DNA from: Balamuthia mandrillaris
Taxonomy: Eukaryota; Discosea; Longamoebia; Balamuthiidae
Reading direction: 5' to 3'
DNA length: 64,000 nt
NCBI GenBank assembly: GCA_031835245.1
Contig: JAVKOQ010000006.1
Location: 124,001-188,000 of the forward strand
The notes under the pieces: generated by a model
Told to the model about the DNA's origin: nothing
The model's input: only the letters and a program-made list of their open reading frames with translations
Databases searched by the model: none
Translations under genes and position numbers: made by a program
Shown: one piece after another, positions 1 to 64,000 of the stretch
Layout of the letters: each line of letters opens with the position of its first letter
Position numbering within the stretch: the stretch's first letter is position 1

Positions 1-2
1 AC

Positions 3-86
3 CACAATGACACCAAACACAAGAAAAGCTTGGTGTCTGCCATGTTTCGTGCTGCTTTGGTTTTATCCTCCTCTTTGGAACAGTGA
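3..86 (+). CDS. possible 3' end of a plus-strand gene entering from the left
   Basis: An open frame runs from the window edge to a TGA at 84-86 and would encode about 27 residues ending in SSLEQ. It contains a plausible amphipathic stretch and no splice signal that I can see. It may be the last exon of a gene lying to the left, or chance. No family is recognisable from so short a piece. Confidence 0.2.
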   Translation, partial: HNDTKHKKSLVSAMFRAALVLSSSLEQ

Positions 87-491
87 GCGCAAAACGAAAA
101 GAAGAACAAGCACGAGCCGTTAGTGTGAAGGAAGCACGTTGTCCAGCGTTCCGAGTGAACGCGCCCCCCACTCGGCTGGTGACACACGCTGGAAGTTTCC
201 AAAACCATACATCCTCATGCAAGCGTTCTTCGAACGGAAAGCACGACAATCGATTCATTAATAACGCGAGCACCCTCTTCTTCTCCTCTCCCCTTCCTCT
301 CCTCGTTACACTTCTTCTGCTTTGGCTTGTCCTGTTCGGCGCCAGCCCCTGCGGCAGGGTATTGTGGAGGCAACATGCCCAACCACAATGCACTTGGAGA
401 CAAACAAAGCATTACAAAAATTCATTTTCTTAACCCAAAAGGATATGCAGAATAAAGAACACTAATCACCTGAGAAAGAGAGGGTGGATGT
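87..491. other. gene-poor spacer at the 3' end of the HECT gene
   Basis: This stretch lies downstream of the HECT ligase stop (complement of 492-494). Open frames here are short and low in complexity and match nothing I know. It probably holds 3' UTR sequence. I see no RNA gene or mobile element in it. Confidence 0.4.
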
Positions 492-2262
492 TCATGGCTC
501 TCTCGTTCTCCCAACATCTTCAAAGTACTCCATGGGAACAGGTTCAAAGTAATCATCATCCGCGTACGATTGTACTGCTTGCACTTCCATCGGCTCTGCG
601 TCGGCTGAGGGATGCTCTTCCTCGGAGGCTGGCTGCATGTCGGAAGGAGCCCATGATTGCGAGGGCGTAAAGTCCGAGTCTATCTCAGCGCAGTTGTTGA
701 TAGCGAACAACAATTTGGCTTTCAGCCGTTCCTATTGTTATTGTTTGTATTATTGTTGGTGTTATTATAATGTTGATGAAAATAAAAAAAATGGAACGTT
801 ACCTTTGTGGAATAAGCAGGCAGTTTAAGCTTGAAGGAGCAGGTCTGCGCCTCTGGCAGGAGGTCATCAGCGGTGCAGCCACCCCTCTCAAAGTTCTCAA
901 TAGAGAACTCGGCGGAGCTGCCGCCGACGGAGGGGGGCAGGCGGGCCTGCCCGTAGACGAACCGCATGAACTTGGCCCTCTCTTCGGGAGCGAACTCGCG
1001 AAGCACTTCCCAGAGCTTCTCCACCACTGGAGAGGAGGATGAGAGCGTTCCTCTGTAGGCTGTTCTTGCCATCAACCTAAATTATTCATTTTTTTTTTGT
1101 CAGAGGAGAAGAACAACAAGAAGAATAACAAGGAGAGAGAGAGAGAGAGAGAGAGAGAAGAGAAGAGAAGAGAACAAGCAAACGAGGGAGAAACAGATAC
1201 GACAGAAGAGACTTCGTACCAATCAACGTCATAATCGGATTTGCCACAAACAAGACTTTCTATTTCGCTCCACGTGAAGAGCTTGAGGAACGGGAAGGAG
1301 ACCATGAGAGAGGTGCCAAGTCGCATCGCCTCGGCTTGCTTCCTGCATTCGTTCAGCCGACATTCTCGCACCAAGCGAGTGAACTCGAGCCGGTTCTCCC
1401 AAGTTACCCTCTGATTCCTTCCTCCTTTTTTCAGTTCCACTTCAGTTCCATCACTATTTACAAATAGTATACAATAAATATTGGCAAGGAAAAGAGAATG
1501 AACAAAAAGCCGAAGAAAAAAGAAAGAGAATGTCGAACCTTAAGGTGGTGACGAAGGTGAGGTCATCGAAGGTAAGATCGAACATCTCTTCGTCGGTCAA
1601 CTGCGTTTCAATAACGTGAAGAAGTTGAGCGGTGATCACATCCATGCCTTCCAAGTCTTTGATGGTTGGCTCCTCTCCAAGCTAGCACAAGTAAACAAAG
1701 GAACAAACCATTTGGTAAATAAAAAAGGTACATGAAAACAAAAACAAAACTATAGATCACGTACATAAAGCTTCCAAACAAAGGAAGGAAGACGTAGGTC
1801 AAACACGTTGCGCGTACGAATGCAGATGCCCATGATGACGCCTAATGCTCTGTACATGCCGAGCGCCTGCTCTGAGGTTTGCGTGGGATTGAGGGTGTAC
1901 TTATCCCTGTCCGCTCCCACATGGTGCCTTTGGTTGGGCGTCTTAACGAAGAGAGGAAGAGCCTCCCCGTATAGCTCGCTTGCCATTTGGGCCAATGACT
2001 CACGATAAGGGCCACCTGTTTTATGTTAATGTTTGAGTTGCGTTCAACAACTTAAACGACTAATAGATAGGCAAAAGAAGAAGAACAAGAAGAGGAATAG
2101 GAATAAGAAAGTTACCTTGGTCAGTGGCACCTTCTCCGATGAACTCAACCCGCCAGGCACGGTCCGACTGACGCAGCTTGTTGACATCGGACAAACCGGC
2201 CAATTGAGTATAGAACTGACCAAACAACGTGTGGATCGCTCCATTCCTAGAGTCTTTGTCAA
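492..2262 (-). other. HECT catalytic domain of the giant E3 ligase
   Basis: Six exons encode the hallmark blocks in order: WRVEFIGEGATDQG with GGPYRESL, then LGVIMGICIRT, then SFPFLKLFTWSEIESLVCG, then LLPEAQTCSFKLKLPAYSTK. The catalytic cysteine is the TGC at 841-839 inside QTCSF. The last intron has donor GTAACG after YSTK (ends at 802) and acceptor AATAG before ERLKAKLLFAINNC, which restores the usual HECT spacing after the active site. The chain continues about 45 residues beyond that as an acidic tail, longer than in most HECT proteins. Confidence 0.9.
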
Positions 2263-3376
2263 AGAAAAGAATCAGAGAAAGATGAGTTAAAACTTAGTCA
2301 AAACATAGCAAAAGAAAGAAAGTTGAAATGAGCACACCAGAAGCAAATTTAGCAGCCTTCAACCGGTTGAACTTGAACGTCTGCGTTTCTTTGCTCGTGT
2401 TGTTTCGGCTGCACAACTCAGTGAGGCCCTTTCTCTTCACTAATAATAGCATCAGGCCTCTCAGGCGCTGCGCTAATCCTGGAAGCGACGTTCCATCCGT
2501 TGGGAATGTCCCTTCTTCCTTCGCCCTCGAAGAAGACGAAGATGAAGCAGAGGATGAAGAGGAAGAGGAAGAAGAACCTTCTCCACTTGCGTTAGAGACT
2601 GTAGGAGTGAGATGATGAAGGAAGACTTCAGCAGGAACAGAGGCTGCATGAAGGCGAGAGCAGTCAAGGAACGGAACGAGACGAGTGATGCGCTTGTTCA
2701 AGGTGCGTAACAAATGGAAGCGAGCGATCATCAGAGAGAAGTCAGCATTCGCCAAAGCAGGGAACTGATAGGAAAGAGACTCGTCCATGGATAGAACGTC
2801 GGGAGAGATGTCCATAGGATCGTAGTCTTTGGCGCTGCAAATGCGGTTAACCATTTCTATCAACTGCTCGTCCATCGCCAGAGTCCAGTTAGGATTTGTG
2901 TTGTTGGCCAGTGTCAAGTAAGCTGTAGATTGTTATTATTCGCGTAAGACAGAAAGATGAGAATAGAAGGAAGAGGCAAGAGAGAGAGAGAGAGAGATAG
3001 AGAGATAGAGAGAGAGATAAACAAACTTTGATAAGCCACATCGTTCGATTCGTTACCAGCGTAGAACATGAGGAACTCCTTGTCATGCAAGCTCTGTTCC
3101 ATGAAGCTACGAGGGAAGGGCTTTCTTAGCAATAGCGCCACTAACAGATCTCTGGTATCAAGGGCGCGACGCAGCCATTTGGGCTTGTGAGGAATGGGGC
3201 GATGCACCGCTGAGAGCAGAACCTCGGAGGAGCCCAGCGGCAGGACATCCACGGGCAGATGCTTCAGTTCCGATTGGTTAAAGTGAACCGTCATTTGGGA
3301 CTCGTTGCTTTGTTTCAAGCTATTATTGAAAGTTAGATATTATTATGAATAAAACAAACAAAACAAAACCAGAGAT

Positions 3377-3418
<42 letters not shown>

Positions 3419-4629
3419 AATACCTGAAAGCAGGACACATGGCCATCTCGGAGAAAGCACTAAAAGCAATCCCCAGGGAAGTGCCGTTCAAGTAAAACTC
3501 CACCACACGGGCATCCAAGTCCAGTTTAATGCCAATGACATCTCCGGCGGTGCAAGCCCGGCCATAACTATCAGAGTTGCCCTCTGAGTACTTGATCAGC
3601 TCCTGAGGGTCCCATCCGAAGGTGCTAGACTCGGAACCAAGTGGCGTTGATGGCTGTTTTGTTTTTTTGTTTTGACATAACGTTAAATGAAAGGAGAGCG
3701 AAAGCACAATAACAATAGCTTACCGCGGCATCAGCAGAAGCCCAACCGATACGAAGTCCCTTGGGGTTGCTCACCAGTTTGACCTCATAATACCATTTGC
3801 CTTTGGTGACGACCACGGGCGCCACCACCGTCGCCACGTCCTTGCTGGCGCCGACGATGCCGCCGTCTTTAGCACTGATGGCGATGGAGCCGACGTATGT
3901 GTTGCTTGCAGCGATCTCCAGCGGGGTAATGGAGCCCTTTCGGTACAGATTGACAAGCCCTGAGAGAGAAAGCAGAGAGAGTAGGAAGGAGAATAAGTGA
4001 AAAAAAAAAGAGAAAACCAAAGAAAAACGACAAGAGATAAAAATAACACTTTAAAATAGAAGAGAATGTACCTTTTTGATGGATCTTCTGCAATTCAGCC
4101 GAACTCAACGCCTTATCCGTTACGATATGGAGCTGGTCGATGGCACCAAACTGCTCGCCAAGATCCACGCCGTTACCAATGGCGATGATGGAAGCGGAGG
4201 GGTTGTACGTCGAGGACAGTGGGTCGCTGCTTTCTGTCTTAAGTGTTTGCGCTGTGTAGCCACGCACAGGACCACCCGCCACAGCTCTATTTATTGGAGA
4301 AAAAAGTAAACATAAAACAAAAGAATCCCCCCACAAGAACGAAAGGAATATACCTGATAGTAATAAAGTGCCAGCTGCTCTCATACTCGTAGAAACTGCT
4401 TTCTTCAGCAGGTTCGTGTTTACGCACAGGCAGATTGGCAATGGGGTGGTATGTCTCGGAGCTTGCCTCCCAAACTGCCAGCGAGATGTTCTTGGAGGTG
4501 AGGGTGGAGCCAAAGAGCTCGCTGCCGTCCTCAATCTCCATTGTGGAAACGATTTGATCTGTGATAGCGTGATAGGTAATGAGCTTACTCAGTACCAATC
4601 TAAAAAGATGATAGAGCAGAGAAGAGAGA

Positions 4630-4661
<32 letters not shown>

Positions 4662-7600
4662 TGACCTCCGTTGTCAAACTGGATCAAAGTATTCTTGCCG
4701 GTCGTCTCACAAAGCGGGAGCGAGAACCAACCACAAACCGTCCAACCATCCTGCGTCTGGCTGAGATCCGGCTCAACCGTTGCTTGTGCTCCCTCCTCTC
4801 CTTCTTTTTCTTTTTCTTTCTCGTTGGTCTTCGTTGCAGCAGCAGTAACCAGAGCAATGGGCTTGTTGTCGTGCAACTTAGCGATGGAAGTGCGTGAGCT
4901 GAAGGCTGCAGCTGAGATGCATCCGTTCAGTCCTCTCACTGGCTTCCATTTGCGTTTCTCCCAGTCGGACTCGCGTCGGAGTTCTGCTATTTGTTGCTTG
5001 TTGGTCCAGTCGATGGAGCTGAGTTGAGAGTGAGTGCCAACCAACAACCAGTCCAATGAGTCATCTGTGAATATTGTTTTGAAACAAGAAAAGAATGATA
5101 AGGAGTTGAAAGATGACATAGTAGAAAGAAGGGTACATTCAGAAACATCAAGGCTGTTATAGGCAAGAAGCAAGAGATCAATCAACGCTTGGAGCGATTT
5201 AGAGTAGACAGGGTCGTCTTTTTGTTGGGCATAAAGAGCAACGACAGACTTTTGGACTGTCGTTATAAGTTCCATAAGATCCGGCTGAATGAATGGACGA
5301 ATGGCAAGTCAGTTTTAGAAAGAAGAAAAAAAAAGGAGGGTAAAGAAACAAAGGAAGGAGACAACGAGGAAGTGAGAAGCAAAAGAGACCTTGGTATTAT
5401 AGTGCTTCAGCAAGTGAGGATGAATAAGATGGCGGATGGCACGGACAATGCGGGTGCGAGTGGCAGCATCGAGACTGTTGCTGACGGCCTTGGTCAACAG
5501 CCTGAGATTCTCCGCTGTATAGACTGCAGGAGAGTAGACCTCGGCGGCGTTGTCTCCCTCGCTTACGCGCAGTACTAGCTCCAGCAAGTTGAGCGCCTGT
5601 TATTTAATATTCTAAGTTTGTTTGAAGGCAAAGAGAGAACCAAACGTTAAAAAGCAAACCTTTGTAACCTCATCAGAGGTTTGAGAAGTGACTCCAAACA
5701 CATAAAACTTGTATCCCCAATAATTGTTGGTGGCATCGCTGGTGAACTTCATCAGCAAGCGGTTGCCCGAGACCGCAAAGTTCTTGAACTGAGTAAAAGG
5801 TCCGCTGAACTGATGGATCAGCTCTCGCGTGTCTGGCTGGTAGAAGCGCAGCCAGTCGTAGTTGTTCTCGGTCAAAGTTTCCTTGTCGAAGATGATGATG
5901 AGTCGTTCGGCTCCATCCAGCTTGATGGTCTTCTCATAGTCTGCCTCGTTGGGATAAGGATGCTCCGACTCCTCCAGATGCACTTTGATGGAGGCCAAAT
6001 GTTTGGGAGTGGTGGAGAGGAAACTGGTCATCTCTGCCACGAGACGAGCCAACGTTGCTTCTGCTGAAGGTTTGTCCTTTTCTTCTTCTTCCTTTTCCTT
6101 CATGGAGGAAGACGAAGGAGTTGGTTTGGAGGGAGGAGCGCTGAGAACCATGGCTTTGTCGAGAGTCTCTTTCTCGGACCAACGAGTGAGGACGGTTAGC
6201 GCTTGCATGACGTCAATGGGCTGGTAGCTCTCTTTGTTCAACCGGACACCCAAAACGCGTTTGGTGAAGGTCGCCAGGGTAGAAGGCTGTCGGAGCAGCG
6301 ACCAAAGAGAGGTGTACAGCGACTCGCTCTGCTCCTCTCCGCCTTCTTTCTCTTTGCCTTTCTTCGAAGAGGAGGATGAAGATACAGGAGAAGGAGCAGA
6401 AGAAGGAGAAAGAGCAGGGAAGTGGAGGATAAGACGGATCAAGGAGTCCAAAGCGTAATGCGAGGAGAGGCGATGCATCATTTGGAGGATCTCGAACCAA
6501 ATAGGAGGGCGAGAAGCATCCGCTGGATCGAACAACATGGACAAAGCGGAGGTGGTGGTCTTGCTAGGGTCGTCCATAAGTCTGATGGACACATCATCGA
6601 GCTGACTGTGTGTTGCAGGTGACCAGATATAGTTCTCCAGGCTCAACGCTATAATGTTTTGTAATGATGCTTCCGTTAAATAAAGAACGAAAGGAAAACA
6701 AAGAAGAGGAAACGTACGTAGGGAATCTTTGGTAGGGTTCTTTCCCTTAGGTTGCAGCAACTTCTCCTTCTACAAAAGTAAAACGAGCACAAAAATAGAC
6801 AAAGAAATAGAAGAATAAGAAAGAAGGAACAAAGAAAGCACAAAAGAACAAAACTAGACGTTGCTGAAGAAACATCTGGATGTTGAATACATACCAACAA
6901 AGTTCTATAGCTCTCCAACACATCATATCCGGTGGCCTCCAACGCCGAGTTACATTTCTGCAGCGGGAAGTTGAGTCGCTGCAGACTGGTCGCCAACGCT
7001 GCTCTGTCACGTTTGGCTTTTGCGTAGACCGCGCCTCTGGCGCTGCACTCCAGCTCTAACTCTCCAAGCAGAGTCTCTTGGGCGGTGAGCGTCAATGCAC
7101 CGTCCTCCTTGTTCTGGTCAAGCACAATGTGCAGAAGAGCTTGCAAAAGTCCTTGTTTGTTGAAAAATGTGAGACGAGAATGAGACAATAGAGGAGGAAG
7201 AGGAAGAGGAAGCAGAAGAAGAACAGCAGAAGAAACCTTGATCTTGCAAAAGTGCCTGTCTAACATCCGCATGTTGCACGAACATGCTTAAGGTCCTAAA
7301 GTAAAGTCTCTGCAACTCGGCATAGGCAATGGACGAGAGAAGATCCTTGCAGCGAGGATGATAAAGAGTTCTATAGTTTATGTTCTCAGGCTCATCTGCG
7401 GAACTGGCAGCAAGCAACAGCTTGGCATCCTCTTCTTGTTGCGGTGGAATACTAGCGATGAACAGAGGTAACAAAGACAACATTTGTTTGGCGCAGTTAA
7501 GAAACTCGGCCGTCACATCTGTCTTCTGTGAATGTAGAATGAAAAGAGCAAGTTAATAATAAAAACAAAAAATAATAAAAAAAGAACTGTACCTCGGGCA

Positions 7601-10600
7601 TCAACTTGAGGTCTTTGGGTTGGGTCCACGTTTGTGTCGTATCATTGCCAACGTGCAAATAGAGCTCTGTATAGTCCCTAACAGAGAATATAGAACTTTT
7701 TCCGTGGAACTTGATGAGAGAGAGAGAGAGAGAGAGAGAGATGCGAAACGGTTAGAAACGAAAGATTTTACAAAACCAACAGCATGTGCCGGATGGCTTA
7801 CCACAGGTTCTTGAGGGTCGACTCTGGTGCCTGGAGTGAAATGTACGCCTCGTTTGCCCATCAAGGAAAGAGCAGTCACGGACTCTTGGATGAGTGCCGA
7901 GAGCTGTGCTTGCTGTTGTGGTTCACCAGAGAGCAACAAAGCTGGAAGAACCTTTGGCAAGGCGCTTTGCAGACGTTGCATGACCCACGTAGTGATATAG
8001 GTCTTCCAATGCTCTGAGCTCTTCAACAAGCGTTGCAGCGCTTGGAGCATATTGGAGGCAGCCGTGGAGAGAGCAGGCAATCGGTTGACATGCTGTAACT
8101 CCTTCTCTAGCGCTGCTTCTTCGTCCTCTCCTTCCTGAGCTGGCTTGGCAACAGCAATGCTGAGGAAAGACGCCACACCTAAGCCTTGACCGATGCCAGA
8201 GAGAAGCTCGTCCGCTATTTGCTTTGCCAGTTGGTTGCATTCGTTGTTGGCGTTGTTGTTGATGTTGTTGGGATCCACCTGTGGCAAAGTGATGGAGAAC
8301 AAATGGGTGACTAACACCTTCATGAAAGATTTGGTTCCGTTGTATATCTTCAACAATCTCCTTATCTCCCGTTTCCTCTTCTTTTCCTCTTTCTTTTCCT
8401 CTGTTTCCTGTTCTTCCTCCTTCTCTTTCTCCTTGGCCTTCTCCGCTTCCTTTGCTTCCTCAGGAACCAACAAAGGCGGTACTTCCTCGTTTTCCTCTTT
8501 GAGGAAAGTCATCAACAGGCACATCCATTTGGGAGTGCAGAGCTCCGCTCGAACAACGGCCGAAGCAGAGGCCAGAGAGAACAAAAGGAGACCAATGTCC
8601 GCTGGAGAGAGAGCTGTTTGGTCAATGTCTTTTGACCAGTCCTCGCTGAGGCGGAAGAGCTTTGTTTGTTTGGGTCGCTTGCCAAGACCCTTGCCAAAGA
8701 AGGAGACACGACGAGGGCCATTCTCACCAGTAAACAAAGTGGTGTTCTCCTTCCAAGAGTTGTTCAAGTGCTCGTGAAGAAGATCCAACAACTGTTGTGT
8801 CAACTTGAGCTGAGCAGGATAGAGATGGGTCGTCGTTGTTCCCGACTTGTTGCTGTTAGCTTTGGAAGACGGGTGGATGCATTGCAAAGCAATAGTTTGC
8901 AACAAGAGCCAAGCGGCTTGTCGCTTCTTGTAGAGAGCTATGAAGCGCTCTTGCTTGGCTTTGCTTTCTGTGTCGTCGGTCCCGCCCATAAGGAAGCGAA
9001 TGTCCTCCTCGTCCTCCACGTCTATCCAGCCTTCCTGTTGTCCTCCTGACTCCATGTCATCTTTGCTGGCGATGATGATTCTTCTTGCTTTGAGTTTAGG
9101 CTTTTGTTGTTCTTCAGAGGATGAAGAAGACTCTCCTTCTCGTTGCTGTTCTTGTGCAGGTTCTTGTTTTTCTTTTCCTTTATCGGTGTCAGAAGAAGAA
9201 GGAGAAGACGAAGAAGAGGCTAGAGAAGAAGAAGCAGTAGAAGCAGATGGCACTTCAAGAACGAGTGGCAAAATCTTCTGGAAGATATCGCTCTCGAGAA
9301 GGAACTCAAAGTCGTTCTCTGTGTGGAACTTAAGAGCAAGGCAGTCACATACAAAAGCGGAAGCCTGCATCACGGAAGTAGATGCGTCGGTCGCTCTGGA
9401 ATCGAGCAGAGAGAGTAGAGTCTTGTAGAGAGGATAGAACGCGTCCGAAACTTTTTGCTGCAGCTCCGCTCCGGCGCATTGAAGGTCGTGGCTGTAGTGA
9501 TGAAGTCCCTTCGTCCTTGCTTTCAACACCTTCTCCAGGTTCTTGTCCCTCTGCTCCTTCTTGCCACCTCCATCGTTCAGAGGAGCATAGCTCTTCAAGG
9601 CCCATCCAACAAGAGCCATGACTTCCTGCAAGAGAGCCGGCGAGGAGCAGCTCTTCAACGACGTCACAATGTCAGCGAACAGGGCAAGGCACTCTGCCCT
9701 GTCGTTGGCCCTTTGCTTCCTCAGCCGCACGCACTCCTCCACGTCCTCCGCGTTGACCTCCTCCGACTGCACAAAGGAAAGAATGGCATGAGCAGCTGGC
9801 TCCCAGTACCAAGAAGGAGCTCCTGGGCCTTCTGCCAAGGCCAGAAGAGAACCTCCTCCCAAGACAGACGACACGTCGTCATTGCTGTCGTCGTCTATTG
9901 AAGCTACCGTAGAAGGGACTTGTCCACCGGCCTGAACGATCAATCTGTCCACGCTGCGACGCAAAGAGACAGAACGTTGTTGCTGTTGACTCTTCAGGGC
10001 ACCAGTCTTCTCCAAGTGTTGCTCGCGAGAAAGCACGGGAGTAAAGCGAAGCAAACACTCCGCCTTCTGCGAGACCTTCTCTGCGAGACGGTCATACACG
10101 CTGCGACTGTCGCTCTCCGAGCCTTGGTTGGCCTCCTTTTGACGCTGCTGAATGAACCACTTCTTCACCTTGTAGCCGTAGCGATAGGCCCTCTTCAAAG
10201 CTGGTGAGGGATTGGAAGAGGAGCCCTCGTTAGCAAACTTGATGGCATCGGGAGTGAGATGAGCGTGATGCAGGATGGCAGCCACCACCACCCTGACCGC
10301 GCGGTCCACGGACTTGGAGGTGATGCCCGCAAGTTGCGAGGCTGATGAGGAGAGGTGGGAGGGGATGAACTTCTTGTGCATGCGACCAGCGTCCCCACGC
10401 AACTCTATGAGGTCTCTCAAGAACTCCGTCTCTTCTTCTGTTGTTGAGGAAACGGCTTTGCCTTTGCTCTCTTCCTCATAGATGCTTTGCTGAGACATAC
10501 CAGCTTTGAGAAGGTTGGAGTTGAGCCAGGGAAGGTAACGCAGCTCCTTGTCAGTGTAGGAACCCATCATCTTCATGGCGATCTTGACGACAATCCAGAG

Positions 10601-13600
10601 CAGGGTCCTCTCCATCTCCGGCAGCCAGAAGCGGTTCTTGATGGTGTACTTGACCTTGCAGCGGAAGCCCCAGTCCACGTTGGAGGCGTCCGAGTGGAAC
10701 ATGAACCAAACGGCGTTGGAGGGGACGTGGAGGGGGTGCTTGGGCCATTTGTGGGTGCCACCGGTCAGTTGCTCTTGGAATTGGTTGCAGTTGTTGGGAG
10801 CCAAGAATAGCTTTAGCCAGTCGTGCCTTTTTGTTTGTTTTGTAGTTTCAGAGTAGCTATAAGACTTTTTTTCTCTTCTTTAAAAAAAAAAACAAAAAAG
10901 AATAGAAAAGAAAAGAAAACGCCGAAACGTACGTTTCTTCTGTGCGGCTGTTCTCGTCAAACTCGAGAGTGAGACCGCTAGCATCCGATATTGCCACATG
11001 CTTGCAAATGTCCATGTTGTTCGCATAGGAATGAAGCGTCTCCACTATAGTAAGTCCGTAGGAGGATGCCGACGCAGAAGCGCCACTAGCCGAGCCAACA
11101 GCGAGCTCTGACTGCAAACTCTCCACGTTCCGCAAGAAAGCGAGCACCTTCGTCATAAGCTCACGCGTGAGATCGGGATAAGAAGAGGATGACGAAGCAG
11201 AAGAGTGAGAGAGGTCCAACATAAAAGAGGATGCCAAGGCTGGCAATAAAGCAAAGGTGGAAGAGCGGGTAAGGAAGCGAAGCAGCTGCTCAGTCTTTTG
11301 TGCTCCTAGTCCGGCAGTAGCTTCTTTTCCACTTTGTGCGTTGTGGTGGGACACAACGGAGCGAACGCTCTCGAGTTGTTCTTGGAAGTGATTCATGGCT
11401 TGAAGTGTATAGTATTGGCGGAGATAGTACTGTTGTTGTTTGCGTTGCTCTAGTTTTGCTTTTTGCTCTTCTGACTCTATTTCTTTCTCTTCTCCTGCTT
11501 CGGTTTTGCTTTGTTGTGGTTGTTGCTCGGCCAAAGAAGCAAAGATGTAGTTCTGCAAAGTAAGTAAGAAACGAACGTAACCAGGCCTAGCCTCTTCGCC
11601 TTCTTTCTTTGATGACGGAGACGACAGCTGTCGCTCCAACGATCGCTCCAACTGATGTTTAGAATAGGAGAAGATCAGAGGAAGAATCGTCTGCACGTTA
11701 TCTTCGTCTTTCTCTTTCTTCTTTTCGGCTTGCTCGGTCTTGTTCTTTGTTTCACTCGGCTTGAAGAGCCGGTTGACTGCTACAGCATCCGAAAGTTGCG
11801 CCAACATTTTTTCCAAAAAGTAGGCACCGCTATAGGAAGAAGAAGAGGAGGATGTTGAATCACCGACGGGAAGAGAAGAAGAAGCAGAAGCTTTCTTCTC
11901 CTCTTGTTTGGCGTTTACTTCCTGGAGGGCGTTCACGAGGAGATTCAGCTGCTCGCTCTGATTGGGAACGACGTAGTCCAGAGCGTAGGCAAGAGTTTGG
12001 CAGGCCTCCAGTTGGATCTGCTTCTCTATCTCGCTCTCTCCTTGTGCCTGGAAGATGTAGTAACGCAGGAGCGAAGATATCTTGTCCACTAACACTTTGC
12101 TTTCTTCATCCTCTTCCTCCTTTCCGCTTGGTGTTTCGGGCCAAGCCAAGCCCACGTCCTTCGGCTGTATCCGAGCCAGAGACAAGTGTCGAAAATGCAC
12201 TTTGAGCATTTTGAAAATGAGCAGCAAGGCAAAGTCGTAGATACTGCTTTGGTCAGTTTGTTCTTGCTGTTGCTTTTGTTGCTTGCTAAGGTTACGACAG
12301 GAGGTGGAGATAGTGTATAACGTTTGGAAGCTCTCTTTGCTGATGTTCATGATGAAGGGCAAGGAAAGGGCCGCAGCACTGTCCTTGGCCTGTCGTTCTT
12401 CCTCCTCTAGAACACATACAGAGAACAGCTGACAGAGGAAGAAGGAAAGCAGTTGCCATGGTCTCACTTGTTGTTGCTCTGTTTGTTGTGCTACAGAGGA
12501 AACGGCATGTTGAATGCCTTTGGGTAGCGCAGCAAGGATTGGCTCTTCCAACGTTTGAAGGAGGTGCACCAACGATTGAGGGCATCGAAGAGAGTAAAAG
12601 TGCGAAGACGTAGATTCTTGCTGTTGATTCTCTTCTTCGTGGAGAGAGAGCAAGAGCTTCACAAGCATTACAGAGCTTTCGAAGGAGCCAGAGGCGATGT
12701 TGAGGGCAAGAAGAGCTTCTATGGCTTTTGTTTTGATGAGGTGGGTTTCTTCCGGGGTGTTGCTTTTGAAGGTCCCCACTGTTACGGCGAGGAACTTGCT
12801 TACTTCGGCAACGCCGTCAGATATTACCTGGACATAGGGAGAGGTACTTTTGTTGTTTTTTTGCTCTTGTGTCAATTGTGATAGCAGCAAAGAAAGAAGA
12901 AAAAAGAAAATGGTACCTTGGAATGTCGTCTTTGTGCAAACAAAGAGCTGGTGCTTCCGTCAAAGCGTTGATAAGAATGTCCAGTATGTGGGCACACAAA
13001 GCGGGATTGTTGCGAGTGCTGTCGTTCAACATGGCCAGCACGATTTGCATTGTGGTGCGGATGGACAGGCGTATGCCAGGCGGAATGGTTCCCTGGGTTT
13101 TGCTTCCTTCCGCAGCAGCCGCTCGTTCCTCCGCCATCGTCATAGAAATGAACGCTTTTGTGCTCTACGTTTGTTGTTGTGTTTGGTGAGAGAAACGATA
13201 GCAACAAGCAAGCCCGAAAGATGGAGAGAATGAACAAACCTCAGAACAATCGGCCGCTTTATCGGCAAGTTCCTTGTAGAAGTGCATCAAAAAGCCGGTC
13301 CGCTTGTCAAAGCTCGAGTCTTTGAGGACCTGCGCGGTTCCGGTCTCCTCCTGCATGACCGCAATGGTTTGGGCCAACTCCCTGGCGAGCTGCCTCTCGC
13401 CCTGTGCTTGCGTCTGTGCCGGCCCTTCTTGCGCCTCGAAGAGAGGACGCGAGAGCAGGGCGGACCACCATTTCGTGCTGCCGTGGTAGTACTTCTCGTT
13501 GGCCCGGTAGCTCTTCTCCGTGTCCTCGTCGAAATAGTCCTGCCTCAGGCGGAACTGGGAGGAGGGGTCCTCCGCTTCCGCGGCGGCAGAGGAGGGGGCG

Positions 13601-13752
13601 GTGTAGCGGTTGGAGGAGATCTGCTGCTCCAGGAGAGCATTGTTGTTGAATATGTCCCACAAGAGGTCTTGGTTGGTCTTGGCGGCCGCGGAGCCTTCCG
13701 GATGGTTGTTCTCTCCTGGGTTCCCGCCCAGTGCCGATTGATGCTGCCCCAT
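492..13752 (-). CDS. giant HECT-type E3 ubiquitin ligase with CUB-like, LamG-like and SPRY modules
   Basis: A multi-exon gene estimated at about 3,400 residues. It starts at the ATG at 13752 (MGQHQS...). The first exons are 13752-13240, 13164-12917, 12846-10933 and 10856-about 7802, and the junctions of the first four exons keep frame. Order of modules: helical, low-complexity N-terminal half; a CUB-like motif (SDASNVDWGF) near 10,690; a second CUB-like module at 5,700-6,000 (EESEHPYP, SDATNNYWGYKF); LamG/SPRY-like modules at 3,430-5,000; a C-terminal HECT domain at 492-2,262. HECT ligases accept ubiquitin on a cysteine before passing it to substrate. Large HECT proteins of this kind (HECTD4- or HERC-like) exist in many eukaryotes, but I cannot assign an orthologue. 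Introns are short with sense-strand CT tracts. One junction near 7,690-7,802 did not resolve in frame. The N-terminus fits the N-myristoylation pattern (Gly2, Ser6). Confidence 0.85.
3425..5100 (-). other. LamG-like and SPRY-like modules of the HECT ligase
   Basis: Exons at about 4,290-5,050 encode a concanavalin-A/laminin-G-like segment (DGWTVCGWFSLPL, SSWHFITI, FGAIDQLHIV). Exons at about 3,430-3,960 encode a SPRY-like segment (GKWYYEVKL, LRIGWASADA, GDVIGIKLDLDARVVEFYLN). Both folds are beta sandwiches often used for protein binding, so they probably help choose substrate. The intron between the SPRY halves and the next one downstream carry CT repeats on the sense strand. Confidence 0.65.
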
Positions 13753-14535
13753 TGCGCTTTTTCTTTTTTATCAATGGGACCTGCTCTCCACAAACAAACA
13801 AGAATGAAAAGCAGTTAATAGGTTTTTATCTATAGAAAAAAAGCAAAGCAGGGACTGTGTAACAAACGTGAAAGCGGTACCGGTAACCGATCTTACACAA
13901 ATAAAAAAAAATGAAAGCTGCTTTCCTCTCCTTGTGGACGTCGGTTTTATGAAAAGAGAGAGAGAGAGATGAGCCTTTTTTTTTTCCTCCCGCCCCAACA
14001 AACGAGAGGGCGCGGTGCGGCCAAGTGATTATGCGCTTCCAAAAAAGCCTGAATGGCTTGTCTTGCTCGTCAAAGTGGTGGTTTTTTTGGTTGCTTTATT
14101 TTTTCTTTTCAGTTGCACTTTTTTTGAGTGAAAACTTTGAGAGAAGCGTTCCTGAAATGAAGGAGCACGTAGAGACGCATCCCTCTATTTGTTGTAGACA
14201 CTGGAAGAAGGAACCCATTCCGGGCCGGAAAATGTCTAAGCCCTTGCGCTTGATCGACCTCCGATCTTCGGACTCTTGGTTTCTCGCCGCAGCCTGTGAG
14301 TGTAACTCCTTAAAATTCCTATGCGCAAACCTCCTTAAAAGGCGCGTGCTTCGCATTCTTTGCGTGCAATTTGTACGAAGGAACGAAGAAAGAAGAAGAG
14401 GACGAACATGAAGAAGAAGAAGAATATGAAGAAGAAAAACAAGAACAAGAACAAGAACAATGAGAAAGAGGGGAGATGAGCGTGCAGAGAGGGACATTTA
14501 CACAATTTTTTTTTGGTACCAAAAAGAAGGAAGGT
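13753..14535. other. intergenic region between MutL stop and HECT start
   Basis: About 780 bp separating the MutL-type gene's stop (14536) from the HECT gene's ATG (13752); both genes read leftward. It must contain the HECT promoter and 5' UTR. It holds a short GA run at 13954-13969 and an AAGAAG/AACAAG purine run at 14385-14465. A 128-residue plus-strand open frame (14025-14411) has no recognisable motif and I do not call it. Confidence 0.4.
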
Positions 14536-16827
14536 TCAAGACAGAGTGTGTAAAAAGCGTAACAAGGTTTGGCCGCGAGGGGATACCTCCGGCCACTCCT
14601 TCCTTTCCTTCCGCAACTGTTCCAACATGTTCTTCACTGCTGCTCCCTCCACCAAGTTCCTACTTTCTTTCTCTGCAAACCGTTTCGCTTCTTCCTCGAA
14701 TAACCGTTTAACTTGCTCCGTCCAAAGGTTATCCCTGTCTAATTCTGCTTCCTCGTCCTCTTCTTCTTCGCTTCTTCGTTCTTGTTGATGCAGAAGAGCA
14801 TCCAAAAGCTTCGCAAGATCGTGAAGCCCATAACTTGGATCAAGTTCCTTTGTCACTCCTTTCCAGTGAGGAACGCCTTCTGCTTCCTCGTCGTCGCATC
14901 CAACATCAAAACCATTGGCAAGCAACACAGCCTTCGGAGAACGTCCTCTCCCAGCTTGTGGTTTCGTTGATGATAATAAAGAAAGTGCTCGTCCGATTCT
15001 TTCTCTTAACCTCCCCTCTTGTCTAGTTGTTGTTACTATTTTCTCTGTTGCACCACCTTCGTTGACAGTAGAAGCAGAACTGTTGGGCCAAGCGTGAAGT
15101 AATCTATCCACAGTAAGAGGAATGGGAGTAGGAAGAGGTTCCACAGAAAATCTATGCAGCACAGAAGACGAGAGCAGTTGTTGAAACCGAAGCGTCTCCT
15201 GTACGTGCTGCGTGTTGAGAAGGAGCAACGCTTTTCCTGATTTAACGACATGAAAAGGAATACGAGTTGCTTCCTTGTGGTCTATTGCTCCAACTACTTC
15301 AAAGGTAGAAGAAGAAGGTTCAGCGTGGTTAGTGCCGTTGTAGTTGTCTTCATTTTCGTTTTGACTGTTTTGAGAAGAAAGAAGGTCGAGTTTGGCTGTA
15401 ATGGCGGATGCACGATCACAACGTTGCGAGATGGCGTTAATATCTACAAAGAGGTCTATGTCGCGTTCTTCGTCCTCTTCTTGTTCCAATGTTCTCATGC
15501 GTTGAGCAAACTCTTGACCCAATCCCTCCGCCATTCGAAGCAAGGTGGAGGGTCCACGCGTTGAAGGAGACGAAGAAACTCCAGAGGAAGAAGCAGAAAA
15601 AGAATCTCGGTCTCGTCTGGTGTGAACGTCTACATCATCTACAGAAGCTCTTGCAGCTTTGTTGGCGTTGTTATTGTTGTCATTAGTGTTGCTGCTTCGG
15701 TCTTGTCTATGCAACGAGAACGGCTCTTCTTCCTCCTCATCGTCGATCAAGAAGGCATCAAACTTTCGTTTTGGCGTTGAACTCCAATGTTGCTGTGTAG
15801 AAGAAAATGTAGACGCAGAAGAAGAAGAGGAAGAAGAAGAGTCGGAGGAAGAGAAGCGAGAACGAGGTCTTGAATCCATAGTCATCATTGCTGAATCTAA
15901 AGAAGGGCGAGAAGCAAAGGGAAGCGGAGTGGAAGTGGAATAAGAGGGTATTGATTCCTCGAAATCTTCCACTGGTTCTTCTTCACCTCCAACTACCTCT
16001 TCAAGTCGTTCAAAATTTTGATCTCTTGCAAGGCTGTTGCTTGGTCGCTGCGTCTCTATTCCGTAAACCTGTGTCATAGGCTCGATTCTAGCAACAAAGT
16101 AATGAATGAAGGGGACGTTGTTAGTAGAACATAACCAAAAAAAAGTGCAAAAACTGTACTCTTCTTCAGGTTCATCTTCAATTGTTGTTCTCGTAGGAAG
16201 ATACGGTTGGGTTGGTGGTTCATCTCCACCTTCATGCATAAATTGGGAAGTCGAGGAAGAAGATGATGACGAAGCATCATCACGTTCTTTCTGTGTGCTT
16301 TTTCCTCCAAGACGAACAATCAGGATGTTATCTTGTGCTGTTTGTTCATACGAAAGTGAAATATCTTGTGTGAGAGAGAGACGATCGCTTTGGGCATATT
16401 CGTCTCTTTCATCGCGTGGAGGATAGAAATCCTCCAAAAATTGTTGCAGATGAGAAAGAATTTCTGTTTCCTCGTGTAAGACTATGGTACGTTTATCCGG
16501 ACTGAAACAGGCAGAGAAAAACAGGGTGAACAAGAAGATCAAAAACAAATACAACAGAAGACAAACCTGCAGTTAATGTCGTAGGAAGAGGCAGCCACAG
16601 TGACATTCAGGGCTATGAAAGGATAGCGGCCAGAAGGAAGGTCGAAACGCGTGCGAACAGCATGGTTTAGGAGCTTGGCAATAGAAGGTATATCTACGGG
16701 CCGTTTGTTTATCCAAAGAAAGTATCTGTCACTGGAAGACCGTGTCACATAGCGGTGAATCGCTTGCGGGCTCGGAATATAACTAGCAGTTTGGTGATGA
16801 AAACGGTTTTTGGCATAATTAGAATAA

Positions 16828-16866
<39 letters not shown>

Positions 16867-17014
16867 AAACCCAGTGAAACGATAGTTGGAATCAGGAGAA
16901 TGAAAGTCGATGTGCGAAAGTTGACCAAACACTTTCGTTGTGAATATTTGCTTTATGGCTTCCTATTGTTCTTTAAGTTTAGATCCCAAAGAAGCACGAG
17001 AAAAATAGAGCATA

Positions 17015-17057
<43 letters not shown>

Positions 17058-18170
17058 GTACCCCCATGTCCGCGACAGGAAGCTTTATAAAGTCGGGACT
17101 TGGAGGAAAGAAAAGAGAAAAGCAAAGTGAAGGAAAGGCGATTGCATAGCCTCGAATAGTCTGCTGTATCTTTTTGGTTTGTAGTTTCATCACTGTGGTC
17201 GTCTTTTGTCGTTTTTGTCTAACCACGAAACGTTCGAAGAGGTTTGTCACTCTCACGGTGGTCCCAACTTCAGTATGTTGTGTAACTTCAGTGCAGCTGC
17301 AATCTTGGAGTTAACACAAGATACCAACACGCAGAAAGAACAAGAAGAAGAACAAGAACAAGAACAAGAAGAACAAACAAACAAACAAACAAACAAACAA
17401 ACAAACAAACAAACAAACAAACAAACAAACAAACAAACAAACAAACAAACAAACAAACAAACAAACAAACAAACAAACAAACAAACAAACAAACAAAAGG
17501 ATGGAAAACGTACGTAAGCATGTGGCCATGGGCATCAAACGTGGCGGAGACGGCCTTCTCGTCCTCTGCCGTGCGCGTGATGATGGTGAGCTGTCCGGTG
17601 GCGCTGATGGAGTTGAGCGCCTCCCCACGGAAGCCAAAGGTTTGCAGGTTGGTGATGTCCTCATAGTCTCTCAGCTTGGAGGTGGTGTACTCCAACGCGC
17701 ACTGCGATAACTCCTCCCGAGCGATGCCTCTTCCATTGTCTTTCACCTTTGTTATTTTTTATATTAATGAAAAGAAAACCCCAAAAGAAAAAAGAAAAAA
17801 GAAAAAAGAAAAAAAAGTTGAGATGAAAAAACCAAAAAAAAAATAAACAAAAAAAATGAGTCGAGATGGAAAAAAAAAAGATTGGTACCTCGACTAGACG
17901 AAGACCGCCACTTTCCAGACGTAAAGTGATGCGCGTGGCACCTCCGTCGATGGCATTCCTTTTCGGAAAAAAATGAAAATCAAAAAAAAAAAACAATCGT
18001 TGTAACGAGATGATAGAGGATGAGAGGAAACAAGATGGAGAAAGAGAAAAACGAAAATGGCGCAAAAAGATAAATACATACTCTACAAGCTCTTTGACCA
18101 CCGAGTGTACGTCCACTATGACGGGTCCAGCTCTTATGGCCCGTATCGCTGAATCTGGTAATCTGTGCAT
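14536..18170 (-). CDS. MutL-family DNA mismatch-repair protein, PMS type
   Basis: Exon 1 starts at the ATG at 18170 and gives SAIRAIRAGPVIVDVHSVVK; a GA|GTATGT junction leads to NAIDGGATRITL, then KDNGRGI, TSKL and TFGFRGEALNSI, the GHKL ATPase motifs of MutL. Later exons give GTTVRVTNLFER, RSSSDRYFLWINKRPVD and DINCSPDKRTIVL, the transducer domain in its PMS1/PMS2 form. MutL proteins couple mismatch recognition by MutS to strand removal, in the nucleus. The C-terminal half is Ser/Asp/Glu-rich and ends at 14536. Where PMS2/MLH3 carry the DQHA endonuclease motif this protein reads NTQHVQE, and I do not find the downstream Cys/His metal motifs, so nuclease activity is doubtful. One intron holds a long GTTT repeat. 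Confidence 0.85.
17376..17495. repeat. (AAAC)n tetranucleotide repeat in a MutL intron
   Basis: About thirty uninterrupted AAAC units on the plus strand, which read GTTT on the sense strand of the MutL-type gene. It lies between the GFRGEAL exon and the VRVTNLFER exon and is preceded by AAGAAC-rich sequence. It produces spurious CLFV-repeat open frames on the minus strand. Confidence 0.95.
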
Positions 18171-18292
18171 TAAAGCTTTACAGGGCTTTTTTTGTTTTTT
18201 TATTTTTTATTTTTCGCTTTTTTTTTAAACGATCGGTAAAATTTTCCTCTAAATTTAAAGTTTTACTAGAAAAATTTAAGTACATTAGTTCG

Positions 18293-18300
18293 TGTCGACA
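18293..18300. promoter_or_regulatory. TGTCGACA palindrome upstream of the MutL gene
   Basis: TGTCGACA lies 123 bp upstream of the MutL ATG (18170), inside a longer 16-bp palindrome (TTCGTGTCGACACGAA) in AT-rich DNA. It is one of seven exact copies in the window, all intergenic. Confidence 0.5.
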
Positions 18301-18355
18301 CGAATTGAGTCTGTTGCTGCTCTCCTGATGCAATCTTTTTCGCTCTTCCTCCTTC

Positions 18356-18360
<5 letters not shown>

Positions 18361-18417
<57 letters not shown>

Positions 18418-18440
18418 CTCTCTCTCGCTCTCTCTCTCTC
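18361..18440. repeat. (TC)n repeat between TOM7 and MutL
   Basis: A CT dinucleotide run broken by a few CG-containing units, lying between the TOM7 stop and the MutL start. On the sense strand of the MutL gene it is a purine (GA) tract in the 5' flank. Confidence 0.9.
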
Positions 18441-18503
18441 TTTCTTGCTTTCTCTCTCTCTCCACACACACAGTTTCTTTCTTTTGTTTTTTTAATTTCT
18501 TTT

Positions 18504-18740
18504 TTACATTCTTGCTGTGATAGCTGAGGGTGGCATGATAAGAGAGAAAAGGTCTTGGTCTTTGGCAAAGGAGCGAAGGCCAAGGAACACGATCAGCGGC
18601 ACGAAGCCAAAGTGGAAGGCGAGCTTTGCAAAGTGAACCGCTTTCGTGAAGTAGGGCTGGGCAGTGACCAGGTTTGCTCGCACTCCGGCCAGCAGCGGCG
18701 AGCTCCTCAGAAAACTCGGTTGTTGTTTGTGCTCCGTCAT
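18504..18740 (-). CDS. TOM7-like subunit of the mitochondrial outer-membrane translocase
   Basis: A single-exon, 78-residue protein from the ATG at 18740. Residues about 40-57 (KLAFHFGFVPLIVFLGL) match the membrane-anchor signature of TOM7, whose usual form is an F-x-x-x-x-G-F-I-P-L-V-I-Y-L-G-F pattern. TOM7 is a tail-anchored helper that tunes assembly of the TOM import pore. The N-terminal extension of about 30 residues makes it longer than typical TOM7 (55-60 residues). An upstream in-frame GTG could lengthen it, but the ATG gives the more natural start. The assignment rests on the short transmembrane signature and overall size. Confidence 0.6.
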   Translation of the reverse strand: MTEHKQQPSFLRSSPLLAGVRANLVTAQPYFTKAVHFAKLAFHFGFVPLIVFLGLRSFAKDQDLFSLIMPPSAITARM

Positions 18741-19013
18741 CACTATTTCCAATTTGAACACAAGAGCAAGTTAGCGAGGTGAATGAACCTGAGGCGAGCC
18801 AGGGATGAACAAACCTGTTCTGCTTTCTTTGTGTGCACTTTTATTTTTCTTTGGTCTACAGCAAATGGACTCGGGTTCGACACCCGTTGGAATCCCACAT
18901 TTTTCCTTCCAAATAATAATAATAAAGCAGGGCTGCAGAAATTCTGAAGGAAAACTGTAACATCATTCATGACGACATGAATCAAACACAAAAAAAAAAA
19001 ACCGAACGGAAAG

Positions 19014-19781
19014 ATGAACGCCACACGGAAACAGCTTTACGTTTTGGTGGTGCCCAAACGATGTCTTAGTGGCGGCTCCACCAAAATCCGGATGATGGCT
19101 CCCGCTTTCTCACGATCGTGCTGTGTTGCAGCTACGCCACTGCGTTTTTTCTCTTCCTCTTCAAACGAACCTCCCCCACGAGATGAGGAGAACACTTCAC
19201 CCAAACCGCGAGAAGGCGAAGAGGACAAGCTATTCTCAGAGAAGGCCAAACGGTCCAGACAGCACGTCCAACAGCTCAACGAACAACATGACCGCCTCAG
19301 CGAACGCCGCCAGAAGAGCATCGAATCCACGCTAACCTCTGTCTTTGGCGCTCCCTCCTCCACTTCCAACCTCTCGCTACACGACTCCTCCATCAAAATG
19401 GAAAGACATTTTGTGGCCACCATTGAAAGAGCTATGCAGCAACAGCAACAAATCAAAGGAGAGGAACAACAAGAGCAATCTGCTGCGGCTGTTGTTGGCG
19501 AGGAACGCATCACAAACGTAGCAGCAGACCAACAGAAAGCGGATCCCTTTGATCAGCTGCTGCAACAAATGCAGGAAGAACATGGAACAGGACAAAGAGA
19601 AGGAGCAGCATTGCAACAGCAACATGGTCAACAACCACAGCAACCAGCGTTTGCTAGGAGCCCGGATGAGCCACCGCCCATGGAATGGATACAAGCCATG
19701 CGCCAGCTCAGCGGTATGATTGTCAGCTCGGAAGACTTGGAAAAGAGGAAACAACGGAAGGTACGCTCAAACCAACTCCTT

Positions 19782-19817
<36 letters not shown>

Positions 19818-20287
19818 CATAGGCATAGAGAATGCAAGAATGCTTACATGAAAAAACGATAAAAGAGAAATGAACATGGAGAGACGGAGAGTGGATGATG
19901 GAAGAGATGAGAGAATTTCCTTACCTTGTGGATAAACAGGAAGGGACAACGACAGCAAGTAAGCCAGGCTTCACCCCATCTGCCAAGCTGCCCAAGCTTC
20001 GCAACGTCCACTCGCGAGATGATTACTTCGAGACCAGCCTGGAAAAGTCTGGCCGTTTGAACAACCAACAACTCAGGGTCATTCTCTCGGCGAAAGAGAG
20101 AGGCGAGTTGTTCGCCTACCCTGCACAAACAAAGGCACACCAGGAGAAGCAGGAACAAGGCAAAGAAGAACAGAGGCCATCAGCTGCTCAAGATGAAGCG
20201 TTGCGGACGTACGCCACAAAGACAGGAGTTTCCGAGCAGCAACTTCAAACGTTGTTATCCTACTACAGCCTCCCAGAGAATCATTGA
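19014..20287 (+). CDS. predicted mitochondrial Gln-rich protein of unknown function
   Basis: Two exons, 19014-19760 and 19940-20287, joined in phase 0 (AAG|GTACGC...AAACAG|GAA), give 364 residues. The first 50 residues are rich in Arg, Ser and hydrophobic residues with no acid until after FSSSSNEPPP, as expected of a mitochondrial presequence. The middle is Gln/Glu-rich and probably coiled coil. The second exon is better ordered (SRDDYFETSLEKSGRLNNQQ and a C-terminal GVSEQQLQTLLSYYSLP), and that part is most likely to be conserved. I do not recognise a family. The intron carries a GA repeat on the sense strand, the reverse of the other introns here. Confidence 0.65.
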
Positions 20288-21002
20288 AAAAAAAAGAACA
20301 AAGAAAAAAAAATCCACACCGCAGCTGGCCAGCTGAAAAAAAGTGTAGTGCAGCCGGGCGGACAAAGCACAAGTGTGGAGGGGTCACGCGTTTTCCCACA
20401 GATCGACAAAGGGGAATAGCATGCCTTGGTTTTCCTGCGGGCTTTTCTCACAGAAAAAAGGCCGAAATTTTAGCGGTTCCCCCGATGGGTTGCGTGACGT
20501 CTGGCCAAACCGAAGAAATGCAATTCCTCGACTCGCCCAACTGCACACACAAAAAAAAGTAGCTAGAGTGTGATCATCCTCTGCTACTTTTTTTTTCTCC
20601 GAAGCTTTCTGCCGCTTTGCTGTTGTTTCTGGCGCTCTTGCTCCTCCTTCGCCTGAAAATCAATGAGGCGTTGGACGGCCTCCAGCTCGTTCCGTGAGAT
20701 GCCTAGCCTCCCGCCTGGCACAACGGTCTCAACAAATCCAAGTGGTGGTGCTGCAGCACCAGCCACTGAAGACAAGTTCGAGAGGAGCAAGAGCGCCAAA
20801 AACAACAGCAAAGAGGCAGAAAGCGACCTCGCAGCGACGGGGATAAGGAGAAAGAAGTAGATGAAGGGCAGACCTCAGAAGACGAGAACAGCGGCCTCCG
20901 GGATTAAAAAGCTGGAGGAATTGGCTTGAACAGTGGCCGGGTTTCCCTTCGAAGAAGTAGCTTATTCCCTTCGACAGCATAGCGGACGCTGTGGAGAACG
21001 TA
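20288..21002. other. intergenic, no firm gene
   Basis: About 700 bp of moderate GC. A minus-strand frame at 20584-20811 has a hydrophobic start and a Lys/Arg-rich end but no in-frame ATG, so I do not call it. I see no RNA gene or transposon ends. Confidence 0.35.
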
Positions 21003-21168
21003 ATGAGCACAACCGACGTAAGTTTTTTCACGTGTTGTGTTACTTTCTTGGCCCAACAACTCAGTCTTTCCTACCCAGCTTTTGAAAGACATTCAGCGAA
21101 AGCTTGACGGGCTAAACGCAGCTGCAGAAGGCACTAACACTAAACTAGCCTCGCTTGAGGAAAAATAA
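21003..21168 (+). CDS. 34-residue spliced coiled-coil micro-gene (candidate, possibly a truncated copy)
   Basis: Exon 1 is 21003-21017 (ATG AGC ACA ACC GAC). It is followed by a 61-bp intron with a good donor (GTAAGT) and a pyrimidine-rich 3' end (CTACCCAG). Exon 2 is 21079-21168, ending TAA. The junction is in frame and gives MSTTDLLKDIQRKLDGLNAA, then AEGTNTKLASLEEK. The heptad-like LDGLNAAAEGTNTKL motif recurs just downstream in the same orientation (21175-21196, KGTNAKLDG) and again inverted (AAEGTNAKLDALDA on the minus strand, 21258-21200). This looks like the first part of a larger coiled-coil gene family, cut short by a stop, with local duplication and inversion. It could be a pseudogene fragment. 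Confidence 0.4.
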
Positions 21169-21258
21169 CAAAAAGGTACCAACGCTAAACTAGACGGCAC
21201 AGCACCTCCATTCGTGCGTCAAGTGCGTCTAGTTTAGCGTTGGTACCTTCTGCAGCTG
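21119..21258. repeat. direct plus inverted repeat of a coiled-coil coding unit
   Basis: A perfect 22-bp inverted repeat, 21175-21196 against 21226-21247, is separated by 29 bp. The right arm continues to 21258 and matches a diverged first copy starting at 21119 (CAGCTGCAGAAGG at the outer end). Two copies read in the plus direction and one in the minus direction. Each can be read as the peptide unit GTNAKLDGL. Confidence 0.8.
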
Positions 21259-22075
21259 TGAATCACTCACACAGTTTGCGTCCGCATTGCAGTGCAGAGA
21301 GGGCTACACACCAGGAGTAAGGAAGCATGCCTGCAAACCCAGACTGGTCACATCCTCCCAATGCTTTGTCCTGCCCCCGCAGCTCACCCAAATGGTAAAC
21401 AAGAAAAATAAAACAAAAAAAAACTCACATCGCACACTCATCTCTCTATGCCATGTGGTGATTTCCTGGCCTTGCCTGTCCAAACGGTGGCACGCACATG
21501 CATCGCTGGACTACACCCCGTGGGCAAAGTTACTGGTCAGCTTAGTTTCAAGAATTTTCTCAACTTTGTAAGCAGCAAAAAACACCACGTAGCGGCTGCG
21601 CGGTAGGCATTGGCAAGCATTTGTCGATTACATGGCGCAAAACTTTTCCAAATCTCATCAATCCCCATGGACGTCCTCGTCACTCGCTCTATGGGCCAGT
21701 GACATCACTAACTGCAAGCACATCTCACACTGCCTTTATTCACTAAACAGCACAGGACATACGCTCTAACTGGAAGCCATGAGAAGACACCGGAGGCAGA
21801 AGGAGGTGAGCAGGAACGCCACGGCTGCTCATGGGTGGGCGGGCGGGCGATCTCCCACACAAAGAATTCCACAATCCCTCCTCCCACACTAAACTGACTC
21901 CTTCGCTGTCTCTCCCTCAAAAAACCTCTGCTACCGCCTGCCCTGCAACTCCCCAGCCACAACTCGTGGTCGATTTCTGCTCGCTCTCTTCCTATGGAAA
22001 TCTGCGCGGCAGAATCACTGTCCAGATGGACGTCTTCGTCGCTCTACGTGCCCAGACACGATTCTCACTGAACAA
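21259..22075. other. intergenic, nothing identified
   Basis: About 800 bp of mixed composition with no long open frame, no simple repeat longer than a few units and no RNA gene that I can recognise. It ends at the first tRNA-Gly. Confidence 0.4.
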
Positions 22076-22146
22076 GCATCCGTAGTCTAGGGGCATGATT
22101 TCCGCCTGCCACGCGGGAGGCCCGGGTTCAACTCCCGGCGGATGCA
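22076..22146 (+). tRNA. tRNA-Gly (anticodon GCC)
   Basis: A 71-nt cloverleaf: acceptor GCATCCG pairs with CGGATGC and the discriminator is A. The anticodon loop is CTGCCAC with anticodon GCC. The T arm reads CGGGTTCAACTCCCG. There is no intron. It matches the usual eukaryotic tRNA-Gly(GCC) closely. A T-run at 22160-22166 serves as the RNA polymerase III terminator. Confidence 0.95.
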
Positions 22147-22159
22147 CATTCTTTTGCAC

Positions 22160-22166
22160 TTTTTTT
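22160..22166 (+). terminator. Pol III terminator of the plus-strand tRNA-Gly
   Basis: Seven T residues 14 nt after the tRNA end, after a weaker TTTT at 22152-22155. Runs of four or more T on the sense strand stop RNA polymerase III. Confidence 0.7.
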
Positions 22167-22605
22167 GGTTTGCCTTCAGGGACACAGACAAGAAAGAATA
22201 GAAAACGAGGAAAGGCTGAAAAGAACATCAACATAATTAAATGAAAACAAAAAACAAAACAAAAACTGATGTACTATCGCGGAAAACAGCCTCTATATGT
22301 TTTGAGGAAATATAGGTTGCTCGCCAGGCGAAAGCACGACTAGGCTGGTGTTCAACTGCAACATTTATCTTTGTTGTTCATCTTCTTTCCTTTAAGTTAT
22401 GGGAAGTTTTTCGTTTTTGGGTGTTTCTTGAACTTTCTTAATTCAGCGTCAGACGGAAAACCATAACAACAGCCAATGTACAAAAAAAAAAAAAAAAACA
22501 AACAAACAAACAAAAACAAAAACAAAACCACGCTCTCTGTACCGCGTTATGTTTTTATAAAAACCTGGAAAAAAGGCGGCAGGCAGGATACTAAATACAA
22601 TGAGG

Positions 22606-22614
22606 AAAAAAAAA
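22606..22614 (-). terminator. Pol III terminator of the minus-strand tRNA-Gly
   Basis: Nine A on the plus strand, read as nine T just after the minus-strand tRNA. The first flanking bases after the gene (CATTCTTTT) are also shared with the plus-strand copy, so the duplication reached past the gene end. Confidence 0.7.
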
Positions 22615-22619
22615 GAATG

Positions 22620-22690
22620 TGCATCCGCCGGGAGTTGAACCCGGGCCTCCCGCGTGGCAGGCGGAAATCATGCCCCTAGACTACGGATGC
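22620..22690 (-). tRNA. tRNA-Gly (anticodon GCC), second identical copy, inverted
   Basis: The exact reverse complement of the tRNA at 22076-22146. All 71 positions agree, so both copies should be functional. The two genes converge, with 473 bp between their 3' ends. Confidence 0.95.
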
Positions 22691-22922
22691 TTGTTGAGAT
22701 GTTCACCTTTTTTTCTACAAACCAAACAAAAAGTCCTGCATTCGGCGCATTAAACTTCGGGCCATTTATTTGTTTTCTTTTGTGGTGTTTTCTTCTTTGC
22801 TGTGCTGTGCGTGCAAGACAACAACCACCACAACCGTTTGTGCCTCGTGTTTGACCGATCTGCTGGCCTTTACCTTGGTTTGTCTTCATTTTTTGTTCCT
22901 TTTCTTTCTTATTTGTTTGTTT

Positions 22923-22930
22923 TGACGTCA
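22923..22930. promoter_or_regulatory. CRE-like TGACGTCA site upstream of RhoGAP
   Basis: The 8-bp palindrome TGACGTCA, inside TTGACGTCAA, lies about 104 bp upstream of the RhoGAP ATG. This is the classic bZIP (CREB/ATF) target. Similar sites lie upstream of the NDUFA1-like gene (26405) and the transporter gene (52158). Confidence 0.35.
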
Positions 22931-23033
22931 ACAAAACTGATCCTAATCGCTTTTTAATCTTTGTTGATGCGTTACAGATTTCAGATCACCAAACAAACGA
23001 ACAAAAAAAAGAAGAAGAAGAAAGAAAACAGCC

Positions 23034-25105
23034 ATGATACGAGGACAACAACAATCACCGCCGCGAGGAACGGTTGCCTTCCGAGCGGGCGGAAGAGGAG
23101 GAGGCGGGGGGAGAGGGCGAGGAGGCGGCGGCCCGGCCGTCCTCACCAAAGCCTACAGCACCAATTCCTACCACGAGTTGGCGTTGGGTGGCAGCACGCC
23201 CGCCGGTGCCGCTTCCGCCTCCTCCCATCCCATGATTTCTCCTCGTTTTGTTGGGGGAGGTGGGGGAGGAAGCGCCGTGCTTATCAGCAACAGTAATGGT
23301 GGGGGTTGTGGCTGGGACTCCACAGTATCCGCTGGGCACCATCACCACCATCAACCTTTTTCGGGGACCTCCTCGGCCACTTTTTCTGCCATTTCTTCAT
23401 CATCTTCATCTTCTTCTTCCTTTTCCCAAGCTCGTTTTCAACAACAACAAACGGTTGGCGGGAGTGCTATTGTCATGAAGAGCAACACCAGCAACGCGGA
23501 CTCTCCTCTTCTTCACCAAGGAGAGAACAACAGCAATAAGAAAGGATGGAAGAACAACTTGAAAGGTTTGGTCAACGACACTTCGAAGCGAGTCAAGGAC
23601 ACCACCAAAAAGTTATCTCATAACATTAACACCAAGTCAGAAGAAGGAGAGCAACAGCAACAACAACAGCACAAAGGGGAAGGAGAGGAGCAACAACACA
23701 AAGAAGAAGGAGATGGCAAGCTAAAGAAGAGGAAAGAGAAGGAGGAAAATGAGTCGCATGAAAGCGGCAAGACAATCAGCTTCGGAGGAATGGGCAACAA
23801 GTTGAAGCAGAAGCTGAACGTCGGTCGCTCCTCTTCTGCTCCGCCGATGGTGTGCTCCTCTTCTGCCATTCCAACCGTCAAAGCGCTCGATGCTGACGTG
23901 AAGACCGTGAGCGTTCGTAAGACTACAAGCCAATGGGAAGATATTACTCGCAAAGAACAACAACCACAGCAGCAGCAGCAACCCACTTCTCTTTCTGCTT
24001 CATGTCCTGCGACTATAACTTCTTCGTCACCGCCAAAGAACAAACAAGAACAAAACGGTTTATCAGAACATAAAGAACACAAAGAGCACAAAGACAAAGA
24101 AGACAACAGCATCAATAGGTTTAAGCAAAAGTTACCAAAGGTGCATCTTGCTTCTTCTGTGAGAAAGTTAGTGGACACCAACACTTCTGTCGGTCAAAAA
24201 TGGGAGAACGAGCAAGAAAAACAACGAAAGAAACAAGAGAAGGAGGAGAAGAAGAAGCAAAAGGCGGCCATCAAACTCGCTTCATCCCCGACAGATATTC
24301 CATCCTCATCATTGCCACCCGCAAAAGAAGCAGCTGCTGTGGTGCCTAGTGGAAGTGTTGGCTCGGTGGCCAGTTTGTGGGAGAGCAAGTCCAAAGCGGA
24401 GGAGCAATCGGAGCAGCAAAGGATGGAAGAGTTGGAGGCTCTTCGGTTGGCCAGACAGAAGGAACAGGAGGAGCGGAGGAAGCAAAAGGAAGCGGAGGAG
24501 AAACGCCGGTTGAAGGAGGAGGAGAAGCAGAAGAAGGAGGAGGAGAAAGAGGAAGAGCGGAAGAGAAAGGAGATAGAAAAACAGAAGAGGGATGAAGAAA
24601 AGGAAGAGGAGAGAAAGAGGAGAGAGCAAGAGAAGGAAGAAGAACGACAACAACGGGAACGAGAAAAGGAGGCGGAGAGGCTTCGCAAAGAGGAGGAAAA
24701 GAGAAAAAAAGAGGAAGAGAAACGGAAAAAGGAGGAAGAGAAGTTGCTTCAGAAACAACGGAGCGAGAGAAAGGTGTTTGGAGTTTCTCTGCAGGAGGTA
24801 ATGGCGTTACAACAGGCCGAACATCCTTCCTTGAAGGTTCCTGTGTTGATCGTTAAGGCTTTGGCTTTTCTGGAAAGTACTGATGGTAATGTCGCCGAAT
24901 TCTCTGTTCTAGTGGCCTCGTCTTTTTGTTCCCTGTCTGTTATCTTTTTTGTTTAATCTTGCTTGTTGATGTTAGCTGTTTTGAACACCTTTTCTCATTC
25001 TGCATTTGTTTACAGCTTGCACACTAGAAGGCATATTCCGGAAGTCGGGTGCATTAGAAACTCATAATGAGCTTGTTGACCAAATAAATCAAGGTATTTC
25101 CTCCA

Positions 25106-25164
<59 letters not shown>

Positions 25165-26066
25165 GCTCTTGCCGTTGCGCATTTTTTTAACAGCTGTACT
25201 CTATGGGACTATAGGGACAGCAGAATTTGCACCAGGAATGGACCCATATGCAGTGGCTGGTCTTATAAAAGCGTTCTTGCGCGAACTGCCCGACCCCATT
25301 CTTACCTTTGCATTATATGATCGTTGGGTTGCATGTACAGGTTCGTTTCTCATTTTCTTTCTCGTCGTTCGCTCTCTCTCTCTCTCTCTCCCTATCTCTC
25401 TCTTAACATTCCACATCCTCCCATGCAGATCAAACTCGTTTTCCACAGCCAACAACCGAGTTGAAGAGCCTTCTCCAACAACTGCCTCCAGTAAACTACA
25501 ACACTCTTCATCTCCTCTTCACCTACTGGCACAAAGTGGTGTTAGAGAAGAACAGCAAGACCAATCGCATGACGGCCGAGGCCCTCTCTATAGTCGTTGG
25601 ACCCAACCTGCTTTGGCCCCAAGGAGATGCGGTGGACCTGATAATGAACTCTATGGCCAAAGTCAACCACCTTACTCGACTCATGATCGAGAACTACTCT
25701 TCCCTGTTTCCTTCGTTGCCTTCTTCTGCTTTTGTGATTAGCTCTTCTTCGTCTTCTGCCGCTTCAACTTCTTCTTCTGTACAACAGACACCAAGATCCA
25801 CTTTTTCATCATCTTCAACAACTTCAGCCCCAACAGGAGCAACCAATGCTGCCAACTTGGTAAAGCAACGAGCAGCCGTGTTTGATTCTCCTTCGTCTTC
25901 ATCCTCATCATCTTCGCCGGTAACTTCCTCCTCATCCTCCATTCCTTCCCTTTCTGCGTCTGGAAAGGTCAACATACCAGCAAGTGGAAACAGGACTGCA
26001 AGCGGAGGAGGAGTGAGAGCTGCTGCCGCTGCTTTTGCCTCCAAGGCCGCTGGAAGTTCTTCCTGA
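23034..26066 (+). CDS. RhoGAP-domain protein with long disordered, coiled-coil N-terminus
   Basis: Four exons (23034-24885, 25016-25093, 25194-25340, 25429-26066), all split in phase 1, give 904 residues. Residues 1-590 are Gly-, Ser-, Gln- and His-rich, then a KEEEEKRK coiled coil. The RhoGAP domain spans about 595-780: GVSLQEVMALQ, the arginine-finger block LEGIFRKSG (Arg near 626), AFLRELPDPIL, NRMTAEALSIVVGPNLLW and TRLMIENYSSLF. RhoGAPs switch off Rho/Rac/Cdc42 GTPases by supplying this arginine to speed GTP hydrolysis, so a role in actin control is likely. The tail is Ser-rich. Two introns carry CT tracts just before the acceptor. The ATG at 23034 follows a purine-rich leader. Confidence 0.9.
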
Positions 26067-26654
26067 GTTGTGCCATACTTATTTTTTAAAAAAACTCGAT
26101 GTGCATGTGTGATATGTTTATGTAAAGATAAAAAAAAGAAAGCAAAAGAAAACGATATAAAGAAAAAGAAACAAGGAATAAATGAATATCTACTTTGGCA
26201 GGCAGGTTTAAATAGCATCACCGACAAGTGGTCTTACGGAAACACAACAGGATCCTTCTCAGAAACACTCCACACTGCACGACAGACCCCGGCTGTCCCA
26301 TCGGGCCAAACGGAGGAGAGATGAAGAGGGCGAGGAAGGCGGTGAGATTCAACGATGGCGCAGCAGTTTTTGTCGACGAAGTAAAAAGCGTAAAATCCCT
26401 TGTATGACGTCATCATTAGATCATGATCTGGATGGTGTCGACAAAATCTTTTCTGTCGACAAATATTATCGCAAAATAAAAAGAGAAGATCAGATTTTGT
26501 GAAAGGAAGAAAGCGGAGGTACCAGTGCTACGATCTTTCTTTATCTGCTGCTTTTAATCTCCGTTTGGTTGTTTTTTGCTGTTGTTGAGCTCCTGTTTTT
26601 GTTTTTATCTTACCCCTCCCCCTTGTGCTTTTTTGTTTTTAAAAAGTTCTCCAT
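26067..26654. other. intergenic region with clustered candidate control sites
   Basis: About 590 bp between RhoGAP and the NDUFA1-like gene. It holds TGTCGACG (26371), TGACGTCA (26405), TGTCGACA (26436 and 26454) and a T-rich stretch just before the ATG. I see no coding sequence. Confidence 0.5.
26436..26461. promoter_or_regulatory. paired TGTCGACA palindromes upstream of the NDUFA1-like gene
   Basis: Exact TGTCGACA copies lie at 26436-26443 and 26454-26461, 18 bp apart start to start, with a near-copy TGTCGACG at 26371-26378. They sit about 195-285 bp before the ATG at 26655. The base context after the second copy (AAATATTATCGCAAAATAAA) resembles that after the copy at 43972. Confidence 0.5.
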
Positions 26655-27491
26655 ATGGCGTCGGTGAGTGCGTTGTGGGAGCTGGCGCCTACGGGCTTGG
26701 CCATTGCGGCCTTCTTGGGATCTGCTTCCATCACCATGCCCCTTGCCGACTACGTGAGCCAAAAATACTTTGATCAACCTCGCTTCGTACGCTTCTTTTT
26801 TTCTTTTTTTTCCCCCCCACTTCGTTTTCATCAATTTTTTGTTTCCTAACAAATCATCTCTCTCTCTCTCTTTCTCTTTCTCTCACTCTCTCTCTCCCCC
26901 TCTTATCTGTTCTTTCTTCTATGCTTCTTTCTTTCTTCCGGTCCTCAGCTGACTTACGACAGGGATCGCCACCACGTCTTTTGGCAGGAGCGAAGGGACC
27001 GCATTGACCAAGAACGCAGCAGCCTCATCTTCACCCACTCTATTCGCCACGGCCGTCCCATCCGTTGGGACGCTGATGCCGGCATCTACGTCACCGAACC
27101 CTTTCAACCCGCTTCTGCCTCTTCTTCCTCTCAAAAGAAGCACACCAAAGAACGAGCCAAAGCCGCTGCCACTGGGTTAGAAGACTGTGAAGCAAATGAC
27201 TACCTCCTCCGTCTCTGTCGCACACAAACCAGGGATGGCGCTCTGCCGATACACTTTTACTCCACCGATCCCAAGCATTGCCCTCCCCCTCCCTCTCCGC
27301 GACGATTGAGGAAGATCGTTGGCTACCAGCATCCCTTGGAGAAGCCCACCTTGGATCCCATCAAGATACCGCTGTTCACCGTCCCCGTTTTCATGTATCG
27401 TCTGATCCATCCCCCCGGCAGCAACCAGCACCAGGTCTATCCTGCTTTGCCTCCAAAGCAGGAGGTGGATGCTTCCTCTGGGCATCATTAA
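26655..27491 (+). CDS. NDUFA1/MWFE-like complex I accessory subunit with C-terminal extension
   Basis: Two exons, 26655-26786 and 26949-27491 (phase 0, TTC|GTACGC...CTCAG|CTG), give 224 residues. The first 75 residues follow the MWFE plan: a short N-terminus with LWELAPTG, one transmembrane helix (about 11-32), then a basic segment with FWQERRDRID, matching the W-x-L-M-E-R-D-R-R-I pattern of NDUFA1. NDUFA1 is a small single-pass subunit needed for assembly of mitochondrial complex I. The remaining 140 residues are not part of the animal protein (about 70 residues) and show no known domain. The intron carries a sense-strand CT tract. The match is short, so this is a reasoned guess. Confidence 0.45.
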
Positions 27492-27582
27492 CGCCAAACC
27501 ACTCTGTGAAACTCTTCCACCCCTTTTTAAAATATGTTTTTTTTTTGTGTGTTACTAACGTTTATTGTTGTTGTTGTGCAAT

Positions 27583-27900
<318 letters not shown>

Positions 27901-28136
27901 CGGCCATCATTTCGCCTTAAACTGCTTTTTAGGAGGGGGGGTGACCCGGAGGATAAATAGCCTCTCCTCCTCCTTCTGGCCGCCGGATGACGCCAATCGC
28001 GGTAAAAGTAGGTGCAACTTTCGTTCCCCCCCCATGCATTCATTTCCTCTCTCTCTTTTTTTTTTCTGCAAAGGTCTAACAGTAGCCTTCATTTTTCTTT
28101 TTTTTGTTCTCACAACGACCAGTCAAAACGAACGGA

Positions 28137-29584
28137 ATGAAGACGGCCTGCTTGCTGGTGGTGCTGTCCCTCCTACTCGCTGTTGCGGTGGTGACCGCCG
28201 CTGCCGCCGGCGCGCCCTCCCCTCGCCTTCTCCTCAAGTCGCAGCCGGTGAGCTCCCCCCACTGGCAGCCGCTCCTCCGGGAGGAGGCCGCTGCCGGCCG
28301 CACCGCCCCGTTGACCCTCTACGCCGCCCTGACGGAGCGCAACCTGGAGTACTTTGAGAAGCTGGCCCTGGCCATCGCCGACCCGGACAGCCCCGCCTAC
28401 GGCCGCCAGCTCTCCCTCAAGGAGGTGACAGAATTGACCGCCCCGGAGCAGGAGTCTGTGGACCAGGTGGTGGAGTGGTTGTCCCGCCATGGCGTGACCG
28501 ACTACGAGGTCATGGCCTCCCGCAGCTTCATCAGGTTCAAGGCCACGGTGGAGCAGGCCGAGCGCCTTCTCAACTGCCAGTTCCGCACCTTCTCCCACGT
28601 GCTCTCCCCCGCCAAGACCGTGCTGCGCTGCCACACCCCCAGCTTCCTGGAAGAGGGCGTCCACCCCTTGATCGACTTTATCGAGCCCGTGCACGGCTTC
28701 CCGCGCCTCAAGAACGTGCGCGACCCGTCCACCAACGTGGCCGCGAGCAACCAAAAGGGCAGGGACAAGAACGTCAACGTCACCCCCACTCTGATCAGGC
28801 AGCTCTACAATGTGACCGTGGGCACGCCCAACCTCGGCGTGAACAACACGCAGGCCGTGTGGGAGGATCAGGACGACTACTCCACCTCTGACCTCCAAAA
28901 GTTCTTCCGCTCCTTTGCCCCCAACTTGGTTGGCCAGAAGGTCGTCAAGGACCTTGGTGATGCTAAGAATGATCCTCATAACCCTGGTACGCTTTGTTTC
29001 TTTCTTTCCTGTTCTTCTTTCTTCTTTTATTTCTTCTCTTCTTCTCTTCTTCTTTCTGCTAACTTTAACAACAGGAGAGGGAGAGGCTGCTTTAGATCTT
29101 CAGTACATCATGGCTATGGGCAGCTTCTGTCCCACTTACTACTATCTCTACAAGGAGGACGACATCTTTGACGCCTTCTTCAGGTGGGTGACCGACCTGG
29201 CCAGCGACCCAAGGCCTCCTCTCATTCATTCTGTGTCCTACGGAGAGTACGGTGGCGACTACCCCAACGCCACAGTTCAGCGTATTAGCAACGAATGGAT
29301 GAAGCTTGGCGGTATGTTTCTCTTTTTGTTTGTCGTTCGTTCTGCCTCGTTCTTGTTGGGATCTCAAACTAATGAACAATAAAACATACAAAGCTCGTGG
29401 AGTCAGCATCTTGGTAGCCAGCGGAGACGATGGCGTTGGTTGTAATGACAATTGCACCAAGTTCGAGTTCCCTTACCCCAGCAGCCCGTGGATCACCTTG
29501 GTCGGTGGTACTGTCGTGAAACAAAGTACGTCTTCTTTCTTGTTTCTTTCGTTTATTCTCGCTTCTTCATCTTACTGCTATTTT

Positions 29585-29621
<37 letters not shown>

Positions 29622-30290
29622 CTAACAAACCCTCTTTCTCTTCATTGGCAGACTCTTCTGGCCAGAAGTATGAGGTCGGATGGGACGGCAGCTCTGGCGG
29701 TTTCTCCGCTGACTTTTCCATTCCCTCTTGGCAAGCCGCGGACGTGGCCTACTATCTCAAGAATGCCCCCAATCTGCCTACGTCCTACTTCAATGGCAAT
29801 GGTCGTGGCCTTCCTGATATCTCTGCTCCTGGTTCGCCCTCTTTCTTTTATTGTTATTCTTTCTTTTCCCAAAGTTTGTTGACTTTGTTTTTGTCCTACA
29901 GCTGATTACGTTCAAATTGTTTTGGGTGGTTATACTCAAAGCATTGGTGGCACTTCCTGCAGTGCTCCCATTCTTTCTGGTACCATCTTGTTCCCTTTGT
30001 CTTTTCCTTCTTTCTTCGTTCTTCTGTCTCATTCAACAACAAAAATAGGTCTGTTCAGTTTGATCAACGGTTACAGGATCAAGGCTAACAAGAGTCCATT
30101 GGGCTACCTGAACCCAATGCTCTACGCCCTTGCCAAGAAGATCCCTGCCGCCTACCACGACATCACGGAGGGCTCCAACCCGGACGGCTGCTGCCCTGGC
30201 TTCCCGTGCTACAAGGGATGGGACCCTGTGACTGGCTTGGGCACTCCCAACTTTGGCGTCTTCTTACAGTTTGCCATGTCTCTTCCTTGA
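28137..30290 (+). CDS. secreted tripeptidyl-peptidase, sedolisin family S53
   Basis: Six exons (28137-28986, 29075-29311, 29394-29525, 29652-29831, 29902-29979, 30049-30290), every intron in phase 1, give 572 residues. There is a signal peptide at about 1-24, then the S53 pro-domain (about 30-200). The catalytic domain has Glu287 and Asp291 (GEAALDLQY), the oxyanion Asp374 (ASGDDG) and Ser485 (GGTSCSAP). The C-terminus (YHDITEGSNPDGCC, GWDPVTGLGTPNFG) carries the calcium-site region. S53 enzymes are acid peptidases related to lysosomal TPP1 and fungal tripeptidyl peptidases, activated by removal of the pro-domain at low pH. It probably works in digestive vacuoles or outside the cell. The first exon is markedly GC-rich. 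Confidence 0.93.
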
Positions 30291-30530
30291 GAAATTTGAC
30301 GACAAGGCCGATGATGAACAGAGCTAAAGGGTTACCAACATTTCCTTCATGTTTTATTTTGTTTGGATGATTATAACGGTTACTTCTTACGGTGTTTATC
30401 ATCGACGGTATCACTGTTTTGTTATTGTGATGTATGTTTTTTTTTTCTTTTCTTTTTGACACCACTCAGTGTAAAAGGAGGGCGTTCCTTTTGTCGCCCA
30501 CCACAAGAAATTCTCTGTGAAGGAATATCA

Positions 30531-30538
30531 TGTCGACA
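30531..30538. promoter_or_regulatory. TGTCGACA palindrome upstream of the TcmP-like gene
   Basis: An exact copy 304 bp before the ATG at 30842 and 241 bp after the peptidase stop. It is followed by an AT-rich stretch (AAAATTAATTAATTTT). Confidence 0.45.
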
Positions 30539-30736
30539 CGAAAATTAATTAATTTTTTTTCCCGCCTTTTTAACTTTCTTACCCACCGGCTTCTGCGAAC
30601 ACAAAAGAGGAAACAACAAAAAGGGGGGAAGTTGCCAACAACAAGGCGAGCCGCTTAAAATAAAATAGTCTTCGACCGACTGCTCATTTTTCCACAAGAT
30701 CTGAGCTAAAACAAGGGTTAGTTTATTTGTGATCAT

Positions 30737-30788
30737 GTTTTTGTTTTTGTTTTTGTTTTTGTTTTTGTTTTTGTTTTTGTTTTTGTTT
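30737..30788. repeat. (GTTTTT)n hexanucleotide repeat
   Basis: About eight to nine units of GTTTTT in the leader region of the TcmP-like gene, ending some 55 bp before its ATG. Confidence 0.9.
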
Positions 30789-30841
30789 GTTGGTATTATG
30801 AGTAAGCGAAAAAAAAAAAAAACAGAACGAAAACAGCAGGC

Positions 30842-32880
30842 ATGGAAGAGCAAGACGAACAACTCGCAGACTTCGAGAGAGCCTTAGAAGCGAAAACAAA
30901 TCCGCAGGACATTAAAGCAGACTTCAGGCACTACAGGAAATCAGCAGAGGAAAAAGTAGCGCAATTGCGAAAGAAAAACGAGCAGCTTAAGAAGGATCAC
31001 GACCAGAAGCTTGACCTTCTCTTGCGCAAGTTGGCAGTGGCAGAAAACGAAGCAGCAAAACTGCAGGAGGAAAATAAGCATCTTAGGGAAACGGCTGATG
31101 CAATTCATCGTCAGTCAGGGTGGGCCACTCAGGAGGCGGGCGAGGAGGATGAGGAGCAAAGACAACCTCTACAACAAAACGAATATCAAGAAGCTAAAGA
31201 AGCAAAGGGAAAAGAAAAAGAATCGAATGAATGCCAGCAGTTTTGTCAAGCCTTCCAACAACCTCCTATGAATATGCGTGTCAATGGCAAACGCAAGAAC
31301 TCTGGTGAGGAGCTGCTTAACAATCCCGCGAAGCCAAGACAAATAGCCAAGTGTGGAGTGGTAAGCCAGTACTTCAAACGCTGGTTACGAGAGCATGTAC
31401 AACATAACCACAAGGTATATGAATAGCATTCTTCTTCAACTCTTGCACGTTTTCACACTATGCTATAGACTCTTGTGTACTGCGATGCATTTGCAGGACG
31501 GGGCAAATACGATAACTCCAACGATCCCAGTAATGTGGTTGAATCAGCAGCCTTCAGCATCATTTCAGCAGCCAGTCAGCTCATGAGCTGTGGGGAAGTA
31601 ACTCTTCATATGGTTCTTATTGAGAAAACACGGAATAATTGGAAGGATCTTTGTACAGCAGTCTGTGATAAGCTGCAAATGGATCAACAGCCGATAGGCG
31701 GAAAGGTATTACCTGTCAAAAAGGTATATGACAACAGCTTAATCCTTCGCATTAAAGTTATCCAATCGAAATGTGAAGCAGCCAGTGGCCACCTGTCACA
31801 CTATCCTTGCAATTATCCACTCTTTGCATTTTTTGACCCTTTTGGTTGGAGCGGTTATTCAAAATCCTTCATCAACTTCCTAAGACACCACTTTAGCTGG
31901 TGTGACATTCTTGTGAACTTCATGTCTAGCAGCATTGACCGATTTCGCACATCAGCAAAACAGCAAAAGTCTTTTGTAAGGATGACTTCCTTTTCCAATG
32001 GACTAAATCAATTCATTACAGTGCAAGACCAGGACTTCAAAACGCGTGTGGAAGAGTACTGCAACCAGTACTTCAACGCAGTGAATGACACCAACAATCA
32101 TTGCTTGTATCCTGTGAGACTTGCTGTTAGGCGTACCCCAAATGCACCTCTTTACCACTTGCTTTTTCTCAGTGTTTCACAGCAAGTTGCGCTTTTCTCC
32201 TTTTTCTTTTCTTTGTGGTAAGAGATGCTGATTTTTTCATACAGGCTCGCATGATGATGAAAGCTACCATCCTAGAGGAGGCATGCTGGTATGACAACAA
32301 ACAGGGGGTCGTTGTTTTTGATGAAAAGCAGCAAAAATACAACTTGGACAAACAGAGTTGCATAGAGCATGCTGCTCGCCTCATCAAGAAACAGGTAACT
32401 AAACAAAAGCTTCTTTTTTGCTTTGCATCTCTTCTTTATTGATCTTTTTAAAACATTCATAGTTTGGGCAAAATCTGGGTGATATCCCTGCCATGCAAAG
32501 ATTTGTGATGGAGGAAACTCCTTTCAATTGGTGTAATCAGTTAGTTGAGGCTGCTTGCAAAACTTGCACCAGCCATAACCAGTCTCAGCTTTCATTCAAA
32601 CCTGCACGCAAACATACACACAAACCTGCATGCAAAAACAATGAAGGAAGCAGTTCATCTGCTTCACACCAATGTTCCTCTTTGGACCAAAGGAATGGAT
32701 TCGGTTCTAGGTTTCTTCTGCCCCTTCTTATTTCTTTGTCCTGCTGATACCTACTAACAGTTCTATGCTTTGTTTGGTTTTTGCAGCAAACGTCATAAAA
32801 CTAGTGCCACCAGGGATGGGCCTAGACGTATGCCTTTGATGGATATTACTTCCATGCAACAAAACAAGCTGAACATATGA
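30842..32880 (+). CDS. TcmP-like (three-Cys-motif partner) protein fused to an N-terminal coiled coil, copy A
   Basis: Exons 30842-31414, 31469-32185, 32245-32394 and 32463 onward, all phase 0. Residues 1-85 form a charged coiled coil; 86-170 are Gln/Lys-rich. From about 175 the TcmP plan follows: KCGVVSQYFKRWL, then the Rossmann-like motif LVYCDAFAGRGKY (193-205), MVLIEKTRNNW (239-249), FFDPFGWSGY (312-321) and DILVNFMSSSIDRF (337-350). TcmP proteins are known mainly from bacteria and look like SAM-dependent methyltransferase relatives; their reaction is not established. In the fourth exon a tandem duplication around 32600-32640 (repeat of AAACCTGCA-GCAAA) shifts the frame. As read, the protein stops at 32747 (574 residues). 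The older frame resumes and, after another intron, would end at 32880. Confidence 0.7.
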
Positions 32881-33035
32881 TGAACTTCTTCCTCTTAATA
32901 TTGTTTTTTGTGCATTAGCGGTTTTGGTACACCCCGTTAACGGCTACGGGTGCCTCTGCTTCGCGCTTGTGCTAGCAACTCCTTTTGTAAATTGTATAAA
33001 TTGTTTTTATACTCCCTGAGGCACCGCTTAAAAGG

Positions 33036-33267
33036 TGCGACATTCTTGTGAACTTTATGTCCAGCAGAATCGACCGATTCCGCAGAACGGCAAAACAACA
33101 ATTGTCTTTCAACAGGATGGCTTCCTCTTCCAACGGACCAAATCCGTTGCTGTGCAGGACGTGGACTTCAAAACGCGTGTGGAAGAGTACTGCAAGCTGT
33201 ATTTCAATGCTGTGAACGATATCACGGACGATTGTCGCTTGTATCCTGTGAGACTTGCTGTTAGACA
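33036..33267 (+). pseudogene. TcmP-like copy B, left fragment
   Basis: Homologous to 31900-32135 of copy A (CDILVNFMSS-IDRFR at the start, VEEYC-YFNAVND and YPVRLAVR at the end). It lacks the whole 5' half. A 4-nt deletion relative to copy A, around 33135-33150, breaks the frame. It ends abruptly at the LTR of the copia element at 33268. Confidence 0.8.
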
Positions 33268-33471
33268 TGTTGAGCAGTAGGTGCGAGCACAACGAGGAAG
33301 TGATGTGTGTAAGAAAAGTATTATTGTGCTAAAGAAGAAGATAACAAAGAAGAGTATAAATAGTAGAAGAGAGAGTGATTCTGAGAAGTAACCTAGAATC
33401 GGTGAAGGGTGACAGAAGTTGTATATGATGCTATGATAAGTTTGTCACCTATCAAACGCTTCATTCCAACA
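33268..33471 (-). repeat. complete 3' LTR of the copia element
   Basis: A 204-bp LTR, in element direction starting TGTTGGAATG and ending CTCAACA, with the usual TG...CA ends extended to TGTT...AACA. It is preceded by a polypurine tract GAGGAGGAG (33480-33472). A TATTTATA box-like sequence lies about half way along. Confidence 0.85.
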
Positions 33472-33478
33472 CTCCTCC

Positions 33479-34690
33479 TCAACTTGGGGAACACTGAACT
33501 AGTCCACTCTCGTCGCGGAGCTTCTTTAACGCTGGTTCTGGAAGTGGCTTGGTTAGGAAGTCAGCGATGTTGTCTTTTGAGGGACAGTAGATAGGTTCGA
33601 TGTGTCCTTCGATAGTCTTCTCTTTGATGAAGTGATAACGAAGATCGATATGCTTGACTTTAGGAGAAGGTGCCGTTCCGTTGATGATGGCGATGCAAGC
33701 TTGGTTGTCTTCGTAGAGAGGAGTTGGATTTAGAATAGGAAGTTTAATTTCCATAAGAAGTTGCCTAATTGAGAGAATGGATTTTGTTGCTGAAGCAGCG
33801 ATGTATTCTGCTTCTGCAGTTGATTGTGCGGTGCATCGTTGCTTTTGCGATTTCCATGCAATTGGTGCTCCACAAGCTTTGACGATGAAGCCGGTGCGGG
33901 AGCGTCGATGAAATCTGTTTCTTGCCCAGTCTGCATCGACCCATGCCGTAAGGTTGAGTCCTTCTCCTCCATTGAACCTGAGTCCGGTAGCTGGTGTTCC
34001 CTTGAGGTACTGGAGAATCCGTTTAGCTGCCTTCCAGTGTGCAGGAGAGGGATCAGAGCAGAATTGAGCCAGAATGTTGACAGGAGCAGCGATATCTGGT
34101 CTCGTTCTCGTTGAGAGGTAGAGGAGGCTGCCGATCAGAGCTTGGTAGGGATGTTTCGAATTAAGTTTCTTTTCGTTTTCTCGTCGCGGAAAGAACTGTT
34201 CGCCAGGAAGCATCGGTTTGTCCACTGATTTGCAGTTGGTCATATCGTATGTTTCCAAATCATTCACGTGTTTTCGCTGATGAACCGTAACCGTTCTTTT
34301 CTCTAAGTCTTGTTCGATTTCCATACCGAGAAGATATTTTACGCGACCGAGATCAGAAAGCTCAAACTCTTTGGCAAGAGCTTGCTTCAATTCAGAAATG
34401 TAATTTTCGTTTTTGCCGGTGATGGTCATGTCGTCAACGTAAAGGCCGATCAACATCATCAATTCTCCTCCTTCGGTCTTGTAGTAGACGCAGGGATCCG
34501 TCAGCGTAGGAGAGAATTTGAGTTTGCGAAGAAGAGCATCGATCTTTTTCCACCATTGTCGCGGTGCTTGTTTAATGCCGTAGAGCGCTTTCAGAAGAAG
34601 ACAGACCCAGTCAGGATGGTTAGGGTCGACGAAGCCTTCAGGCTGACGCATGTAGATGATCTCTTCGAGGTCTCCGTTAAGGAAGGCGGT
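33479..34690 (-). pseudogene. copia reverse transcriptase (C-terminal part) and RNase H segment
   Basis: Open frame of about 390 residues with PEGFVDP, LLKALYGIKQAPRQW, the catalytic LYVDDM of reverse transcriptase, GSLLYLSTRTRPDIA, and an RNase H part with DADWA, TAEAEYIA and YEDNQACI, ending in a short tail. It belongs to the broken polyprotein; the upstream reverse-transcriptase start lies in other frames. Confidence 0.9.
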
Positions 34691-35505
34691 AACGAAATCA
34701 ATATGATAAATAGGCCAACCGAAACAAGCCGCGATAGCAAGGAGTAGAAGAAGAAAAACGATATCGATGACAGGAGCGAAGGTGTTGCGGTAGTCGATGC
34801 CATAGCGTTGCGTGAAGCCTTGAGCTACAGACGCCCTTTGAACTTCTCGATGGTGTTGTCAGGTCGTTGCTTGATACGATAAACCCACTTAGAGCCGATA
34901 GGCTTGCAATCAGGTGGAGGTTTGACGAGCTTCCAAGTATTTTTGGACATAAGGCCAACGTACTCCCGATTTTCAGCTTCTTTCCACTGTTCAGCTTGCG
35001 GACAACTCATTGCCTCTTTATGAGTTCTTGGGACGATGATGTTGGAGACGGAGAAAGAATGTCCCTTTTGTTTGAGAAGTCTTTCGCTTTCTTCTGCATC
35101 GATGACCTTTTGCGTAGGTCGCCGTATTCGCTTGTTTGTTGAGTTGATAGGTGGAGGTAGGGATGGTAGGCTCTTTTTACTTTTCGTTGGTTGGTAGTAT
35201 CCATGATCATCCAATTCGTATGGACGATTATCCACTTCAGTAGTAGAGGTAGGAGTAGTCGATGACAACGAAGAAGAGGTAGATGAAATTGAAGACGACG
35301 AGTTGATTTCGTCAACGTTGGAGTCGTCTAGATCATACGTTTTCTCCTCCTGTTCCGTAGTGCTCTTGGTGTTGACCTCTTGGTCGTTAGAGACTCGCGG
35401 GGCGAAGGACAGACTTTCTTCGTCATCGACGTCCTCAGGATCGACCCATGGGCTCAGGATTTTGAGAATAATCGATTTGATTTCCAGGAATACCGAGAAC
35501 GTCAC
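34690..35505 (-). pseudogene. copia integrase tail and reverse transcriptase start, frameshifted
   Basis: One frame (35505-34825) gives a Ser/Asp-rich integrase tail followed by the RT entry motif (QWKEAENREYVGL, NTWKLV, GSKWVYRIKQRPDNTIEKFK). It then shifts frame near 34,840 and again near 34,690 before the YVDD segment. The amino-acid similarity continues through the breaks, so these are single-base insertions or deletions. Confidence 0.85.
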
Positions 35506-36900
35506 GAGAGTAGATTACGCTGTGCGTCGCCGGATTAAACAATTTGTAGCTCTCCATCTCGTCTCGAATTCCGATGAGAACCATCTCGATGGTTTTAGGG
35601 TCCATCTTACGTCGTTGTTGTTTAGGTACCCAAACATGCGCTCTGCTGCCGAATACTCGAAGGTGGCTGAGGTTTGGTCTTTTTCCGGTCCACTTTTCTT
35701 CTGGAGTGACGCTGGAACTTCGAGTACCAATACGATTCGTGATGTAGACAGCGTAGGAGAGAGCTTCAGCCCAGAAGTTGATGGGGAGCTTTGCATGATA
35801 GATCATGCTTCTAGCACGGTCAAGTAGCGTGTGATTCATGCGTTCTGCAACACCGTTTTGCTCTGGTGAGTAACGAGCGGTGAATTGATGTTGGATGCCG
35901 TTGTCAACGAGAAACTTGAAAAAATCGTTGTTGACGTATTCCGTTCCTTCGTCTGTGCGTATCGTCTTGATTACGTATCCAGATTGTTTCTCAACCATAG
36001 CACGAAACGGTTGAAACGAGTTGAATGCTTCGTTTTTGTGGAGTAGAAAGTCGATCCCGACTTTGTTGGTGTAATCGTCGATGAATGTGATAAAGTAGTA
36101 GGCGCCGCCGAAGTTTGGTACGTGAATCGGGCCGCAAAGATCCGAATGGACCAGCTCCAATGGAGCTTTTGCTCGTTCGCGAGTATCAGGATGTCGTTTG
36201 AAAGGAGCTCGCTCTTGTCGACCTTTGGTACACCCGGAGCAAAAAACTGGAAGCTTTCGCTCAGAAAAGGTGACGCCGTCAATAGCTTTGGATAAACGAA
36301 AAAGATTGTCTTTCCCGAGATGTCCAAGACGTTGGTGCCAAAGATAGGCCGGCTCGGCAGAAGCTTGGTTTGCGGAAAGTAGAAAGCTTTGAAATGCTTG
36401 GTTTTCCTCTTGGTCGTCAGCACCTTCGGATTCCGTTCCGTGAACTGAACCACGTAGTTCAACGTCGTGCTGATCGTTATACTCGTGATCGTGAGGGTCG
36501 TCCCACTCGTTATCAGAGTCGTCATCGAGTGCTTCGATAGAATCGTTAACGTTCCGTGCATCGTCGTTACTTGGTTCGTTTCGCGATTTGTAGTCTGGTT
36601 CACGATAGCATCCGTTAAGCTTGAAGAGTCGCTGATTGTGACGAGCTGAAGCAAAACCGACAGTTTTACCGTTGTGCTTGAGAACGGCTTGCTGATTTTC
36701 TTTGAAAGAAATTTCAACACCTGACTCGTTGAGCGCTAAAATAAAGAGGAGGTTCTTGGAGAATTTGTCCGAGTAGTAAACGTTGCGGATAGTGTAGGGG
36801 TGATTTTCCTTGCCGTTGTGCATCCATATTGGCATGTACCCGCGTTCTTGGCACTGAATGACTTCGCCGTTACCCAGTTCTATATGTAAGGAGCAGCTTT
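35505..36900 (-). pseudogene. copia integrase segment
   Basis: It contains the zinc-binding HHCC region (YLWHQRLGHLG ... CSGCTKGR) and the DDE catalytic core: HSDLCGPI, FITFIDDYTN, RTDEGTEYVN and RYSPEQNGVAERMN, followed by the RVFGSRAHV and GIRDEMESYKLF segments typical of copia integrases. A frameshift separates it from the protease upstream (near 36,900) and another from the integrase tail (near 35,470). Confidence 0.9.
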
Positions 36901-38111
36901 CAACAAGAGCCAGTCTCGACGAAAGGTAAAGTGATGAGACGCTCCAGAATCTAGGTAGATAGGATCCGAAGTTTTTCGTGTTGAAGAGGTGGACGAAATA
37001 GAAAATAAGGTGCCTCGTTCCCACGAAGACGGCTGAGAAGGAAGGGCCTTCGTTTCTCCAGCGACGTTCTGCAATCCTTGTTCCGTTTTTGGTTTACGCG
37101 GTTTCGAAGGGCATTGCTCGGCCTTGTGACCGAAATCACGACAATTTTCGCATCGATTAGATTGCTTGTTTTTGAACGAAGGTTTCCTGTATCGTTGTTT
37201 GTCGGAGTTGAAGGACGGTTTGTTTGTAGAAGGTTTTTCTTTTCCTTTGATGTGGTTTGAAGAAGAACCTTTGTGATGTCGGCCGTGACTGTGGTAATTA
37301 TAACCACCGTTTTGTTCGTGTGTCTTTCGACGAGCTTGCGCAATCTTCGATCGATATCCCATCTTCAAAGCATCTTTGACGCTCTTCTTGTCGTCGAGCT
37401 GGTTTTGCTCGATGTGTTCGATGGTCCAACAGTATTCATCTGTCGGAATGGAAGAAAGAAGCTTATTGATGTAGCGATGAGCCGGAACTTCAACATCGAG
37501 TTCTCTGAGCGCGGCACAGAGAGAGTCTATCTTTGCTAGGTAGTCTATCATGTTGCCACCGTTGACTCACTTTGCTCGAATCGTTTTGAATTCGTTGTCG
37601 TATTTTTTGATCATGTCTCTTCTTGACGATCTGAACTGCCTTGAGAGAAATTCCCAAAGTTGACATGAAGTCGATAGTTTGAATTGTCTGACTTCGTCGT
37701 AGAGAGAATCAGATAGGTTTTTCGATGATGAGACCTTTTGCACGTTGGTCTCGTTTCTTCCAGGCACGGACTGCTGCACGTTGGTCTGAAGAAACTTGCT
37801 TTTGAAGGTCGAACAGCTGTTGTTTCGCTCTTGCAAGTTCTTCGTTCGTTTCGTCTTCTTTCTTTTTACCTTTGGTAGAAGAAGGAGCCGCATCTTCGTC
37901 AGAATCAACATCCGATTTGTTGAGCGGTAAAAGAAGAGAAAGGACGGATTGCGAGGCGCGTGAAGATGATTCTTCAGGTTCCTCTGGGCTTCTTTCTTCT
38001 CCACTCACTATATCCCACACGTTCTCCTTGATGAGGAGTTTTTCCATCTGGCGCTTCCATTGCCAGTAGTCGCCGTCTTCCCGTAGACTTCGTACTTTTT
38101 CTGCCGACATT
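36880..38111 (-). pseudogene. copia gag and protease segment
   Basis: Gag begins at an ATG at 38111 (MSAEKVRSLREDGDYWQWKR). The frame breaks near 37,725, and an in-frame TGA falls at about 37,566-37,568. The gag part then carries a zinc knuckle CENCRDFGHKAEQC (C-x2-C-x4-H-x4-C). The protease motif LDSGASHH follows. Confidence 0.88.
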
Positions 38112-38168
38112 TTCTTTTGTGCGAAAGACAGGACTGGAATGTGTCCGGAGTTTCGAAGAAGCAATCGC

Positions 38169-38182
38169 GTGGGCCCATAACC
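38169..38182 (-). other. primer-binding site, initiator tRNA-Met anticodon-loop type
   Basis: Directly inside the 5' LTR. The plus strand reads GTGGGCCCATAACC; 13 of these bases equal the anticodon-arm sequence of eukaryotic initiator tRNA-Met (TGGGCCCATAACC). Drosophila copia and yeast Ty5 prime from a cleaved half-molecule of this tRNA in the same way. Confidence 0.75.
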
Positions 38183-38269
38183 TGTTGAGCAGTAGGTGCA
38201 AGCACAACGAGGAAGTGATGTGTGTAAGAAAAGTATTATTGTGCTAAAGAAGAAGATAACAAAGAAGAG
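38183..38269 (-). repeat. 5' LTR of the copia element, truncated
   Basis: 87 bp matching 33268-33354 with one substitution. The first ~117 bp of the LTR (element direction) are missing, so the element starts abruptly at CTCTTCTTTG. The sequence beyond (38270 onward) is intron sequence of TcmP copy B. Confidence 0.85.
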
Positions 38270-38939
38270 AAGGTTGCATTTTTTCTTTTTTATATATATT
38301 TTTCCTAGTTTCGAAATCCTCACTTTTCAAACAGGCTCGCCAGACGGTGAAGGCCACCATGCTGAGAGAAGCACGCTGGTATGACGACAAACATGGGTTG
38401 TTGTTTTGACGAAGTGCAGGAGATCAACAACTTTGATAAGCACAACCGAACAGAGCACACTGCTCTCCTCATCAAGAAAGAGGTAACCTAATTGCTTGCT
38501 CTCACCGTGGTTGTTCTGTTTACCCTTTTTTTTTTTTTTTGTGGTTTATAGTTTAGGCAAAAGATGGATGATATCACTGCCATAAAACGTTTTGTGAGCG
38601 AGCGGACTCCTTTCAACTGGTCTGACCAGTTACTTAACGCTGCTAAAAATTTTGCACTACCCGTAAGCAGTCGACGTTACCGTTCAAACCGATGCGCAAT
38701 TGCGATAAAGGAAGCAGCTCATCTGCCTCAAACAAATGTTCCTCTTCGGACAAAGAAAATGGATTCGTGTCCAGGTTTCTTCTGGCTTTCCTGCTTTGTT
38801 TTGTGCCAGCAGATATCTTCTAACCGTTTTATCTTTGCCTGTTCAACGCCAAAAACAGGGCAGCGCCGTGAGCGATGGGCCTGCGCGTATCCCATTGAGG
38901 GATATCACCGCCACGCAACAAAACAGCATCTCAGAGTAA
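38270..38939 (+). pseudogene. TcmP-like copy B, right fragment
   Basis: It continues copy B beyond the retrotransposon: a T-rich intron end, then ARQTVKATMLREARWYDDKHG, homologous to the third exon of copy A, with a 1-nt loss giving TTTTGA and a stop. It is followed by DDITAIKRFVSERTPFNWSDQ (fourth exon) and a last exon ending DGPARIPLRDITATQQNSIS and TAA at 38937-38939. In the fourth exon this copy keeps the frame that copy A has lost. Confidence 0.8.
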
Positions 38940-39004
38940 CCACGTGCTTCATTCATGTCAAAGCGTGCATAAACAACGTGCACTCCCCCCCCCCCCTTTC
39001 ATAG

Positions 39005-39654
39005 AGAGCCTTCTCCGTAAACAATGCATCAAAACTGGCGGGAAAGAAAGACATGGAATGCCTTGGATACTATGTCAAGACCTACTTCAATGAGGTGAAC
39101 CAACTTCCGGCAGAACAACAGATTTATCCTGTTCATCTCGCGGTCAGGTGTACCAAAATCAAATATCATTTACTGTCGCTTGACCCAATGGTAAGTAATT
39201 CACCCTCTTTTCTTTTGCTTCTTGGCTCTTATCTTAACCTCGTGAACAGGCAAGAATCCTCATGAAGCAAGCCATTCTACGTCGTAGACTAACCGCCTAC
39301 GATCAACGTCAGGACGTTTTGGTCTACGAGGAGTCAAAGCCAGCCTCTGCTGTCTACAGGAGACATGACAAAGATCCGGATTGTACGAAAGGTATACACG
39401 AACAGCCTCATCATTGGATGCTTAGCATGACTCACGTTTGTTTTTTGTTGCTTCTAATATAGTTCGATGACCTGAGCAACATAGATGAAATAAAACGCTT
39501 TGTGGAGAACGAAACGCCATTCTCGTGGAGCGATGCGTTGATCGCAGAGGCAACGCGCGTGGACAGGACTCGCCTGCCTCGGCGATTCGGTCAACGTTTC
39601 TTAGAGAAGAGAGAAATTGCGGGCGTGCCATTCCTCCATCTGGGCTCCAAGTGA
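39005..39654 (+). pseudogene. TcmP-like copy C, 5'-truncated relic
   Basis: It begins mid-gene after a run of C residues and a TTTCATAG acceptor-like sequence. Its segments are YVKTYFNEVNQLPAEQQ, YPVHLAVRCTKIKYHLLSLD, ARILMKQAILRRR, FDDLSNIDEIKRFVENETPF and a last stretch ending HLGSK and TGA at 39652-39654. Introns at 39191 and about 39393 match those of copies A and B. More diverged from A than B is. The catalytic half is absent, so it is a relic unless it is transcribed as a short protein. Confidence 0.7.
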
Positions 39655-39725
39655 CCTCCCATTCTGCAGTGTTTGACCTGCAGCTTTTTTTAATAAATAA
39701 ATTTTAAAAAAATAAAAAGAAAAGA

Positions 39726-40782
<1,057 letters not shown>

Positions 40783-41081
40783 TGGCCAAAACAAACATTC
40801 TGCTTCTGCTTGTAAACTGTAACGCTTCTTTTTGTTTCTTTGTTACACTTTGAAGCGGAGAGATAAAGAAAAAGGGAAACGAAGAAAGAGAAAGAGAAAC
40901 TACTGAGAAAGAGAAACGATGGGAGAAATAGAAAACGACGAAATGAAAAGCGAAAGAGAAAGAACGAAGAGGAGAGAGAGAAAAAGAAAGAGAAACAACG
41001 AAAGAGAAACGATGGGAGAAAGAGAATAGATGGTTCACAGAAATGAGTATAAACAAAAAAAAGTCAGGATTCTTGTTTACT
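40783..41081. other. convergent 3' spacer, purine-rich
   Basis: About 300 bp between two convergent stops. From 40855 it is made of imperfect AAAGAGAAACGA units. No gene seen. Confidence 0.6.
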
Positions 41082-43898
41082 TTACCAGCCGTACTCCGGA
41101 GGAAGGTTGGAATAGGAGGAAGAGTAGGGAGAAGAGGAAGGTGGTTTCTTGATCATGGACTGAGCGGCCTGTTCCGTTTGGAAGAGGCTGAGGAAGACCT
41201 GTTCTTGCCCAGAGAGGGTTTGCTTCTTGGCAAAACCACGCGAAGAACGACCGCGATAGAGAATCTTGCCCTCGTTGGTGATGCGCGCTCGTGACTGCAG
41301 CTTCAACGAGCGAAGACGATAACGGCCGAGAATGTATCCTATCAATGCATCACTTACACCTATAAAACAGAGCATGGGAGCAAGGTCAATAACTGGAGCA
41401 GAAGGAAGAGAAGGAGGAGAATAAAAATATGTGAAGAAGATGTACCTGTCTCAATCAAAGTAACCGTCTGAAGGGAAGGGAATGCCGCCATCAACATCTG
41501 CAATGCTGAGTCGTTTGTCAACGTGTTCCTCAACGAAAGCTTCCGCAACGAGGTCAACACCTCCAAATGGGAGGTGAAGCGCGTGATCGGCGAGCACCGT
41601 CCCAACGTCAACACCCGCAGATGCTTGCACCCTCTTGTCAAGAGGGAGACCGTCTCCGTCCTCAGGTCAACATGATAGACTTTCAACACCTCAATCATCG
41701 GCGAGAAGTTGATCACCTCATAAATCCACGAATCGGTGATCTCGTATCGTGTCCCAGGATTGCTCTTCATGCCTACACGCAGCTCCCTCAGCTGAGGGCA
41801 TTGCTTGACCAACACCTGCACATCCGATTCGCTGAAGGGAGAATCACACAGGTTGATGTTTCTAAGGTTGGGGCAGTGGCTGCTGATGTAATGGAACTTG
41901 AAGGAGTCCATCACGATGTCCATGTCGCCGGCGCCGCTGTGCACGAGATGAAGGACTTCCAGGTTGGGCGTGCTTTTGAGTAGCTGGCGGACAGCCTCGG
42001 GAGACATGTTGAGCCAACCAAAGGCACGGAAGGAGCGGAAGTTGACAAGTGGTTTCTTGCCCCAGTTCACCACTCCTAATCTGTTAAAGAATAAGAAAAA
42101 GACGTCAGCAGGCAGAAGGAGAAGAAGAAGAAAAAGAAACAGAAAAAGAAAAAGAAAAAGAAAAAGAAAAAATGAAAATGAAGGAGAGGAAAAAAGAAGA
42201 AAGATAGGTAACTGAAAGTAGCCGCATTCAAGGGATTTAAGTTTAGGACAATTGGTGAGGTATTTGACAGCGGTTTGAGTGAGAATGGTGGACTTGGTGG
42301 TGGTGCCCAGTCGCAGCTTTTTCAAATGTTTACAAGTCTCGGAGAGGCAACGCATCGTCATTTCTGAAAACTGAGAGAAGCTCTTAAAGACTCTGTAATA
42401 AATAATTCATTAGCAAGAGAGAAAAATGAAAGGTGACAAAAGCGGAGGGAATAACTAAAGAAAAGAAGAGAGGAAGAAAAGGCTTCACCTCAAGTTTGGA
42501 CAGAACTGAATGATAGGCTGAATGACTTCATCCGGATGTTCAAGAATACCAGGCAGAACGAGGGTGTGGAGGTTGGGACAGAGTTTGCCGATCATCAACA
42601 AACACCGAACGGTGAACTGCCTCTCCAAATCTTCCAAATGGAGCTCTCTCAGGTTGCTACATCGACCGAGAGCTGCCGTCAAACCAACGTCGCTGACTTG
42701 CGTGCACCCTTTCAAAGAGAGCACTTCTAGTCTCGGGTTCATGGCTACTATCCATACCTGTTGTTCGTATTTTAAAGAAACAAAAGTACAAGAATTAAGA
42801 AACAGTAGAAAAAAATATAGCAATGTAAACGAGAGATAATAGGGGGAGGGAGGGAGAGAGAAAGAAGAAACGAACAAGTAGTTGGTCAGAGGCGATGTGC
42901 TCATAGTTTCCTAGATATACAGCCCGCCAAAGTTGTTCGCAGCAGGCAAGACGCCGCCACAGCCGACAAACGGTGGAGCAACGCACTAAATAGGGAAAAT
43001 GCGGCAAATAGCTAAGAATATGAACTATAACTTCTTCTGGCAATGAGCCAATAGTCACTTGCTCTCTTCTTCCTTTGTCCCGACTGTTTGTTTAAGGAAG
43101 GATAAAGAGTCAGCTTACGAATAAAGAAGAAGAATAACAAGAAGAAGAACGAGAACGAGAACGAGAACGAGAACGAGAACGAGAACGAGAACGAGAACGA
43201 GAACGAGAACGAGAACGAGAACGAGAACGAGAACGAGAACGAGAACGAGAACGAGAACGAGCGAAAAGAATAAAAAACCTTTTACGCCAAGCAGCAGCCA
43301 ACTTACTCCCTCGGCTCTCTTTCGGGGACTCGCTCTCCTTCCTTCGGGCCGCCACAATGGCCGCCGTCCTCTCCCGCTCCCTCTCCCTCTCTCTCTCCGC
43401 CCGGTCCGTTTCCTTCAGCTGCCCGCCCTTCCCTTTCTTCTTGCTCTTCCTCTCCTTGTGCTTCTTCCTGCGGGTCTTCTTGGCGGCCGCAGAGAGCTCC
43501 GCTGCGGAAGTCCCAGAGTTGCAGCTGCCCTCCGAGGGCAGCAGCTCCCGCTCGGCCGAGTGCGCGACGAGCACGTCGCGGTCCTGCTCGAAGGAGGAGG
43601 AAGGGGAGCTGTGCCCCGAGCTGAGGGAGCGCTCCCCCCTCAGCTCCCCTGCCAGCGGGTTGGAGGTCGTCGTCGACCCCGTCAAAGATGTCGTCCCAGA
43701 GGAGCCCGTCATGGTGGCGGTCATGGAGCCCCCTCGCTCTCGCACCTTGGAGACGCACTCCTCCAGAGGGTTGAAGTAGCAGTCGTCGTCGTAGTGCTGG
43801 AGCATGAGGTCGTTGTTAGGGCCGCTGCTGCTGCCGCCGGGGAAAGCTCGAGGTGAAGAAGAAGAAGAGAAGGTGGCGGCTCTGCTACCGAGTGACAT
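41082..43898 (-). CDS. F-box and leucine-rich-repeat protein
   Basis: Exon 1 (43898-43279) encodes a Ser/Gly-rich, then Lys/Arg/Glu-rich N-terminus. It joins in phase 2 to an exon beginning at 43083, which carries the F-box (IGSLPEEVIVHILSYLPHFP, STVCRLWRRLA). Further exons give leucine-rich repeats: LEVLSLKGCTQVSDVGL, LRELHLEDLE, LKKLRLGTTT, LEVLHLVHSGAG, LRNINLCDSPFSESDV and LRKLSLRNTLTND. The C-terminus ends at 41082. F-box proteins link SKP1-cullin ubiquitin ligases to targets, and LRR repeats usually choose the target. The first ATG is at 43898; the intron after exon 1 holds the GTTCTC repeat. The upstream ATG is 74 bp from a TGTCGACA site. Confidence 0.85.
43146..43260. repeat. (GAACGA)n hexanucleotide repeat in the F-box/LRR first intron
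   Basis: About 19 units of GAACGA (plus strand), reading TCGTTC on the sense strand. It is the largest part of the first intron. Confidence 0.95.
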
Positions 43899-43971
43899 CC
43901 CCACTACTGCGTTCTCTTTTTTTTTCTTCTCTCTTTTTCAAAAATTTTTTGTGTTCAATAATTTATTTTGC

Positions 43972-43979
43972 TGTCGACA
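43972..43979. promoter_or_regulatory. TGTCGACA palindrome upstream of the F-box/LRR gene
   Basis: An exact copy 74 bp before the ATG at 43898, in AT-rich flanks. The bases that follow on the plus strand (AAATACCAAAAATAAAACGC) resemble those after the copy at 26454. Confidence 0.55.
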
Positions 43980-44160
43980 AATACCAAAAATAAAACGCAA
44001 TTATTGCTTTTTCAAGTAATGTTATCCGAAAAAATTATATTTTTTTCTGGATGAAACACTCTCTTATCTGCTCTCCTATCTAATCTCATGTCCTTCGGCA
44101 AAAAAAAGAGAGAAGAGAACGATGAGAAGAGAACGATGAAGAGAACGATGAGAAGAGAAC

Positions 44161-44196
<36 letters not shown>

Positions 44197-44302
44197 CATC
44201 TGGCGACCTTTCTAGTGGAAATAAAGATTCTGTTGTTTGGGTAAAGCAAACGTTTATCATGAAAGCAAAGTGCAAAGAAGACATCTTATATTTTGTTGCT
44301 GT

Positions 44303-44915
44303 TTAGAGCTCATCTTTCTTTCCCTGGGCGGCCAAAGGCTCGCTGAAAGAGGGGAAGTCGGCGACGGTGGCGCTGTTGTAGCCACTGTTGACGAACTCCT
44401 TGAAGGCCTCCACCGTCCTGGCGCCCTGGTAGGCGTACAGCTTATCACCATTTCGGCTGTTATGCGCACAAAAGCAAAACGTGAGACAAAGAGAAAATAA
44501 GAGATGAGAGGAGAAAAGTGAACAGAGAGAGATAAGAGAGAAAAGAGAACGTACAGCTTGATGGTAGGATATCCCCTCACACCCAACTTACTGCACACAG
44601 CTATAAAAAGAAAAAACGAAGAGTTAGTTACGTTTGTTGTTGGTTGTTCCCCAATATACTGACCCTTCTCCACGGTACAATCCACTTTGCCGACGTTGAA
44701 CTTGCCCTCAGTCTTGGTGGCAAGCTCGTCCCAAGTAGGGGCCAAACGCTTGCAGTGACCGCACCAGGGAGCATAGCTGCATTCGAAAAGAGTGTGAGAA
44801 GAAGATGAATTAATTACCGTCGTAATTATTAAAACTGATAAATGTCTACAAAAACTCTTCTTTGGTCGTCCCCCTTAACAGCTCCATGACGTCTTGAACC
44901 TCCCAATGTGTTGAT
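44303..44915 (-). CDS. thioredoxin/PDI-like protein ending in KDEL, 5' end unresolved
   Basis: Four exons fit in frame (44915-44850, 44776-44664, 44600-44555, 44456-44303): [20 protein letters not shown], then [20 protein letters not shown] with the CGHC redox pair, [37 protein letters not shown], and a C-terminal KKDEL before TAA. This is one thioredoxin domain of the PDI/ERp type with an ER-retrieval signal. Such proteins make or shuffle disulphides in the ER. No exon with a signal peptide is visible upstream, because the next 100 bp run into the leader of the divergent PRXL2C gene. Either a short first exon is missed or the copy is truncated. Confidence 0.75.
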
Positions 44916-45036
44916 CTGTTAATAAAACTTTCAAACCACCAATGAAAAATCAAAATGAATTAGTTGCAGAGATCAGTCACGTCGACCAAAATTACGCATT
45001 TCTTTCCAACAAGAAAAAAAAGAAACAGAAAAAGAG

Positions 45037-45740
45037 ATGGAAGAAGAGGTAAACTTTGCGGCCCTCGATGAGGAGCTCTGCGTGTTTGACGCAGAGTCTC
45101 GCTCTATCCCCTTTGCTTCCCTTTTCGCAGAACGCAAGTTTGTGTTTTTTTCTCTCTCTTCCTTTTTTTTGCAAACCTTTTTCCCATCAGAACAAAAACT
45201 CACTGCTCTTTGATTTTGATTTGATTTTTTTCTTTCATTTCTTTTCATTTGTTGTTTTAACAAAAGGGCCATCATCACCTTTGTTCGCCACTTTGGCTGA
45301 TTTGTGTGCCGCGATTGGGTGAAGGCTTTGAGCGAGGAGATTTCTCCCTCTTTGCTCAGACAGCACAACACCTCCCTCTTTGTCATCGGCTGCGGGCCTC
45401 CCTCTGGCATCCTCCCCTTCAAGCAGGACACTCACTTTGACAAACTGGAATTTGATTCCTCAAAAGAAGAAGAGGAGAGAGTGGCTGACATGTTTGTGGA
45501 CCCCGAGAGAAAAGTGTACGACGCCCTGCGCTTGATCCATGCAGAGTCCTTCTCTCAGCTGAAGGGACAGCCCTCACCTTACGTGAAGAGCGGGTTCATG
45601 GGGGGCATGGCCTGGTCGCTGAAGAAGGTCTTTGCCTCGGGGTTGAACACCGGCGACTTCAAGCAACTCGGAGGAGAGTTTGTGGTGGGTCCTGGCCCTG
45701 TTTGTCACTATGTGGTATGTGTTTTCCTTTCTTCCTTTTT

Positions 45741-45779
<39 letters not shown>

Positions 45780-45919
45780 AACATAAACGTTATAAACCAA
45801 CACCTTAGCATCGACACGAAAATCCCTCTGATGTGTCTAACATTGATACGTTGTTAGAGGCAGCCGGCTGCAAGCCACCACCACAGCAGCAAGAAGAACA
45901 AGACCAGAGCGAACACTAA
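45037..45919 (+). CDS. PRXL2C/AAED1-type peroxiredoxin-like selenoprotein
   Basis: Three exons (45037-45137, 45267-45714, 45809-45919; phases 2 and 0) encode 219 residues if the TGA at 45298-45300 is read as selenocysteine (residue 45). It falls in FVRHFG-U-FVCRDW, exactly where AAED1/PRXL2C proteins have the first Cys of a CxxC redox motif, giving UxxC as in selenoprotein U relatives. The family match runs on both sides of the TGA: LCVFDAESRSIPFASLF before, then VIGCGPPSGILPF, MFVDPERKVYDALRL, SPYVKSGFMGGMAWSLKKVF, GGEFVVGPG and YVHRHENPSD after. The thioredoxin-like fold suggests a peroxide- or thiol-reducing role. A SECIS-like hairpin lies about 135 nt after the stop. A pseudogene reading is unlikely, because splice sites and frame are intact elsewhere. 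Confidence 0.85.
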
Positions 45920-46054
45920 ACGATAGCAACTTTTTCTTGCCTTTTCGTTGTTCGTTTGTGGTTACGTTTTTCCTGTTCATCCACTGCCTCCCTTTGTTTT
46001 TCTTTCTCTTCGTCTTTTTTTTTTTGTTTTTGTTTGGAATCGTTTCTTGTTAGG

Positions 46055-46107
46055 ATGAAGCTTCTTCTTGCAATCCTTTGCAACCAAAGTGAAGAGAAGA
46101 AGCTGAC
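46055..46107 (+). promoter_or_regulatory. SECIS-like element in the 3' UTR of the PRXL2C gene
   Basis: ATGA at 46055-46058; then an 11-bp helix (46059-46069 with 46094-46104, one G-U pair) closed below by GA at 46105-46106; unpaired AA at 46072-46073; and above it a 5-bp mini-stem (46076-46080 with 46085-46089). That is the layout of a type II eukaryotic SECIS: ATGA...AA...GA quartet, about 11-bp helix and apical mini-stem. It lies 135 nt downstream of the TAA at 45917-45919. Confidence 0.75.
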
Positions 46108-46444
46108 AACATACTTTTACTTTTGTTGTTTGACAAGGAACGACGGAGAAACCAAACTGACAACAAAAAAGCAGGCAAAGCAAAGAAAGCAAGCAAGAAG
46201 TTGGTTGTGAAACTGATATTTATATATTCAGCGTTTCTCGTTATTTTTTCTTCTTTATTGGTTTAAAATTTAAATAAGAATATTAGTCACTTGACTACTC
46301 TCTCATGTCCATCACACATAAAAAAACAGTAAAATTTTGTCCACTCTCATGTCCAACCGAAACCGGAAAAAGAAAAGAATGAAAAGCACTGAAAACAAAA
46401 CACGGATATAAAAGAAACCGAAGAAGAAGAAGAAGAAGTAAAGG

Positions 46445-48222
<1,778 letters not shown>

Positions 48223-48498
48223 TATTACAGCAGATTAGATATGTGTTGAGGTGGATGAAACAGAACGGCTGGTGTCTCCTTCGTCTTGCCTGTGTGGAGA
48301 CAATAGGGTCCAGCTGTTGCAATGGTCCTGGCGGCGATGGCTCGGGTGGCCCTTGGGAGGCAGGCAGCTCACCAGCGCTTCTCTGTGGCTCCAAAAAAAT
48401 CCATCAATAATCGATACATTACACCTCTAGCGAAAAAATCTGAATAATTGCAACGATTAACAAAAAATGGGTGATTATCAACAAAAATTCGATTAAGG

Positions 48499-48506
48499 TG
48501 TCGACA
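48499..48506. promoter_or_regulatory. TGTCGACA palindrome upstream of threonine aldolase
   Basis: An exact copy 58 bp before the ATG at 48564, followed by a purine-rich AAGAAAAAG leader. Confidence 0.55.
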
Positions 48507-48563
48507 ACAATCTTCTACTAAAGAAGAAAAAGAAAAAGAAAAAGAAAAAGAGAAGAGAAGAAA

Positions 48564-50231
48564 ATGGAAGGCGACTGGACCGAGTACGTGGACCTCCGCA
48601 GCGACACCGTCACCCACCCGACGCCCGAGATGAGGGAGGCCATGGCCACCGCCAAGGTTGGCGATGACGTCTTTGGCGACGACCCTACCGTCCTCCAACT
48701 GCAGGAGGAGTGCGCGCGTCTCTTTGGCAAGGAAGCGGCCCTCTTTGTGCCAAGGTTCTTGTTCTTCTTCTCTTTGCTGCTGCTGCTGCTTCTGCTTCTT
48801 TCTTTCTTTCTTCTCTTTCTAACCGCAAAACAAAACAAAAAGCGGAACACAAGGAAACCTGATAGCTTTGTTGACGCACTGCAACCGCGGCGAGGAGGTC
48901 ATCGTGGGGGACCTCGCTCACATTTTTCTCTTCGAGGCCGCTGGTTGGTTCTCTTCTTTTTCATTTTTCATTATTTTTCTTTTATTTTCATTTCTTTTTT
49001 AATATTTTTATTTTTATATTTTCTTTTTTTGTTGTTATATTTTATATTTTATATTTTATTTTAAGTTTTATTTATTTTTATTATTTATTTATTTATTGTT
49101 AGTTTATTTTATTTTATTTTATTTTGTTTGCTTTTGCTTTTGTTTCACTTATATTTGTTTTTGTTTAACAAAATATATATCATTTCTTTCAAAATAAAAA
49201 ATAGGCATGTCGGCAGTTGGAGGATTGATGCCTCGCACATTGCCGGTGAGACCCGATGGCACCATCGCTCTGGAGGACATTGAGGCCGCCATTCGCACCA
49301 AAGACGACCATTTCCCCACCACTCGTCTCATCTGTCTTGAGAACACCCAAAACAAAGCTGGAGGTATTTGTCGTTACTATGAACCCTTTTTCTCTTTTCT
49401 CTCTTTATCTCGTCTGGCTTCTCTCTTCTCTCCTTTTTGTCGGCTCTTCTCTGTCTTTCTAACAAGCGAAAATAAAAGGAGTGGCATTACCACCAGAGTA
49501 TATCTCCGCCGTCTGTGCTCTTGCCAAGCGCCACTCGCTTGCCGTGCATATGGATGGCGCTCGCATCTTCAACGCCTTTGCCTCCTACCCTCCCTCTTCC
49601 TCTCTTTCTCTCGCCTCCCTTGTAGCGGACGTGGACAGCATCACCATCTGTCTATCCAAAGGCCTCTGCGCACCTGTTGGCTCCGTGCTGCTCGGCACTC
49701 GCTCCTTTATCCAACGAGCAAGAAGAATTAGGAAGATGTTGGGAGGAGGCATGAGGCAGGCTGGAGTGTTGGCGGCAGCTGGTCTTTTGGCCATCGGAGA
49801 GGAGATGAGGGGCAGAGTCAAGGAGGACCAGGAGAGAGCAGAGGCCATTGCGGAGGGCATCAGAGGAAGCGAGGTGTTGAAACCGTACATGCAGGTAGTG
49901 AAGAACGCCACCAACTTTGTGTTTCTGAAGTTCCTTGGTAAGTTTTGAATCTCTCCATCTTCTTTCCTGCATCTTTCTGCACTTCTTTTTCTGAACTGTT
50001 TTTCTCTTTCTTATTCGATAAACAGGTCACAAAGATCAAACTCAAGAACAAAACGAAAAAGATGGTTCTTTGTTGGTCCGTCGCTTGAGAGAAAACCACA
50101 AAATCATTCTCATCGACAACACAAATCACAACAACTTTCGTCTCGTGACTCACTATTGGATCAAACCGGAACATGTCCAAAGAATCATTTCTGCTTTCGA
50201 GGCTGAGGTTTCTCACTTGTATCCTAACTAG
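48564..50231 (+). CDS. low-specificity L-threonine aldolase
   Basis: Five exons (48564-48754, 48843-48943, 49205-49363, 49479-49937, 50026-50231) give 371 residues. Signature blocks: [64 protein letters not shown] and the PLP-lysine motif [11 protein letters not shown] (Lys211). The enzyme is a fold-type I PLP enzyme that splits L-threonine or allo-threonine into glycine and acetaldehyde in the cytosol. Three of four introns are phase 1. Intron 2 (48944-49204) is extremely AT-rich. The C-terminal exon ([15 protein letters not shown]) is complete. Confidence 0.93.
48944..49204. other. extremely AT-rich intron of threonine aldolase
   Basis: A 261-bp intron composed mostly of TTTTA, TTTAT and TATATTTT units, unlike the CT- or TTC-rich introns elsewhere in the window. 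Splice ends GTTGGT and AAAATAG are normal. Confidence 0.85.
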
Positions 50232-50321
50232 TGATCAGGCTGTTGTTGCTGTGAAGAGGATGAAGTTGATTTCGTTATGGTTTCGCAGCTTCTTCGTATG
50301 ATGTTGTTGTCTCGCTCTCTT

Positions 50322-51612
50322 CTATCCTACAACAGTTCCTTTTCGTTTCTTCTCTTCATTACTTTCTCCTTCTTCTTTCTTCTTGTTCTTCTTGTTCTTC
50401 TTTGTCCTCTTTTTCATTGTTATTATCCTCTTTTTCCTCTTCTCTTCCTCTTTATGCTTCGACAGTACCTCCTGAAGATCGAGCCAACTTTGTGATCCTT
50501 CAAGGAAGCTGCTGCTTCTTCGTAATCCACGAAGATGATCTTTGGTACGGCTGCTCCTTATTCCTCTTTTGTCTTCAACTTTTTCTTTATCGTTTGCGCT
50601 TGCATTTGCGTTTTTGTTGTTGTTGTTTAAAGTTGGAGGAGATGACTGGCGTGGTCTTCTTGCCGTTACAAGCCCACTCATTGAAACCAAGGGAACGTAT
50701 GAAGTGGTAAAATCATCTTCTGGTTTCTTTTCCACTAAAGCAGGAAGATGGAGTAGTTTTCGCTCAGCCTCATCGATGATCGTTTGTGTCTTCTTCTTTC
50801 TTCGTTCTTTTCGGTCCATATTGAAACTTCGGAAGGAGAACGCTCTATGTACTCCTCTTCCTTTCTTCTCCTCTTTCCCGAGGTTTGTTCTTGCATCCCC
50901 TTCTTTCTTTTCTTTCTCTTTGTGTAGTTCTTCTTTGGCATCTTTCTTCCTCTCTTCCTGTTCTCCTCCCTTTTCTTCTTTCCTCTTTGTGCCCACTTCT
51001 CTTTCTTTATCTTCCACCACTTCTTGTTCTTTCATCTCAAACAGAGTTTGTCCCATCTCCCATATCCTTTGCTCCTTCTCTTCCTTTCTCCTCTGCCGCT
51101 CGTTCCACTTGCGCTCCTTCTCAGCCGCTTCCTCCTGCCATCGCCTCCGTTCTCTCTCCTCATGGATGTCCGGCACCCAGGAGGGATCCCAATAGTTGAG
51201 AGAGCGTTTGCGGCCGATGAAAGGTAACGTCCCTCCGAATGGATAGTCTCTGCCGTCTTTGTCTTTTCTCGTTCTGCTTCTTTGTTTGACGTCGTTTGAA
51301 GAGAAGCTGTGTTCCGTTTCATCTTCTGAAGAGGAAGAAGCGGACGAAGAAGAAGAGGAGTAGGAAGATGAATAAGAAGAATCGGAAGAGGAGGAAAGAG
51401 TCGAAACAGAAGTGGTGGTAGGTAGATGCTTAAAGTGTTCTTCAGCAAAGCGACCTTGAATTGCAACAAAAAAAAAGCGTGAGACTACAAGAAACGGGGA
51501 AAAAACGGTGAAGGGTTTTGATAAAAAGCAAACGAGAAAAAAGGGAAGAAAAATAGATACCTAGAGATGAGAGTGAAGCAGAAAGAAAGAAAGAGAGAGA
51601 GAGAAAGAATGA

Positions 51613-51704
<92 letters not shown>

Positions 51705-51875
51705 AACGACAAGAAACGACAAGAAAGAAAGAATGAGAGAAAGAAAGAAGCAACAAGAAACGACAAGAAAGAGAGAGACAGAAAGAGAAAACGACAAAAA
51801 GAGAGAGAAAGCGAGACAACACAAACCAGTAGACAGAAACACCGTTTTGTTGTGGGACGCCTTGAACTTTTCCAT
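50322..51875 (-). CDS. charged coiled-coil protein of unknown function
   Basis: Two exons, 51875-51827 and 51454-50322 (phase 1, ACTG|GTTTGT...TTCAAG|GT), give 393 residues. Exon 1 is MEKFKASHNKTVFLST. Exon 2 has a Ser-rich stretch, then an ordered-looking segment (GGTLPFIGRKRSLNYWDPSW, then VPDIHEERERRRWQEE), a long Lys/Glu/Arg coiled coil, a motif with KLLHLPALVEKKPEDD, FTTSYVPLVSMSGLVTARRP and RRSSSFLEGSQSWLDL, and a very basic end. The short ordered motifs within disorder resemble a scaffold or cytoskeleton-associated protein. I recognise no family. The 372-bp intron is mainly a CTTT repeat on the sense strand. Confidence 0.6.
51587..51720. repeat. (GAAA)n tetranucleotide repeat in an intron
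   Basis: About 25 near-perfect GAAA units with flanking degenerate units (ACGACAAGAAAG), reading TTTC on the sense strand of the minus-strand coiled-coil gene. Confidence 0.95.
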
Positions 51876-52236
51876 GGCGTGTGCGTGCGTGCGTGCGTGG
51901 GCTAGCCCTGCGTTGTGGCGACCCGTCCCAGAGAAACCCAGTCCAGTTTAACCGTTGTATGTTATGTTACGTTTCCCAAAAAACCAAAAAATCCGAAGCG
52001 AAAAAGCCGAAACCGATCGGCCACTGTAACGCTTTGCTGTCTGAAAGGTTACCTAGCAGAGGCATTTTATAATGAATTTTTATCTATAAAAGGAATTTAA
52101 ATCTGTAAAAGCTGACGTGGACCAGTACCGTTGCTCCTTTCCGGTTGAGATCTTCAATGACGTCAGCATTAGAGGTCTTTGATTGTTGATTGGACAATTT
52201 TCAAAAAGAAAGAAAGAAGAAAGCAAAAGGAGGAAG
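51876..52236. other. divergent promoter region with a CRE-like site
   Basis: About 360 bp between the divergent starts at 51875 (-) and 52237 (+). It holds a GTGCGTGCGTGCGTG run at 51880-51899, a TGACGTCA palindrome at 52158-52165 (72 bp before the plus-strand ATG) and a purine-rich leader before the ATG. No coding sequence seen. Confidence 0.5.
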
Positions 52237-53731
52237 ATGCCAACGGACTCCAATTTCGGAAGTGTAAGGTACAAACAAATGATTGTTACCATACCTCGCT
52301 TCGTTTGATGTTTTGAAAAGCGGCTTTCTCACATTGAAATTTTTATTTAAAAAAATCGACAGTAACTTCCGGACGTTTGCAAATGTTGTCAAGAGTTACA
52401 TTGGGGTGGGCCTTCTTGCTCTTCCGTACGCCTTCAAGCTTGGTGGTGCCCTTGTACGATTCGACCTTCTCGTTCCTCGCTTTCTCTTTCTTGTCGTTTC
52501 TTTCTTGTCGTTTCTTTCTTTCTTGTCGTTTCTTTCTTTCTTTCTTTCTTGTCGTTTCTTTCTTTCTTTCTTGTCTATCCTTCCGTTCTTCTCACAACTG
52601 AACTCCAACGAAAAAAACAACTAATAAACATACAGGTAGGAGTAGTGGGGTATTTTGTGGTTGGAGCCATGGCGCTGCATTGCATGCATCTCTTGCTGAG
52701 ATGCAAAAGACATTTGGCACAACAGGACCGAGTCGAGCGGCGACTAAGAGACTATAACAACAACAAACGGGAAGAAGAAGGAGAAGAAAGACAGGAACAG
52801 GCAACAAAATTGAAGCAAAAGCAGGAGAAGAAGAACGTGGGAGAAAAAGCGTTCAAGTACGAAAAGTTGGAGTGGAAGGAAGCAAAGGAGCAAGGAGGAG
52901 AAGAAGAAGGGAATGAAAAAGTGGGCAGGAAAGAAAAAGAGAGAGAAGAAGACGAAGAGGAGTATGAGGCACGAGAGGAGGAAGATGAAGCAAATGGAGG
53001 CTTGTGTGAGGAAGGCGGGTTGTGCCCATTGGAAGAGTTAAACGATGATGATGATTTGTTATTGGAGCAGGGTCCTACTTCTGTTGAGACTTTTACTGAT
53101 GTTGGTGAGTGGCTTTTATTTTTTGTTTTTGCTTCTATCTTCTGTGTTTTTACGTTTTCTTTTTTTTTTAAATCAATAGGAAGAAAGGCGTTTGGGCGGA
53201 TAGGAGCATTAAGGTATCTCTTCATTCCACTCACTTTACGTTTTAGTTACCAATTTTGCAAACTCGTTCTTTTGTTCCATTAGCGTGGATATAAGCTTGT
53301 TAAGTTCTCATATCGGTTTGAAATCCTTTCTCTTGCTCTGCTCATTCGCGATCCCTCTTCTCTACTTCTCACTTAAAAAAAAACGAATAGGCTTTTGTTG
53401 CATCTACATCATCTTTTTGGGTGACAATCTTCACTCATTGGCTCCTTTTCTTCCATCCTCCGTTTGGGCCATGCTCACCATAGTCCCTCTCGTGTTGCTC
53501 TGCTGGCTTCGCTCCTTCAAGCTGTTGGCCCCATTCAGCCTCATCGCAGTTTTGTTTTGTCTCTTTGGGTTTGCTGTAATTTTGTTTTATGGCATTTTTT
53601 TGAGAGATGAGGAAGAAGGCGGACGAGAGTTCCCAAACGACAGCGTCAAAGCGTACTTTGACTCATGGAAGGACTTTCCTATCTTTCTCTCTCTTACTAT
53701 TTATGCATTTGAGGGTATTGGATTGGTTTGT

Positions 53732-53762
<31 letters not shown>

Positions 53763-54859
53763 CCTTTATTTTTTTTTGTCCTATGCTTCTGCTCCTCTCT
53801 CTTCTATCTCTGCCTCTCTTTTCTGTAAATAACTTATCTTCTATGTTTGTTTAACAGGTGATACCGATGGAAAGTGCAGCAAAGGACAAGAAAAACTTTC
53901 CTCGGCTGTATACAGCGGGTTTGTCTTTTGTAATGACGCTCTATTTAACTTTTGGGCTCTTGGGATATCTTTCTTTTGGGGAGGGCACCAAAACCATGGC
54001 CATCCTCAACCTACCGAATTCTGCTCCTCTGGTCACAATCTTGAAATTGGGTTTCATTGGTTCGCTCTCCTTTCTCTTTCTTTCTTTTTCTCCCCACGTT
54101 ATTCTTAACAGAAACATGTTTTTCTCTCTTTAATCTTTAAGTGACGGCATTAGTTTCGTACCCTCTTTACATGTTTCCAGTGGTGGAACGATTAGAATGT
54201 CTTCTCTTCGGCTCTTCTCTCAATCGTAGCAATGCTGACAACACCAACCATAACCACACCAATGTCCTTATCATCAATCCTCTTCCTTCTCATGTCCCTT
54301 TTTCTCCTTCTTCTTCCAACAAATCCGACGAAGACATAGAATTGAACAACGTTTCTCCATCAACCATTTCTTTTTCCCCTCTTCATGAACAACAAACCGT
54401 GGAAGGAACGACCAAAAGCAGCAACGAAGAAGAAATAATAACAGTTCAGATGAACTGCTTTCAACGCTTCAAGCTGGAGACGGCATGTTATGCGTTTCGT
54501 GTGGTGATGGTGTTGAGCACTGTGGGCATCGCCATTGCTGTTCCCGAATTCGATCTCGTCACTTCTCTGATTGGTACCTCTTTCTCTTTTCTTCTCTTTT
54601 CTCTTCTCTTTCGTCGTTTCTCTTTCCTCTTGTCTCTTTCTCTTTTTCCAACAACAAAACACAAAAAGGTTCGGTATGCTCAACGACGATGGCGTTTGTC
54701 ATCCCAGCTCTCTTCCACTACCGCCTGTTCCCACACAACAGCCGGTGGGTCCAAGCAAAGGACCTGACGTTGGTGGTTTGGGGCATAGCCGCCTCCCTGC
54801 TTTGCACTTCCCTCACCCTCGTTTCTCTCTACGAACGTCTTTTTGGCTCTTCTGCTTAA
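52237..54859 (+). CDS. amino-acid transporter, AAAP/SLC36-like
   Basis: Eight exons (52237-52268, 52363-52453, 52636-53104, 53180-53213, 53284-53725, 53858-54059, 54142-54573, 54669-54859) join in frame to 630 residues. TM1 carries FANVVKSYIGVGLLALPYAF, the signature start of the amino-acid/auxin permease family. About ten further hydrophobic segments follow, including FLGDNLHSLAPF, YAFEGIGLVIPMES and LYLTFGLLGYLSFGEGTKT. These proteins move amino acids with protons across lysosomal or plasma membranes. Two features are unusual: a charged Lys/Glu insert of about 110 residues between TM2 and TM3 (residues about 75-190), and a second Ser/Asn-rich loop of about 90 residues late in the chain. The tail is short. 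Confidence 0.88.
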
Positions 54860-54906
54860 AAATTTATTTATAGTAACAGAAAGTGAACGGAAAGTCTCTT
54901 TCTTCT

Positions 54907-55317
54907 TCAATCATCCCATTCTTGTCCATCGTCTTCATCCTTCCACTCATCCTCTTCGTTCTCTTCTTCCTCCTTCTCTTTTTCTTTGTCTTTGTGTTGG
55001 TCTTGCAGCAACATGTTCCGAAAGTTGGACAACAAGTGCTGGTTAGCGTGGTCCACAGCCGTGATCTCGTACTCCCCTTGCGTTTGGGGGTCCCGAAGCG
55101 CCTCTCCGGCGTTCTTGCGGAGCGTCTCCCCGTCCTTCAGCGCCCCTTCCTCCTCGTCCAACCCCAACTGTTTTTTGACCTCCTCGACGTCCCGCTCGAT
55201 CGCGGCGAGCTCCTCCTGGGCCATGACCTCCTCCAAGTCGCCATAGTCCGGCTCCTTGGGTTGCCGGTACTCCATGCGCAGCAGCATGTTCCGCAGGGTT
55301 TCCTTTGTCAAGGCCAT
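54907..55317 (-). CDS. small acidic protein of unknown function
   Basis: A single exon of 136 residues from the ATG at 55317 (MALTKETLRNMLLRMEYRQP). The first 100 residues are helical with a regular charge pattern (DYGDLEEVMAQEELAAIERD, EVKKQLGLDEEEG) and a conserved-looking DHANQHLLSNFRNMLLQDQ. The last 35 residues are almost all Lys, Glu and Asp. I do not recognise it. It converges with the transporter gene: stops are 47 bp apart. Upstream lies TGTCGACT at 55373, 56 bp before the ATG. Confidence 0.65.
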   Translation of the reverse strand: MALTKETLRNMLLRMEYRQPKEPDYGDLEEVMAQEELAAIERDVEEVKKQLGLDEEEGALKDGETLRKNAGEALRDPQTQGEYEITAVDHANQHLLSNFRNMLLQDQHKDKEKEKEEEENEEDEWKDEDDGQEWDD

Positions 55318-55628
55318 CTTCTCTTCTCTTCTCTTCTCCTTTTCTTTTCTTTTATTCTTTTATTTTCTTTTTTGTCGACTTAGTTCATTTATTAATGAAA
55401 TTAATCGCAACCTCATAGAAATAGACCTCATATATGGAAGTGGAGCAACCTCTAAAGTGAAGTTCAAACTACGATAATATTCTAGATAATTTTCAACATA
55501 ATATGGAAACTAAATTTTCGACAAACTCATAGAATCAGACCTCATAGATTCGCGTTATTCGAGAGTTGCATATCTCAACATTCTCACTCCACCCTGTTTG
55601 GCCCTGAAGCACAACAAAATGTATGGCA
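55318..55628. other. intergenic, leader of the acidic protein and 3' flank of the ankyrin gene
   Basis: About 310 AT-rich bp with TGTCGACT (55373-55380). Two related blocks, near 55408 and 55527, share CTCATAGAA-AGACCTCATA. No open frame of note. Confidence 0.45.
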
Positions 55629-57170
55629 TCAGGGATGTGAGCTACGGTCAGCCAGCCACACCAGCACATGATGATGCCCTTTCGCTGCTGCAAAGCTTTC
55701 CAGGCGAGACACGTTCCAATCACAGTCGTCCTGTTCGGCTGCCCATTTCAGCACATGCAAGTACCCTTCTAAGGCCGCTGCCTCGCAAGCTTCCACTAGG
55801 AACAAGCATCCCTGCGCTTTGGCCCATTTCACCACTTCCAACTCTCCTCTTTTGCCCACTTTCCTGGACATCCGCCATATCGCATTCCTACGTTCCCCGC
55901 CATCATTCCAAGCGCAGCCGTTCTCTATCATCCACTTCACCACCTTCCACTGTCTTTTCCTCACTGCAACATCCAGACAGGTACTGTCATCCCAAGGGCA
56001 GCCATTTGCTCTCGCCCACTTCAACACCTCCAAGTGTCCTTCCTCCGCCGCTGCCTTGCACACCCGCCAATCCCAAGGGCAGCCCTTCTCTCTTGCCCAC
56101 TTCAACACCTCCAAGTGTCCTCCGTCCGCTGCTGCAACACATACAAACGTCTCCCACCAAGGGCAACCGTGCTGTCTCGCCCATTTCAGCACCTCCAAAT
56201 GGCCGTTTGATGCCGCTTCATCGCAGGTTGTCTCGCTCCATTCGCAGCCATGTTCCCGAGCCCATTTCAGCACTTCAAGGTGTCCGTTCTTTGCAGCGTA
56301 ATTGCAGACGTCCCCATCCCACGGGCAGCCGTTTTCATGAAGCCACATAAGCACGTCCAGGTGGCCCTTCTCCGCTGCGCGGGCACATGCTTTTTCGTTC
56401 CAATCACATCCATTGTCTCTGGCCCATCGCAGCACTTCCAAATGTCCATTCCTGGCTGCTTTGCTACTCACCCTTGCATCCCAAGGGCAACCGTTCTCTC
56501 TTGCCCACTTCAACACCTCCAAGTGTCCTCCCTTCGCTGCTGCAGCACAGGCCCGGTAGTCCCAAGGGCACCCCCTTTCTCGTACCCACTTCAGCACCTC
56601 CAACTGTCCCTTCAAAGCTGCCTCACTGCACACCATGGCGTTCAAGGATAAGCCTTTTGCGTGAGCCCATTTCAGCATTTCAAAGCTACCAAGGTAGGCA
56701 TGCACATCGTGGCTACCACACCCCCAGAAGCAACGCTTTTCTACAAACAACCACTGCACCATTTCCAACCGCCCGCTTCGCGCCGCTGTGTGGCAGATGC
56801 TGTGATACCAGGTACAGCCTTGCTCGTTAAGCCACTTGAGTGCCTCCAAATGTCCTCCTGCTGCTGCTGCCTCACAGAGGTCCGGGTGGAACGGCATTCC
56901 ACACTCCTCGCGCAGCCACTTCAGCACCGCCAAGTCCCCTTGTCCAGCTGCCGCCTGACAGGTCGCTTTGCCCAGGGGACAGGCTTGGTCCCTCACCGCC
57001 CACCGCAACAGCTTCAGGTCCCGGCAGAGAGCAGCCAAGCCAAACCGATTCCTTCGGTGCTGCGGTGTGCAAGCGAACCAGCGCCTGCACGTCCTTGCGG
57101 CAATGGCTTGGGTGCCCTTGGGCAGCATCCCCAGCGCGTAGCTCACCAGCTCTTCCGGCAACGCCTCCAT
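55629..57170 (-). CDS. intronless F-box/ankyrin-type repeat protein
   Basis: One uninterrupted exon of 513 residues from the ATG at 57170. Residues 1-40 look like an F-box (MEALPEELVSYALGMLPKG, ARTCRRWFAC). The rest is about 14 tandem units of roughly 26 residues with the pattern GHLEVLKWARENGCPWD, a degenerate ankyrin-type repeat abundant in Acanthamoeba and in giant viruses of amoebae. Such proteins probably recruit targets to SCF ubiquitin ligases. It is GC-rich and lacks introns in a window where most genes have several. An in-frame non-ATG start six codons upstream is ignored. Confidence 0.85.
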   Translation of the reverse strand: MEALPEELVSYALGMLPKGTQAIAARTCRRWFACTPQHRRNRFGLAALCRDLKLLRWAVRDQACPLGKATCQAAAGQGDLAVLKWLREECGMPFHPDLCEAAAAGGHLEALKWLNEQGCTWYHSICHTAARSGRLEMVQWLFVEKRCFWGCGSHDVHAYLGSFEMLKWAHAKGLSLNAMVCSEAALKGQLEVLKWVRERGCPWDYRACAAAAKGGHLEVLKWARENGCPWDARVSSKAARNGHLEVLRWARDNGCDWNEKACARAAEKGHLDVLMWLHENGCPWDGDVCNYAAKNGHLEVLKWAREHGCEWSETTCDEAASNGHLEVLKWARQHGCPWWETFVCVAAADGGHLEVLKWAREKGCPWDWRVCKAAAEEGHLEVLKWARANGCPWDDSTCLDVAVRKRQWKVVKWMIENGCAWNDGGERRNAIWRMSRKVGKRGELEVVKWAKAQGCLFLVEACEAAALEGYLHVLKWAAEQDDCDWNVSRLESFAAAKGHHHVLVWLADRSSHP

Positions 57171-57438
57171 TCCTCTCGCAAACTGCAAAGCGTGAGGAGG
57201 ACCAATAATTTTGTTGCGGTGGGAAAATATCGAATGTCAAGTGCGCTAATTTTCTGTTGAAAAAAAATTAAAATTTTGAAAATATTTACAAAATTTCTAG
57301 AAAAATTTCAATGTAATAAGAAATATTTTCAGAAGAATTGGAATTTTTTTTTAATTTTTTTCTATTTTTTTCAAAAGAAAAGCTTCTCTGTTGATAATCG
57401 ATATTTTTTTCCAAAGAAAGTGAAGAAAAAGATAAGGG

Positions 57439-58842
57439 ATGAAGCCGCTGGTCCTGTCGAGCGTCGGCTCCACGGCGCTCTGCGGGAGGAGCGACAGCGA
57501 CGCCGAGCGAGCCCGCGCCTGCCGCTGCGCCGTCTTCTACGCCTGCCAGTGCCGCCGCCGCTTTGGCATCGCCCAGCTCTTCTACTGCCAGCAATGCAGC
57601 CAGGTGCGCTGCCCCTTTTGCGTGAGCGAGGAGATCGACTCGCACTACTGCCCCAACTGCTTGGACAACATGACCAGCTATGACGCCCTCCTTTTCAAAA
57701 ACAGGTTCGTCTTTCTCCGTCTCACACACTCGCACACACTCTGGTAAAAAATGCTGATTTGAAAATGCTCTCTCTCACACACAAAATCAACATTAGATGT
57801 AAAAAGTGTTTCCAGTGCCCCAATTGCTTCTCTGCGCTGACATTCGCGCAAAAGAGCGCAAAGAGTCCCTCAGCCGCCTCCGAGGAGGCCGCGCGGTTGG
57901 TCTACTTTCACTGCGGCTTTTGTCGGTGGAACTCGCTCTCCACGGAGGGACTCCAGGCGGAGAATCCGTCCACTCTCATCAGTACGTTTTCTTTTCTGTG
58001 TAAAAACATACTTCTTACTTACCTACTTCTTTGATGCTATGCAGCAAACTACATTCGAATGGAAAGAGGAGACGCCCTTCAAACGGCGATGGACGAACTG
58101 GTGAAGGGCTACAAAGCAAAGGCGCGAGAGACTCGCCTTCTCCTCCGCGCCCAACGCTTCTCTCGAGCAACTGCTGTTCCTTCTTCCATCAGCTCTCTCT
58201 TCTCCGCACCCTCTTCCTCCCCTTCGCTTTCTTCTTCTTCATCTTCTGCAAAGAACAAGTATGATGGCGATGAAAATGAAGAAGACGATGATGACGCGAT
58301 CTCTTTGAAAGACAAGAACAACGAGGATGATGAGTTCTCTTCCTTTTTGCATCGTCATTATCCGATTACCGTGCAAGAAGTGGAAGAGCAGCTCAAAGAA
58401 CGTGAGGAGAAGTTAACGCTGCAAGGACGCAAAAAGGAGTTTGCCGACAAGAGGAAGAAAAGAGAAGAGGACGAGATGAAGGAGGAAGACGAGGCGGCAT
58501 TGCTCAAACGACGCTTAGCTGAGAAGCACACTGAACCGAAATCTTTTGCTGTTTATAAGGAACCACGTTTGATTGGGTTTGTTTTTCTATGTTTCTGAAG
58601 TTTGTTCTTGTTTTAGATTTTGTTTTGTGCGTGTGTGTTTTTTTGTTCGTTCTGTTAGTTTTTGTTCTGTGTTGCTGGAGGATGAACAAAATGATGATAA
58701 AACTTTATCACATTACATTCTTTTACTGAGCTTTTTGCTTTGCTGAGCTTCTGCAATTCTGATGTTTCATCCTTCCTCATTGTCTATTTGTTTCCTGTCT
58801 CTGCTTATGAATGTTAATCCATTCTAACTTTCTATTTCTCCT

Positions 58843-58877
<35 letters not shown>

Positions 58878-60229
58878 GTTTGTCAAAAGAGTGGGCTATC
58901 CGCAACGCGTTCAATTGTTGACGCGACATTCTAAACGTTGTCGTCACTGCGATAAACTGCTCATTAAGCCTGATCTCATTGCCTCCAAAACCGAATTTAA
59001 GCGACAACACTCTGCCTTGTACTTATTCTTTCGCTCCTGTGTTGTGCATTTTCTTCTTGCTCTTCCTCTTCTGCATCTTTTCCTCTCCTCTTTCTTTCCT
59101 TGTTTTCAATTTGTTTTATTTTGATACTTAGAATATAATATTATCTTATTCAAAAACAGTTTTGCGGTTCCAAGAGCAACAATAGTTCCGTTTGATGCTT
59201 TCCTTCCAGATCAACCGCAAGTTATAACATTAGTGTTGGCAAATCCTATCAAGCAGAGTCTCATGCGCGTTCATATCGAACCTGATCTCAATGCTTCCAC
59301 TGTTCAAGTATGGCTTTCTTCTTTGCTCATTCTTCACCTCTTCTCTTCTGCTTCTCTTCTGCTTCTCTTCTGCTTCTCTTCTCTTCTCTTCTGCTTCTCT
59401 TCTCTTCTGCTTCTCTTCTCTTCTTTGCTTCTCTTCTCTTCTGCTTCTCTTTCTCTCTTCTCTTCTCTTCTCTTCTCTTCTCTTCTTCTCTTCTTCTCTT
59501 TCTCTTCTTCTTCTTCTTCTCTTTCTCTTCTCTTCTCTTCTCTTCTTCTCTTCTCTTCTTTCTTTCTCTTCTTTCTTCTTCTCTTCTTCTTCTTCTTCTC
59601 TTCTTCTTCTTCTTCTTCTTCTTCTCTTCTCTTCTCTTCTTCTTCTTCTTCTTCTTCTCTTCTTCTTCTTCTTCTTCTTCTTCTTCTTCTTTCTTCTCTT
59701 TCTCTCTTCTCTTCTTCTCTCTTCTTCTTCTTCTCTTCTTCTCTTCTCTTCTCTTCTCTTCTCTTCTCTTCTCTTCTCTTCTCTTCTCTTCTCTTCTCTT
59801 CTCTTCTCTTTTTGCATAGATCTAACAAGCCATTAAAACCAAACGAATAATTCAAAAAGATGGAACCATCACCAATTGAAACATTTATCGGAGTGGCGGA
59901 CGAATACGAAGACGTTTGGGAGACAGACGAATACAAAGAGCTCAAGGCCAAAGATGAGGAATGTCCCTTCCTCCTCAAACGACACTTGGACAAGGTTTAC
60001 CTTTTGGTGAAGATTATTCCAAACGAAAATGTTTCTGAGCTTAAAGTAAGTTGTCCTTCTCTCCGTTTCTGTTGTTCAGGCCTCTCACTTTTATGCAACT
60101 TTACTAACAACCCCAAACAAATGAAAACAGTTATATCTCAACATTGACGCGACTTACACGAGCCTGATAAATGGTGAACAAACCGTAAAACTTCCTCTCT
60201 CCATTCATTTTGGCTCTTTCTCCGCTTAA
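57439..60229 (+). CDS. DCTN4: dynactin subunit 4 (p62)
   Basis: Seven exons (57439-57704, 57797-57981, 58045-58576, 58890-59018, 59160-59307, 59860-60045, 60131-60229) join in frame to 514 residues. The N-terminal zinc-binding region matches p62: FYCQQCSQVRCPFCVSEEID, SHYCPNCLDNM, CFQCPNCFSALTF and FHCGFCRWNS. Later exons give VQLLTRHSKRCRHCDKLLIK and the C-terminal beta domain (PRATIVPFDAFLPDQPQ, ANPIKQSLMRVHIEP). p62 sits at the pointed end of the dynactin Arp1 filament and helps dynein bind cargo. Residues about 175-260 form a Ser/Asp insertion. Intron 5 is 551 bp, nearly all C and T. Confidence 0.93.
59330..59815. repeat. TTCTC/TTC pyrimidine-only tract filling DCTN4 intron 5
   Basis: Almost 490 bp with mainly C and T on the sense strand, mixing TTCTC pentamers, GCTTCTC and TTC units and a few G. 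It makes long spurious frames on both strands. Confidence 0.95.
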
Positions 60230-60247
60230 CAACACGAAAAGAAAGTA

Positions 60248-60284
<37 letters not shown>

Positions 60285-60333
60285 TTCAAGAACGGCAACA
60301 TGAATGAGGTTATACTACAAAATACCTTTTCGT

Positions 60334-62926
60334 TCAAGAAATAACAAGCTGGTCCAAACAAAGTTGAAGCTTTGCCACTATCTCCTCTGTTGTTTTGTTG
60401 ACTAACAGTTTAGTTCTGAATTAGGAGAAGAAAAGAGAGAAGCGAAACGTACGAGCATCCGAAGCAGAAGCGGCTTCATAGGTATGAGCTTTGTTGTCTC
60501 CGTGAAACTCCAGGGTGAACTGACGTGGTTTATGCTTTGAAGCTACCGCCACCCTTTTCAACTCTGTGATTTGACGAACCGGCTTTGTTGTTTTTTGTGA
60601 GAAGAACGAAGAAGAAGAAGAAGAAGAAGAAGAAGAAGAAGAAGAAGAAGAAGAAGAAGAAGAAGAAGAAGAAGAAGAAGAAGAAGAAGAAGAAGAACAA
60701 GCAGAAGAACTAGAACTAGAACTAGAAGAAGAAGAAGAAGACGAAGAAGAAGAACAAGAACAAGAACAAGAAGAAGAAGCAGAAGAAGCAGAAGAAGAAG
60801 AAGAAGAAGAAGAAGAAGAAGAAGAACAAGAAGAACAAGCAGAAGAACTAGAACTAGAACTAGAAGAAGAAGAAGAAGACGAAGACGAAGAACAAGAACG
60901 ATGAAGAAGAAGAGTGATGAAGAAGAAGATGAAGGAGAGGAAGAAGAACAAAAACAAGACGAAGAAGTGCAAGAGTAAGGACAAGGAAGACTAAGAGAGA
61001 CGGATACCCGTTTCATAGAAGATTTGCTTTTCTTGCCTTTGCCGTTGGTGAACGTGATGCGGTGGCGGTCGATGCCGATGATGCGGTCCTGCTTGCCCAG
61101 CCTTCCCAGTTTGGTTACCTCGTATTGCTAAAAGGACAAGCGCCAAAGGATCAGGAAGGAAGAAGAACGACAAAGGAGTGAAGAAGCAAGAAGCTAAGTG
61201 GAACAAAGAAAGAAGGAAGAAAGAAGAGGATTACGGTGAATCGTATTTGGCTGTAAAACTTGATAGGTGCCATCTTTGAACTCTCCTCTTTCTCCTCTTT
61301 GGCTGTTAACGTTATCCCAGCAAGCAAGGGAAGATGAGAGAGTGAGAAAGGAGTTAGCGATCGCGAAGAAGAAGGAGGGGGATGGTAAACAAAAAGAGAG
61401 GAAAGCAAAACTGAATTCTCTGAGTTGAATGGCGTTGGTGTTGAGGGATTCCACCAAGGCGTCCAGGCTCAGCGGTCCGGTGTTCTTGTCACCGATCAGC
61501 TGCAAGCAGTAGTCCTCCACCGGCAACTGCCGCTTGAAACAAACTTTGTAGAGCAGGTCCCCCACTTTCAGGTCGGCATCTGTGGAGATGGTCTTCTCGA
61601 AGAGGTCAGCCATCTCTCCAATCTCTCTTTCCTCCTCTTCCACTTCTCTCCCAAAGCCTCCTGATACGCACCAGGTATTGGTTTCGTGGCAGACAGACCT
61701 TGATGAACTTGTCCTTTCGTTGCAACCCTTTGTTATGTTCATCAGTGCCACGGCTCTTCCATGTTCCACCAAACAATGAGCGTACCTTGATAGGAAGCAT
61801 TCACGAGAAGCACAAACATGTCTCCAAACTTTACCAAAGGCAAGTCCAAGTTGATGTCTGTTTCGAGCAAAGTGAAGAGCATGAGCAAAGGACGAAGCAA
61901 GTCGGAAAACGACAACAACATCGACAACAAACCAAAGTCATCTTCATCCACAGTCCCGTCGTCTTCGGCCATTCGCAAGACGTATGCTCCCGGGTCCAGG
62001 ATCAGGGATCCACCTCTCTTTTCCTCCTCGCACTTTTTCAACACCATCTCGATGACTTTGTGCCCTGTCGTCTCCTCGTGGACCTTATTGAAAACATAAA
62101 GAGAAAGGATGAAGAGATGAGAAGAACGAGGAACGAAGGAACAATGAGTATAAAACTGAAGAAGGTGTACCCGGAACCGCAGAGGTGAGCTCTCGCTGGG
62201 AAGAAAGATTGTGAGCTCTACAGAGGACTGCCGCTCCCGCAACTGAATGAGTTCCACCGTCTCGGTCATCAAGGAATAGACCGAATGGTTGATGGGTTTC
62301 ACTTCTTCTTTGGCAAAAGAAAGGGTGGAAGAAGAAGCCACCGAAACCGGTAAGGCTTCTTTCTTCAGTATTCCTGTTTTGTTCTGTTTACTTTCCGTTT
62401 TCGTGTGGTCCTCTTTGTTCTTGCCTTGGGTGGTACTCTTGTCAACCAGTTCTTGTGTTTCCTTTGCGTTGTTGCCTGCTGCGTTCTGCTTTGTCTCCAC
62501 AGCTGTAATTGAAAGTTGTTTATGATCGGCAAAACGAACTGCTCTGGATGCAGAGGTGCCCGGTTCGTGCCATCCATCTTTGTTGCTCTCCGACGCCGAG
62601 CGGGATCGAGAGGATGAAGGAGCAGGTTTGTTTGCAGAGACGCGGGAAGATGACTTTGTTGGATTAGTTTGTTGTGTTTGCTTCTCACGCAATAGTTTCT
62701 GTTGTTCTGAATACTTCAAAAAAAGTATAGAGTAAGAAAAAACAGACCCAACAGAAACGAGAACAAAAATATACTTTTTCCAGACTGGAACTCATCTCCA
62801 TTGTCTTTGGGGAACGAGCCGGGTTGAAGAGGAGGTCCGCCACCTCGTCAAAGCGATTTTGATCCACGTAGACGTTCCTCTTTTCCCTCAACACGTCCAA
62901 CGCGTGCGAAAAGTCGCCCACTCCCA

Positions 62927-62930
<4 letters not shown>
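60334..62930 (-). CDS. Sin1/MAPKAP1-like subunit of TORC2
   Basis: Start at the ATG at 62930 (MLGVGDFSHALDVLRE), stop at 60334. Modules in order: a Ser/Lys-rich linker; a CRIM domain (ELTIFLPSES, EETTGHKVIEMVLKK, AYVLRMAEDDGTVDEDDFG, DLPLVKFGDMFVLLVN); a Ras-binding-like domain (TDADLKVGDLLYKVCFKRQL, LQLIGDKNTGPLSLDALVES); and a PH domain (YEVTKLGRLGKQDRIIGIDR, PVRQITELKRVAVASKHKPR, FTLEFHGDNKAHTYEA). The last exon restores the PH helix as QEIVAKLQLCL. Sin1 brings AGC kinase substrates to TORC2 through CRIM. An intron of about 410 bp inside the PH domain is largely TTC repeats. Upstream it diverges from the gene at 63129. Confidence 0.85.
60607..60900. repeat. (GAA)n-rich tract inside the Sin1 PH-domain intron
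   Basis: GAA repeats with interspersed ACAAG and ACTAGA units on the plus strand, so TTC on the sense strand of Sin1. A block of about 80 bp (AACAAGCAGAAGAACTAGAA...) occurs twice, near 60696 and 60832. Confidence 0.95.

Positions 62931-62987
<57 letters not shown>
62931..62987. repeat. (CT)n repeat abutting the Sin1 ATG
   Basis: A CT run on the plus strand starts at the base next to the Sin1 start codon, so the Sin1 5' UTR ends in an uninterrupted GA tract on its sense strand. Confidence 0.9.
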
Positions 62988-63074
62988 AATTAGCAATTGA
63001 GCGAAACGACGCGCTGTGCACGCGTGGACCTGATTTTGTCGTCTATCTCAGCACTCTTTGTGTAGCAGTGGTTG

Positions 63075-63082
63075 TGTCGACA
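63075..63082. promoter_or_regulatory. TGTCGACA palindrome between divergent Sin1 and the 63129 gene
   Basis: An exact copy 145 bp upstream of the Sin1 ATG and 47 bp upstream of the plus-strand ATG at 63129. It could serve either gene, being a palindrome. Confidence 0.55.
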
Positions 63083-63128
63083 GTAATTATCCAATACAGC
63101 AAAAAATATTACACAGAAGAAAAAGCAA

Positions 63129-64000
63129 ATGCAACAACCGCTTCCTCCTTTGCCTCCTCTTCCTTCTTATGCTTCTTCTTTTTCTTCTTCAACACCAGTT
63201 CCTCCACTCCCTGCCATTCCCTCTGGGACGACTTTAGCACCTTCTTCCACACCAAATTGGAGGCCTCTGCCTCCTCCTCCTCCTTCTTCTTCAACCTCTT
63301 CTTCATTCCATGTAAATGCTTCTTCTTCTTTCTCAGAGAAACCTCTTCCTCCTTTACCTCCTCCTCCTTCTTCTTCTTCATCTTCTGCTGCTACCATCGC
63401 TCCTGCTGTTGACAGCAATAGTGGGATCTCGTTTGAGGAAGGAAGGAGGCAAGCCAGAGCATTGGCGCCCCTTCTGCTCTCTCCGGTTTACTTGTGGAGG
63501 ATGGAGAGAGGGTTCACTTCCCAGGTGTTGGAGCGTCACCCTTGTTCTCTTGTATTGACAACAACTCATGAAGAAGAAGGTATAAAGCAGCTCTTCTTTA
63601 TGCTATAATTTTCAGGTTTCTTTTTTTTATGTTTTTTTTCTTTTTCTTTTTCTTTTTTTTTTCTTTTCTTTTTTCTTTTTTTTCTTTTTTTTCTTTTTCT
63701 TTTTTTCTTTTTTTTTCTTTTTCTTTTTCTTCTTATCATTTTGTTAAAAATAAAACGAACAGGTTTATGTTTGATGGAAGCCTCTTCCTCTTCTCCTCTT
63801 TCTTCTTATTCTGCTGCTTCTTCGATGGGACGTGCTGGCTTCAAACTGGTTTTTCCACAGGACGAGCCTTCCTGTCTCTCTGTGAATGACACGGACTACA
63901 TACTCCGTTCCAACGATCAACAATTCTATCTTCTTCGATTGGAATTGTACGTATCATAGAGTACCTTCTTCTTTTTACTACTTCCTCTTCTTCTCCTCCT
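63129..64000 (+). CDS. proline/serine-rich N-terminus of an unidentified protein, cut by the window end
   Basis: Exon 1 (63129-63579) encodes PPLPPLP-type proline-rich repeats with Ser runs, then SFEEGRRQARALAPLLLSPV and YLWRMERGFTSQVLERHP. Exon 2 (63763-63950, phase 1) encodes a Ser-rich stretch and FKLVFPQDEPSCLSVNDTDY. A donor GTATCA at 63951 suggests that it continues past 64000. The proline-rich repeats look like SH3/EVH1 or profilin ligands, hinting at an actin link. No family is recognisable from what is visible. The intron is a poly-T/C tract. Confidence 0.65.

Follow-up and report, generated by a model that had tools for sequence, protein, structure and literature searches.

A putative UGA-containing selenoprotein of the PRXL2C/AAED1 (SelU2) branch in the amoeba Balamuthia mandrillaris

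The stretch of DNA analysed here, referred to as the window, comprises 64,000 nucleotides of Balamuthia mandrillaris contig JAVKOQ010000006.1 (C5, 538,335 bases; positions 124001-188000), and the genome searched alongside it amounts to 64.8 Mb in 775 contigs. A glucokinase exon on contig C100 of this genome matches PDB 6VZZ ('BamaA.19900.a') without a difference over the first 75 of its 79 residues, and in PMC8569187 that structure is attributed to B. mandrillaris. A gene of three exons in this window (Table 1) translates into 219 residues with one in-frame TGA, at codon 45, in the context ITFVRHFG-U-FVCRDW. Both introns begin with GT and end with AG and the TAA stop is in place, in agreement with a preliminary description of this DNA, in which the splicing was called intact. 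The boundaries given for intron 2 are the best reading, because they agree with the stretch ...HYVHRHE... of the corresponding NCBI protein. A Pfam search placed the AhpC-TSA_2 domain (PF13911) in the protein with an E-value of 3.7e-13 and 50.3 bits, against a curated cut-off of 27. A thioredoxin/PDI-like gene on the minus strand (approximately 44450-44890; Pfam Thioredoxin, E-value 4.4e-17) lies head-to-head with the gene, and a promoter region common to the two is possible. Directly 3' of the gene, on the plus strand, is an RNase Z-like metallo-beta-lactamase gene (approximately 46446-48000), which has a TTC/TTG repeat tract inside it at approximately 46755-47038.

Table 1. Features of the candidate selenoprotein gene, in positions of the window; C93 is the contig carrying a second copy of the gene.
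Feature	Position	Strand	Remarks
Exon 1	45037..45137	+	ATG at 45037; from translation; GT donor at 45138; 99 of 101 positions identical in C93
Intron 1	45138..45266	+	GT..AG; identity with C93 outside gaps 77%, against 98% for exons 1 and 2
Exon 2	45267..45714	+	FVRHFG-U-FVCRDW and most of AhpC-TSA_2; 441 of 448 ungapped positions identical in C93
In-frame TGA, predicted Sec 45 (UxxC)	45298..45300	+	Cys in homologues; present in C93
Intron 2, with (CT)n tract	45715..45808	+	GTATGT..TTAG; fits NCBI protein
Exon 3 and TAA stop (45917-45919)	45809..45919	+	105 of 111 positions identical in C93
3' UTR region	45920..46445	+	Taken as far as the likely ATG of the next gene
Candidate SECIS, type II-like	46055..46106	+	ATGA, 11-bp helix, AA, 5-bp mini-stem, GA; inside 91-nt run identical in C93

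In the public annotation, the gene is represented by a 'hypothetical protein' of 111 aa (QOT17_000945), whose first residue corresponds to residue 109, 3' of the TGA, so that it lacks the first 108 residues, the active site included. A truncated annotation had been predicted in the preliminary description, and the truncation fits what is reported for vertebrate selenoproteins in GenBank in PMC12822975.

A collinear, diverged copy of the gene, with the TGA, the introns and the stop all retained, was found on contig C93. In the comparison, which covered approximately 13 kb of C93, blocks of 86-92% identity extend over window positions 44,971-51,602 and are followed by a 400-base piece of 68% identity and then by a block of 88.7% identity to 55,356. 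With gaps left aside, the first two exons agree at 98% of positions and exon 3 at 95%, compared with 77% for intron 1; for intron 2 the figure is 97%, with 106 gap columns set aside. The codons of the two copies differ by 12 silent and 2 replacing changes and 1 codon indel (pS 0.084 versus pN 0.004). Downstream of the TGA, 10 silent differences stand against 2 replacing ones and one codon indel, and the codon adjoining the TGA itself differs silently. This is the coding constraint expected of a frame that is translated past its UGA, and it demonstrates, for the two copies compared, both of them from this genome, that the downstream frame is under selection. A decayed frame with the TGA replaced in relatives, which the preliminary description had named as a sign against its reading, is not what the copy in the same genome presents. 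Contigs with similar-scoring matches also form other sets in this assembly (C37/C438/C403, C12/C288 and C123/C197, in addition to C5/C93), and it is possible that these pairs and triples are separated haplotypes or an old duplication.

All parts of the SECIS element claimed earlier for this gene (ATGA/AA/GA, an 11-bp helix and an apical mini-stem approximately 135 nt past the stop) were located. The hairpin starts 135 nt past the TAA, with ATGA at 46055-46058 and the 3' GA of the core at 46105-46106, and its apical loop has GCAA on the 5' side; it combines the 3' UTR position, the quartet, a helix within 11-13 bp and the apical AA by which such elements are recognized. A strict SECIS pattern matched the real window once on the plus strand, at this element, and not at all on the minus strand. 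Since the pattern was composed with the element already in view, its chance figures are lenient: of 3000 dinucleotide-shuffled versions of 45920-46460 (541 nt), 9 had any match and 1 had a match of equal score, and 20 shuffles of the whole window gave a mean of 0.05 matches each, none equal in quality. A looser scan returned an extra, weaker match on the minus strand (score 9.5 versus 11.7 for the element of the gene). The 46-nt element folds at -17.0 kcal/mol versus a shuffle mean of -8.4, with 2 of 500 shuffles equal. Two results speak against the element: a surrounding stretch of 90 nt folds only slightly better than its shuffles (z -1.31; equalled by 20 of 200), and an Rfam scan of 43500-47200 gave 12 matches up to an E-value of 10, with no SECIS family among them.

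The strongest support for a SECIS comes from the conservation of the element in the C93 copy. Outside gaps, the 3' UTR is 81% identical before 46030 and 84% identical after 46123, the latter figure involving many gap columns, partly since the C93 sequence supplied extended further. Between these positions, within limits chosen with the alignment in view, 93 of 93 ungapped positions (46030-46123) agree, and there is a single gap column. The 91 nt that match without a break (46030-46120) span the candidate SECIS and form the longest non-coding run of identity in the alignment.

The placement of the gene in the PRXL2C/AAED1 family was examined by comparison among 11 sequences. The human sequences of PRXL2A, PRXL2B and PRXL2C used as references are provisional versions, of which that of PRXL2B agrees with PDB 9us9 over the part compared. 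Human AAED1/PRXL2C is the clear best match among them (34% over 201 aa, 116 bits), compared with PRXL2B (26%, 50 bits) and PRXL2A (25%, 42 bits). This favours the PRXL2C/AAED1 (SelU2) branch over those of PRXL2A and PRXL2B, as had been proposed, on the basis of pairwise similarity rather than a tree. The TGA aligns with the first Cys of CxxC in all three of these human sequences, and the site FVRHF-x-[CU]-x-x-C is shared with AAED1 (C9orf21, SelU2), the first position being Cys there and UGA, read as Sec, here. A homologue search yielded five proteins from 228 candidates, all with Cys at the TGA position; this first Cys is the only one in common, their second Cys lying two residues on, not three. 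The open reading frame and the alignments bear out the preliminary description in putting the TGA at the position of the first active-site Cys. A search with the part past the TGA returned one protein from 89 candidates, namely the truncated NCBI record of the gene itself, and a GTDB scan with the protein gave 55 pattern matches, none of which was a relative.

The closest solved structure by sequence is PDB 9us9 (PRXL2B, prostamide F synthase; E-value 1.9e-6), a Cys form of another branch, to which a paralogue on contig C60, discussed below, is nearer. An AlphaFold model of exon 2 alone, built with six sequences, was too poor to be used (mean pLDDT 51). A thioredoxin-like fold with the Sec at the N-end of the first helix would be expected of a member of the PRXL2 family.

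The components by which UGA is decoded as Sec are present in this genome. The tRNA-Sec was identified with Infernal at 70.9 bits against a cut-off of 47 and has the anticodon UCA; it is the only one of six genome matches to exceed the cut-off. Matches under the cut-off were not counted, because the same model also matches 14 of 14 control genomes below it (5 above it). ARAGORN reported no gene at this locus, although the Infernal score is well above its cut-off. SepSecS was found on C38 (308.6 bits, with neighbouring exons) and SBP2 on C138 (PDB 7zjw, E-value 1.6e-25). PF01248 gave 17 matches in total, that on C138 included; of the others, those that could be named by eye were eS12-, SNU13-, eL8- and RPP38-like. 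For EFSec, the bacterial SelB model gave 37 matches, and the stronger ones examined were judged by eye to be eEF1A, mitochondrial EF-Tu, and IF2-, eEF2- and eIF5B-like proteins. The true eEFSec, on C95, corresponds to two low-ranking matches of that model and was recognized through the eukaryote-specific PF21208 (73.9 bits; 0 of 14 control genomes match), with PDB 5izk at an E-value of 5.9e-43. On contig C3, three of four GTPase matches have one to three in-frame TGA codons (121427-121645, 433156-433578 and 446429-447121), as would be seen if part of the contig followed a different genetic code, or if it were of foreign or non-nuclear origin.

A PSTK-like gene on C13 scored 24.6 bits against a curated cut-off of 382.35 and was recognized by eye from motifs typical of PSTK; it is probably PSTK. 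SPS matches lie on C37, C438 and C403. In the two loci that were read, C37 and C403, SPS2 has its UGA in LTRFAELKG-U-G, with an intron next to it, and past the stop there is a SECIS-like hairpin; the hairpins of the two are one base deletion apart. SPS2 is an internal control, being a classic selenoprotein of the same genome in which, as far as the two loci can be read from their DNA, a UGA is combined with a SECIS-like hairpin. The tRNA-Sec, EFSec and SBP2 sought on the advice of the preliminary description are all present, as are SepSecS and SPS2, with PSTK under its cut-off, and this genome therefore has the Sec machinery that a selenoprotein gene needs.

With the TGA at the catalytic Cys, a conserved SECIS candidate and the Sec machinery in the genome, the selenoprotein reading with a UxxC site, as first put forward, is well supported. 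Given the gene anatomy, the position of the codon, the SECIS candidate, the selection on the frame and the presence of the machinery, all of which are observed, it is highly probable that the gene encodes a 219-residue, peroxiredoxin-like selenoprotein of the PRXL2C/AAED1 (SelU2) branch, in which UGA 45 is read as Sec via the SECIS. In the mechanism proposed, the SECIS in the 3' UTR would recruit SBP2, and eEFSec would supply a ribosome positioned at the UGA with Sec-tRNA(UCA), so that this codon would be decoded as Sec. The protein is predicted to adopt the thioredoxin fold of its family and to act as a thiol/selenol oxidoreductase, in whose U-x-x-C redox site Sec45 would attack and Cys48 would resolve; the substrate may be a peroxide or a disulfide.

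Three other explanations for the TGA have been considered. That the gene is a pseudogene, or an allele with a nonsense mutation, and its protein truncated or absent, would agree with the start of the sole public protein record 3' of the TGA, but is very improbable in view of the TGA in both copies, the ratio of silent to replacing differences past it, the intact introns and stop, the position of the TGA at the catalytic Cys and the presence of a conserved SECIS. Equally little credit can be given to the idea that UGA, without selenium, stands for Cys, Trp or some other residue, be it through a changed nuclear code or simple readthrough. TGA is indeed rare as a stop in this genome, being found at one of the eight gene ends that returned a stop (the others were 6 TAA and 1 TAG; eEF1A returned none). 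Against such a code stand the tRNA-Sec with its UCA anticodon, SBP2, eEFSec and SepSecS, as well as SPS2 with a UGA at the classic Sec site and a SECIS-like hairpin, and the conserved SECIS of the gene itself.

Alternative splicing that uses a 3' splice site further into exon 2 could also remove the TGA and give a selenium-free protein, and six AG dinucleotides do lie within approximately 80 bases past it. The part that would be skipped, however, comprises FVRHFG and the redox site, which are well conserved in the family, and is 98% identical between the two copies, as in the remaining coding sequence; this route is accordingly rated as extremely improbable.

The predicted decoding of UGA as Sec at this site may extend to other members of the family in the same organism. 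A genome search with PF13911 gave at least four matches, namely the C5 and C93 copies and loci on C19 and C60, and TGA is present at the aligned redox site in all four PRXL2-type loci found. The PRXL2B-like gene on C60 (127000-131000, minus strand, match 128511-129245) reads RRFG-U-PLTREG, that is, U-x-x-T with Thr in place of the second Cys, and shows 49% over 70 aa with the human PRXL2B reference. The match also spans a TAA, which is taken to be intronic. A SECIS-like hairpin with a 5-nt bulge, missed by the first scans, was found by a relaxed scan approximately 90 nt past the TAA, and the C60 gene is probably a selenoprotein. The C19 gene (310000-314500, minus strand, match 311964-312455) reads LRNFA-U-FACHL and has a hydrophobic C-terminal stretch that looks like a membrane anchor. 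No convincing SECIS was found in approximately 1650 nt past its stop, where the hairpins present are weak (-9.2 and -6.6 kcal/mol), and it is a possible selenoprotein. Sec at the same site in three PRXL2 paralogues might mean that Sec is ancestral for eukaryotic PRXL2, with Cys taking its place afterwards in most animals, one branch at a time, a proposal to which we give somewhat less than an even chance. The occurrence of TGA at the redox site in all PRXL2-type genes found here is the more interesting extension of the present finding.

SelU comprises, in the relevant passages of PMC3473315, SelU1 (C10orf58), SelU2 (C9orf21) and SelU3 (prostamide synthase); Sec SelU2 is named there in Trichoplax only and Sec SelU3 in several invertebrates, and the three families are proposed to have diverged before animals. 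The earlier statement that animal AAED1 uses Cys is therefore not fully right, since it fails for Trichoplax according to the same passages. Trichoplax adhaerens SelU2 is, as described there, a Sec form of the same branch, from an animal and not an amoeba. SelU1-3 are given as fish selenoproteins in a passage of PMC2397514, all vertebrate Sec forms are placed in SelU1 in one of PMC3316567, and passages of PMC7539508, in which the subfamily is not given, report Sec SELENOU from over half of 36 algal genomes. SelU1/SELENOU of fish, birds and algae has Sec in the same PRXL2 superfamily, animal SelU1 belonging to the PRXL2A branch. In all, a Sec form is known in the wider PRXL2/SelU family and is rarely seen in the AAED1/SelU2 branch.

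The use of selenium by amoebae is not new, because passages of PMC4561486 describe SPS2 for Amoebozoa and candidates for Acanthamoeba, and a thioredoxin reductase selenoprotein of Acanthamoeba is treated in passages of PMC11459619. For Dictyostelium, five selenoproteins are given in the list excerpted from PMC2375036, with SelU absent from it. In the parts of the open literature covered by our search, no report of a Balamuthia selenoprotein or of a Sec AAED1 in an amoeba was found, and 'seleno' is absent from the main text of two Balamuthia genome and transcriptome papers. The suggestion that a Sec form of AAED1 in an amoeba would be a new member of this branch is in line with the lack of an amoebal SelU report in that literature.

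The gene described here would add an amoebal Sec AAED1/SelU2 to a branch in which a Sec form is named, in the passages of PMC3473315 cited above, in one animal only. An amoebal Sec SelU2 would also support the view, proposed in the same passages, that Sec entered the PRXL2 family early, before animals arose. For Balamuthia mandrillaris, an amoeba that infects people, the presence of SPS2, of the SelU2-like gene and possibly of two more PRXL2-type genes with Sec indicates that the organism uses selenium.
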